From a virus, in IMG/VR virus record IMGVR_UViG_3300020406_000390, positions 1-41,066 of that record: a stretch of 41,066 nt of DNA; one strand, given 5' to 3'. Shown piece by piece: positions 1 through 41,066 of this stretch. The notes beneath the pieces were generated by a model, which saw only the letters and a list, made by a program, of their open reading frames with translations, had not been told where the DNA came from and did not search any database. How positions within the stretch are numbered: position 1 is the first letter of the stretch; every line of letters starts with the position of its first letter. The position numbers and the translations under genes were made by a program.

Positions 1-428
1 CAAGAGATAGATTATCGTTTGAATTTAATGTAGGTGATGAAAAGAAATATGGATCCCGTGATTTCCTTGCTTCTTGGGTTACATCTAAAACAGAAAAACC
101 TTGGGGATATTATAAAGTATTATATAGAGATCAAGGCGTCAAAGTAAAAGAGATAGTTGTATATCCTGGTAAAACACTATCATATCAAAAACATAATTTA
201 AGAAGTGAACTTTGGTTAGTAACTGAAGGACCTGCTTATATTAATTACCCACATCCTGAAGATGAAAGAGTTATTACACAATCTTTTATAGATACACATA
301 AGTTCAGACACATTGATAAAGGTGAGTGGCATCAGTTAAATAATCCTAGTAAAGAAAATATTAAACTCATTGAAATACAGTATGGTGATAAATGTACTGA
401 AGATGACATTGAAAGAAAATATGAATAG
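1..428 (+). CDS. Cupin domain protein, mannose-6-phosphate isomerase type II-like (partial, 5' end missing)
   Basis: The reading frame is open from base 3 and stops at 426-428, giving about 141 residues of the C-terminal part. The motif KPWGYYKVLY, followed by VKEIVVYPGKTLSYQKH and SELWLVTEG, matches the cupin barrel of type II mannose-6-phosphate isomerase / GDP-mannose pyrophosphorylase C-terminal domains, including the His residues that bind metal in that family. The likely reaction is mannose-6-P/fructose-6-P isomerisation or a related sugar step for a surface glycan; this is inferred from the family only. The stop codon overlaps the start of the next gene, an FkbM methyltransferase, which fits a small sugar-modification cluster. 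The N-terminal extent, and any nucleotidyltransferase domain, lies outside the window. Confidence 0.7.
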   Translation, partial: RDRLSFEFNVGDEKKYGSRDFLASWVTSKTEKPWGYYKVLYRDQGVKVKEIVVYPGKTLSYQKHNLRSELWLVTEGPAYINYPHPEDERVITQSFIDTHKFRHIDKGEWHQLNNPSKENIKLIEIQYGDKCTEDDIERKYE

Positions 429-1239
429 TATTAGGACTACACAATGTAAGCACGGAAAATTTTCTTATTTTGCAAATGATACAATTATAGGAAAATCTTT
501 AGACTTATATGGAGAATATTGTGAACAGGAGTTTACAGTAATGGAACATATAATTAAGCCTACTGATTATATTTTAGATATAGGTGCTAATATAGGTTTG
601 CATACAGTATGGTTTGCCAAACACGCCTTCCAAGGACACGTTAGTTCATTTGAACCTAATGAATTTAACAGAGAATTATTAATAATGAATCTTAGACATA
701 ATCTTACTGGTAACGTAGAAGTATATACTAATGTAATTGGCAATAGTATATCATCATGTTTTATCAGTTCATATAGTCCACACGTTCCTGGAAACTATGG
801 AGAGTGTACAGTACTAATAAACAAACAAGGACCAGCCCAAGCGGCACAAATGGTAACTATTGATGCACTAAAACCTGTCAAATGTGACTTTATGAAGATT
901 GATGTAGAAGGTTATGAAATGGAAGTTTTAAAAGGTGCAGAAGCAACTATTGATAAATTTAAACCAAGTATGTTAATTGAGGTAAATGCAAGTAAAGAAC
1001 ATATTAAATTTTTATGGGATAATTTAATTAAACGTAATTATTTACTATGGTGGTTACCAGTAAGAAATTATAATCCTAATAATTATAGAGGCAACAAATC
1101 AAATGTTTTCTTAAATAGTGGAGTCATTAATATAATTGCTTGTCACAAGGAAAAAGCACATTCTAACATATTAGACAAAGCACTTAATCCAGTTATGAGT
1201 GAAACAGATACATACGAAAAAATGCACCAAAGATTATAA
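421..1239 (+). CDS. FkbM family SAM-dependent methyltransferase
   Basis: A Rossmann-type methyltransferase of 272 residues. The SAM-binding glycine motif reads ILDIGANIGLHT, followed by the acidic SFEPN end of strand 2. The FkbM signature FMKIDVEGYEMEVLKGA and IEVN lie in the second half. FkbM enzymes O-methylate sugars or small molecules; here the target could be a virion or host-surface glycan (inference). A TTG at 370 in frame would extend the protein, but ATG at 421 is preferred because it overlaps the stop of the upstream sugar-isomerase gene by 8 bases, as is usual in this genome. Transcription probably comes through the upstream gene. No terminator is visible before the next promoter at 1246. 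Confidence 0.85.
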   Translation: MNSIRTTQCKHGKFSYFANDTIIGKSLDLYGEYCEQEFTVMEHIIKPTDYILDIGANIGLHTVWFAKHAFQGHVSSFEPNEFNRELLIMNLRHNLTGNVEVYTNVIGNSISSCFISSYSPHVPGNYGECTVLINKQGPAQAAQMVTIDALKPVKCDFMKIDVEGYEMEVLKGAEATIDKFKPSMLIEVNASKEHIKFLWDNLIKRNYLLWWLPVRNYNPNNYRGNKSNVFLNSGVINIIACHKEKAHSNILDKALNPVMSETDTYEKMHQRL

Positions 1240-1245
1240 AATTTG

Positions 1246-1274
1246 TTGACATATGTAACCTACCCATGTATTAT
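1246..1274 (+). promoter_or_regulatory. Sigma70-like early promoter
   Basis: TTGACA at 1246-1251 and TATTAT at 1269-1274 with a 17-base spacer. The expected transcript start is about 1281, just ahead of a small gene with its own ribosome binding site. Confidence 0.75.
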
Positions 1275-1298
1275 TAACTTATGAATTGGGAGATAAGC

Positions 1299-1490
1299 AT
1301 GGTCAAAAGATATAGAGTTAGATATTATACAGATAGTAGTTCAAGAGTTAGTGAAGTTATTTTAATGGCTGAAAATAAACAAGATGCCTCAGATCAATTA
1401 AAGCAAGAATTTGAATCTGACTATGTAAAAATTGTTGATGTTTTTGACGTAAATGCTAGTAAAAAAGCCATAGATAATTTTTTCATTTAA
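1299..1490 (+). CDS. Small hypothetical protein (63 aa)
   Basis: Not recognised. The product starts MVKRYRVRYYTDSS and is mixed alpha/beta in character: a basic beta-like N-terminus and an acidic middle (ENKQDASDQLKQEFESDYVK). An earlier in-frame ATG at 1281 falls on the predicted transcript start, so the ATG at 1299 is preferred. GGGAG at 1288-1292 lies six bases upstream of it. The gene is a monocistronic early unit between promoter 1246-1274 and the terminator at 1507-1531. This 'promoter - tiny gene - hairpin' layout is typical of phage host-takeover genes, but no function can be assigned from sequence. Confidence 0.6.
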   Translation: MVKRYRVRYYTDSSSRVSEVILMAENKQDASDQLKQEFESDYVKIVDVFDVNASKKAIDNFFI

Positions 1491-1506
1491 TTAAAAAACT
1501 TAAATT

Positions 1507-1531
1507 AGCCTTGTAAATCAAGGCTTTTTTT
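1507..1531 (+). terminator. Rho-independent terminator
   Basis: Perfect 7-bp stem AGCCTTG / CAAGGCT with a 5-base loop, followed by a run of six or seven T. It closes the 63-aa gene, and the next early promoter starts 14 bases further on. Confidence 0.85.
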
Positions 1532-1544
1532 ATGACTAAAAAGG

Positions 1545-1572
1545 TTGACAGATTCTATAATAATGCTATTAT
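1545..1572 (+). promoter_or_regulatory. Sigma70-like early promoter (AGGTTGACAGATT cassette, copy 1)
   Basis: TTGACA at 1545-1550 and TATTAT at 1567-1572, spacer 16. The surroundings AAAAAGGTTGACAGATTC and leader AGTTAAATAAACAGGAGAAAA are nearly identical to those around 2985. Confidence 0.8.
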
Positions 1573-1606
1573 TATAAAGTAAGTTAAATAAACAGGAGAA
1601 AACATT

Positions 1607-1972
1607 ATGAACAATAAATTAAAAGATGGTGTTTTGCAAGTAATTGAAACAATGAAGCAAGACTATATTAATTGGTCTACACAAAACGGTAAAAAGCCGT
1701 TAAGTGGTTATCATAAAGATGTTATTGATAACTGGAACATTGAAATCCATGAAGGTCAAAAGTACATTAAACTTGTTAAGAAAGACCACAAAAGTTCATT
1801 TGGTGGTGGTAGTGTTAATGGGTTTATTGTTAAAAAGCCAACAAAAGGTTTTGTAGAAGGTGATATGCTTAAAGCGGCAAGTTATAATATGCCTGCAACA
1901 AACTTTAAAAGAGGTAATGTTTTTGATGATGCTAATAATGGCACTATTGCACGTTGGACAGGAATCGGTTAA
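1607..1972 (+). CDS. Hypothetical phage protein (121 aa)
   Basis: Not recognised. The protein has an amphipathic helical N-terminus (about residues 3-25) and a central glycine-rich patch (SSFGGGSVNG, about residues 64-73) between beta-like segments. AGGAG at 1593-1597 precedes the ATG by nine bases. It is the first gene of an early operon that continues, with overlapping stops and starts, into the HD hydrolase, a 64-aa protein and an Smr-domain protein. Its leader is shared with the 119-aa gene at 3047, suggesting co-regulation, but I see no clear sequence similarity between the two products. Confidence 0.65.
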   Translation: MNNKLKDGVLQVIETMKQDYINWSTQNGKKPLSGYHKDVIDNWNIEIHEGQKYIKLVKKDHKSSFGGGSVNGFIVKKPTKGFVEGDMLKAASYNMPATNFKRGNVFDDANNGTIARWTGIG

Positions 1973-2481
1973 TGGATAAGCAAGAGTTTATTGAAAAAGC
2001 AAAACAATTTGCCAAAGAAGCACATGGAGGACAAGTCCGTAAATATACTGGCTTGCCTTATGTTACTCATACAGAAGAGGTAGCACAAATTGTAGATAAT
2101 TACAATGGTAGCAAAGAAATGATTGCCGCCGCATTATTGCATGATACAGTAGAAGATACAGATACTACAATACAGGATATTGTTACTGAATTTGGTACGC
2201 CTACTGCAACGTTAGTACAATGGTTAACAGATACTAGTCGTCCTGAAGATGGAAATCGTGCCACAAGGAAATCAATTGATAGGAATAGACTTGCTCAAGC
2301 ACCTGCGGCAGTACAGTTGATTAAAGCCGCTGATATGATTAGCAATGGCAAAGATATTATGCAACACGATCCAAAGTTTGCAAAAGTATATATTGGTGAA
2401 ATGAAGCAGTTATTAGATGCTATGCAAAAAATACATAATATGGATATTTACAAAGAAGCAATAAGGATTGCAAATGGATAA
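1972..2481 (+). CDS. HD-domain hydrolase, (p)ppGpp 3'-pyrophosphohydrolase-like (MESH1/SpoT type)
   Basis: A stand-alone HD domain of 169 residues. Visible signatures are FAKEAHGGQVRKYTGLPYVTH near the N-terminus, the metal-binding HD pair plus acidic cluster in LLHDTVEDTDTT, and a third Asp in LIKAADMISN. This order (H...HD...D) and the RKYTGLPYVTH segment match the hydrolase domain of SpoT and small alarmone hydrolases such as MESH1, whose length it shares. Such enzymes remove the 3' pyrophosphate of (p)ppGpp. In a phage it could blunt the host stringent response during infection (inference). ATG at 1972 overlaps the previous stop by one base (TAATG); the longer in-frame TTG start would intrude on the upstream gene. 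Confidence 0.8.
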   Translation: MDKQEFIEKAKQFAKEAHGGQVRKYTGLPYVTHTEEVAQIVDNYNGSKEMIAAALLHDTVEDTDTTIQDIVTEFGTPTATLVQWLTDTSRPEDGNRATRKSIDRNRLAQAPAAVQLIKAADMISNGKDIMQHDPKFAKVYIGEMKQLLDAMQKIHNMDIYKEAIRIANG

Positions 2482-2668
2482 TGAATTTGAAAAAATCCAA
2501 GTAACTTGTACAGATAATGATAAAGTATTTGAAGGAACAATTTTAAGAAAAAATCCTGATTCTATGAAAGTAGCAGTAATGGAAACTTCACTTATTTTTA
2601 AACCTTATAATAATCAAGGTATTTGGTTATCTAATTATCACGGACTAGAATTTACGTTAAAAATCTAA
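2474..2668 (+). CDS. Small hypothetical protein (64 aa)
   Basis: Not recognised. The sequence begins MDNEFEKIQVTC and has a short all-beta look (alternating hydrophobics, FEGTILRKNPDSMKVAVMETS), as in small SH3-like or OB-like modules. The ATG at 2474 overlaps the end of the HD hydrolase gene by eight bases, and its stop overlaps the start of the Smr gene by one base, so translation is probably coupled along the operon. Confidence 0.6.
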   Translation: MDNEFEKIQVTCTDNDKVFEGTILRKNPDSMKVAVMETSLIFKPYNNQGIWLSNYHGLEFTLKI

Positions 2669-2988
2669 TGAAACTTGACTTACATGGATATACTGTCCAT
2701 GATGCATGGGCAAGATTTAAAGAACATATTGATATTTGCAGACATAATAATATCCGTAAATTTATTGTGGTTACTGGATATGGCAAAATATATGAAGAAT
2801 TACCCAAGTGGGCTGAAAGTATTTCACACATTTCTCAAGTTAAAACAATGTTACCTAACAAAGGTTGCTATCAAATAGTGTTAAAAAAATTAAAAAAAGA
2901 TTTAAAAGTTGAAATTATTGCAAAAAAGCCAGCAAAATCAAGGCTTAATTTAGAGCAATTATTAAAGAAATTTGGTAAAAAAGGTTGA
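2668..2988 (+). CDS. Smr (small MutS-related) domain protein
   Basis: 106 residues with the LDLHG signature at positions 3-7 (MKLDLHGYTVHDA) and the second Smr motif as IVVTGYGK where the family usually has TGKG. The Smr domain is typically a DNA-nicking or RNA endonuclease module that occurs alone or at the C-terminus of MutS2. The C-terminal 30 residues are Lys-rich (LKKLKKDLKVEII) and could bind nucleic acid. It is the last gene of the early operon that starts at 1607. Degradation or processing of host nucleic acid is plausible but inferred. Confidence 0.75.
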   Translation: MKLDLHGYTVHDAWARFKEHIDICRHNNIRKFIVVTGYGKIYEELPKWAESISHISQVKTMLPNKGCYQIVLKKLKKDLKVEIIAKKPAKSRLNLEQLLKKFGKKG

Positions 2989-3012
2989 CAGATTCCGTAA
3001 AGGTGCTATTAT
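2985..3012 (+). promoter_or_regulatory. Sigma70-like early promoter (AGGTTGACAGATT cassette, copy 2)
   Basis: TTGACA at 2985-2990 and TATTAT at 3007-3012, spacer 16. It overlaps the stop codon of the Smr gene. The leader down to the AACAGGAGAAAA ribosome binding site closely copies that of 1545-1602. Confidence 0.8.
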
Positions 3013-3046
3013 AAAATAGTAAGTTAAACAAACAGGAGAAAAATAA

Positions 3047-3406
3047 ATGGCATATATTAGTCAAAAAGATAAAAAAGAGTTAGCACCAGCAATTAAATCT
3101 GTACTTAAAAAGTACAATATGAAAGGTTCAATTGCTATCAATCATCATTCAAGTTTAGTTGTAAATTTACAAAGTGGTCCAATTGATTTTAAACAGCCTA
3201 ATGGAGCAACTAGTGTAAATGTTTACTGGATTAATGACCATTATGAAGGTGTTGCAAAAGATTTTCTAAATGAATTACTTGTGGCTATGAAAGGTAATAA
3301 ATGGTTTGATAAATCAGATATTATGACAGATTATTTTCATACTGCATATTACAACGATATTAATGTTGGTAAATGGAACAAGCCGTATATACAAACTGCG
3401 GCTTAA
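3047..3406 (+). CDS. Hypothetical early protein (119 aa), LPD29-like look
   Basis: The product begins MAYISQKDKKELAPAIKSVLKKYNM and continues with GSIAINHHSSLVVNLQSGPIDF and SVNVYWINDHY. The pattern (helix, then 'S-I-x-[IV]' strand and a W-x-x-G/D-like turn) resembles the LPD29/polyvalent-protein-associated modules found in phages and mobile elements. This is a weak, by-eye resemblance, so the function is unassigned. AGGAG precedes the ATG. The gene is monocistronic between two early promoters. Confidence 0.6.
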   Translation: MAYISQKDKKELAPAIKSVLKKYNMKGSIAINHHSSLVVNLQSGPIDFKQPNGATSVNVYWINDHYEGVAKDFLNELLVAMKGNKWFDKSDIMTDYFHTAYYNDINVGKWNKPYIQTAA

Positions 3407-3416
3407 ATATAATAGG

Positions 3417-3444
3417 TTGACAGATTTACAATCGATGTTAATAT
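3417..3444 (+). promoter_or_regulatory. Sigma70-like early promoter (AGGTTGACAGATT cassette, copy 3)
   Basis: TTGACA at 3417-3422 in the context AGGTTGACAGATTT. The -10 lies in the run TTAATATATAATTATAAG; TAATAT at 3439-3444 gives a 16-base spacer. Confidence 0.65.
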
Positions 3445-3482
3445 ATAATTATAAGAACGCAAACTAACGAATAGGAGAAACA

Positions 3483-4508
3483 ATGAATAGTTACGTTTTA
3501 GTAAAAAATGGTTCATACAGGAACCAAGCAATCAAAGACAAAGTCTTTCCATTAATTAAAAATGTACAAGATAGCAAAACAGGAATGTTTGTTACTGTTG
3601 ATGGTACTGAAGGCTTTGATAATCCAAAAATAAGAATTAAAGTAAAGTCACCAACAGATGTTACTTTTGTTGATAGGAGTGAATATGCTACTCAAGTAGA
3701 AAAGTCTACTCCTAAAGAAAGTTCTAAACTTACTGCTAAAGACGAGAAAAGAATAGTAGAAATAGGACAAAGGTTTGACATCTTAGATGAAATGACTACT
3801 GCTCTTAAAAACAATGATGTTAGAGCAATGATAGTTACAGGACCTCCAGGTGTTGGTAAGTCTTATGGTGTTGAAACTACACTTGAAGAACAAAGTGGTT
3901 TTGATGATTTACAAGGTAATAGAAAGTTTGAATTTGTAAAAGGTGCAATGACGGCATTGGGTCTTTATGCAAAACTATATGAATATAGTGCTAAAGGTAA
4001 CGTAGTTGTATTTGATGACTGTGATAGTGTATTACTAGATGACCTTGCACTTAACATATTAAAAGCGGCACTTGATAGTGGACAAAGACGTAAAATTTAT
4101 TGGAATGCAGACTCAAGTAAATTGAGGGCAGAAGGTATTCCAAATAGTTTTGACTTCCAAGGTAGTGTTTGTTTTATTACAAATATTAAGTTTGACAATG
4201 TTAAATCTAAGAAGTTGAAAGACCATTTAGATGCATTGATGTCAAGATGTCATTACATTGATTTGACACTTGATACTGAAAGAGACAAGTATCTTAGAAT
4301 TCAGCAAATTGCTAGAAAAGGTGACTTGTTTAAAAACTATACAATGTCAAAAGAATCTGAAGATGAAGTACTACAGTTCATGTTCCAAAAAAGAAAGTTC
4401 TTAAGAGAAATGAGTTTAAGGATGGCTCTTAAGATAGCAGACTTGAAAAAGATGAATTCAAGTAATTGGAAGATGCTGGCTGAAAATACTTGTATGCGAA
4501 GAGCATAA
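3483..4508 (+). CDS. AAA-family ATPase
   Basis: 341 residues. Walker A is GPPGVGKS at residues 120-127, Walker B is VVVFDD at 174-179, followed by an ordered set of hydrophobic helices and a sensor-1-like CFITN strand (about residue 224). A candidate arginine finger lies in the ALMSRC region (about 250). The N-terminal 90 residues are a separate beta-rich domain (VTVDGTEGFDNPKIRIKVKS). The overall layout is that of a single-domain AAA+ protein, probably acting as a ring on nucleic acid or protein. The substrate is not visible from sequence. It has its own promoter at 3417, ribosome binding site ATAGGAG, and a strong terminator after it, so it is a single-gene early unit. Confidence 0.8.
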   Translation: MNSYVLVKNGSYRNQAIKDKVFPLIKNVQDSKTGMFVTVDGTEGFDNPKIRIKVKSPTDVTFVDRSEYATQVEKSTPKESSKLTAKDEKRIVEIGQRFDILDEMTTALKNNDVRAMIVTGPPGVGKSYGVETTLEEQSGFDDLQGNRKFEFVKGAMTALGLYAKLYEYSAKGNVVVFDDCDSVLLDDLALNILKAALDSGQRRKIYWNADSSKLRAEGIPNSFDFQGSVCFITNIKFDNVKSKKLKDHLDALMSRCHYIDLTLDTERDKYLRIQQIARKGDLFKNYTMSKESEDEVLQFMFQKRKFLREMSLRMALKIADLKKMNSSNWKMLAENTCMRRA

Positions 4509-4517
4509 CAAATTAAC

Positions 4518-4544
4518 AATGGCCCTTCGGGGCCATTATTTTTC
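4518..4544 (+). terminator. Rho-independent terminator with TTCG tetraloop
   Basis: Perfect 8-bp stem AATGGCCC / GGGCCATT closed by a TTCG tetraloop (4526-4529) and followed by ATTTTT. It ends the AAA ATPase unit. Confidence 0.92.
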
Positions 4545-4556
4545 CAAGAGAATGAT

Positions 4557-5738
4557 ATGTATAAGCCAGAAAATCTAGAGTATTGTCTTAAGGTTGCAAT
4601 AGGAGTTATTGCAAGTCCAGTACCACCTAGGCATCATCACAAGCCAATTAGTTTAGCAAACTATGATGTAGGATTTATAAACAATGCAGTTAGAAGTATT
4701 AATAAGAATGAAGGACTGAGTGACAGGCAACGTGAGTTAACAATTAAATTAGTTGGTAAGTATGCTAGGCAGTTTAAACGTTTAGGTATTGATATAACAG
4801 ATATTGTTGCAAAACCTGTGTTTAGTAGTCCATTACGAAAAGTAGATAGAGCTCGATATATAGATATTGAAGACAAAAATATTACAGTAAAATTTCCGTA
4901 CAATAAAGAAATGATTAGGGAGATACAATCTATTCATAAAAAATTAAGGTCTACTGATAATAGATTTGATAAAGAATTAAAAAAATATTTTATAACTTAT
5001 AATGAGTATAATTTGTTAGTAATGTTTAATTGGTCAGCAAAACATAACTTTGAATACTCTAACAAGTTTATGGAAATTTATAAAGAGTGCAAAAATATTT
5101 TAGACAACAGAAGCCAATATGCAATCCAGTTAGTAGTAACTGATGAAAAATGCTTTCTTAGAAATGCTCCAGATACTTTGAAAAAATATTGGAAAGCACA
5201 TATGCAAAATAAAACAGTCATGGAGCAAATTATTTCTGCGGCTGATCAAAATATAGATATTATAAATAATAGTAATTCAGTAAAATTAAATCCTGTTAGT
5301 ACTGAAATATTAAAAAGTAGAGGTGGTGCTTTTCAGTGGAGCAAAGTTAGTCCTCAAGAAATATATGACTCAGCAGTAAATGATTTTGGATTTAAGAAAG
5401 TTGCATTCATAATTGATGGAAGAACAATTACTGAGGATATGGCCCAGAAACTACAAAATATGATATCTAAAATGGGCAAAGACGTCACTACAGTACAATT
5501 AAAAAACAATAAACACTTATTTAAGGCTAATAAATCATTGACTTCTGATACCAAATTCGCTATAATAGATAGTGTGCAAAGATATTTAAATCCAAGAGTA
5601 AAACATAATTGGAAACCGGATTTTGTTATCAGCACAAATACTATAAGCAAATACAGACAATATGGTTTTAACATAATCTCTGGACAAACAGGAGTTACGT
5701 TTCATGTGGATGCTTGGATTTGCCGTTATATAATGTAA
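4557..5738 (+). CDS. Hypothetical protein adjoining the UvsW helicase (393 aa)
   Basis: Not firmly recognised. Around residues 108-150 the segment ITVKFPYNKEMIREIQSI...FDKELKKYFI follows the rhythm of HARP/SMARCAL1-type annealing-helicase accessory domains ('V-x-F-P-Y-x-x-x-x-I...W/F-D-x-x-x-K-x-W/Y'). The rest has no Walker motifs. The C-terminal part (AFIIDGRTITEDMAQKL, AIIDSVQRYLNPRVK, DFVISTNT) looks like alternating strands and helices, a possible degenerate RecA-like fold lacking the P-loop. It sits ten bases upstream of UvsW and is probably co-transcribed with it, so a role in branch processing or replication restart is an inference. There is no obvious promoter between the terminator at 4518 and this gene. 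Confidence 0.65.
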   Translation: MYKPENLEYCLKVAIGVIASPVPPRHHHKPISLANYDVGFINNAVRSINKNEGLSDRQRELTIKLVGKYARQFKRLGIDITDIVAKPVFSSPLRKVDRARYIDIEDKNITVKFPYNKEMIREIQSIHKKLRSTDNRFDKELKKYFITYNEYNLLVMFNWSAKHNFEYSNKFMEIYKECKNILDNRSQYAIQLVVTDEKCFLRNAPDTLKKYWKAHMQNKTVMEQIISAADQNIDIINNSNSVKLNPVSTEILKSRGGAFQWSKVSPQEIYDSAVNDFGFKKVAFIIDGRTITEDMAQKLQNMISKMGKDVTTVQLKNNKHLFKANKSLTSDTKFAIIDSVQRYLNPRVKHNWKPDFVISTNTISKYRQYGFNIISGQTGVTFHVDAWICRYIM

Positions 5739-5748
5739 GGAAAAATGA

Positions 5749-7209
5749 GTGCCACAGGCAAAATTACTTATAAAAGATGAAGTCAATGTATCTATCAAAG
5801 GACTTGAACTTGATGCAAGAAGGCGTTTGCTTAATATGTTTAAGTTTGAAGTTCCTTATGCACGTTATCTTCCAGCAGTTCGTTTAGGCAGATGGGATGG
5901 CAAAGTTAGTTATTTTCAATTAGGTGGCAGTACATACATTAATCTACTTCCACAAATTCTTCCTGTATTAGAGGAAATGAAATATGAGATTGATTTAGAT
6001 GATCAACGAGATTATAAAACAAAATTTGAGTTTGATAAAGTAAGTGCTGATACATTCTCCAATAAAACTTGGCCCAAAAGTCATCCTGTTGCAGGTGAAA
6101 AAATAATCTTAAGAGATTATCAAGTTGAAATTGTAAATAATTTTTTGAGCAATCCTCAAAGTATGCAAGAAATTGCCACAGGAGCAGGTAAGACTTTAGT
6201 TACTGCGGCATTAAGTAATATTACAGAACCATATGGACGTAGTATTGTAATTGTTCCTAACAAGAGTCTAGTAACACAGACGGAAGAAGATTATGTTAAT
6301 TTAGGTTTAGATGTTGGTGTATTTTTTGGTGATAGAAAAGAATTTGGACATACACATACAATTTGCACATGGCAAAGTTTAAACATACTTTTAAAGAATA
6401 CAAAAAATAATGTTGCACCTATTAGTATAGGTGAATTTTTAGAAGGAGTAAATTGTGTAATAGTAGATGAAGTGCATATGGCAAAAGCAGATGCACTTAA
6501 AAGTTTATTAACAGGACCAATGGCAACCATTCCAATAAGATGGGGACTAACAGGAACTATTCCAAAAGAAGACTATGAATTTATGAGTCTTTTGGTAAGT
6601 TTGGGAGAAGTTGTAGGAAAGAAAAGTGCAAGTGAATTACAAGAAGCAGGTGTATTAGCAAACTGCGAAGTAAATGTTGTACAACTTGTAGACCATGGAG
6701 ACTATGGAAATTATCAAAGTGAATTGAAATATTTACTCACAGACAAAAGTAGATTAGATTACTTGTCTAAATTAATTGGAAAAATTGGTAATGAAGGTAA
6801 TAGTCTAGTACTTGTTGATAGAGTAGAATCAGGAAAAGAATTAGTAAAACGTTTAGGAGACAAAGCAGTTTTTATTAGTGGTGCCACAAAAGCAACTGAC
6901 AGAAAAGAACATTATGATGAAATTGCTGATGTAAATGACAAAATTATTGTAGCAACTTATGGCGTTGCGGCAGTAGGTATTAACATACCCAGAATCTTTA
7001 ATCTAGTACTTATAGAGCCAGGAAAAAGTTTTGTAAGAGTTATACAAAGCATAGGCAGAGGTATTCGTAAAGCACAAGATAAAGATTTTGTAAAAATATG
7101 GGATATAACAAGCACTTGTAAATATGCCAAAAGACACTTAACAAAAAGGAAAAATTTCTACAAAGAAGCCAAATATCCCTTTGTAGTGGAGAAAACAACA
7201 TGGAACTAA
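5749..7209 (+). CDS. uvsW: UvsW-type superfamily 2 DNA helicase
   Basis: 486 residues, close to T4 UvsW. The N-terminal domain (FEVPYARYLPAVRLGRWDGKVSYF) matches the UvsW substrate-specificity domain. Walker A is ATGAGKT (143-149), the DEAH-type box is DEVH (240-243), motif III is LTGTIPKE, and motif VI reads VIQSIGRGIRK. UvsW unwinds branched structures (R-loops, recombination and stalled-fork intermediates) and in T4 drives the switch from origin- to recombination-dependent replication. The start is GTG 5749 with AAGG upstream at 5737-5740; the nearby ATG at 5745 is out of frame and closes quickly. The 3' end overlaps the ClpP start by ten bases. Confidence 0.92.
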   Translation: MPQAKLLIKDEVNVSIKGLELDARRRLLNMFKFEVPYARYLPAVRLGRWDGKVSYFQLGGSTYINLLPQILPVLEEMKYEIDLDDQRDYKTKFEFDKVSADTFSNKTWPKSHPVAGEKIILRDYQVEIVNNFLSNPQSMQEIATGAGKTLVTAALSNITEPYGRSIVIVPNKSLVTQTEEDYVNLGLDVGVFFGDRKEFGHTHTICTWQSLNILLKNTKNNVAPISIGEFLEGVNCVIVDEVHMAKADALKSLLTGPMATIPIRWGLTGTIPKEDYEFMSLLVSLGEVVGKKSASELQEAGVLANCEVNVVQLVDHGDYGNYQSELKYLLTDKSRLDYLSKLIGKIGNEGNSLVLVDRVESGKELVKRLGDKAVFISGATKATDRKEHYDEIADVNDKIIVATYGVAAVGINIPRIFNLVLIEPGKSFVRVIQSIGRGIRKAQDKDFVKIWDITSTCKYAKRHLTKRKNFYKEAKYPFVVEKTTWN

Positions 7210-7820
7210 TACACGGAGACAAAACAAAAATGCCAACAGATAAAGCAAAAGGCCCGGCAACACCGCCGGCACCAAAACAACCAGGCATGATGATGTGGGA
7301 GGCAGGAGTTTATTATTTCGCAGATGCCTTTACATATGAATCAACAAAACCAGTTGTACAATGGATTATTGAAAAGAATCTTGCACCAAATAGTGAAAGA
7401 CCAAAAGAACTTACATTAATTATTAATAGTCCAGGAGGAAGTGTCCATGCCGCATTTGCTCTAATTGATACAATGAAAGGTAGTGGTATACCTATTAAAA
7501 CTGTAGGACTAGGACTTATTGCAAGTTGTGGTATACTAACGTTTATGAGTGGAGCAAAAGGTAAACGTATCTTAACACCTAATACAAGTATCCTATCTCA
7601 TCAATACAGTTGGGGTAGTAGCGGAAAAGAGCATGAATTATTTGCAAGGGTAAAAGAGTTTGAATTATCTACTGCAAGAATGATTGCACATTATAAAAAA
7701 TGTACAGGAATGACAGAAAAGAAAATAAGAGAAGTATTGTTGCCTGCTGAAGATGTTTGGTTAAGTGCCAAAGAAGCAATTAAACATGGTATTGCTGATA
7801 AGATCAAAGAGGTATACTAA
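7200..7820 (+). CDS. clpP: ClpP-like serine protease
   Basis: 206 residues with the ClpP/crotonase fold signatures: LIINSPGG (73-80), the nucleophile in GLIASCG (Ser109), the histidine in LSHQY (His134) and the aspartate in PAEDVWLS (Asp185), so the catalytic triad looks intact. The family is self-compartmentalised and normally works with a Clp AAA+ unfoldase. No ClpX/ClpA is visible here, so it may use the host's. In T4-like marine phages a ClpP in the replication region is recurrent and could serve protein turnover or head maturation (inference). The N-terminal 30 residues are Pro/Lys-rich and lack the usual axial-loop sequence. The gene overlaps uvsW by ten bases and is followed directly by the next ATG. 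Confidence 0.88.
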   Translation: MELIHGDKTKMPTDKAKGPATPPAPKQPGMMMWEAGVYYFADAFTYESTKPVVQWIIEKNLAPNSERPKELTLIINSPGGSVHAAFALIDTMKGSGIPIKTVGLGLIASCGILTFMSGAKGKRILTPNTSILSHQYSWGSSGKEHELFARVKEFELSTARMIAHYKKCTGMTEKKIREVLLPAEDVWLSAKEAIKHGIADKIKEVY

Positions 7821-8321
7821 ATGCAAATTCTTACATTAGAAAATAAAACTTTTGTAATGAATGACTTACCGGAAGAAGTCGAAGATTTAAGATTTGCAGT
7901 ATTAGATAATAGTAATCCTAAAGAACCTGATTACTATTTTATACCTTTAATTTTTCTGCAAAGTTTTAATGCTCCTGCACTTGTATTAAAAATAGGAAAG
8001 CATACAATAAGGATGCCAAGAGATTGGCAGATGCTTATTGGAGAATCTGAAGTAGGAGATTTAGAAGTTGTTCCTTTGACAAGTTTAAATGACAGAGGAT
8101 TTAATGCATTTACTTTTAATCCACGTGGGCAATTCAGACCTGAATTTTATCCGGTAGAAATAGTAGATGTTTACCAGGAAGTAAAATGGTTTTTTCCAAA
8201 ACTTAAACCTGGGCATTTATTAGCAGTACCTTTGTGTGAAGGAGAAAATCCACCTTGTGCATATTTTGTAGAGGATATAAGTAGAACTTCGGAAATAGTT
8301 GATGTCACTAAAATATGGTAA
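7821..8321 (+). CDS. Hypothetical protein (166 aa)
   Basis: Not recognised. The protein is mixed beta-rich, with a conserved-looking stretch KIGKHTIRMPRDWQMLIGESEVGDLEVVPLTSLNDRGFNAFTFNP. This reads like a small beta-barrel (AbrB/SPOUT- or virion-adaptor-like) domain, but no family can be named. The start codon directly follows the clpP stop, and the 3' end overlaps the next gene by 20 bases, so it belongs to the same transcription unit. Confidence 0.65.
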   Translation: MQILTLENKTFVMNDLPEEVEDLRFAVLDNSNPKEPDYYFIPLIFLQSFNAPALVLKIGKHTIRMPRDWQMLIGESEVGDLEVVPLTSLNDRGFNAFTFNPRGQFRPEFYPVEIVDVYQEVKWFFPKLKPGHLLAVPLCEGENPPCAYFVEDISRTSEIVDVTKIW

Positions 8322-8571
8322 TCTAATAACTAAAAAGGATAATTATAAATTCAGTGTAAAATTAAATGCAATGAATAGTGAGCATTGGCTTGAAGTCCAA
8401 CGTCCTTTGATAGAAAATGTTGTTACATTTATTAATGATAGACAAATGGTCAATAATGGTGTTACAATAGATATATCCTGGAATGAACAAGATGATAGGT
8501 TATATAATATGCAATTTGAAAGTATTGATGATGCTAGACTATTTGAAATTACATTTGCGGAGTATTTTTAA
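8302..8571 (+). CDS. Small hypothetical protein (89 aa)
   Basis: Not recognised. Short alpha/beta sequence (MSLKYGNLITKKDNYKFSVK at the start, ending FESIDDARLFEITFAEYF). The ATG at 8302 is preferred over the TTG three bases earlier. It overlaps the preceding gene by 20 bases and its stop overlaps the start of the gp62-like gene by one base. Its place directly before the clamp-loader subunit in a tightly coupled operon suggests a replication or regulatory role, without direct evidence. Confidence 0.6.
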   Translation: MSLKYGNLITKKDNYKFSVKLNAMNSEHWLEVQRPLIENVVTFINDRQMVNNGVTIDISWNEQDDRLYNMQFESIDDARLFEITFAEYF

Positions 8572-9035
8572 TGGCTGGTAAGTTACCTTTAAATAGAGTA
8601 TTGGGAGCAATGGATCGTAAACAAAAAGGTTTTTATGATTCGCTTTCTGATGAAGAAAAAAAGGCTTTTAGTGCATTCCTAATGAATAGATATGCAAGTA
8701 GTATTAAAGGTAAATCAGCATTACAAGAATGGTGGCTTATTGCAACAAATAAAAGAGTGAATACACATTTCTTTGATTTAGCAAAACATCCAAAATTACA
8801 ATGGCTATTGTTAACAACTGCAAGTCCTGGAATGGGTACTGCATTTCATGAATGGATACCTCATAAGAAAAAAGACGCAGTAAATAACAAAATTTTAAAA
8901 TGTTTAAAAACATTATATCCTTTTGCAAAACAAGATGAACTTGAACTTATGTCTACAGTAAACACAAAAGCAGATATAAAACAATACTTAAAAAATCTAG
9001 GGTATGAAGATAAACAAATAAAAGAGTTACTATGA
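8571..9035 (+). CDS. 62: Clamp-loader small subunit, gp62-like
   Basis: 154 residues. The N-terminus (LNRVLGAMDRKQKGFYDSL, then EKKAFSAFLMNRYASS) has the pattern seen in marine T4-like clamp-loader A subunits: a short helix, an acidic link, and a 'PF-M-x-N-R-x-x-S' core. The middle part KHPKLQWLLLTTASPGMG is distinctive. T4 gp62 is the single non-ATPase subunit that holds four gp44 ATPases and loads the gp45 sliding clamp. Neither gp44 nor gp45 is in the window. The gene overlaps its neighbours by one and four bases. The family call is from memory of the pattern, not a search. Confidence 0.65.
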   Translation: MAGKLPLNRVLGAMDRKQKGFYDSLSDEEKKAFSAFLMNRYASSIKGKSALQEWWLIATNKRVNTHFFDLAKHPKLQWLLLTTASPGMGTAFHEWIPHKKKDAVNNKILKCLKTLYPFAKQDELELMSTVNTKADIKQYLKNLGYEDKQIKELL

Positions 9036-9550
9036 ACACTATAACTGGTGATTTATTTTTAATGTGGCCTCCCGGTGCAGGAGGCAATTTTATTCTTTCA
9101 TTGTATACTTGGGGCAGTATAGATAAAATTCCTATTAATAAAACGCCTACAAATATATTTGATGCACAACCTTTTCCAAGTGTAGCACAAATTGATACAT
9201 TAGCAGACAAAAATGTTTTAGATGAACGTAATGTTATTTGTGCTCATCAAGTAAATGATTATTATGTTGATAATTACAATTTTGATTTTTATCAAGCATG
9301 GGCAATAATACCTGATAATTTTGAAACTTGGGGATATCTAGTTAAATTAGCAAACTTAAAACAAAATGAAAATGTAAAGATAAAACAATCTCATATGCAA
9401 AGATACTTAAATAATGTTAATAAAATGTCCACAAAGATTGACAATTTACAAAAATTTAATTATAATAAAATTTTTAAGGAAAGAACAGTATTTACGGAAT
9501 GGCATGATAGCATAAAACAATATCATGATAAAAATGTAGAACTAGTATGA
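9032..9550 (+). CDS. Hypothetical protein with GAGGN loop, possibly sulfotransferase-like (172 aa)
   Basis: The N-terminus MNTITGDLFLMWPPGAGGNFI places a glycine-rich loop (PPGAGGN, about residues 13-19) right after the first hydrophobic strand, as in P-loop or sulfotransferase-like folds, but a Walker lysine is absent. The remainder has aromatic-rich segments (YYVDNYNFDFYQAWAIIP) and a Lys-rich helix. The function is not assigned. It overlaps gp62 by four bases (ATGA) and the zinc-finger gene by four. Confidence 0.6.
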   Translation: MNTITGDLFLMWPPGAGGNFILSLYTWGSIDKIPINKTPTNIFDAQPFPSVAQIDTLADKNVLDERNVICAHQVNDYYVDNYNFDFYQAWAIIPDNFETWGYLVKLANLKQNENVKIKQSHMQRYLNNVNKMSTKIDNLQKFNYNKIFKERTVFTEWHDSIKQYHDKNVELV

Positions 9551-10278
9551 ACGCACTCATGGCTATAGCAAAAGAAACAAGACAAGCATATAAACCTGGT
9601 GATAAACCATTTGTATGTAAATATTGTGGTAGGGGTTTCAGTAGAGAAAAAACTTTATCAAATCATATGTGTGAGCAAAAACGTAGATGGCAACAGGAAA
9701 AAGATAAAGGAGTACAAATGGGTCTCCAAGCATACTTGCGTTTTTATGAAACTACACAAGGAAGTAGTACAAGAAAAACATATGGAGATTTTGTAAATAG
9801 CCAATATTATAATGCTTTCGTAAAATTTGGAAAACATATTATTGGTATAAGAGCAATAAATCCTTCTGCTTTTATTAATTTTGTTTTAAAGAAAAATATA
9901 AAGTTAGATAGATATTGTAGAGATGAAAACTATCAAAATTATTTAGAAGAGCATCTAAAAACAGAAACATGGCAAGATGCTATTGCTAGAAGTTTAAAAA
10001 CAATGGAAAGTTGGGCAGATGAGAATGGTGTACATTTACATACATACTTCTTTGCGGCTAATCCAAATAAAATTTGTAGCCATATTGTAAATGGTCGTGT
10101 TAGTAGTTGGGTAATATTTAATTGTGAAACTGGTGTTAACTTTTTAGGAAAAATAAATCCTGAACAATTACAAATTGTTTATCCATATATTGATCCTGAC
10201 TTTTGGAGAAAGCATTTTGTAAAGTATCATGTCGAGGCTGGAATAGTTAAAGAAGCATTGAAAGAAGCAAAGTTATGA
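9547..10278 (+). CDS. C2H2 zinc-finger phage protein (243 aa)
   Basis: A classical zinc finger near the N-terminus, FVCKYCGRGFSREKTLSNHMC (about residues 22-42), supplies Cys24, Cys27, His40 and Cys42. This C-x2-C...H-x-C spacing departs from strict C2H2. The remaining 200 residues are mostly helical, with a conserved-looking block KFGKHIIGIRAINPSAFINFV and SWADENGVHLHTYF. Similar proteins occur beside replication genes in T4-like marine phages, where their role is unknown. Nucleic-acid binding is inferred from the finger. Overlaps of four bases at both ends place it in the replication operon. Confidence 0.75.
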   Translation: MNALMAIAKETRQAYKPGDKPFVCKYCGRGFSREKTLSNHMCEQKRRWQQEKDKGVQMGLQAYLRFYETTQGSSTRKTYGDFVNSQYYNAFVKFGKHIIGIRAINPSAFINFVLKKNIKLDRYCRDENYQNYLEEHLKTETWQDAIARSLKTMESWADENGVHLHTYFFAANPNKICSHIVNGRVSSWVIFNCETGVNFLGKINPEQLQIVYPYIDPDFWRKHFVKYHVEAGIVKEALKEAKL

Positions 10279-10475
10279 GTTTTGGTTATGTAGATATAAA
10301 TGCAAAGTTGCCAAAAGTTGAGCAAGAAGTTGTATACATTAATAAAGAAAATTTTTGGTGTGATGGCGGAGAAGACTATGGACATCCAAGAGTCTATTAT
10401 ACTATGAAAAATGGTGAAGCAGTATGTGGATATTGTAATCGAAAATATATATTTAAAAAGGATACAGATGAGTAA
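10275..10475 (+). CDS. zf-CHCC (NDUFS6-like) zinc-binding protein
   Basis: 66 residues carrying C-x8-H-x-x-V-Y...C-x-x-C: FWCDGGEDYGHPRVYYTM then AVCGYCNRKYIF. This is the CHCC zinc-binding pattern of bacterial homologues of the complex I accessory subunit NDUFS6, common as a tiny free-standing protein in alphaproteobacteria. Its function in a phage is unknown. It may be an acquired host gene. It overlaps the previous gene by four bases and the DnaE-like gene by eight. Confidence 0.75.
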   Translation: MSFGYVDINAKLPKVEQEVVYINKENFWCDGGEDYGHPRVYYTMKNGEAVCGYCNRKYIFKKDTDE

Positions 10476-11046
10476 ACTACCTGATATTGATATAGATTTT
10501 GCAGACAGAGAACGTGCATTACAAATTATGCCTGGTGTAGCGGCGTCTATGACTGAGCATGGTGTAACTAAAAAGCACAATACAGGAGTTTATTATACAA
10601 AGATCCCTGTTGATCCAACTACAGGTACAAGCACAATAGATTATAAGACAGCAGAAGATAGAGGATACTTTAAACTAGACTTATTAAATGTAGCAGTATA
10701 TCAAAAAGTTAAAAATGAAGAACATTTAAATAAATTAATGAAACAAGAGCCACTATGGGAATTGCTTTGGAAAAGTAGAGAATTTTGTGAACAAGTTATT
10801 CATGTTGGAAATTATTATGACTTAATATGTAATATGAAGCCAGATAGTATTCCACGTATGGCTATGTTATTAAGTATTATTAGACCTGGTAAAGCACACT
10901 TACAAAACAAGACATGGAAAGAAGTTGGAGAAGATGTATGGAAAAAGCCAGATGGTGATGCTTATTACTTTAAAAAAGCTCATGCAGTAGCATATGCACA
11001 TTTGGTTGCAGTACATATTAACTTGTTATGTGAGGAGTATAGTTGA
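10468..11046 (+). CDS. Miniature DnaE-like (PolIII alpha palm/fingers) protein
   Basis: 192 residues that read like a drastically shortened bacterial DNA polymerase III alpha subunit. [13 protein letters not shown] (residues 4-16) matches the DnaE 'PD-x-D-x-D-F' catalytic block. YFKLDLLN (68-74) matches 'KFDFLGL', which carries the third catalytic Asp (here Asp71). SIIRPGK (136-142) matches 'ALYRPGP', and [11 protein letters not shown] (169-179) matches 'NKSHAxAYAL'. Family order is kept, but the PHP, OB and beta-clamp regions are absent; normal DnaE exceeds 1,000 residues. It may be a regulatory or remnant module, or a small template-binding factor. Polymerase activity should not be assumed. 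The ATG at 10468 overlaps the previous stop by eight bases. Confidence 0.75.
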
Positions 11047-11402
11047 CATATCTAGTAGATGATAAATGTATCAAATGCAAATATACAGATTGTGTAAACG
11101 TATGTCCAGTAGATTGTTTCTATGAAGGTGAGAACTTTCTAGCAATTAATCCTGATGAATGTATAGACTGTGGTGTTTGCGAACCAGAATGTCCAGCAGG
11201 AGCCATTAGGGCAGATACGGATTTTGAAGAAACTGAATTAGCATATTGGATGAAAGTTAATACAGATATGTCCGCAAAATGGCCCAATATAACTGCATCG
11301 AAAGATCCACTTCCTGATGCAGATAATTTTAATCCGGAAAAAGGATATGCAGGCCCGGATAAAAGAGATGAATTAAGTGAAGAACCTGGAGAGGGAGATT
11401 AG
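11043..11402 (+). CDS. fdxA: 7Fe ferredoxin (FdxA type, 3Fe-4S/4Fe-4S)
   Basis: 119 residues. Cysteines 9, 12, 17, 21, 25, 40, 43, 46 and 50 fall in the exact spacing of Azotobacter-type ferredoxin I ([26 protein letters not shown]). All ligands for one 3Fe-4S and one 4Fe-4S cluster are therefore present. It transfers single electrons. Possible partners in the phage are the radical SAM enzyme at 20223 or host redox enzymes (inference). The start is TTG 11043 with GAGGAG upstream; it overlaps the previous gene by four bases. The 3' end converges on the leftward gene at 11399 with a four-base overlap. Confidence 0.92.
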
Positions 11403-11773
11403 TCTATTTTTTTAACTAATTGTATGCTACGACGTTTGGTTCGTTTTTTAGAAAGTTCGTTAAGACTAACAGATGGACCAGCAAGTATATTACAATCTTT
11501 GCTTATAAATGTAGTTAGATATGGTCTAAATGGATGCCAGTCTTTCTTAAGAAAAATGTTGATAGGTATCATTCTATTTGATTCCCACCACCATTGTTCT
11601 GCTAACTGAAGAAATTGCTTTTTTTGATCTAAATCGCTTATTTTTTCATAGTCGTAGAAACTTGTACAGTGAGAATCACGGTTTTGTACAATACCAATGT
11701 ATTCTTTATTACCATAGGCAATATGACTAAGAAAGGGGTATTCTTTAAGTAATTTTTCTAATAGTTCGTCCAT
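11399..11773 (-). CDS. Hypothetical protein (124 aa), leftward
   Basis: Not recognised. The protein begins [21 protein letters not shown] and ends with a highly basic tail ([16 protein letters not shown]). A central aromatic patch reads [16 protein letters not shown]. The length and helix/strand alternation suggest a compact globular protein; the basic tail could contact nucleic acid. It is transcribed against the replication operon from the gap at 11774-11816, which also carries a late-promoter motif for the opposite strand. Its own promoter is not clear. Confidence 0.65.
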
Positions 11774-11784
11774 GTCATCTTTAC

Positions 11785-11791
11785 ATAAATA
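11785..11791 (+). promoter_or_regulatory. T4-type late promoter motif ATAAATA
   Basis: ATAAATA in the context ACATAAATATATAG, 26 bases upstream of the ATG of the virion-protein gene at 11817. This matches the core (TATAAATA) recognised by T4 gp55-type late sigma factors. Confidence 0.55.
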
Positions 11792-11816
11792 TATAGTATG
11801 TGGAACTTAAAATATA

Positions 11817-12599
11817 ATGCAAAAACTTTTTGGATATTTATTAACGCAAAATTTATCAGTTGTTTACTCCCCAGATTCGACTGTAGAAAATAGGAATAAG
11901 ATAGTGTATTCACGACCATTAAAAGCATATAGAGGTATTAGTAATACTCTACAAGTACATCTTAAAGACTCAGATCAAAAACCAGTTGTGATAACAGGTA
12001 AGACCTTTGTTTTTAATATTTTAAATCCTTCAACATATGTAGTTATCCTTTCTAAAACTGGTACCATATCGAATGCGAATCAAGGTAAAGTAAATTTTAT
12101 TCTTTCAGATTCTGATTTGAGAAATACAGATGCCAATATGTACACTTACAGTATACATGAATTACAGGCAGATGGCACAAGAGAAGTAGTTTATGCAGGT
12201 GATAATTATGAAGCAGGCGGAACTATAGAAGTGATTGATGGTGTATACAATGAGTTTGTACCAAGTAGAGAATTATTAATTATCAATGATGAAGCAAATA
12301 GTGGAGGAAATACAGTTGTCAAATATACAAGTTCTGCCAATGCGTTTCCTGAACTAAATCAAAATAAAGCACTACATACCGCCCAGTATTATCTAAATGG
12401 ATATACAGGAACTATCACAGTTCAGGGTACAATGGACCCAATATCCGGTTCTTTGGATAATTGGAGTGATATTAAAACTGATACATATTCGGCTATAACC
12501 GGCAATGAATACACGACTTTTAACGGTGTATATACTGCTATCAGATTTAAACAGTCAAAAACTGCTGGAACCTTAACAAAAGTCTTGTATCGTCCGTAG
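11817..12599 (+). CDS. Probable virion structural protein (baseplate/tail fibre), 260 aa
   Basis: The sequence is rich in Thr, Ser, Asn, Gly and beta strands, with an N-terminal domain (YRGISNTLQVHLKDSDQKPV, TFVFNILNPSTYVVILSKT, KVNFILSDSDLRN) resembling baseplate upper-protein-like N-terminal domains. A C-terminal discoidin/lectin-like stretch (YYLNGYTGTITVQGTMDP...YTAIRFKQSKTAGTLTKVLY) follows. The role in attachment is inferred. Unlike the replication genes around it, it has a late-type promoter motif 26 bases upstream, so it is a late insert within an early/middle block. Confidence 0.65.
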   Translation: MQKLFGYLLTQNLSVVYSPDSTVENRNKIVYSRPLKAYRGISNTLQVHLKDSDQKPVVITGKTFVFNILNPSTYVVILSKTGTISNANQGKVNFILSDSDLRNTDANMYTYSIHELQADGTREVVYAGDNYEAGGTIEVIDGVYNEFVPSRELLIINDEANSGGNTVVKYTSSANAFPELNQNKALHTAQYYLNGYTGTITVQGTMDPISGSLDNWSDIKTDTYSAITGNEYTTFNGVYTAIRFKQSKTAGTLTKVLYRP

Positions 12600-12613
12600 T
12601 TTTGTGCTATAAT
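12585..12613 (+). promoter_or_regulatory. Sigma70-like promoter for primase-helicase, leaderless geometry
   Basis: TTGTAT at 12585-12590 and TATAAT at 12608-12613 with a 17-base spacer. The expected start of transcription (12620-12621) coincides with the A of the primase ATG at 12621. The -10 also sits in a small inverted repeat GTGCT-ATAATA-AGCAC (12604-12619). Confidence 0.65.
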
Positions 12614-12620
12614 AAGCACT

Positions 12621-13631
12621 ATGCAAAATATAATTTACGACACAATATTAGGTTTATTGCCTTCTAAAAAGAAAACTAGCCCAAGTGGCTGGACTAGTTT
12701 CAGCGGGCCTTGTTGTGTACACAATGGTGAAACACAAGATAAAAGAGGTAGAGCTGGAATTACAGGTGACGGTACAGGTGTTGTAAGTTATCATTGTTTT
12801 AACTGTGGATTTAAAACACATTATAGACCAGGATTTCATCTTACTTACAAATTAAGAAAGTTGTTACAATGGCTTGGTGCTGATGAAAAAACTATTAAGG
12901 GATTACAAATTGAAGCATTAAGGTTAAAAGAAAATGCTATAGAATCTGGAGAAGTTGAAGAACACGAAGAAATAACTTTTGATGAAAAAGAATATCCAAA
13001 TGATTCTGAAACACTAATGCACTGGATACACAATCCAGGAAAGTATGAAAAACAAATTGCTGGTGTGGCAGAATATATTATTAACAGAGGGCTTGAAAAT
13101 AATTTAAAAGATTTAAGATGGTCGCCTAGTAGAGCAGGTAATTTAAATCAACGTGTAATTATTCCATTCATGTATAAAGGAAAATTTGTGGGCTATACTG
13201 CAAGAGCAGTTAATAATGACGTAAAACCAAAATATCTCAATAATATGCAACCTGGATATGTATATAATACTAATGAGCAGAATAAAGAAAGAAAAATAGT
13301 TATAGTTACAGAAGGTCCAATTGATGCTTTAAAAATTGGTGGAGTAGGAATAAACAGTAATATGATAAATGAAGCACAAGCAGATTTGATTGACTCTTTA
13401 GGAAAAGATGTTATAGTAGTACCAGACCAAGATGATGCAGGAAGTAAAGTAATTGATACTGCAATTGAATATGGTTGGAGTGTAGCATTTCCAGAATGGG
13501 AAGATGGTGTAAAAGATGTTAGTGATGCAGTTGACAAATATGGCAAACTATATACTTTATGGAGTATAATTAATTCTGCACATACCAGTAAAATAAAAAT
13601 CGAACTTATGAGGAAGAAACTTGCAAACTGA
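12621..13631 (+). CDS. 61: DNA primase, gp61-like
   Basis: 336 residues, close to T4 gp61 (342). The N-terminal zinc-binding module is visible as PCCVHNGE...YHCFNCGFKTH (Cys/His/Cys/Cys). The TOPRIM core has the conserved glutamate in IVIVTEGPIDALKIGG and the DxD-type acid pair in VVPDQDDAG. Gp61 makes the pentaribonucleotide primers for lagging-strand synthesis and works bound to the gp41 helicase, whose gene follows with an 11-base overlap. There is no Shine-Dalgarno sequence upstream. The promoter placement suggests a leaderless transcript. Confidence 0.92.
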   Translation: MQNIIYDTILGLLPSKKKTSPSGWTSFSGPCCVHNGETQDKRGRAGITGDGTGVVSYHCFNCGFKTHYRPGFHLTYKLRKLLQWLGADEKTIKGLQIEALRLKENAIESGEVEEHEEITFDEKEYPNDSETLMHWIHNPGKYEKQIAGVAEYIINRGLENNLKDLRWSPSRAGNLNQRVIIPFMYKGKFVGYTARAVNNDVKPKYLNNMQPGYVYNTNEQNKERKIVIVTEGPIDALKIGGVGINSNMINEAQADLIDSLGKDVIVVPDQDDAGSKVIDTAIEYGWSVAFPEWEDGVKDVSDAVDKYGKLYTLWSIINSAHTSKIKIELMRKKLAN

Positions 13632-15012
13632 ATATACAATAGACATACAAAAATTATTCTTAGAAATGATGCTTAATGATGCTGAATCATTTGTTAGAAT
13701 ACAAAATATTTTTAATGCACAAAATTTTGATAAAAGTTTAAGAGAAACTGCAAAATTTATAGAATCGCATACTGCTGAATATAGCACTATGCCAACTATA
13801 GAACAAGTAAATGCGGCAACGGGTGGTAAACTAAAACCAGTTAAAGAAATAAGTGATGGTCACTATGATTGGTTTTTTGATGAGTTTGAAAAGTTTACTA
13901 GACGTCAAGAACTAGAACGTGCAATTTTAAAAAGTGCTGACTTGCTGGAAAAAGGTACATATGATCCAGTTGAAAAATTAATTAAAGATGCAGTACAAAT
14001 AAGTTTAACAAAAGATTTAGGTATTGAGTATTGGGAAGATCCTCGTGCTAGACTATTAGCATTGAAAGATAACAATGGACAAGTAAGTACAGGTTGGCCC
14101 GCATTAGATAAGAAATTATTTGGTGGATTTAATCGAGGAGAACTTAATATATTTGCAGGTGGTAGTGGTTCTGGTAAAAGTTTGTTTATGCAAAACTTGG
14201 CTGTAAATTGGACTATGGCAGGTTTACATGGTGTATATCTAACACTTGAATTGAGCGAAGGCTTGTGTGCTATGAGATTAGATAGCATGGTTACTGATAT
14301 TCCAAGCAAAGATATCTTTAAAGATTTAGATACATTAGAAATGAAAATTGGAATGACAGGTAAAAAAGCAGGTAGTCTAAGAATAAAATATATGCCAGCA
14401 CAAAGTAATATTAATGATATTAGAGCATATCTAAAAGAGTTGCAAATTAAACTTGGTTTTAGAATTGACTATATTTGTGTAGATTACTTAGACTTGTTAA
14501 TGCCAGTAAGTGCAAAGGTAAGTCCTAATGACCAATTTATTAAAGACAAATATGTAAGTGAAGAATTGCGTAATTTGGCTAAAGAAATGGATTTAGTTAT
14601 GGTAACTGCTTCGCAGTTAAATAGAGCGGCAGTTGAAGAAATAGAATTTGACCATTCGCATATTGCAGGTGGTATTAGTAAGATTAATACTGCTGATAAT
14701 GTTATTGGTATTTTTACAAGTAGAGCGATGCGTGAACGTGGTAGATATCAAATACAATTTATGAAAACTAGAAGTAGTAGCGGTGTAGGTATGAAAGTAG
14801 ATTTAGAGTTTGACAACAATAGTTTGCGAATCAGAGACTTGGGAGAAGATGCAGAAAAAGAATATAAGAAATCAGCAAACAAAAGTTCTGAAGTAATGAA
14901 TAAAATTAAAGCAACTTCTGAAGTGAACACTGCACAATCTGAAGAAAAGATAGTTCGTGCTGATGTTCAATCCAGTAAGTTAAATGATATGCTTAAAAAT
15001 TTAAAGACTTAA
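13621..15012 (+). CDS. 41: Replicative DNA helicase, gp41-like (DnaB family)
   Basis: 463 residues, close to T4 gp41 (475). After a helical N-terminal domain, the RecA-like core shows Walker A AGGSGSGKS (179-187), VYLTLELSE (H1a), Walker B as YICVDYLDLLMP, a VTASQLNR motif H3 and the SRAMRERGRYQIQFMKTRSS arm. It is a hexameric 5'-3' helicase at the fork and activates gp61. The start is TTG at 13621, preceded by AGGAAG and overlapping the primase gene, so translation is coupled. The tail (from about residue 425) is Lys/Ser/Glu-rich and probably disordered. Its 3' end overlaps the convergent lipase gene by 12 bases. Confidence 0.93.
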   Translation: MQTEYTIDIQKLFLEMMLNDAESFVRIQNIFNAQNFDKSLRETAKFIESHTAEYSTMPTIEQVNAATGGKLKPVKEISDGHYDWFFDEFEKFTRRQELERAILKSADLLEKGTYDPVEKLIKDAVQISLTKDLGIEYWEDPRARLLALKDNNGQVSTGWPALDKKLFGGFNRGELNIFAGGSGSGKSLFMQNLAVNWTMAGLHGVYLTLELSEGLCAMRLDSMVTDIPSKDIFKDLDTLEMKIGMTGKKAGSLRIKYMPAQSNINDIRAYLKELQIKLGFRIDYICVDYLDLLMPVSAKVSPNDQFIKDKYVSEELRNLAKEMDLVMVTASQLNRAAVEEIEFDHSHIAGGISKINTADNVIGIFTSRAMRERGRYQIQFMKTRSSSGVGMKVDLEFDNNSLRIRDLGEDAEKEYKKSANKSSEVMNKIKATSEVNTAQSEEKIVRADVQSSKLNDMLKNLKT

Positions 15013-15774
15013 TTTTTTTAAGATTGGGTGTGTTTTATTTGATACTTGAAATGCACCACTTATTTTTGTATGATAGTCACTAATACTATGATCAAAAGCA
15101 CCATCAAAGAATTGCAATTTTTTCCAAGCCGACCATCTTCCACGCACTCTATCTTTGAATCGTTGCCAAATACTTAATCCATTACGAACATTACCGTAAT
15201 GATTTAAATACATCATAGTACCATGATGTCTAAAACCAAATAGTGCTGGAGGCACTCTTGTAACTGCATCATTGTTGTTTACCCAACGATGGTGTTTTAT
15301 TTTACAACTGTTTATGAATTTTTTATTGCCTACACGAGGTGAACCATATGTAAATAAAGCAAGATTTTTATATTTTGTTTGTAACCTTGCCGCACATAAA
15401 GTAGCCATTGCACCACCTAAACTATGTCCAGTAATAGTACATTCCTTGTCTTTATTTTTATCAGTAAATGCTTCAATCTTTTCCCATACTTTCTCTAATT
15501 CGTCATAAAAACCGTCATGAACTTTTCCAGCAACTTTACTTTTACTTTTCCAAGTTTTTATATCAGCAATAATATCGCTAGGTTGTCCTGGTTCAGTACC
15601 TCTAAATACTATAGTGATAAGGTCTTTATTAGAGAGCAAATAACATTGAGCACCACGAATATCGATAAATTCTACGGTTGTGTAACCTATTTTTTTAAGG
15701 TTTGCCTCAATAATTGGGCTAAGATTCTTATATGCTAGTGTTGATAATAAAGCATGATGTGAATCGTATTCCAT
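15001..15774 (-). CDS. Class 3 lipase-like alpha/beta hydrolase
   Basis: 257 residues of the Lipase_3 (fungal lipase-like) family: TIVFRGTEPG (54-63) forms the oxyanion-loop strand, GHSLGGA (116-122) the nucleophile elbow with Ser118, NNNDAVTRVPP the acid Asp169, and FDHSISDY the likely histidine (His229). GSPRVGN (144-150) is also characteristic. There is no signal peptide. It could attack host phospholipid or storage lipid, or act in lysis (inference). It runs leftward and converges on the helicase gene, and a minus-strand TTAAATAC motif 35 bases upstream suggests late expression. Confidence 0.88.
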   Translation of the reverse strand: MEYDSHHALLSTLAYKNLSPIIEANLKKIGYTTVEFIDIRGAQCYLLSNKDLITIVFRGTEPGQPSDIIADIKTWKSKSKVAGKVHDGFYDELEKVWEKIEAFTDKNKDKECTITGHSLGGAMATLCAARLQTKYKNLALFTYGSPRVGNKKFINSCKIKHHRWVNNNDAVTRVPPALFGFRHHGTMMYLNHYGNVRNGLSIWQRFKDRVRGRWSAWKKLQFFDGAFDHSISDYHTKISGAFQVSNKTHPILKKLSL

Positions 15775-15808
15775 ATTATAATCCCTTCTTTGAGTTAACT
15801 TACTATAT

Positions 15809-15816
15809 GTATTTAA
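15809..15816 (-). promoter_or_regulatory. Late-promoter-like motif (TTAAATAC) for the lipase gene
   Basis: Read on the minus strand, TTAAATACATATAG lies 35 bases before the lipase ATG. It is back to back with the plus-strand motif at 15827, forming a divergent late control region. Confidence 0.4.
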
Positions 15817-15826
15817 CCAAAGTTTT

Positions 15827-15838
15827 TAAATAAATAAC
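15827..15838 (+). promoter_or_regulatory. Late-promoter-like motif (TAAATAAATAAC)
   Basis: Two overlapping TAAATAA cores, 24 bases before the first late gene of the 15.8-22 kb block. Confidence 0.5.
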
Positions 15839-15861
15839 ATTAATAAATGGAGAATAACCAA

Positions 15862-16104
15862 ATGCCAAACAGAAATCGTAGACTTCTTGAAGAATTGGAT
15901 AGCATTTCATTACCAAGGGACAAGGTACATCTAATTGAAAGTAGAGCCCAGCATATAATCGCTGGTGCTACTAATCTAGTTAATTTAATCAAAGAGACTT
16001 ATGATGAAGGTATTGCAGAAGAAATGGAACGTAAATTGCTATTAGCAATAAAACGTCAAGATCCCAATAAATTTAATAACGGATTAAAGAAGTTAAAAAA
16101 ATGA
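15862..16104 (+). CDS. Small conserved-looking phage protein (80 aa)
   Basis: A helical, charged protein beginning MPNRNRRLLEELDSISLPRD, with the core HLIESRAQHIIAGATNLVNLI and the ending IKRQDPNKFNNGLKKLKK. Similar short helical genes precede late structural genes in marine T4-like phages, as I recall them, but no function is known to me. ATG 15862 is preferred over ATG 15847 because GGAG at 15849-15852 lies nine bases before it. It heads a late operon in which each gene overlaps the next by one to four bases. Confidence 0.65.
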   Translation: MPNRNRRLLEELDSISLPRDKVHLIESRAQHIIAGATNLVNLIKETYDEGIAEEMERKLLLAIKRQDPNKFNNGLKKLKK

Positions 16105-16643
16105 AAATAAACGAATTTGATTTACCCGCAGAGATACAGAAAGCTCAAAAAAAGCAACAGGAACTAAAAGTCCTTGCTAATAAAGTAAAGCAGATGTATG
16201 CTAAAGCAATGGCTGAATATGAAAAAGCAGAAGAAAAGAATGCTGAACAATTTGATGCAGAGCCTATGAAAGCATATGCAAGTTGGTTTCAGTTTATGTT
16301 TAAAACTGATGTCAACAAAGCATTTCCAATTCCTGGTATCACATTAAATGATAACAACATCAAAAAAATGGCTAAACTATTAACTGCATATGCAAGTCAA
16401 AATTATTTTTTAAAACCAAAAACTCCTTTTGCGGCGGCAGATACATTTTTAAAAATTGTTAAAGCAATTGACCCTGAACTAGAAGGAATTGCAGATCAAA
16501 TTGTTGGAAAATATGTAAGGGGCGAAGAACAAAAACAAAAGAAACCTATTCCACAAGATTTACAGGATATTATATCAAAATTAAGTCCTGAGCAAAAGCA
16601 ACAACTAACAGGTTTATTAGATAAAGCAGGAGCCAAGAAGTAA
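16101..16643 (+). CDS. Hypothetical late protein (180 aa) with MKxNEF leader
   Basis: Mostly helical, Lys/Gln/Ala-rich. It begins MKINEFDLPAEIQKAQKKQQ, has a coiled-coil-like first 45 residues, a globular middle (FQFMFKTDVNKAFPIPGITL) and a helical C-terminus (LSPEQKQQLTGLLDKAG). The first six residues follow the M-[KLR]-[LI]-x-E-[hydrophobic] pattern seen on several other late proteins here, a possible head-targeting leader (inference). It overlaps its neighbours by four and one bases. It may be a prohead-core or internal protein, but this is unproven. Confidence 0.65.
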   Translation: MKINEFDLPAEIQKAQKKQQELKVLANKVKQMYAKAMAEYEKAEEKNAEQFDAEPMKAYASWFQFMFKTDVNKAFPIPGITLNDNNIKKMAKLLTAYASQNYFLKPKTPFAAADTFLKIVKAIDPELEGIADQIVGKYVRGEEQKQKKPIPQDLQDIISKLSPEQKQQLTGLLDKAGAKK

Positions 16644-18946
16644 TGAAACTTAATGAAATAAAATTTGAATATAAATCAAAACAATACTTGGCTGAAGGTT
16701 GGCAATATCTTACAGAAGAACAACAAGTATATTTTGGTAAATGGGAAAAAAATGTTTGGCCATTAGTTGAAAACTATAGTAAACTATTTGAAGCAGAACT
16801 AACACAAAATCAAATACAAGATATATTTAAAAAAGCAGAAAAAGTTGCCATGGACAGTGGCGGAAATGCAACTGTTTTAGGTAAGGCTGGAAAAATCAGT
16901 GGAGCAATAGCAGGTAAATTAAAAGATGAAATTGACAAACTAGCCAAAGCGGCACAAGACTCTGGTCCTATTCAAGATTTAGATGCTACATTTGACCGTT
17001 TAAGAAAACAAACTGCTGACATAGTAGGTGAAGGTCCTGGTGGAAATGCAATTATTGGTATGATCAACAAATGGAAAGATTATACTAAAGAGAATCCAGC
17101 CAAAGCGGCATTTTGTATTGCGGCATTAACATCAGCACTAGCCTTTGCAAGTGGTGGTATTGTGTCAGGTATGGCAATTGGTTTCTTTGTTAAATTAGCA
17201 AATAATATTTTAACTGGTGATAAATTAAGTAGTGCAATCGCAAAAACTGGAAAACAAATAGCCATTGGTGCACTTGCAGGTGGACTTGGTAAGGTTGCCG
17301 CAGATGCGGCGGCTGATTTATTTCCGGCTGAAGTAGTTGATATATTTACAAGTGCAGATGGAAGTAATATAGATTTAAGTCAAGTTGAAGCAATGAACAT
17401 GACAGCAGATCAACTAGACGCAGATTCAGTAAAAGAATTACTACAAACAAGAAATGCATTTTTAGGATTAGCAAAAGATTTATCTGGAACTGACCCAGAT
17501 GCTCAGGATGCCATATTAGGAGAAATTAAAAAAATTAACGAAAAGATTTTTGAATTTGAACCTGAAGGTGCAACTGCCAATGAAGCGGCAAACAATTTAG
17601 CCAACGAATATGGAATCAAAGGTGATGGTGTTAATTTAGAAAAAAGCGAGTTTTCTAGCCAAGAAGATGGAGAAGGTAATTATACAGACGCAGAAACAGT
17701 TGAACCAGCAGGAACAATTAGTGCAGATAAAATGCAGGCGGCTGGATTAGACTATGCAACACAACCTGAATTAAGTGATGAGTTCAAAGAATTTTTACAA
17801 GAAAAAGGACTAGACCAAGACGTTGTTCAAGCACAGGCTGGATTTGATAGAGCAAGTGCAAATGAAACTTGGATGGGTGTAAGAGTTGGTGGTGCAGATT
17901 CTTTAAGAGCATTTGATGGTACTTTGCCTGATAGTGTTGATCCAACAGATGTTACAAATCAAATTGATATTCCAGATGATTTACAAATGGGACAAACTTT
18001 CCAACAAGAAATTACAACAACTTTTGACGGATTAGAAGGACAAAATTTAACATATACTGCTGAGTATACTTTTGAAGGTGTTGACGCAGATGGTAATGAC
18101 ATTTATGCTACAAAAAGTATTTTTATAGCGCCAGAATCTAGACTTTCCGAAGACTTTCTTGAAGGTTTAACTGATGAAGAAGCAGACCAATTTTGGGATT
18201 ATATGGAAAAATATACAGGTAATGGCATTGGTGAAGAAGAAGTTAGTCAATATTATGATGACCTAAACCAAAAACTTGCAAATGGTTTTGCAGGTGCAAT
18301 AGCCACTTTTGCAATAGCAAGTGCGGCGGCACAATCAGAAAATAAACAAGCACAAGAATCATATAGAAGAAACATTGAAAATCAACTAATGGAGCAATAT
18401 TTAGATGAAGGGCCAGCCTTAGATGCTCTTAAAAAAGCGGCAATGGCTACAGTAAAAGGTGTTGGTACAGTGGCAGATAAAGCCGTAGGCGGTGTTTCTG
18501 CAGTTGGTATGAAAGCGGCTCAAACTGCAATTAAGACAGGTAAAGCAGTAGGAAAAGAATTAGGTAATAAAGTTACATTTAAAAAATTAATGAGTATGTG
18601 GAAAACTACAAAGAGTCCAACAGATGTTGCTGGTATAGTACAAGTTTTACAACGTGCAGGTATGACAGATGATGCTATTGGGTTGGTAGACAAAGAATCA
18701 GATGCAGATTTGGCTTTAGGTCTACAACAACGTAAAGATCAGAAAGCAGGTAAAAAGCCTGAAGATGAAAAAGCAAAAACAGATGCTGATGCAGGTACTG
18801 ATAAAAACAAGGACGGCAAAGACGACAAAACAGGTGAACCTATTGCACAATTTTTAGATATGGAAAAAGTAGCAATGGCGATTAAAGCACAAGATTTGGA
18901 TGATGAAGTTTTAGACCTACTAAAGAAAAATCTTAAGGCGGCGTAA
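16643..18946 (+). CDS. Large late protein (767 aa), probable head/internal or membrane-active virion protein
   Basis: It starts with the shared leader MKLNEI. An N-terminal helical part is followed by a strongly hydrophobic Ala/Gly-rich stretch (about residues 154-190, AAFCIAALTSALAFASGGIV and onward, then AIGALAGGLGKVAADAAA at 207-224) that could span or disrupt a membrane. A long acidic middle contains beta-type segments (about 370-500). A basic helical region follows (about 600-690, with KAAMATVKGVGTVADKAVGG), and then a charged low-complexity tail. No enzymatic motif is seen. Size, composition and position in a late operon suggest a virion protein, possibly ejected with DNA. The Ala-Ala pairs illustrate the GCGGCN codon habit of this genome. 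Confidence 0.6.
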   Translation: MKLNEIKFEYKSKQYLAEGWQYLTEEQQVYFGKWEKNVWPLVENYSKLFEAELTQNQIQDIFKKAEKVAMDSGGNATVLGKAGKISGAIAGKLKDEIDKLAKAAQDSGPIQDLDATFDRLRKQTADIVGEGPGGNAIIGMINKWKDYTKENPAKAAFCIAALTSALAFASGGIVSGMAIGFFVKLANNILTGDKLSSAIAKTGKQIAIGALAGGLGKVAADAAADLFPAEVVDIFTSADGSNIDLSQVEAMNMTADQLDADSVKELLQTRNAFLGLAKDLSGTDPDAQDAILGEIKKINEKIFEFEPEGATANEAANNLANEYGIKGDGVNLEKSEFSSQEDGEGNYTDAETVEPAGTISADKMQAAGLDYATQPELSDEFKEFLQEKGLDQDVVQAQAGFDRASANETWMGVRVGGADSLRAFDGTLPDSVDPTDVTNQIDIPDDLQMGQTFQQEITTTFDGLEGQNLTYTAEYTFEGVDADGNDIYATKSIFIAPESRLSEDFLEGLTDEEADQFWDYMEKYTGNGIGEEEVSQYYDDLNQKLANGFAGAIATFAIASAAAQSENKQAQESYRRNIENQLMEQYLDEGPALDALKKAAMATVKGVGTVADKAVGGVSAVGMKAAQTAIKTGKAVGKELGNKVTFKKLMSMWKTTKSPTDVAGIVQVLQRAGMTDDAIGLVDKESDADLALGLQQRKDQKAGKKPEDEKAKTDADAGTDKNKDGKDDKTGEPIAQFLDMEKVAMAIKAQDLDDEVLDLLKKNLKAA

Positions 18947-20208
18947 TGTTAATTAACGAAGTTTTAATTCCAAAAACACATGGCTGGAAACTATTTGAAG
19001 CAGAAGGCAAAAACACTCATCTAGAACACATTGAAGATTTAGTATTCAACAATGGTTACAACGGTGCCGTACAGGCATTTGAATACTTAGACGCAGTAAA
19101 AGGTTTAATAGAAGGTGGTGCAACACAAGGAAAGATTACTGTTAAATGGGACGGTGCACCAGCAATTATTTGTGGTATTGATCCAGAAGATGGAAAGTTC
19201 TTTGTAGGAACAAAATCAGTATTCAACGTAAAAGAGAAAAAGAGAGCCAAGTCAACTGCTGATGTAAAATCAATGTATTCTGGCAAAGGCGATTTAGAAG
19301 ATAAATTAATTCTTGCTTTGCAGTTATTACCCAAACTAGGCATTGGTACAGTAGTACAAGGTGACTTTTTATTTGGTCCTGGAGATATAGAAAAAGATAC
19401 AGTTGGTGATGAAGAATGCCATACATTTACTCCTAACACTATTACATATGCAGTTCCTGTAAAGAGTGCTATAGGTAAACGTATGGAAAAAGCAAAAATA
19501 GGTATTGTATTTCATACTGAATATACTGGAGATACACTAGATGAAATGACTGCAAATTTTGGATATAGTGTAAGAGGCTTACAAGCAAATTCAGATGTTT
19601 GGTTTGATGATGCAAATTATAAAGACGTAAGTGGAGTTGCAACACTAACTGGTGAAGAAGAAGCAAAAGTTGATAATGAATTAGACAGAGGACGTACCAC
19701 ACTTAAAAAAGTTGGAACTAAAATGAATAAAGTTTTAGAGTTTGGACAATTTGCAAAGTTTATTAAACCATTTATTAACAATAATGTTAAAGCAGGAGAA
19801 CAAGTAGGCGAACCATTAGCATTTTTGAAAAAGTTTGAAGAGTTTTACACAGGTAAAATGAATAAAGAAATAGAAGGACTGAAAAACCAAGATCCCGAAA
19901 AACCAGCAGTAAAAAATAGATTAGAAAAAATTGAACAACAAAAACAATTTTTAGCCGATAATGCCAATACATTGTTATTAACACTAGCAGTATATAGACG
20001 TATAATAAGTGCAAAATTATTATTAATAAACAAATTAAGTAAAATTGATAACATAGGTACATTTGAAAAAACTGCCGATGGATATAGAGTTACTAATCAT
20101 GAAGGTTTTGTAGCATTTGGTATCGATGGAGGTGCTGTCAAACTTAACGATAGAATGGAATTCAATAGATTGAATTTTGCGGCAACAAAAAAATGGGCCT
20201 CTAATTAA
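18946..20208 (+). CDS. KWDG nucleotidyltransferase/ligase-like protein (DUF6267-type, 420 aa)
   Basis: ITVKWDGAPAIICG (residues 64-77) contains a K-x-D-G motif, the covalent-adenylation lysine signature of DNA/RNA ligases and capping enzymes. Possible later motifs are GDFLFGPGD (about 140-148) and an IGIVFHTEY strand (about 186-194). The C-terminal half is helical and Lys/Glu-rich. I recall such proteins in T4-like marine phages as an uncharacterised family (DUF6267), and the ligase relation is my inference. The leader MLINEV fits the shared late N-terminal pattern. It overlaps the 767-aa gene by one base and precedes a radical SAM gene. Confidence 0.65.
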   Translation: MLINEVLIPKTHGWKLFEAEGKNTHLEHIEDLVFNNGYNGAVQAFEYLDAVKGLIEGGATQGKITVKWDGAPAIICGIDPEDGKFFVGTKSVFNVKEKKRAKSTADVKSMYSGKGDLEDKLILALQLLPKLGIGTVVQGDFLFGPGDIEKDTVGDEECHTFTPNTITYAVPVKSAIGKRMEKAKIGIVFHTEYTGDTLDEMTANFGYSVRGLQANSDVWFDDANYKDVSGVATLTGEEEAKVDNELDRGRTTLKKVGTKMNKVLEFGQFAKFIKPFINNNVKAGEQVGEPLAFLKKFEEFYTGKMNKEIEGLKNQDPEKPAVKNRLEKIEQQKQFLADNANTLLLTLAVYRRIISAKLLLINKLSKIDNIGTFEKTADGYRVTNHEGFVAFGIDGGAVKLNDRMEFNRLNFAATKKWASN

Positions 20209-20222
20209 GGCAAAATTTTAAA

Positions 20223-21281
20223 ATGAAAATCGATGGTAATAAGATTGCAGAAGTTCTGAATACCAGAATTGTAATTGAATGGCAAATGGGCAATTGGTGT
20301 AACTTTAAATGTCCTTATTGCTTTGATACTGCAAACCTTGGCACACATAAAGCACCAGAAGTTACTCCTTTGGTACAAAAAAATGTAACACATCTTGTAC
20401 AAGAAATTCGTAAACAAAATCCTAAACAACATATTCAATGGACATTATCAGGCGGAGAACCTACTGCACAAAAGAAGTTTGAATATCTACTAAAAACTTT
20501 AAATGATATCGATGACAACTCCCATGTGATGTTAGTAACAAATGGTACAAGACCAATTACATGGTGGAAAAATAATATACATGAAGTAGAACACGTTATA
20601 CTTTCACATCATATAGAATCTAAAATAGAACATAACATAGAATTATTAAAATTATTTGCTGAACACAAAACAAACGTTGCAATTTCTGTAATGGCAGGTG
20701 CACAGAATTTTGACCAGGCTGTGAAAGATTATAAAATACTTGCAAAACTTACTACTCCAAAAGAGTTTACACATATTAAGTTAATGATTAATAGATTTAG
20801 ACTAACAAGTAGAAATAACGAATATATTGATCTTACTAAAGAACAAGGAGAAGTTTTAGATAATTTACAAGCACAATATAAGGCAGATAAACAAATTGAT
20901 GATACTAGCAGGACTTTTTTTAGAAGTAACAGGATTAGAATTAAAGAACAATTATATAGAAAATATCAAACTCCTCATATAAAATATAAAAAAGATAATA
21001 ATGAAATAGTAGAAACATTAGGGTGGTATAGGGGAAAACGCAAAAGATATGAAGGTAATTGGATTGGCTACAAGTGTTATGCAGAAAGCCATGCTATGCA
21101 TATCACATATGATGGTAGCATGGGTAAAATACCATGCAAAGTAGTATTTTTTAAAGATGTCAATATATTTGATGAAGACTTTGTAAATAAATACAAGTAT
21201 AACAGTGCACCTTATATATGTGATAAAACATATGTAGACTGTAATTGTGTAGGACAGTTAGAAGCAAAAAAGGTTTTATAA
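20223..21281 (+). CDS. Radical SAM enzyme with C-terminal Cys cluster
   Basis: 352 residues. The radical SAM signature C-x3-C-x2-C is present as CNFKCPYC (Cys26, Cys30, Cys33), followed by LSGGEPT (75-81), the SAM-binding GGE motif. C-terminal Cys285, Cys305, Cys333, Cys340 and Cys342 (GYKCYAESHAMHITYDG...IPCKVVF...ICDKTYVDCNC) resemble the auxiliary-cluster region of SPASM/Twitch enzymes that modify peptides or proteins. The substrate is not known. It is embedded in a late structural operon next to the KWDG protein and a 230-aa gene, so a virion protein may be the substrate (inference). The phage 7Fe ferredoxin is a candidate electron donor. Confidence 0.85.
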   Translation: MKIDGNKIAEVLNTRIVIEWQMGNWCNFKCPYCFDTANLGTHKAPEVTPLVQKNVTHLVQEIRKQNPKQHIQWTLSGGEPTAQKKFEYLLKTLNDIDDNSHVMLVTNGTRPITWWKNNIHEVEHVILSHHIESKIEHNIELLKLFAEHKTNVAISVMAGAQNFDQAVKDYKILAKLTTPKEFTHIKLMINRFRLTSRNNEYIDLTKEQGEVLDNLQAQYKADKQIDDTSRTFFRSNRIRIKEQLYRKYQTPHIKYKKDNNEIVETLGWYRGKRKRYEGNWIGYKCYAESHAMHITYDGSMGKIPCKVVFFKDVNIFDEDFVNKYKYNSAPYICDKTYVDCNCVGQLEAKKVL

Positions 21282-21973
21282 TGGAAAGCAAATTTGAATT
21301 TTTAAATGATGAAATGACTGAGGCAAGATTATTCAAGTCTCCTTCTCAATTTGTTAATCAAAGTGGAGAAGATATTGCCGCTAACGTTTATGCTCATATG
21401 TTAAGTTTACAAGCAATGAAATACACTGATCCTGGTAAGGCAAGAAAATATGCAGGGCAAACTTTAAAATTCAGTGGATTTGATGGAGTACGTTCAGGTG
21501 CAACAGACTTACACAATCTTATTGCAGGTTTAGAGAAAAAAGGCGGATATAGTATTCCTACTGCACAAATTAAAAGATATTTAAGAAATACTCAAAATGG
21601 AGTATTTGATACACAATTAGACAGACGTACATTATTGGCTGTTGAACGTTCGTTAAAAGTAAGATCAAGTAATTTGAAATCTATGAGACGTATTATTAGT
21701 GATTGGCCTCGTGCTTTGCCAAATGAAAGAAAAGCAGGAGCAACACGGCTAGGCTTTATGCTTAACCATTATGCAAAAGGCAGTGATTTAGCAGTGCCAT
21801 ATAATAAAAGTGTTAGAAATATTGCCGCCAATGATGCAAAAAGTCCATACACAGGCAATACATTTGCAAAAACAGTTGCGGCTACGGCGGCTGGTGCATT
21901 CTTAGGATATAAAGCAATCAGAAATCCTAACATTAAAAACATAAGTAAAAATTATAAAATTAAACCTGCTTAA
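21281..21973 (+). CDS. Hypothetical late protein (230 aa)
   Basis: Not recognised. The product starts MESKFEFLNDEMTEARLF, is basic and helical in the middle (LDRRTLLAVERSLKVRSSN, SMRRIISDWPRALPNERKAG), and has a hydrophobic Ala-rich segment near the C-terminus (FAKTVAATAAGAFLGYKAI). ATG 21281 overlaps the previous stop by one base; longer in-frame starts would run into the radical SAM gene. It could be a virion or internal head protein. It is the last gene before a 159-base gap with a late promoter. Confidence 0.6.
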   Translation: MESKFEFLNDEMTEARLFKSPSQFVNQSGEDIAANVYAHMLSLQAMKYTDPGKARKYAGQTLKFSGFDGVRSGATDLHNLIAGLEKKGGYSIPTAQIKRYLRNTQNGVFDTQLDRRTLLAVERSLKVRSSNLKSMRRIISDWPRALPNERKAGATRLGFMLNHYAKGSDLAVPYNKSVRNIAANDAKSPYTGNTFAKTVAATAAGAFLGYKAIRNPNIKNISKNYKIKPA

Positions 21974-22010
21974 AAATACTTTAAAATAATATTATAGTAT
22001 ATACCACTAT

Positions 22011-22118
22011 AGGCTGATATAAATACTAATATAAGAAATTAGGCATTCATAGGCAAAACTTAGGCAAATCAATAGGCTCAATATTGGCTCCGAAACAATC
22101 AAATCGCCCAAGGTAGGC
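22011..22118 (+). repeat. Short AGGC repeats in a late leader
   Basis: AGGC occurs at 22011, 22041, 22051, 22062, 22074 and 22115, and GGC at 22086, so the inner four copies are spaced 10-12 bases apart (about one helical turn). The gap at 21974-22132 holds nothing else beyond the late promoter at 22018. The pattern may be functional or chance. Confidence 0.4.
22018..22026 (+). promoter_or_regulatory. T4-type late promoter TATAAATAC
   Basis: TATAAATAC, 107 bases before the next ATG. The transcript would carry a leader of about 100 bases with several AGGC repeats. Confidence 0.65.
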
Positions 22119-22132
22119 GTAAAGAGGAACAA

Positions 22133-22396
22133 ATGAGTACACCGACTCGAGACATAGAAAAAGAAAGCCTTGAAGCCCATGTAGAATTATGTGCGGCGAG
22201 GTATTCACGATTGGAAGAAAAACTAGACAATTTAGAGGGCCGTGTCATCGGCATTGAAACAGTATTAGGCGAAATTCGCGATACAGTAATCAAAGATAGA
22301 GAAAAGCGTCAGTCCCAACTTATAACTTGGGGTGTGGCTATTATTGGCTCTTTAGCCACTGCGGTAGCAGTATTATCATACCGTTTGTTCATTTAA
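22133..22396 (+). CDS. Coiled-coil protein with C-terminal membrane segment (87 aa), XhlA/holin-like layout
   Basis: Residues 10-60 form a heptad-rich helix (EEKLDNLEGRVIGIETVLGE), then a basic patch (KDREKRQSQ) and one hydrophobic helix at 68-86 (WGVAIIGSLATAVAVLSYRL). This is the layout of XhlA-type haemolysin/holin-associated proteins and of small tail-associated membrane anchors. A role in lysis or membrane docking is inferred. GAGGA at 22124-22128 precedes the ATG. It is a single-gene late unit driven by the TATAAATAC at 22018. Codon use is slightly richer in G+C than its neighbours. Confidence 0.65.
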   Translation: MSTPTRDIEKESLEAHVELCAARYSRLEEKLDNLEGRVIGIETVLGEIRDTVIKDREKRQSQLITWGVAIIGSLATAVAVLSYRLFI

Positions 22397-22433
22397 TTAA
22401 TTCACCAAAATTTTAAAACTGATTAAACTATAC

Positions 22434-22440
22434 TAAATAG
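22434..22440 (+). promoter_or_regulatory. Late-promoter-like motif TAAATAG
   Basis: TACTAAATAG ends only seven bases before the ATG at 22448, so a transcript would be nearly leaderless, or the motif serves the next genes as well. Weak evidence alone; it fits the series of late motifs. Confidence 0.4.
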
Positions 22441-22447
22441 TAGTGTT

Positions 22448-22750
22448 ATGCTTATACTAGAACTTTTTGACGACGATTTTGGAACTATTTCGGAAACTAG
22501 AATGGCTTGGGGTCGTTCTGGTAATAAAGTAGTCCGTAAATACAGATGTTCAATTGGTCGTTTAAAAGGTAAAATTGTTAGTAGTCCAGGTGCCTGCTTT
22601 AAAGCACCGGACATAAAAAAGAGATTAAAATTAAAGATTACTAAAGCAAAGTTAAAAAGAAGAATGCAGTTGAAAGCAAAACGTACAAAACGTATTAATC
22701 CAGCAAGTAAACGTGTTCAGGCACTTAACAAAGCAAGTAGGAAAAGATAA
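22448..22750 (+). CDS. Small, very basic late protein (100 aa), probable internal head/DNA-binding protein
   Basis: The leader MLILELFDDDFG is acidic and the rest extremely basic (KKRLKLKITKAKLKRRMQLK, then KRTKRINPASKRVQALNKAS). The contrast between an acidic hydrophobic leader and a Lys/Arg-rich body recalls T4 internal proteins, which carry a short capsid-targeting sequence removed by the prohead protease. Nucleic-acid binding is very likely from charge alone. The head location is inference. It overlaps the next gene by one base. Confidence 0.65.
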   Translation: MLILELFDDDFGTISETRMAWGRSGNKVVRKYRCSIGRLKGKIVSSPGACFKAPDIKKRLKLKITKAKLKRRMQLKAKRTKRINPASKRVQALNKASRKR

Positions 22751-23004
22751 TGAGATTAGCAGAATTATTTGAAGAACCAATGAAAGGCAAAATCACTAAA
22801 GTTGCAGGTGATAACGTAGAGATTAGTGATCCTAAAAAGCCGGGTATAACAACAAAAGTTGATCTTAAACAAATGGATATTGATGATTCAAATCCAAATG
22901 AACCTACAATTAAACCTAAAAGTCCTAAACCACAAGGACAAGGTGCAAAAATTAGACCGGGACAAACAGTTAACATTTCCACAGAAGAGAAAAAAAAAGA
23001 CTGA
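22750..23004 (+). CDS. Small late protein (84 aa), upstream frame of a likely -1 frameshift fusion
   Basis: It begins MRLAELFEEPMKGKITKV, then a small beta-like unit (VEISDPKKPGITTKVDLKQM) and a Pro/Lys-rich linker (PNEPTIKPKSPKPQGQG). It ends STEEKKKD, encoded over an uninterrupted run of nine A (22990-22998) just before TGA at 23002. The next frame (-1) encodes a P-loop kinase that has no start codon of its own, so ribosomes slipping on the A run would make an 84-aa-plus-kinase fusion. The leader fits the shared late pattern. The function of the small domain alone is unknown. Confidence 0.6.
   Translation: MRLAELFEEPMKGKITKVAGDNVEISDPKKPGITTKVDLKQMDIDDSNPNEPTIKPKSPKPQGQGAKIRPGQTVNISTEEKKKD
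22990..22998 (+). other. A9 slippery run, candidate -1 ribosomal frameshift site
   Basis: Nine consecutive A residues are read as AAA AAA AAA in the upstream frame; slipping back one base gives AGA CTG AAC and opens the kinase frame. The zero-frame stop follows six bases later. No downstream pseudoknot was worked out. An indel in the source sequence at this homopolymer would produce the same picture. Confidence 0.5.
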
Positions 23005-23660
23005 ACGTTCATGAGGGTATAAATGACCCCGCAATTTTTAAAGCAATATTTTTAGCAGGTGGACCAGGTAGCGGTAAAAGTTACATGGTTGATAACACTG
23101 GACTTGATGCATTAGGATTCAAACTTATCAATAATGATAAAGCATTTGAACACTATCTGTCTCAAGCAGAATTAAAAGCAACACCTGATAACATTATGTC
23201 CCCACAAGGACAAGATATTAGAGCAAAAGCAAAAAGAGTTACCAAAGCCAGAATGGGAAATTATCTAAACGAAAGATTAGGATTAGTAATTGATGGCACT
23301 GGAAAAGCATACAATACGTTGACTAACCAAGCAACTAAATTAAGAGAATTAGGTTACGAAGTTGCAATGATGTTTGTTAACACAGATTTGGATACTGCTC
23401 TAGAAAGAAATAAAACAAGAGATAGAAGATTACCAGAAGATCTTGTAACACAGTTATGGAAAGATGTACAAATGAATATAGGAAAATTCCATAACTTTTT
23501 TGGCAAAAATATGTTTGTAGTAGATAATTCAAAAGATTCGAATACATCTGGAGTAATTAATAATATGTATAAACGGATGAGCGAATTTGCAAAGAAAGAA
23601 GTTTTAAATCCAATAGCAAAAAAATGGATTGAAAAAGAGACACAAGCAAGGTCCAAATAA
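23001..23660 (+). CDS. P-loop kinase (polynucleotide-kinase/zeta-toxin-like); no canonical start
   Basis: The frame contains LNVHEGINDPAIFKAIF then Walker A AGGPGSGKS, a NND motif (KLINNDKAFEHYL), LVIDGTGK, an RNKTRDRR basic lid and FVVDNSK. This is the fold of T4 Pnk-N/zeta-toxin-type kinases found in marine T4-like phages. No ATG, GTG or TTG precedes the P-loop in frame back to the stop at 22971; the first ATG (23085) would delete the P-loop. The start given here is the CTG at 23001. A -1 frameshift from the previous gene is the better explanation. The kinase could phosphorylate nucleic-acid 5' ends or a small molecule. Confidence 0.7.
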   Translation: MNVHEGINDPAIFKAIFLAGGPGSGKSYMVDNTGLDALGFKLINNDKAFEHYLSQAELKATPDNIMSPQGQDIRAKAKRVTKARMGNYLNERLGLVIDGTGKAYNTLTNQATKLRELGYEVAMMFVNTDLDTALERNKTRDRRLPEDLVTQLWKDVQMNIGKFHNFFGKNMFVVDNSKDSNTSGVINNMYKRMSEFAKKEVLNPIAKKWIEKETQARSK

Positions 23661-23863
23661 TGTTTCATGAATTTTCTAATGGCGCACGAGTGTCATTAAC
23701 AGACCAAGAATACAAGTTTTTGAAAGAATTTAAACAGTCTATTGCAATGACTGACTTAAATCAAGACCAATTACAAATAGCACATATGCTAGTAAATAAA
23801 ATGGTATTATATAGGAAAAAGAAAAATGGTAATCTCTACTATGTCAAAGAAAGTAAAAAGTAA
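23660..23863 (+). CDS. Small hypothetical protein (67 aa)
   Basis: Not recognised. Mostly helical: MFHEFSNGARVSLTDQEYKF, KEFKQSIAMTDLNQDQLQIA, ending in a basic tail (LYRKKKNGNLYYVKESKK). It overlaps the kinase stop by one base and the following gene by 38 bases. Confidence 0.55.
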   Translation: MFHEFSNGARVSLTDQEYKFLKEFKQSIAMTDLNQDQLQIAHMLVNKMVLYRKKKNGNLYYVKESKK

Positions 23864-24281
23864 AGTAAATATACAGAAGATAAAAAACTTCTTAGAAGAA
23901 AAAGCAAATACACTACCTGTAGTATCTATAAAAGGTAGCCATGTAAAAGTGGGTAAATATTATTGTTTAGAACGCAACGGTGTTTGGGAAGTATTTGATG
24001 AATATAGTAGAGTAAATACTTTTATGTTGCGTAGTAGTGCGTTATCATGGTGTGTTGCTAAAATGCAAGAGCAAAACAGTGATGCCCAAAGCATTGAACA
24101 TAATGACTTTAAATATAGTAAATATGCTAATGATAGTATGATATTTTATAATAGATTTAAGACAGTAAAGGATAAATTTCGCAAAGAACTTATGTATATC
24201 AGGTACGAAGAAGCAGAATACCACAAAAATCATATAAAAAAGCAGTTAGAGGAATCAATAGAAAAGATTAAAATTAACTAA
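23826..24281 (+). CDS. Hypothetical protein (151 aa)
   Basis: Not assigned. The middle segment HVKVGKYYCLERNGVWEVFDEYSRVN and SALSWCVAKMQEQN looks like a conserved small domain seen, as I recall, in marine T4-like phages. The C-terminus is a long charged helix (KDKFRKELMYIRYEEAEYHK) suggestive of a coiled coil. The start is ATG 23826 (AGGA nine bases upstream); ATG 23841 is an alternative. It ends two bases into the late-promoter motif at 24279. Confidence 0.6.
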   Translation: MVISTMSKKVKSKVNIQKIKNFLEEKANTLPVVSIKGSHVKVGKYYCLERNGVWEVFDEYSRVNTFMLRSSALSWCVAKMQEQNSDAQSIEHNDFKYSKYANDSMIFYNRFKTVKDKFRKELMYIRYEEAEYHKNHIKKQLEESIEKIKIN

Positions 24282-24285
24282 ATAC
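24279..24285 (+). promoter_or_regulatory. Late-promoter-like motif TAAATAC
   Basis: AACTAAATACTAAAG overlaps the stop of the preceding gene, 26 bases before the ATG at 24312. Confidence 0.55.
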
Positions 24286-24311
24286 TAAAGTAAAAGAACT
24301 AGGAAACTCAA

Positions 24312-25319
24312 ATGGAACTAAATGATTTAAACAATTTATCTAGAAGTGGCAGTTTAAACAAACTGTTAAGCACACGTTTTGGCTTTGATTTAGACTTATC
24401 TAAAGTAAATGAAGAAGTAGCACAAAAACTACTTACTACTGCAAATAGAAAAATGTCTGAAGCACAAAGCACACAAGGTGATTACCAAGCAAATAAAGAA
24501 TACTTATGTTCAAAACTTGTTAAAGAAACTATAGAAGCATGGCAAGTTGAAAATAACATCAGTATACCAGAAGCACCAGAAAAAGGTGAAATGGAACCAA
24601 ATGATGGCGAAATAGAACCTGAACAGAATTCACCAAGAGCAAAGTCACAAAGAAATAACGCATTAAGAATTTTAGTAGGCCCTCAAAATTTTATGAAGGC
24701 TAAAAGAGCATTAGATTTATACAAAAAAGGTCAAACAGTTCCACCAATGTTAATGACAGGCTTAATGCCAATTATTGACATGATTGACGAAATAATGAGC
24801 AGTAATTTAGCAAACGTTAGATTTTTACAAATGGTAGATAGACGTGCTAAAAAACAGTTAGGCATAACAGAGTCTATGACTTTATCAGAAGGTGAAATGG
24901 AAAACGCAGAATTAGTTTTAGCATCTAAAGATATGGTAGATAGAATACAAGGTATGCTAGAAGATATTAGTGAAATGAATGCAGAAGATTTACTTCCTTT
25001 GACAGATCAAATTAGAGATGAAATGGGAAATGAAAAAGCAGAAGCATTTATGACAGCGGCAAAAGGTACATTAGAAACTTTACTTGATGCAATTACTACT
25101 GCAAGAGCAGATATGGATAATGCATCACGTATTTTAACTGGTACTGCTGAAGAATCTGGAACAGATTTAACAGCCGAAGAACCAGAAGTAGACGCTGAAC
25201 CTGAAGCAGAAGCAGAAGCAGAACCAGAAGCAACTGATGATGAAGTTGAAGTTGATTTAGATGCTGGTGCTGAAGGACAAGAAGGCGCAGACGAATTAGA
25301 CAGACAAGAACGTCCGTAA
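24312..25319 (+). CDS. Acidic late protein (335 aa), probable head/scaffold-associated
   Basis: It begins MELNDLNNLSRSGSLNKLLS, has a helical body (FMKAKRALDLYKKGQTVPPM, MIDEIMSSNLANVRFLQMVD), then a very acidic low-complexity tail (about residues 290-330, Glu/Asp/Ala-rich, with a GAAGCA hexamer repeat in the DNA around 25201-25229). Acidic, helical proteins of this size are typical of phage scaffold or core components, but no family motif is seen. It is in a late unit with the following gene (one-base overlap). Confidence 0.6.
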   Translation: MELNDLNNLSRSGSLNKLLSTRFGFDLDLSKVNEEVAQKLLTTANRKMSEAQSTQGDYQANKEYLCSKLVKETIEAWQVENNISIPEAPEKGEMEPNDGEIEPEQNSPRAKSQRNNALRILVGPQNFMKAKRALDLYKKGQTVPPMLMTGLMPIIDMIDEIMSSNLANVRFLQMVDRRAKKQLGITESMTLSEGEMENAELVLASKDMVDRIQGMLEDISEMNAEDLLPLTDQIRDEMGNEKAEAFMTAAKGTLETLLDAITTARADMDNASRILTGTAEESGTDLTAEEPEVDAEPEAEAEAEPEATDDEVEVDLDAGAEGQEGADELDRQERP

Positions 25320-25681
25320 TGAAAGCCGAAGAATTTATCATTGAGAAAATGCCAACCGGCATTGACAAACTAATTAGTTTGTTAATTTTCCTTCGTAATA
25401 GAGCAACACAACTTGGTGCAAAGCCACAAATTTCAATGTCAGCACTAGAAACAATGGCTAAAGGTTTAGGTATTCCTCTTTCATATGATAGTTTTAATAA
25501 TATTGTTCAAACTAATCCCACAGTTAAAAATATTATTTCTGATTACAACAACGACACAGTTATTTTTAAAAACACAGATGGTGAAGATGATCAAACAATA
25601 TCTACACCTGATGATGTTGACGTTGAGCCTACAACACAGGTAGATAAAATGGCTAAACGTGCTTTAAAAAAACGTACATAA
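25319..25681 (+). CDS. Hypothetical late protein (120 aa)
   Basis: Not recognised. It begins MKAEEFIIEKMPTGIDKLIS (again M-K-x-x-E-F), with a helical N-terminal half (LISLLIFLRNRATQLG) and a small domain SALETMAKGLGIPLSYDSFN...TNPTVKNIISDYN. That looks like a compact helix-turn fold. A Thr/Asp-rich linker and the basic end MAKRALKKRT follow. It is translationally coupled to the acidic protein upstream; the opposite charge of its C-terminus may allow pairing (inference). Confidence 0.55.
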   Translation: MKAEEFIIEKMPTGIDKLISLLIFLRNRATQLGAKPQISMSALETMAKGLGIPLSYDSFNNIVQTNPTVKNIISDYNNDTVIFKNTDGEDDQTISTPDDVDVEPTTQVDKMAKRALKKRT

Positions 25682-25686
25682 TTTAC

Positions 25687-25715
25687 TTGACTAGGGCGGA
25701 AAATCCGTATATAAT
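25687..25715 (+). promoter_or_regulatory. Sigma70-like promoter with leaderless geometry
   Basis: TTGACT at 25687-25692 and consensus TATAAT at 25710-25715, spacer 17. The expected transcript start (about 25722) is the second of two tandem ATG codons of the nuclease gene. Confidence 0.75.
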
Positions 25716-25718
25716 CAA

Positions 25719-26405
25719 ATGATGATAACAGAGCGATATTCGTACGAAAAAATTTCAAGAAAACAAATAGAAGGAAGACGTTTATATACTACTCCTAAAG
25801 GTGATGCAGTTCCAAGTGTTACTACAATATTAGATAAAACGAAATCAGAAGAAAAAAGACAAGCATTAGCAAACTGGAAGAAACGTGTAGGTGAAACTAA
25901 AGCACAAGAAATTGTTACAGAAGCATCAAGTCGCGGAACTCGTATGCACAAATACTTAGAAGATTATATCTTGAATAGCGAATTATCTAAAGCAGGATCT
26001 AATCCATTTAGCCAACAAAGTAGAAAAATGGCACAAGAAATTGTTGACAATGGTTTAGTAAATGTTAGTGAGTTTTGGGGTGTGGAAGTTCCTTTATACT
26101 TTCCAAAAATTTATGCAGGAACAACTGATTGTGTAGGATTATATGAAGATGGTCCTGCTATAATTGACTTTAAGCAAACTAACAAGCCAAAAAAGACAGA
26201 ATGGATACAAGACTATTTCTTACAATTGGCGGCATATGCAGAAGCACATAACGAAGTACATGGTACAAAAATAACAAAAGGTGTAATTCTAATGTGTAGT
26301 GCAGACTTTAAGTTTCAAAAATGGGTATTAGAAGGCCAAGAGTTCCAAGATAACGTTAAAACCTGGTGGAACAGGGTAGAACAATATTATCTAAACTATC
26401 ATTAA
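25719..26405 (+). CDS. PD-(D/E)XK nuclease, RecB/Cas4-like
   Basis: 228 residues. The PD-(D/E)XK core is seen as YAGTTDCVGLYEDGPAIIDFKQTNK (Asp then D-F-K), followed by the RecB-type Q motif DYFLQLAAYA. The N-terminal half carries VPSVTTILDKT and SSRGTRMHKYLEDY, typical of phage exonucleases of this group. It would degrade or trim DNA ends in recombination or host DNA breakdown (inference). There is no Shine-Dalgarno sequence. The promoter places the transcript start at or beside the tandem ATG ATG (25719/25722), so the shorter start at 25722 on a leaderless message is plausible. Confidence 0.85.
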   Translation: MMITERYSYEKISRKQIEGRRLYTTPKGDAVPSVTTILDKTKSEEKRQALANWKKRVGETKAQEIVTEASSRGTRMHKYLEDYILNSELSKAGSNPFSQQSRKMAQEIVDNGLVNVSEFWGVEVPLYFPKIYAGTTDCVGLYEDGPAIIDFKQTNKPKKTEWIQDYFLQLAAYAEAHNEVHGTKITKGVILMCSADFKFQKWVLEGQEFQDNVKTWWNRVEQYYLNYH

Positions 26406-26408
26406 TGC

Positions 26409-26416
26409 ATAAATAC
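26409..26416 (+). promoter_or_regulatory. T4-type late promoter motif ATAAATAC
   Basis: GCATAAATACG lies 19 bases before the tail-fibre ATG, with GGAG between them. Confidence 0.6.
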
Positions 26417-26435
26417 GTTATATTGGAGACTAACA

Positions 26436-28019
26436 ATGGCAGTAATTCAGATATCTAAAATTCAACACCGCAGAGGTTTAAATGCAGATTTACCACAACT
26501 ATCTAGTGCAGAACTAGGTTGGGTAATTGATCAACGCAAATTGTTTATTGGTAATGGTACAACATCGGAAGGTGCACCAGCAATAGGCAACACAGAAATT
26601 TTAACACAATATAGTGATATCTTAGGTAGTATAAACAGTTATACATACAAAGGTACAGACGTTGGATATGTAGCACAAACAAATCAAACTGGTGCTGACA
26701 TACAACGATCCTTACAAGCAAAGTTAGATGATTTTGTAAATGCTAAAGATTTTGGTATAGTAGGTGATGGTGTTACAGACGATAGTGCTCAGATTAACTT
26801 TATGTTAAGTCAAATATACTCACGTGAACACACAAACACTAAATCATTTAAAACAATTTATTTTCCAGCAGGTACATATCTAGTATCGGCTAATACATTA
26901 AAGTTTCCAAGAAATTCACATATCGTAGGTTCAGGTCCTAACAGTACACTTTTTAAAAAAACAGGTACTGCTGGAGTATTGGCTCAAACTGCTGATAGTA
27001 AACAACAAACTGGTGCTAACATTGGATTAGGTGGAGCATTAGGTCCAAAAAATATTTCATTTCAAAGCCTACAGTTTTTTAATGAAACAGATGAAGACGT
27101 ATTTTTAATTGACCAAGGTAATGTAGTTAACTTCCATGATGTAAGATTTAAAGGAAGACATAGTAGTAATCAAAATACAATACAAAATAGAAAAGCAGGT
27201 GTAAGAGTAACTGAAACTACATCAGGTGATTCAAAAATTATTAATTTTACAAACTGTGATTTTACAAGAACTGATTTAGCATTTGAATCTGACCATGATA
27301 TAGATAATGTTAAATTTGATAATTGTTACCTACATGATTTATATACAGGAATAATTGTTGGAGATAATATTACTGGTGTCGCTCCTAGTATAACTGGCCC
27401 AACAGGAATGAAAGTATTAAACAGTTTATTTAAAAGAGTATATCATAGTGGTATAAAAACAGTTACAGTAACAAATTTTGTAAGTTCACACAATACATTT
27501 AAAAATGTTGGACACGCAGGTATAGAAGTTGGTGCAACACCAGTTGCTCCAGTAATTAACTATGATGCAGATGGTAACTATAGTATTGGTGATTCATTTG
27601 ATAGAACTGCTTCGCAACAAGCAACACATCCAAATATACAAAACAATAATAAAGCGGTATTTGGATTAATTGCAAGTGATGGTATACAGTATGGTACAAT
27701 TAAACAAGAGGCTGGTAAAACAATGACACTTACTGATAATACTAGTGCGGCAACTAATACAACTATTGATTTTGATGAAGCAGTATTAACTGATGCTACA
27801 GTTGAATTTGCAATCACAAGAGGTACTGCAAAAAGAACTGGGCATTTAAGAGTTGCTGGTAATAATACTGCTGGTTATTCTTTTGAACAAGATTTTACAG
27901 AAAACGCAGATGTAGGAGTTGGATTTACATTTGATTCAACTAACGGTACTGTTCAGTACACCACAACGTCTACAGGTACTAACGCCACTTTAAATTATCG
28001 TATAACTAAATTTAACTAA
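26436..28019 (+). CDS. Tail fibre/spike protein with pectate-lyase-type beta-helix (527 aa)
   Basis: The N-terminal module IQHRRGLNADLPQLSSAELGW...KLFIGNGTTSEG (residues 7-49) is the repeat-type 'R-R-x-x-x-x-x-x-P-x-L-x-x-G-E' adaptor of phage tail fibres. Next, VNAKDFGIVGDGVTDDSAQI (101-120) is the pectate_lyase_3 entry motif, followed by a right-handed beta-helix with Asn-ladder-like turns to about residue 390 and a C-terminal beta domain. The likely role is host recognition or polysaccharide cleavage on the virion. Catalytic residues cannot be assigned by eye. Single late gene under the 26409 motif. Confidence 0.85.
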   Translation: MAVIQISKIQHRRGLNADLPQLSSAELGWVIDQRKLFIGNGTTSEGAPAIGNTEILTQYSDILGSINSYTYKGTDVGYVAQTNQTGADIQRSLQAKLDDFVNAKDFGIVGDGVTDDSAQINFMLSQIYSREHTNTKSFKTIYFPAGTYLVSANTLKFPRNSHIVGSGPNSTLFKKTGTAGVLAQTADSKQQTGANIGLGGALGPKNISFQSLQFFNETDEDVFLIDQGNVVNFHDVRFKGRHSSNQNTIQNRKAGVRVTETTSGDSKIINFTNCDFTRTDLAFESDHDIDNVKFDNCYLHDLYTGIIVGDNITGVAPSITGPTGMKVLNSLFKRVYHSGIKTVTVTNFVSSHNTFKNVGHAGIEVGATPVAPVINYDADGNYSIGDSFDRTASQQATHPNIQNNNKAVFGLIASDGIQYGTIKQEAGKTMTLTDNTSAATNTTIDFDEAVLTDATVEFAITRGTAKRTGHLRVAGNNTAGYSFEQDFTENADVGVGFTFDSTNGTVQYTTTSTGTNATLNYRITKFN

Positions 28020-28029
28020 TTAGGTTACA

Positions 28030-28470
28030 ATGTTTAATTTGAAACCCGATGACAGAATACATTTCTGGAGAAACTTTCGTGTTAGTTTAAATGACATGGA
28101 TAAAAAAGATGCTCTACAGTCTGTTAATAAATTGTGGGCAACTTGTCCTACAACCAACGGTTACTTAGATTATGCTGACTGTAAAGATTGGCCTGATCCA
28201 TGGACATTAATAGATAATAATCATTATTGTGAGGTTGCAGTAGCATTAGGTATTTTTTATACAATTTACCTTGCAGAAATACTTGACAATGATGCTCTAA
28301 AGATAGTAATATATAAAGATAAACAAAGTTTCGTTAATTCAGTGCATATAGACAAATATGCTCTTAATATAAGTTACAACGAAATAGTAAATACTTCGTC
28401 AGTTCCATATAGTTTAGAAAAACTTTATGTGTATGACGCACAAGATTTAAAAGCAAGTAAGTATCTATAA
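28030..28470 (+). CDS. Hypothetical protein (146 aa)
   Basis: Not assigned. It begins MFNLKPDDRIHFWRNFRVSL; the middle has CKDWPDPWTLIDNNHYCEVA and a hydrophobic helix ALGIFYTIYLAEIL. The 'WPDPWTL...YC' pattern recurs in marine T4-like phages as far as I recall, without known function. It lies ten bases after the tail-fibre gene and ten before nrdA. Confidence 0.6.
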   Translation: MFNLKPDDRIHFWRNFRVSLNDMDKKDALQSVNKLWATCPTTNGYLDYADCKDWPDPWTLIDNNHYCEVAVALGIFYTIYLAEILDNDALKIVIYKDKQSFVNSVHIDKYALNISYNEIVNTSSVPYSLEKLYVYDAQDLKASKYL

Positions 28471-28479
28471 AGGTAGAAG

Positions 28480-30783
28480 ATGACACAGATTCAAATAGAA
28501 AAAAGAGATGGTTCGAGAGAAGATTTAGATTTAGAAAAATTGCATAAAGTAGTTTTTTATGCCTGTGAAGACATCACCGGAGTTAGTGCTTCAGAAGTAG
28601 AAATAAAATCCCACCTTTCATTTTATAGCGGTATACGTTCAGAAGAAATACAAGAAACACTTATTAAAAGTGCGGCAGATCTTATTAGTGAAGATAAGCC
28701 AAATTATCAATGGGTAGCAGGAAGATTAATTAACTATCATCTAAGGAAACAAGTATATGGACAATTTGAACCATGGTCTTTAAAAGAACTTGTTATTAAA
28801 AATATTGAAAGAGGATTTTATGATCCTGAAATTTTAGAAAAATATGATGACGAAGAATGGAAACAATTAGATAGTATTATTAAACATGAACGTGATGAAA
28901 TCATGACTTATGCGGCTATGGAGCAATTTAGAGGAAAGTATCTAGTCAAGAATAGAGTAACAGGTCAAATATTTGAAACACCACAGGCGGCATACTTATT
29001 AATTTCAGCAACATTATTTGCAAATTATCCAAAAGAAGAAAGAATGAAGTGGGTAAAAGAATATTATGATGCTATCAGTAATTTTGACCTTTCTTTGCCT
29101 ACGCCAGTAATGGCAGGTGTTCGTACACCACAAAGACAATTTTCTTCGTGTGTATTAGTTGAAACAGGAGATAGTTTAGATAGTATTAATGCAACAACAA
29201 GTAGTATAGTAAAATATGTTTCACAAAAAGCAGGTATTGGTATTGGAGCAGGTTCTATTCGTGCTTTAGGGTCACCAATTCGCAATGGTGATGCATATCA
29301 TACTGGTGTTGTGCCATTTTATAAAATGTTTCAAGCGGCAACACGCAGTTGTTCGCAAGGTGGTGTTCGTAATGGAGCGGCAACTTTGTATTATCCGTTA
29401 TGGCATTTAGAAGTTGAGGATATGCTAGTTTTAAAAAATAATAAAGGAACTGAAGATAATAGAGTTAGACATATGGATTATGGAGTACAATTTAATAAAC
29501 TAATGTACGAACGTTTACTTTCAAATGATAACATAACTCTTTTTTCGCCTCAAGATGTTCCTGGATTATATGAAGCATTTTTTAATGACCAAGTAAAATT
29601 TAAAGAACTTTATGAAACTGCTGAACGTAATACAAAGATTAGAAAGAAAAGTATTCGTGCTTCTGATTTGTTTAGTGCATTTATGGAAGAACGCAAAAAC
29701 ACAGGAAGAATTTATTTAATGAATGTTGACCATGCAAACGACCATGGATCATTTGTTTCTGAAAAAGCACCAATTAAACAAAGTAATTTATGTTGTGAAA
29801 TTAATTTACCAACAAAACCTTTAAATGATTTTAATGATGAAGAAGGTGAAATTGCTTTATGTACTTTAAGTGCAATTAATTGGGGCAATATAAAAGATCC
29901 AAGTGGTTTTGAAAAACCTTGTGAATTGGCAGTAAGAGGTTTAGATGCATTGTTAACTTATCAAAATTATCCAGTCCAGGCGGCTAAGAATAGTACTTTA
30001 AACAGAAGACCTTTAGGTGTTGGTATTATTAATTTAGCATATTGGATGGCTAAAAATGATATGACATATACAGATCCAGATTTAAAACTTATTGATGAAT
30101 ATGCTGAAGCATGGAGTTATTACTTAATCAAAGCAAGTGCAAATTTGGCACAGGAACAAGGTGCTTGTCCTAAAACAGATGAAACAAAGTATTCTGCAGG
30201 AGTAACACCTAATATGACATACAAAAAAGACGTTGATGAACTAGTTGTTAACAAGGAACGTATGCCATGGAAAAGTTTACGAAAGCAACTACAAAAAACA
30301 GGAATTCGAAATAGCACTTTAATGGCATTAATGCCAGCAGAAACGTCTGCACAGATAAGTAACAGTACTAACGGTATTGAACCTCCACGTGCATATGTAA
30401 GTGTTAAGCAATCGAAAGATGGTATCTTAAAGCAGGTTGTACCCGAGTTTCGTAAGTTAAAAAATAAATACGAAATGTTGTGGACACAAAAGTCTCCTGA
30501 AGGTTACTTAAAAATTATGGCTGTACTTCAGAAATATATTGATCAAGGTATTTCTGTGAATACTAGTTATAATCCAACTTTTTATGATGACGAAAAGATC
30601 CCAATGAGTTCAATGTTACAACATTTAATTATGTTTTATAAGTATGGTGGTAAACAATTATACTACTTCAACACCTATGACGGACAAGGTGAAATCGACG
30701 TTGATAAATTTGATGGTCCGGAACAAGAACAAGAATTATTAGATGATATTACAGACGAGAATTGTGATTCTTGTGTAATATAA
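28480..30783 (+). CDS. nrdA: Ribonucleotide reductase class I, alpha subunit
   Basis: 767 residues, full length for NrdA. The N-terminal ATP-cone is present (RDGSREDLDLEKL). FSSCVLVETGD holds the first redox Cys, SNLCCEINLPTKP the Asn/Cys/Glu radical-site triad, and ALCTLSAINWG the second redox Cys. MALMPAETSAQISNSTNGIEP forms the phosphate-binding loop, and the C-terminal ENCDSCVI the swivelling Cys pair. It reduces ribonucleoside diphosphates to supply dNTPs for replication. The C-terminal pair would be re-reduced by the glutaredoxin encoded two genes downstream. It forms an operon with nrdB (19-base gap). Confidence 0.96.
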   Translation: MTQIQIEKRDGSREDLDLEKLHKVVFYACEDITGVSASEVEIKSHLSFYSGIRSEEIQETLIKSAADLISEDKPNYQWVAGRLINYHLRKQVYGQFEPWSLKELVIKNIERGFYDPEILEKYDDEEWKQLDSIIKHERDEIMTYAAMEQFRGKYLVKNRVTGQIFETPQAAYLLISATLFANYPKEERMKWVKEYYDAISNFDLSLPTPVMAGVRTPQRQFSSCVLVETGDSLDSINATTSSIVKYVSQKAGIGIGAGSIRALGSPIRNGDAYHTGVVPFYKMFQAATRSCSQGGVRNGAATLYYPLWHLEVEDMLVLKNNKGTEDNRVRHMDYGVQFNKLMYERLLSNDNITLFSPQDVPGLYEAFFNDQVKFKELYETAERNTKIRKKSIRASDLFSAFMEERKNTGRIYLMNVDHANDHGSFVSEKAPIKQSNLCCEINLPTKPLNDFNDEEGEIALCTLSAINWGNIKDPSGFEKPCELAVRGLDALLTYQNYPVQAAKNSTLNRRPLGVGIINLAYWMAKNDMTYTDPDLKLIDEYAEAWSYYLIKASANLAQEQGACPKTDETKYSAGVTPNMTYKKDVDELVVNKERMPWKSLRKQLQKTGIRNSTLMALMPAETSAQISNSTNGIEPPRAYVSVKQSKDGILKQVVPEFRKLKNKYEMLWTQKSPEGYLKIMAVLQKYIDQGISVNTSYNPTFYDDEKIPMSSMLQHLIMFYKYGGKQLYYFNTYDGQGEIDVDKFDGPEQEQELLDDITDENCDSCVI

Positions 30784-30802
30784 TTGGAGTGGAAAAGAGG
30801 AA

Positions 30803-31921
30803 ATGACAGTATTCAATAGTGAAAAAAGAAACCATCTTGAAAGCAAAGCATTCTTAGATGGAAGTGTAAACATACAAAGGTATGATGCAGTAAAGTATAG
30901 ACAGTTTGATAAATTTACAGATAAACAACTTGGCTTCTTTTGGAGACCAGAAGAAGTTGATATTGGTAAAGATAGCAAAGATTTTAAAGATTTAACATCT
31001 CATGAGCAACATATCTTTACAAGCAACTTAAAAAGACAAATTTTATTAGACAGTGTACAAGGCAGAGCACCTACAGAAGCATTTGGACCTCTTATTAGCA
31101 TTCCAGAATTAGAAGCATGGGTACAAACTTGGACATTTAGTGAAACTATACATAGTAGAAGTTATACACATATTATTAGGAATGTATACAGTGATCCAAG
31201 TAAAATATTTGATGAATTATTAGATGAACAAAAAATTGTAGATTGTTCAGATGACATAAGTAAAAATTATGATGAACTTATACAATTAAGTTTAGCATAT
31301 CAACTATTAGGCGAAGGCAAACATAAAGTAAATGGCAAAGAACTTGAAGTTGATTTGTATGAATTAAAAAAGAAGTTATGGTTAGCAATTAATAGTGTTA
31401 ATATTTTAGAAGGTATTCGTTTTTACGTTTCATTTGCTTGTAGTTGGGCATTTGCAGAATTAAAGAAAATGGAAGGTAATGCAAAAATTATTAAGTTTAT
31501 TTGTAGAGATGAAAATCTACATTTGGCAAGTACACAGGCTATGATAAAGTTACTGCCAAAAGACGACAAAGATTTTGCCAAAATTGCAAAAGAAACAAAA
31601 AAAGAATGTGAAAAGATGTTTGTTGATGCAGTAAAGCAAGAATGTGAATGGGCTGATTACTTATTTAAAGATGGAAGTATGATTGGATTAAATTCACAAC
31701 TCCTTAAAGACTATGTAGAATGGACTGCACATAAACGTATGTTAGCAATTGGTTTGACTAGTCCATACAAAGGAGGATCAAACCCTTTACCTTGGACACA
31801 AAATTGGATCAGCGGCTCTGAGGTACAAGTAGCACCACAAGAAACTGAAATAAGTTCATATGTAGTTGGTGGAACCAAACAAGACGTTGATACAGAAACA
31901 TTTAAAGGATTTAGTTTATGA
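30803..31921 (+). CDS. nrdB: Ribonucleotide reductase class I, beta subunit
   Basis: 372 residues. FSETIHSRSYTHIIRN holds the Glu and His iron ligands and the radical Tyr (SRSYTHI), and CRDENLHLAST holds the second Glu/His pair, so the di-iron tyrosyl-radical site appears intact. It generates the radical passed to NrdA. GAGTGGAAAAGAGGAA lies just upstream of the ATG. The gene is followed by a four-base overlap (ATGA) with glutaredoxin, completing a self-contained dNTP module. Confidence 0.96.
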   Translation: MTVFNSEKRNHLESKAFLDGSVNIQRYDAVKYRQFDKFTDKQLGFFWRPEEVDIGKDSKDFKDLTSHEQHIFTSNLKRQILLDSVQGRAPTEAFGPLISIPELEAWVQTWTFSETIHSRSYTHIIRNVYSDPSKIFDELLDEQKIVDCSDDISKNYDELIQLSLAYQLLGEGKHKVNGKELEVDLYELKKKLWLAINSVNILEGIRFYVSFACSWAFAELKKMEGNAKIIKFICRDENLHLASTQAMIKLLPKDDKDFAKIAKETKKECEKMFVDAVKQECEWADYLFKDGSMIGLNSQLLKDYVEWTAHKRMLAIGLTSPYKGGSNPLPWTQNWISGSEVQVAPQETEISSYVVGGTKQDVDTETFKGFSL

Positions 31922-32172
31922 TAGAAATATGGGGTAAACCAATGTGTCCTTCTTGTACTAAAGCAAAACAATTATGCGAGTCAAGAGGATACAAATTTGT
32001 TTACAAACAATTAGGTACTGACTTTCAAAGAGATGACGTATTTAAAGAGTTTCCAACTGCTAGAACTTTTCCACAAATTAAAGTATACAATCATGCAGTA
32101 GGCGGTTATGAACAGTTTATGCAATATATTGAAGATACAGGGTATAACGGAACAGGAAATAGCACAGGATAA
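31918..32172 (+). CDS. nrdC: Glutaredoxin
   Basis: 84 residues with the dithiol active site CPSC (residues 10-13, in WGKPMCPSCTKA) and the cis-proline strand TFPQIKVYN. The GG-type helix start reads VGGYEQFM. It is the likely reductant of NrdA, given the four-base overlap with nrdB. The symbol follows T4 usage for the RNR-associated redoxin and is tentative. Confidence 0.88.
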   Translation: MIEIWGKPMCPSCTKAKQLCESRGYKFVYKQLGTDFQRDDVFKEFPTARTFPQIKVYNHAVGGYEQFMQYIEDTGYNGTGNSTG

Positions 32173-32174
32173 TT

Positions 32175-32486
32175 ATGTTAGTAAGCAAACTCAATAAAGA
32201 CGATATTATAACGTTAAAGTTAGTAACCGGTGAAGAAGTAATTACCAAAATAATAGAAAACAAAGATGACTGCTTAATAGTAAGCAAACCATTTGCTTTT
32301 ATAATGCAAAAAGTAGGACCAGCAATGGCACCTATGTTTTTAAGTGTAGATTGGGAAAAATCTCCCATTACTATATACAAAAGTGCCATTACTATGATGG
32401 CAACACCTAAAGATGAATTTATTACAGGGTATAATGGGGTATCTAGTTCTATCGTTGCTCCACCTAAACCTAAGATAATTACATAA
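32175..32486 (+). CDS. Sm-like (LSm/Hfq-fold-looking) small protein (103 aa)
   Basis: The first 45 residues (LNKDDIITLKLVTGEEVITK, then DDCLIVSKPFAFIM) show the strand pattern of an Sm-fold barrel: 'I-x-x-x-L-x-x-G-x-x-x-x-G/K' and a hydrophobic strand pair. The tail is Pro/Lys-rich. Similar proteins are common in T4-like marine phages without a proven role. RNA binding is inferred from the fold only. It starts two bases after the glutaredoxin stop and is likely co-transcribed with nrdAB. Confidence 0.6.
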   Translation: MLVSKLNKDDIITLKLVTGEEVITKIIENKDDCLIVSKPFAFIMQKVGPAMAPMFLSVDWEKSPITIYKSAITMMATPKDEFITGYNGVSSSIVAPPKPKIIT

Positions 32487-32521
32487 AATCCAATAATTTT
32501 AAGCGAAAATTAAGATTTCGG

Positions 32522-32550
32522 TTGACTTTAACCTCTAATTCTAGTATATT
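32522..32550 (+). promoter_or_regulatory. Sigma70-like early promoter
   Basis: TTGACT at 32522-32527 and TATATT at 32545-32550, spacer 17, ahead of the winged-helix gene. Confidence 0.75.
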
Positions 32551-32597
32551 AAGTACAAGTTATTATTAACATTTTAATATTAGAAAAAGGAGTTAAT

Positions 32598-32855
32598 ATG
32601 ATGACTAAAGCAATCGGTACAAAGTTCTTTAAAGAAGGAACTCAAAATCAACAAATCCTAGCAAACTATTGGGGTAACGGTTCAACGTTTACTACTGATG
32701 ACCTAAAAAATGATTTAGGTATTGCATCACCAGGTGCAAGGTTAACTGAGTTAAGAGATGCAGGCTTTAATGTAAAAGCAAAAACCTCTAACGAAGGAAA
32801 TGTTGGAAGACCAGCAGTTGTATACTCAATTCCAAGAAGAAGAGTATCTGCATAA
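32598..32855 (+). CDS. Winged-helix-like DNA-binding protein (85 aa)
   Basis: TFTTDDLKNDLGIASPGARLTELRDAGFNVKAK reads as a helix-turn-helix (recognition helix GARLTELRDAGF), followed by a wing with GRPAVVYSIP and a basic end (RRRVSA). This is the layout of phage winged-helix repressors or activators. AAGGAG at 32587-32592 suits ATG 32598 or 32601. Own promoter and own terminator: a monocistronic early regulator (inference). Confidence 0.7.
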   Translation: MMTKAIGTKFFKEGTQNQQILANYWGNGSTFTTDDLKNDLGIASPGARLTELRDAGFNVKAKTSNEGNVGRPAVVYSIPRRRVSA

Positions 32856-32880
32856 TTTAATTAAATTTAAATTTAATTAT

Positions 32881-32911
32881 AAAAAGGGGCGGTTTTATAT
32901 CGCCCTTTTTT
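32881..32911. terminator. Bidirectional terminator
   Basis: AAAAAGGGGCG / CGCCCTTTTTTT with a loop of about nine bases, one unpaired G, and T runs readable on both strands. It separates the rightward winged-helix gene from the leftward synthetase-like gene ending at 32911. Confidence 0.85.
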
Positions 32912-33732
32912 TATGACTGAGTATCTAATGCTGAAATCATTCTAGTCATTCCAATACCACCGCCCACTCTTGGCATAAAATCAAATTCTAAAAACTTTTC
33001 TAGTTCTGCTTCAACTCTTTCTTTAGAAAACAATTTGTAAAGTAGTTGACTATATTCACCGTTTGTGATTGTGTGAAAAGTATCTCGCATTTGTTCTATG
33101 TCAGTAGATCTTTCTGCAGAACCAATAGTTTCCATTCCGCCTAGTATTACGTCAATTTTTTTACTTGTTCCATCATCTCTTCTGCTCATGTTCCAAAAAG
33201 GTGATGTCATTTCTGGAAAGTCAGTAATCATAGTACTTCCATAATCTTCAAACATTTTAGTTTCATGCTCTGCATTCATTTCAACATTATGTTCAATTTT
33301 AAAATAATCTTGCCATGCTTTGTAAGTCATTTCAGTAGGTTTATCAAATCTTAGAAATTCACATAGTTCGTATTCCATTTCTTTTAGATCTTCTATAGTT
33401 CCTGGCATTTCAAATTCAAACATTGGAAATATTATGTCGTGTCTACCTGGTATTGCATTAGGCTCTTGTCTATATGAAGTCGAAACACAAAAGAAACCTT
33501 TTGAATTAGGCTTACTTAATAGTTCATGTTCTAGCCACATCTGCCCAGTTTGTGGTAAGGGCCATACTTGACCTGCATAATTGTAGGTTGCAACATTAAA
33601 TGGATCTTCACAAGCGGCTAAAATGCTTAATCTGTTTTGAGTGTGTACTTCATCAAAACCTTTATCCAAAAAAAATGACCTTAAAAGGCCAACTGTTTTA
33701 GTAAATTTTGTAGGGGATATTAATTGTGTCAT
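32911..33732 (-). CDS. Class II aminoacyl-tRNA synthetase-like catalytic domain (AsnRS/AspRS type) without anticodon domain
   Basis: 273 residues made only of a class II catalytic core. Motif 2 reads FFCVSTSYRQEPN...RHDIIFPMFEFE (R88, E90, R97, H98), an Asp/Asn-type middle reads MITDFPEMTSPFWNM, and motif 3 is VGGGIGMTRMI (Arg264). There is no OB-fold anticodon-binding domain. Known stand-alone relatives are archaeal asparagine-synthetase-like AsnRS paralogues and EpmA/GenX-type lysine ligases. The IGGME...SAERSTD stretch leans to the Asp/Asn group. It probably makes an aminoacyl-adenylate and transfers it to ammonia, a protein or a small molecule. It lies downstream of speD in a leftward operon. 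Confidence 0.8.
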   Translation of the reverse strand: MTQLISPTKFTKTVGLLRSFFLDKGFDEVHTQNRLSILAACEDPFNVATYNYAGQVWPLPQTGQMWLEHELLSKPNSKGFFCVSTSYRQEPNAIPGRHDIIFPMFEFEMPGTIEDLKEMEYELCEFLRFDKPTEMTYKAWQDYFKIEHNVEMNAEHETKMFEDYGSTMITDFPEMTSPFWNMSRRDDGTSKKIDVILGGMETIGSAERSTDIEQMRDTFHTITNGEYSQLLYKLFSKERVEAELEKFLEFDFMPRVGGGIGMTRMISALDTQS

Positions 33733-33806
33733 TTCTTTTTCCTTTTGATTGTATAGTCAAAAAAAATTTTAACCAAAAAAAAATTTTGATTATATTCTTC
33801 TTGAAG

Positions 33807-33814
33807 ATATTTAT
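33807..33814 (-). promoter_or_regulatory. Late-promoter-like motif ATAAATAT (minus strand)
   Basis: AGATAAATATC on the minus strand, 74 bases before the synthetase-like ATG. The region is very AT-rich, so this is weak. Confidence 0.25.
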
Positions 33815-33818
33815 CTTT

Positions 33819-34259
33819 TTATTTAGAAAGTATTGAATTTGTGGCTTCTACAATTTCAGGTATTGTAAATGATTGTGATGATGGTTTATTAACAGGTATT
33901 TCAGTTAAGCCAAATTCTCTATCAATATATTTGTAGTCAATTTTTGTAGGATTAAATTGTTGTAACCAATTAAATACAGTCTCAGGTTGAAATTCTCCAC
34001 AAGTATATACGTCTAGTTGTACTAAAGCAGGAACAGATTCGTCCCAACTATGCATTACTACATGACTCGTTTCAATAATAGTTGCAACAGTTAGTCCTCT
34101 ATTGCCTTGCATATCACAATATTTGGCAAAAGGGCCTATAAGTATTTTCATACCCAACTGGTCTATCAATTTTTTTACGTTGTCACACGTTTCAAATTCT
34201 GCTTTTGGTGGATTCAGAACTTCTGCTCTGATGATGATATGCTTATGTACCAAAGTCAT
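33819..34259 (-). CDS. speD: S-adenosylmethionine decarboxylase proenzyme-like
   Basis: 146 residues. ATIIETSHVVMHSWDES carries the serine (Ser65) that in prokaryotic SpeD becomes the pyruvoyl group after self-cleavage, with His70 and Cys87 (LDVYTCGEF) at the positions of the other conserved catalytic residues. The enzyme makes decarboxylated SAM for spermidine synthesis. In a phage, polyamine supply could help neutralise packaged DNA (inference). No spermidine synthase is in the window. It is read leftward with three small upstream genes and the synthetase-like gene downstream. Confidence 0.85.
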   Translation of the reverse strand: MTLVHKHIIIRAEVLNPPKAEFETCDNVKKLIDQLGMKILIGPFAKYCDMQGNRGLTVATIIETSHVVMHSWDESVPALVQLDVYTCGEFQPETVFNWLQQFNPTKIDYKYIDREFGLTEIPVNKPSSQSFTIPEIVEATNSILSK

Positions 34260-34271
34260 ATAATTTTCCTT

Positions 34272-34460
34272 TTAGATACTTCTAAATGATTTTGGATTAC
34301 CATGCTCGTCTCTAATAATTTCTCCGTTAGCATCTAATCCACACATTCTACCGTTAATGCCTTCATCAGTTGAATAAAATCTAGTTGGTTTTACTACTTC
34401 ACCTTTGTAGTATCTTTTATTTTGTACTGACTTTGGCCCACGTTGTTTAATTCCTGCCAT
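34272..34460 (-). CDS. Small hypothetical protein (62 aa)
   Basis: Not recognised. Basic N-terminus (MAGIKQRGPKSVQNKRYYKG), then GINGRMCGLDANGEIIRDEHGNPKSF. AGGA lies five to six bases before the ATG. It is in the leftward operon between the 48-aa gene and speD, with very short gaps. Confidence 0.6.
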   Translation of the reverse strand: MAGIKQRGPKSVQNKRYYKGEVVKPTRFYSTDEGINGRMCGLDANGEIIRDEHGNPKSFRSI

Positions 34461-34465
34461 AAATC

Positions 34466-34612
34466 CTACTTATGTTTTTTGTGTCTGCCCATGCCCATAT
34501 AGTGTTCACTTGGTTCATAGTTCCATTTTTTACCATGATGTCCTCTTATATCTGCATAAAACATTCTTAATCGCACAATTAGTTTAATAAATGGGTTTTT
34601 ATTAATCGTCAC
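34466..34612 (-). CDS. Small ORF, 48 aa, GTG start
   Basis: GTG at 34612 follows the stop of the 67-aa gene directly, with AGGA seven bases upstream inside that gene's end. The product ends MFYADIRGHHGKKWNYEPSE and then HYMGMGRHKKHK, a His/Lys-rich tail that could bind metal or nucleic acid. An internal ATG would give only 32 residues. Supported by tight spacing on both sides and by the ribosome binding site. Not recognised. Confidence 0.5.
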   Translation of the reverse strand: MTINKNPFIKLIVRLRMFYADIRGHHGKKWNYEPSEHYMGMGRHKKHK

Positions 34613-34816
34613 TTATTTTCCTATTTTTTTACTTCTCCCCATTGGTAATTCTTGCATCTTTTCGTACTCGCCACCTTTTTTTGCTTCCCATTCAATTCTA
34701 ACAATTTTGCTTTTAGTACCGCCTTGAAATGATTTCACTGCTTTTTTATAACTTACTGCTTCTATTGTTTTTGATTCGTCACCATCAAAAAATGTAAAAG
34801 TTCTCATTTTTGCCAT
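34613..34816 (-). CDS. Small hypothetical protein (67 aa)
   Basis: Begins MAKMRTFTFFDGDESKTIEA, with a short beta-rich body (VRIEWEAKKGGEYEKM) and a basic tail. AAAGGAA sits just before the ATG. First gene of the leftward early operon, whose promoter appears to share a palindromic -35 with the tmRNA promoter. Function unknown. Confidence 0.6.
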   Translation of the reverse strand: MAKMRTFTFFDGDESKTIEAVSYKKAVKSFQGGTKSKIVRIEWEAKKGGEYEKMQELPMGRSKKIGK

Positions 34817-34886
34817 AAAGTTCCTTTGGTAATTAATCTGTTAATTATATAATTAGTTATCTAATTTTTATAAAACTAGCACTTTA

Positions 34887-34915
34887 TTTGTACCTTATTT
34901 GGTTGACAATGTCAA
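34887..34915 (-). promoter_or_regulatory. Candidate divergent early promoter (minus strand)
   Basis: On the minus strand, TTGACA (34915-34910) is followed after 17 bases by TACAAA (34892-34887). Its -35 overlaps that of the plus-strand tmRNA promoter within the palindrome TTGAC-AAT-GTCAA. Confidence 0.5.
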
Positions 34916-34931
34916 TCGTTTTTGTTATAAA
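34903..34931 (+). promoter_or_regulatory. Sigma70-like promoter of the permuted tmRNA gene
   Basis: TTGACA at 34903-34908 and TATAAA at 34926-34931, spacer 17. The predicted start of about 34938 coincides with the first base-paired nucleotides of the tmRNA acceptor piece. Confidence 0.8.
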
Positions 34932-34937
34932 TATATA

Positions 34938-35000
34938 TGAAACGTTGAAGCAATTCAAAAGATAGGCTGGACCCGAGTGCAATTCTCGGCACCTCCACCA
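34938..35000 (+). ncRNA. ssrA: tmRNA acceptor piece (3' half of a two-piece, circularly permuted tmRNA)
   Basis: The segment ends CACCTCCACCA with encoded CCA at 34998-35000. The T arm is CCGAG-TGCAATT-CTCGG (5-bp stem, 7-base loop). The 3' acceptor strand CACCTCC pairs with GGGGGTG at 35348-35354 (seven pairs, one G-T). ATTCAA (34953-34958) can pair with TTGAAT (35373-35378) and GAAAC (34939-34943) with GTTTC (35391-35395), giving the helix that joins the two pieces. The 5' end is inferred from the promoter. It comes before the coding piece, as in alphaproteobacterial permuted ssrA genes. Confidence 0.88.
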
Positions 35001-35016
35001 AATTCAAGAGGGTACA

Positions 35017-35343
35017 ATGGATTTTGTAAGAAAAAATATTGGTTGGTTCTTACTAGCAATACTAGTTTTTGGTATAGTAGTTAGTTGGGGCGATGAAGAT
35101 AGTTGGATATTTTGGCTTATTATTCCTGTCGTACTTTGGAAACTGCCACCGTTCAGTGTAAGCAAAAGAGTATTTGGCTGGGCGGCAAGTAAAGACCCAA
35201 TGGGTACAAAAAAGGCAACTGCTAAATTTATGAAAGGCAAGCCTTGGTACTATTGGGTAATATATACTGTAATCATTTGGGCAGTAATGAGTGCATTAGT
35301 AAGTTTACTATCTGGTACACCAACACTGGTGCTTATCGGATAA
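35017..35343 (+). CDS. Small membrane protein encoded inside the tmRNA intervening segment (108 aa)
   Basis: Three hydrophobic stretches: about residues 8-23 (IGWFLLAILVFGIVVS), 29-43 (SWIFWLIIPVVLWKL) and 77-97 (PWYYWVIYTVIIWAVMSALV). Between the second and third is a basic loop (SVSKRV, TKKATAKFMKGK). AGAGGG lies five bases before the ATG. The gene begins 17 bases after the CCA of the acceptor piece and its stop ends four bases before the coding piece, so it fills the spacer that must be cut out of the pre-tmRNA. It must be translated from that precursor or from a separate message. The function is unknown; holin/antiholin or superinfection roles are only guesses. Confidence 0.75.
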   Translation: MDFVRKNIGWFLLAILVFGIVVSWGDEDSWIFWLIIPVVLWKLPPFSVSKRVFGWAASKDPMGTKKATAKFMKGKPWYYWVIYTVIIWAVMSALVSLLSGTPTLVLIG

Positions 35344-35347
35344 TTAT

Positions 35348-35657
35348 GGGGGTGATTTAGGATCGACAGGTATTGAATAGAATCTGTGGAGTTTCCGGTA
35401 GGCGATGACCGTAAATCAAGCAAACTTTTAAATGCAAACGATAATTTTGCAAATGAGGAATTTGCCTTAGCGGCGTAATTCTTCGGGGTTGGCAACGTAC
35501 CTAGCAACAGAAACCGTTGCATCTATAATAAGCAACTGTAATAATAGAGTTGGCAACTTGTGGAATAAGCCGCCACATTTACATTACATAGTACTTACTA
35601 ACGGCAGTAAGACGAATATTAACATATAGGATAAGAGAACAATAAAGAATTTGACAG
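35348..35657 (+). ncRNA. ssrA: tmRNA coding piece (5' half, with proteolysis tag)
   Basis: Begins GGGGGTGATTTAGGATCGAC, the usual tmRNA 5' acceptor/D-arm region. The tag frame starts at GCA 35434 and reads ANDNFANEEFALAA, ending TAA. With the charged alanine the tag is A-ANDNFANEEFALAA, ending in the LAA degron seen by ClpXP-type proteases. Pseudoknot-like hairpins flank the frame (CGGT...ACCG before it; GCAAC-AGAAACC-GTTGC and TGTGG...CCACA after it). The exact mature 3' end is not determinable; the listed end is the base before the terminator. The matching acceptor strand is at 34990-34996. Confidence 0.9.
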
Positions 35658-35687
35658 CCCTCGGAGAAATCCGGGGGTTTGTTTTTT
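35658..35687 (+). terminator. Rho-independent terminator of the tmRNA transcript
   Basis: CCCTCGGA / TCCGGGGG (8 pairs, one G-T) around a GAAA tetraloop, followed by TTTGTTTTTT. Confidence 0.9.
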
Positions 35688-35688
35688 A

Positions 35689-35696
35689 TATAAATA
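35689..35696 (+). promoter_or_regulatory. T4-type late promoter TATAAATA
   Basis: Perfect TATAAATA immediately after the tmRNA terminator, 17 bases before the SGNH hydrolase ATG. Confidence 0.75.
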
Positions 35697-35713
35697 TTTT
35701 GAGAGGACATTCA

Positions 35714-36457
35714 ATGATATTATGTAGTGGTTGCAGTTTTACAATAGGTTCACACAAAGATAATGACAACAATGATGTAGATTATGATCATTGGCCCGTC
35801 TTTATTCCAAATTCTAAAAACATAGCAAGAGGTGGAGCAGGCAATAGACTTATTGCACGACAAATTCTTGATAATATAGCAGAAGATACAAAAGCAATTT
35901 GTGTTATGTGGAGTACACTTGAAAGATATGATTTTTATGACCCAGTATTAAAAGGATATAAATGTGAAGGTGCAAGTTATACAGGTTCAAAACAAAATTA
36001 TTTAAAATATTTTTATAGTGAATTCAGTCAGATTGCAAAGTCTTTAGAGTATTTTTTATTAATACAAAACATTTGTCAAGCAAAAGGTATACCATATGTT
36101 CCAATGCATATGGGAGATGTAAGATACAAAGACTGGGATCAGGATAAAGCCTACGGTTATGATACTTCTAGTGGAGCATTAAGAGTACTTACTGATGGTG
36201 AAAAAGAAAATCCAGAGGATATAAAATCTTTTTTGGATTTAGTATCATTCTATAAACATGAAAGACAGTTTATACAAAAACTTTGGGATCAAGTAGAATG
36301 GGATAAATGGTTATTTAATCACGACTGGGGAGGCTTTTGGCAATTTACTAATGATAATGAATACGATTGGATTGCTTCACACCCAGGAGAACAAGCACAC
36401 AAGGCTTGGGCTGAACAAAAAATCATTCCAAGACTTAAACAATTAAAAGTTATATAA
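35714..36457 (+). CDS. SGNH/GDSL hydrolase-like protein (247 aa)
   Basis: Block I is MILCSGCSFTIGS (nucleophile candidate Ser8), a GGAGNR segment (40-45) fits block II, and YDWIASHPGEQAH (217-229) supplies the Asp/His of block V. The family hydrolyses esters such as acetylated sugars. In a late operon it may trim host-surface or virion glycans (inference). GAGAGGA at 35701-35707 and ATG 35714 follow the late promoter, so the longer open frame reaching back into the terminator is not used. Confidence 0.75.
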   Translation: MILCSGCSFTIGSHKDNDNNDVDYDHWPVFIPNSKNIARGGAGNRLIARQILDNIAEDTKAICVMWSTLERYDFYDPVLKGYKCEGASYTGSKQNYLKYFYSEFSQIAKSLEYFLLIQNICQAKGIPYVPMHMGDVRYKDWDQDKAYGYDTSSGALRVLTDGEKENPEDIKSFLDLVSFYKHERQFIQKLWDQVEWDKWLFNHDWGGFWQFTNDNEYDWIASHPGEQAHKAWAEQKIIPRLKQLKVI

Positions 36458-36460
36458 ATA
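36453..36460 (+). promoter_or_regulatory. T4-type late promoter TATAAATA
   Basis: Perfect core overlapping the previous stop, 32 bases before the next ATG. Confidence 0.65.
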
Positions 36461-36492
36461 GTTATATACTAATATAATATTTGGAGTCAATT

Positions 36493-36636
36493 ATGGCTAT
36501 AACAAAGATAGAACATGAACCTACGTTTAAAAAAACAAGTCAATCAGGAAGAAAAAGATCCTGTAAAATGGCAAGTATGAATAAAAATAAAAAACGTAGT
36601 CTTAAGTTTTACAGAGGACAAGGCAGATCAAGATAG
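36493..36636 (+). CDS. Small basic phage protein (47 aa)
   Basis: Begins MAITKIEHEPTFKKTSQSGR and ends KFYRGQGRSR. Short proteins with 'MAITK...P-x-x-K-T-S-x-x-G-x-x-R' and 'Y-R-G-Q-G-R' are recurrent in T4-like marine phages as I recall. The function is unknown; nucleic-acid binding is likely from charge. GGAG lies seven bases before the ATG. Its stop overlaps the GTG start of the nuclease gene by one base. Confidence 0.7.
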   Translation: MAITKIEHEPTFKKTSQSGRKRSCKMASMNKNKKRSLKFYRGQGRSR

Positions 36637-37085
36637 TGTACGAGTATAAGTGCAAAATTTTAAGAATTGTTGACGGTGATACTGTTGATATTGACATTGA
36701 TTTAGGTTTTGGTATGTGGATGCATAAGGAACGAGTCCGTGTTATGGGAATCGATACACCAGAATCAAGAACTAGAGATAAAGTTGAGAAGAAATTCGGT
36801 CTTCTGTCTAAAGCATATGTAAAAGATCTGATGCCGGTCGGTTCTAAACAAGTATTAAAGACCACAATTGACAAAAGTGGTGAAGATAAAAAAGGAAAGT
36901 TTGGTAGAATACTAGGAGATTTTTTTATCTATGATGATAAAACACATTCTACAATAAAACTTACAGAAATAATGATTAGAGACGGGTATGCAGTAGAGTA
37001 TGACGGCAAAAGTAAGCAAAAAATACAAGAAGCACACCTAAAAAATAGAGAACGCCTAATAAAAGAAGGCAAAATACAACCTTAA
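36636..37085 (+). CDS. Staphylococcal-nuclease-like (thermonuclease family) protein
   Basis: 149 residues. RIVDGDTVDIDIDLGFG, ERVRVMGIDTPESR and KGKFGRILGDFFI are the SNase signatures, with Asp, Arg and Glu positions expected for the calcium site and catalysis (Arg in RVRVMG, Glu in TPESR, Arg in GRILG). It cleaves DNA or RNA. There is no signal peptide, so action is likely inside the cell or in the virion. The start is GTG at 36636, overlapping TAG of the 47-aa gene (TAGTG). Confidence 0.9.
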   Translation: MYEYKCKILRIVDGDTVDIDIDLGFGMWMHKERVRVMGIDTPESRTRDKVEKKFGLLSKAYVKDLMPVGSKQVLKTTIDKSGEDKKGKFGRILGDFFIYDDKTHSTIKLTEIMIRDGYAVEYDGKSKQKIQEAHLKNRERLIKEGKIQP

Positions 37086-37154
37086 TTCGATATAATCCAT
37101 AAATTCGCGTAAAATTAAGCAGATTACCCGCTATTTTCATGGCTTATTTAAAGG

Positions 37155-37182
37155 TTGACAGAACTTTGTAATATGTTATTAT
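37155..37182 (+). promoter_or_regulatory. Sigma70-like early promoter (AGGTTGACAGA cassette, copy 4)
   Basis: TTGACA at 37155-37160 and TATTAT at 37177-37182, spacer 16, in the same AAAGGTTGACAGA context as the promoters near 1.5, 3.0 and 3.4 kb. Confidence 0.8.
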
Positions 37183-37212
37183 AGTTAAATAATAAACATA
37201 GAAGGAGTTATT

Positions 37213-37845
37213 ATGCGTTTTTTATTGGTAGCAATTTTAGTGTTGTTTTCTGCGTCAGCGAATGCAACAACAGGAGCAAAACTTACTACTGAAGCGAAAC
37301 ACATACTTTGGGACGTTTTGGGAGCAAATAAAGTAGCAAACAAGTATCATAAAGAGATACAATGTTTGGCAGAAAACATATACTTTGAAGCAAGGGCCGA
37401 ATCTTACTCAGGTAAAGCGGCTGTAAGTAATGTTACAAAAAATAGAGTTGAAGATAAAAGGTGGCCATCTACATATTGTGAAGTTGTAATGCAAGGTCCA
37501 ACAAGAGAGAGTTGGAAAACAAAGCAATTTAAAAATTTGGCACAAAAAGATAGAGTTTATTATCCTAGAAAACACAGATGTCAATTTAGTTGGTATTGTG
37601 ATGGTAATGCAGATGTTATCTGGGCTAATTATGAGAGAGGTTCAAAACAAACTATTGAAGGTAATGCAAGAGCATGGAGAGATTCTGTACAAATTGCAGT
37701 ATTTACTTTAGGTGTTGGAGAACTAACAATAAAAGATAATACAGAAGGTGCAGTATTTTATTATGCACATAATTTAGTATACCCTAGTTGGGCAAAAACA
37801 AAGACGTACTTAGGTGTATTAGGTAATCATACATTTATGAAGTAA
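37213..37845 (+). CDS. SleB-type cell wall hydrolase (Hydrolase_2), secreted
   Basis: 210 residues with a clear Sec signal (MRFLLVAILVLFSASANA, cleavage after residue 18). The Hydrolase_2 domain shows CLAENIYFEARAES (catalytic Glu), KAAVSNVTKNRV, CQFSWYCDG and VFYYAHNLVYPSW. It should cleave peptidoglycan in the periplasm, a lysozyme-like endolysin reaching its target through the host Sec system without a pore-forming holin. AAGGAG precedes the ATG. Oddly, its promoter is of the early sigma70 type rather than the late TATAAATA type. Confidence 0.9.
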   Translation: MRFLLVAILVLFSASANATTGAKLTTEAKHILWDVLGANKVANKYHKEIQCLAENIYFEARAESYSGKAAVSNVTKNRVEDKRWPSTYCEVVMQGPTRESWKTKQFKNLAQKDRVYYPRKHRCQFSWYCDGNADVIWANYERGSKQTIEGNARAWRDSVQIAVFTLGVGELTIKDNTEGAVFYYAHNLVYPSWAKTKTYLGVLGNHTFMK

Positions 37846-37853
37846 GGAATACA

Positions 37854-37860
37854 ATAAATA
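37854..37860 (+). promoter_or_regulatory. Late-promoter-like motif ATAAATA
   Basis: CAATAAATAACATATG: the motif ends four bases before the ATG at 37865, so it is either leaderless or serves the downstream genes. Confidence 0.4.
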
Positions 37861-37864
37861 ACAT

Positions 37865-39802
37865 ATGCTCTTGGCAGTAATAACATTATTAGTCGCATTA
37901 AGCATTAGTTCGATAGCGGCTTGGTACAGTATTGTAGGTTTAACAGCCATCTTTGCGGCGGCTGTATTTCCTATTATACTGATGGGTGCAGTATTAGAAG
38001 TTGGAAAAATTACTGCTACTGTATGGTTACATCAAAATTGGTTCAGAGCCCCCAGATTTACAAAATGGTATTTAAGTATAGCAGTTATTCTACTCATGTT
38101 TATAACAAGCATGGGTATTTTTGGCTTTTTAAGTAAGAGTCATATCGAACAAACTGCCGCAGGTGACGAATCTATTAGTATGATTAAGTCACTAGATGCA
38201 AATATTACCCGTAGTGAAGGTAAAGTTGACAGATGGCAAATTACTATTGATGGATTAAACAAAGGAGATAGTACTAGAGTTGATAATCTTGTCAGCAAAG
38301 AACAGATTGTATTAAATGAATTATATGTAAAAATAAAAAACGAAAAAGACGATATTCGTAAAGATGCAGATAAAAAGATTGAACTACAGAATAATAGATT
38401 AAAACAAGCACAAGAACGTAAAGAGGCTGATATTAAAGCCGCTAAAGATAGATTTGAAAAATCTTTTGGAGGTGGTACAAAATATGACGAAGCAGTTAAG
38501 AAAGCAAAAGAACTAGAACTATCTGTAGCATCAAGAGTACAGAGAGAAATCATAAAAATACAAAATGCTTTAACAAAAGACTTACAAGCAGTTGATGAAA
38601 AGTATAAAAATGATATTAAAGCAATACAAGACAGAATACAAACACTAAGAAACCAAGCAAATCTTAAAACAGAAGATATTGATAAAAGAATAAATGAACT
38701 TGAAGCATTTATTAATAAAGAAGAAAATAAATTAATTGAATGGCGTAACAAAAAGTTTGAATATGAAAAAGATTATAGAGCATTAGAGGCAGAAGTAGGT
38801 CCTATTAAATATATTGCTGAATTTATATATGGTGATGAAGCAGATAGGGACTTGTTAGAAGAAGCAGTAAGATGGGTGATTATAATAATTGTTGTTGTTT
38901 TTGATCCATTAGCAATTATGCTGGTATTAGCGGCTACAATGCAAATAAAATGGATAAGGCAAGACAAAGGAATTGGTAATTCAACAGAAGCAAAAAAAAA
39001 GAAGATAGAGGAGTTAAAGATGAAAATAGATGATTATACCAAGTTGTTGGAGGAACTTGAAAAGAAAATGGATGCTCTTCATGACAGTAATGAAACTAAA
39101 GATGCAGACATAGACAAACTTCAAAAGAAAATCGATAAAGTATTTAAAGAGAAAGATGCATTAGAAGAAAGACTTAATAAGTTAATCGAAAGCAATAAAG
39201 ATGCACACGAAAAGCAATTAGCAAATTTAAAACACAAACTTGCTGAAAGAGACGAAGCATTATCTGAAACTAAAGACGCACTAGCAAAGGAACAAGGTTT
39301 AGTAAAGTCCTTAGAGAGTCGCGAACCGGAGGTAGTGGAAAAAATAGTCGAAAAAGAAATTATGATTGAAGACGAAGCCAAAATTAAGGCGGCAGAGTTA
39401 GAAAAAGCAGAAATGGAAAAACAAGTTAAAGCCAGAGATGCCGCAATTGAACGTTTAAATGAAAAATATAAATTAGTAGAAGCACAAGCAACTAATAATG
39501 CATTGGCAATTAAGGCAGATGATGATGATTCTGTACCTCCTGCAAGTTTTGGAAGTAAATTTCCTGAAGAACCAGTAATTGGTCAACTATTTACAAAGAC
39601 AGATGTATTTCCACACACATTATTTAAATGGAACGACAAAAAATGGATTGAAGTAGACAAAGAAGGTACTAGCAGTTACTTAACTGAAGACTATATTCGT
39701 TCTTTAGTTGAAAAAGTTGCATCAGGAGAAATTGAATTAGAAGATTTAAATGATGCAGAGAAGAGTGAAATGACAGACTTTTTATCAAATGGGAGAGAAT
39801 GA
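37865..39802 (+). CDS. Membrane and coiled-coil protein (645 aa)
   Basis: N-terminal hydrophobic helices at about residues 3-22, 24-42 and 70-90, a long charged coiled coil (about 125-320), another membrane helix near 338-360 (WVIIIIVVVFDPLAIMLVLA), a second coiled coil (about 380-540), and a C-terminal globular part (WNDKKWIEVDKE, YIRSLVEKVASGE). It resembles the large membrane-anchored coiled-coil proteins seen in T4-like marine phages, of unknown role. Possibilities include membrane remodelling at lysis or superinfection exclusion. The last ATGA overlaps the next gene. Confidence 0.7.
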   Translation: MLLAVITLLVALSISSIAAWYSIVGLTAIFAAAVFPIILMGAVLEVGKITATVWLHQNWFRAPRFTKWYLSIAVILLMFITSMGIFGFLSKSHIEQTAAGDESISMIKSLDANITRSEGKVDRWQITIDGLNKGDSTRVDNLVSKEQIVLNELYVKIKNEKDDIRKDADKKIELQNNRLKQAQERKEADIKAAKDRFEKSFGGGTKYDEAVKKAKELELSVASRVQREIIKIQNALTKDLQAVDEKYKNDIKAIQDRIQTLRNQANLKTEDIDKRINELEAFINKEENKLIEWRNKKFEYEKDYRALEAEVGPIKYIAEFIYGDEADRDLLEEAVRWVIIIIVVVFDPLAIMLVLAATMQIKWIRQDKGIGNSTEAKKKKIEELKMKIDDYTKLLEELEKKMDALHDSNETKDADIDKLQKKIDKVFKEKDALEERLNKLIESNKDAHEKQLANLKHKLAERDEALSETKDALAKEQGLVKSLESREPEVVEKIVEKEIMIEDEAKIKAAELEKAEMEKQVKARDAAIERLNEKYKLVEAQATNNALAIKADDDDSVPPASFGSKFPEEPVIGQLFTKTDVFPHTLFKWNDKKWIEVDKEGTSSYLTEDYIRSLVEKVASGEIELEDLNDAEKSEMTDFLSNGRE

Positions 39803-40191
39803 TTAACGACAAAATAACAATAGTAACAAGTCCTGATTACGACTACAATAGCACTTATAAAGTATGTTTGGTAGGCGATACTCCTCTTATAAATGATATT
39901 TTACACATATTGGACAATGATGATAGAAATATTAGTGTCCATTGCATAACAAAAGATGACAAAGATTTTAACTGGATAGCAAATACAGTTAATCAATGTC
40001 ATTTTGTGTTTATAGACAAACAATCAGAATTGGATAGGTTATATTTAGGATGGATACTGTCACGTCCTAACGTATACCACAATATTGAAGACGCAAAACA
40101 AATTAATCCGCAATATGAGATTGGTGTTTTGCCTTCATTTATAAAACAACTAGACAGACAAAAACAAGGAGGGCCATTTGGCGTACAATAG
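39799..40191 (+). CDS. Hypothetical protein (130 aa), Rossmann-like layout
   Basis: Alternating strands and helices (ITIVTSP, YKVCLVGD, INDILHILDNDDRNISVHCI, CHFVFIDKQ) suggest a small Rossmann-type or toxin-immunity-like fold, but no nucleotide-binding glycine motif is seen. Not recognised. It overlaps the long membrane protein by four bases and bS21 by 14 bases, so its translation is coupled to both. Confidence 0.6.
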   Translation: MINDKITIVTSPDYDYNSTYKVCLVGDTPLINDILHILDNDDRNISVHCITKDDKDFNWIANTVNQCHFVFIDKQSELDRLYLGWILSRPNVYHNIEDAKQINPQYEIGVLPSFIKQLDRQKQGGPFGVQ

Positions 40192-40465
40192 ACCACAAGG
40201 AAAGTTCAATAAATTTGAAAGAAGAAAGCGAGACTTCGATAGACCAAGAGATCACGGTTTTCATGTTCATGTAAACGGTGAAACTCCAGAAGCACTAACA
40301 AAAGCACTGCGAAAACTTAAAAAGAGAATCGCAAATGACGGGCTTATGCAAACTTTAAGAGATAGGCAATACTACAGAAAGCCTAGCGAAATCAAAAGAG
40401 AGGCTAAAAAAGCCGGCAGAAAACGTTGGGAAAAGAAACTCGCTAAAATGAAGTACGACTTTTAG
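40178..40465 (+). CDS. rpsU: Ribosomal protein bS21-like
   Basis: 95 residues; about 25 basic N-terminal residues (NRPQGKFNKFERRKRDFDRP) precede a bS21 domain: HVNGETPEALTKALRKLKKR, then GLMQTLRDRQYYRKPSEIKR and a basic helix. bS21 sits beside the anti-Shine-Dalgarno end of 16S rRNA and helps initiation. Phage copies are known, including in pelagiphages as I recall, and may bias host ribosomes to phage messages (inference). The start is TTG 40178 with a strong AAGGAGGG five to six bases upstream. Confidence 0.85.
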   Translation: MAYNRPQGKFNKFERRKRDFDRPRDHGFHVHVNGETPEALTKALRKLKKRIANDGLMQTLRDRQYYRKPSEIKREAKKAGRKRWEKKLAKMKYDF

Positions 40466-40483
40466 TGCCTAATCCAATATATG

Positions 40484-40507
40484 CCCATATAACGACGTCT
40501 GTATGGG
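40484..40507 (+). terminator. Weak hairpin after bS21
   Basis: CCCATA / TATGGG with a 12-base loop and only GGGTTTAAG following; a poor terminator at best. The gap at 40466-40660 otherwise holds the two hsp20 promoters and a leader hairpin. Confidence 0.3.
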
Positions 40508-40538
40508 TTTAAGATATATAAAATAGTGCATTTAGCTC

Positions 40539-40567
40539 TTGACATTTAAGGAAAGAATCACTATATT
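40539..40567 (+). promoter_or_regulatory. Sigma70-like early promoter of hsp20
   Basis: TTGACA at 40539-40544 and TATATT at 40562-40567, spacer 17. Confidence 0.75.
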
Positions 40568-40588
40568 ATATGTATACAGGTAATACTG

Positions 40589-40597
40589 TATAAATAC
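40589..40597 (+). promoter_or_regulatory. T4-type late promoter TATAAATAC of hsp20
   Basis: Perfect TATAAATA core plus C, 22 bases downstream of the early -10, in tandem with it. Confidence 0.75.
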
Positions 40598-40598
40598 T

Positions 40599-40630
40599 TT
40601 TGAAGATTGCTCTTAGATAGGATCTTCAAA
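40599..40630 (+). promoter_or_regulatory. 9-bp hairpin in the hsp20 leader
   Basis: TTTGAAGAT / ATCTTCAAA with a 14-base loop, 30 bases before the ATG and upstream of the TAAGGAGGC ribosome binding site. It may stabilise the message or be thermosensitive; it does not cover the ribosome binding site as drawn. Confidence 0.5.
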
Positions 40631-40660
40631 TTAACTTGCTTAATATAAGGAGGCAAAAAC

Positions 40661-41066
40661 ATGACAAACAAATCACTATCTATTTTTAATCAGTTACGCC
40701 CTGTAACTGTTGGGTTCGACAACATCTTTGATCATTTCGAAAGAATGTTTGACGGTGAAGTCTATAATGCAGTATCAGTAAACTACCCACCATACAATAT
40801 CGTTAAAACAGGTGAAAATACCTACGATGTTGAAGTGGCACTTGCTGGTTTTAGCAAAGACGATATTGATGTTGAATATGCTGAAAACATTTTAACAATC
40901 AAATCAAAAAAAGTAGAAACAAAGGATAAAGATGGTAACGATATCCTACATAAAGGTATCAGCAAAAGATACTTTTCCAAGGCTTTCACAATCGCTGACG
41001 ACGTTGAAGTCAACGGTGCTGAACTGAAAGATGGTCTACTTAAGGTTTCTATGGCTAGAATTATTC
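40661..41066 (+). CDS. Small heat-shock protein, Hsp20/IbpA family (partial, 3' end missing)
   Basis: 135 residues before the window ends. The N-terminal arm reads MTNKSLSIFNQLRPVTVGFD, then the alpha-crystallin domain: YPPYNIVKTGENTYDVEVAL, AGFSKDDIDVEYAENILTIK and KRYFSKAFTIADDVEVNGAE. This matches IbpA-type Hsp20, which holds unfolded proteins in oligomers. Hsp20 genes recur in T4-like marine phages, where a role in head assembly has been suggested. It has a strong AAGGAGG site and tandem early plus late promoters. Codon use is richer in G+C than the neighbours, hinting at host origin. Confidence 0.92.
   Translation, partial: MTNKSLSIFNQLRPVTVGFDNIFDHFERMFDGEVYNAVSVNYPPYNIVKTGENTYDVEVALAGFSKDDIDVEYAENILTIKSKKVETKDKDGNDILHKGISKRYFSKAFTIADDVEVNGAELKDGLLKVSMARII

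Follow-up and report, generated by a model that had tools for sequence, protein, structure and literature searches.

A membrane-protein gene nested between the two halves of a phage permuted tmRNA

Results

Anatomy of the locus

The window, the whole stretch of DNA analysed here, is a 41-kb virus record (IMGVR_UViG_3300020406_000390, positions 1–41,066) that carries T4-like replication genes encoding a UvsW-type helicase, a DnaB-type helicase and a ribonucleotide reductase. It also contains a permuted (two-piece) tmRNA, a form reportedly described in Alphaproteobacteria by Keiler et al. in 2000, and a protein gene, a member of what we call family A, lies between the two pieces (Table 1). Rfam covariance models match the RNA at 34939–35478 (RF04321, 106.7 bits, cut-off 47) and, with the alphaproteobacterial model, at 34891–35521 (RF01849, 96.1 bits, cut-off 50). 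In both the window and the related loci L001–L003, Rfam joins the acceptor piece and the coding piece as one permuted tmRNA spanning the spacer. An earlier sequence-only reading of this DNA had proposed a two-piece tmRNA with an acceptor piece ending at 35000, a coding piece from 35348 and a tag, and had suggested a covariance-model search; both halves are matched, and the sequence and Rfam agree with the proposed boundaries. The tag, ANDNFANEEFALAA, ends in a degradation signal of the LAA type. Thus, as far as sequence comparison goes, we regard a two-piece tmRNA with a nested protein gene as confirmed in the window. ARAGORN, run on the window, did not recognise the tmRNA with its nested gene. 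Two minus-strand genes lie beside the tmRNA, one for a class II tRNA-synthetase-like protein (PF00152, 273 aa, 32911–33732) and one for an AdoMet decarboxylase (33819–34259), a neighbour that is conserved in relatives.

Table 1. Features of the window and of the loci compared with it. Positions refer to the window unless another locus is named.
Feature	Position	Strand	Basis or remark
TTGACA −35-like element within palindrome TTGACAATGTCAA	34904..34916	+	Kept in family-A loci and L133
TATAAATA, T4-type late promoter box	34926..34933	+	Conserved in all family-A loci and L133
tmRNA acceptor piece, encoded CCA at end (34998–35000)	34939..35000	+	RF04321 and RF01849 matches
T-stem	34973–34977/34985–34989	+	Joined-piece structure count
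Acceptor stem, 3′ strand	34990–34996	+	Joined-piece structure count
Spacer (intervening segment), 347 nt	35001..35347	+	Boundaries from sequence and Rfam
Shine-Dalgarno AGAGGG of nested gene	35007..35012	+	Sequence; relatives have an AGGAAG-type SD here
Nested gene, 108 codons, predicted three-segment membrane protein, family A	35017..35343	+	Homologues, dN/dS, hydropathy
Acceptor stem, 5′ strand	35348–35354	+	Start of coding piece
tmRNA coding piece from G35348: tag frame, 3′ region; 3′ end approximate	35348..35650	+	
Tag reading frame ANDNFANEEFALAA and stop	35434..35478	+	Sequence, Rfam
Terminator-like hairpin (35656–35679) and T run	35656..35687	+	Intrinsic-type
Melnitz sORF, runs into coding piece	L338 (Melnitz EXVC044M, MZ577097.1), spacer 1539–1680		
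Marine phage operon: CsgF, CsgG, curlin-repeat, FecR, family-A protein, CHASE2-guanylate/adenylate cyclase	L126 399–7356; L132 226–7394		

The nested ORF takes up 327 of the 347 nt of the spacer (94%), with 16 nt before its start and 4 nt after its stop, so the earlier picture holds, in which a 108-codon gene and its ribosome binding site occupy almost the whole spacer. The Shine-Dalgarno (SD) sequence begins 7 nt past the CCA end, and the stop falls 4 nt short of the coding piece. When the spacer was simulated 20,000 times with a first-order Markov model, an ORF at least as long appeared once; the median was 33 codons. Hydropathy reveals three hydrophobic segments, in keeping with the three-helix membrane protein predicted earlier; AlphaFold, given an 8-member alignment, returned a low-confidence model (pLDDT 54), and neither Pfam nor PHROG gave a match.

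A single promoter and a single terminator were said to bracket the set, and sequence elements of both kinds are in place. TTGACA (34904) is followed after 16 nt by TATAAA, which overlaps TATAAATA and forms the −10 of a sigma70-like site; the hairpin at 35656–35679 closes the unit, and L003 and L130 carry hairpins of different sequence at that position. The window has six copies of TATAAATA, each on the plus strand. By the T4 late-promoter spacing rule, transcription would start at about 34939, where the RF04321 match begins, and the promoter is probably of the late type. A simple promoter scan, which demands T at position 6, did not list the 34904 site. The palindrome TTGACNNNGTCAA at the −35 region (34904–34916), which every family-A tmRNA locus and L133 share, may be an operator.

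The nested gene is constrained as protein and the RNA as structure

Family-A homologues occupy the same tmRNA position in five viral contigs (L001, L002, L003, L130 and L131), and all examples of the family are metagenomic contigs. The sequence-only reading had called for a comparison of relatives and of dN/dS; the gene proves conserved in all five, with dN/dS of 0.11–0.47 between pairs of in-tmRNA copies. Third codon positions make up 75 of the 150 variable positions, copies differ by codon-sized indels (12 nt and 6 nt), and the SD is kept among relatives, a pattern that indicates purifying selection on the nested gene.

Do the two halves of the tmRNA still pair around it? We joined the pieces of the window, L001, L003, L130, L131 and L133 and counted a 27-pair structure, in which 98.1% of cells pair across the six loci. 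Five pairs had changed on both sides, a number reached in none of 500 shuffles, and slid partners gave none. The acceptor stem is 100% paired and contains two of the double-changed pairs, C-G to U-A (L001, L130 and L131) and A-U to G-C (L133); two others lie in the outer inter-piece helix and one in the T-stem. Because double-changed pairs occur in helices that close across the gene, the tmRNA halves appear still to pair around it, and the seven-base acceptor stem and inter-piece helices that had been drawn by hand gain support from compensatory changes. All ten gene-bearing loci tabulated, from divergent phages, retain 7/7 acceptor pairs and intact tags with LAA ends. With coding constraint on one side and compensatory changes in the closing helices on the other, both the protein and the RNA layers look functional.

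Folding of the whole precursor was less informative. The minimum-energy fold of the 749-nt molecule did not form the acceptor stem, folds this long being unreliable, and whole-precursor folding gave no consistent answer as to SD masking. An anti-SD-like pairing between CCUC in the acceptor piece and GAGG in the SD was dropped, as conservation does not extend past the SD.

An empty allele and stand-alone copies

Contig L133 has nearly the same tmRNA at the corresponding locus, but only 74 nt separate its two pieces and they contain no gene. Its neighbours match, with an AdoMet decarboxylase and a 67-aa gene upstream and the same gene downstream. Gene-free spacers in relatives, together with an absence of coding constraint on 35017–35343, had been named beforehand as a sign against the proposal. 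A relative with such a spacer exists; given the strong coding constraint, and with both tmRNA halves matching the models, it marks the gene as optional cargo and not as non-coding. The T-arm and acceptor stem of L133 differ from those of L003 as a block, which suggests that recombination within the tmRNA exchanged this block.

The family-A gene also stands alone in L125, L126 and L132, immediately 5′ of a CHASE2-cyclase gene, and in L126 and L132 it comes after CsgF, CsgG, curlin-repeat and FecR genes. A curli cluster of this type is known in pelagimyophages (PMC7029224). The L001 and L003 phages carry the curli cluster too, on contigs that end before the expected place of the family-A gene. 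Because of these stand-alone copies in a curli/CHASE2 operon and the empty spacer of the sibling L133, the nested family-A gene looks like captured cargo. The family-A tree is compatible with one or several captures (AU p 0.24).

Unrelated genes occupy other tmRNA spacers

We compared spacer lengths in 76 unique viral loci with an acceptor piece followed by a coding piece. The spacer measures 1–179 nt in 67 of them, in line with the earlier statement that permuted spacers are normally short; it measures 347–368 nt in five, which are the family-A loci, and 441 nt in two (L118 and L157), and two with more than 1500 nt are probably spurious pairings. Shortness is thus a usual but not a defining trait, and the window tmRNA, at 347 nt, lacks it. 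About 90 strong RF04321 matches in 299 Pseudomonadota genomes span 185–332 nt (the model has 213 positions), a control that speaks to the usual length only, because strict filters would split long-spacer matches.

The L118/L157 spacer holds two ORFs, for a DUF6356 protein and for a one-helix membrane protein (family B), and none of the ten differences between the two spacers alters either protein. Relatives of family B were found at 44 loci: (i) alone within the tmRNA spacer, with fitted SD and stop, in 13 contigs (L296–L304, L308, L318, L330 and L331); (ii) directly 3′ of the tmRNA in 15 contigs; and (iii) 5′ of it in L295. In-spacer changes are mostly silent, with 25 silent and 5 replacement changes between L318 and L331, and the family-B tree requires two or more changes of location, in directions that it does not fix. 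Neither the window DNA nor the family-A and family-B proteins had a match among cultured phages in similarity searches.

The published tmRNA of the cultured OM43 phage Melnitz has in its spacer a 54-codon ORF that carries no annotation and is preceded by the SD GGAGAAG. This sORF family recurs in about 17 further contigs (within L341–L358); among its members, pN is lower than pS for the pairs that diverge more, and an indel of 24 nt keeps the frame. In L118/L157 and the majority of Melnitz-type ORFs the frame ends within the coding piece, and the window gene and most of family B have their stop inside the spacer; L354, a 36-codon member of the Melnitz family, also stops before the coding piece. 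Where the stop sits in the spacer, the ORF fills about 87–94% of its length. No similarity was detectable among family A, family B and the Melnitz sORF family, and because these three families are mutually dissimilar, genes seem to have been captured into tmRNA spacers at least three times.

Other spacers showed features of their own. The spacer ends pair (TAAACAC with GTGTTTA type) in L118, L308, L338 and L133, which lengthens the acceptor stem and leaves any ORF in the loop; family A is without this helix. L033 and L150 have a 47-aa ORF in a 149-nt spacer, running into the coding piece, and a 110-nt spacer on the reverse strand of L107 has a 31-codon hydrophobic ORF with a GTG start that may be due to chance. 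In Sinorhizobium phage Phosso (L337, about 2033–2442) a permuted tmRNA has a spacer of about 410 nt that contains no annotated ORF and no convincing one, and that may be another structured RNA. Roseobacter phage DSS3P8 (L339, 545–978) has a GOLLD RNA (150.7 bits) followed by an unannotated permuted tmRNA.

Discussion

What could such an arrangement do? We consider it probable that the locus is a functional two-piece tmRNA of the phage in which a captured membrane-protein gene has taken the place of the excised spacer, with a single precursor on which translation and maturation would be mutually exclusive. The sequences compared show how the locus is built, that its RNA halves pair across the gene, that the gene is constrained as coding sequence and optional, and that the arrangement recurs. 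We infer the single transcript, the processing sites and translation from the precursor, as follows. Split tmRNAs are cut by RNase P ahead of the coding piece, and 3′ processing trims them to CCA. One promoter, probably late, would yield a precursor with acceptor piece, gene and coding piece, and the hairpin would end the unit. RNase P at 35348 and 3′ processing to the CCA at 35000 would then excise the gene, and the two freed pieces would pair to give a tmRNA working with host SmpB, the nested gene being translated before excision, on the precursor, or afterwards, on the freed spacer. During initiation a ribosome would sit over the CCA end, and during termination it would hide the 5′ strand of the acceptor stem. 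Since both acceptor strands would be covered, translation and maturation should compete on one molecule and exclude each other.

The sequence-only reading held that processing would destroy the message. In the window, however, SD, frame and stop all fall within the excised segment, so that cleavage might just as well free an intact mRNA. Where the frame runs into the coding piece, as it does in L118/L157 and in the majority of Melnitz-type genes, cleavage would instead leave a stop-less message, and this message could be a target of the same tmRNA. A broader scheme, which we offer with considerable doubt, would make the spacer a gene slot: any one molecule would be either translated or matured, ribosome supply would balance membrane protein against rescue RNA, and the tmRNA would target its own run-in frames.

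The same anatomy could be had without competition. We give slightly less than an even chance to the view that the spacer offers spare room in a compact genome, into which small genes from other parts of the genome fall and where they share the promoter, with no regulatory link between message and tmRNA; this view rejects only the competition step. The variety of occupants (at least three unrelated families), the tight fit of the ORFs (about 87–94% of the spacer), the positions of family B outside the RNA (downstream in 15 contigs, upstream in one) and the empty allele of the window locus all speak for it. However, start and stop flank both acceptor strands so closely that some physical interference is hard to avoid, and shared late-promoter expression may itself be the benefit. 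It is unlikely, in our judgement, that processing sets the fate of the message, with RNase P either destroying it or producing stop-less mRNAs that the tmRNA targets in an autoregulatory loop. The stops inside the coding piece of L118/L157 and most Melnitz-type ORFs are as expected from such a loop, but the window gene and most family-B genes end within the spacer, so that the excised RNA is a complete message, and L354 likewise ends before the coding piece.

Could the insertion instead have broken the tmRNA, leaving a decaying pseudogene beside a live protein gene? The normal, gene-free spacer of the sibling L133 and the failure of ARAGORN on the gene-bearing form would fit, but we find this very improbable and already contradicted by covariation, as compensatory changes maintain the acceptor stem and outer inter-piece helix and as LAA tag ends and complete acceptor stems (7/7 pairs) persist across divergent phages. 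We give practically no credence to a chance frame or an assembly chimera, a reading already contradicted by the rarity of such an ORF in simulated spacers (1 in 20,000), by dN/dS well below 1 and by the same junctions in independent contigs.

Our preferred reading, a working tmRNA around a captured gene, has partial precedents. In the E. coli thrU-tufB dicistronic tRNA-mRNA transcript, a stable RNA and a message likewise share one precursor, but there the parts lie side by side, whereas here the message is flanked by two RNA halves that must pair across it. The window RNA resembles alphaproteobacterial and phage permuted tmRNAs (RF01849, RF04321) in having the acceptor piece first, an encoded CCA, acceptor and inter-piece helices and an LAA tag; it departs from the usual form, with its short gene-free segment, in that its 347-nt segment is filled by a protein gene. 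It is also like the permuted tmRNA of Melnitz, a T4-like marine phage (PMC9004378), whose spacer has a conserved SD-led sORF as well, although that gene is a different, shorter one with a frame entering the coding piece. The searched passages of the Melnitz paper describe the two-piece tmRNA and a riboswitch and give no spacer ORF (PMC9004378).

A survey of 97,179 tmRNA sequences, 11,946 of them permuted, reports one tRNA-Ala gene and one repetitive element in permuted intervening segments and mentions no protein gene there; it mentions homing endonucleases in group I introns only (PMC11915505). The tRNA-Ala case, from one metagenomic genome, also nests a second gene in the same segment, but it is a single case of an RNA gene, whereas here protein genes of several families are found in many phages. 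The group I introns with homing endonuclease genes share with the window a protein gene in a segment absent from the mature RNA; they differ in being self-splicing, in lying in the T-loop and in carrying a mobile endonuclease, where the window has a processing spacer, no intron and membrane-protein cargo. A group I intron with a homing endonuclease was rejected for the window itself, where the T-loop is uninterrupted, no intron family matches and the ORF has no Pfam match. Our search of open-access papers found no earlier description of a protein gene in a permuted tmRNA spacer. Thus, tmRNA and its permuted form are already known, and protein genes repeatedly nested in the processing spacer, under selection, appear to be new.

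In marine phages, then, conserved protein genes from three or more unrelated families can reside in the discarded spacer of a split tmRNA, and one of these phages, Melnitz on OM43, is cultured. The Melnitz record shows that annotation may overlook the nested gene, and the ARAGORN result for the window that it may overlook the tmRNA as well. A structural RNA whose two halves enclose a message would be a new kind of dual-function transcript, and the nested arrangement offers a direct system in which to ask how translation and RNA processing compete. If the broader scheme is true, ribosome supply would set the balance between a membrane protein and a ribosome-rescue RNA in marine phages.
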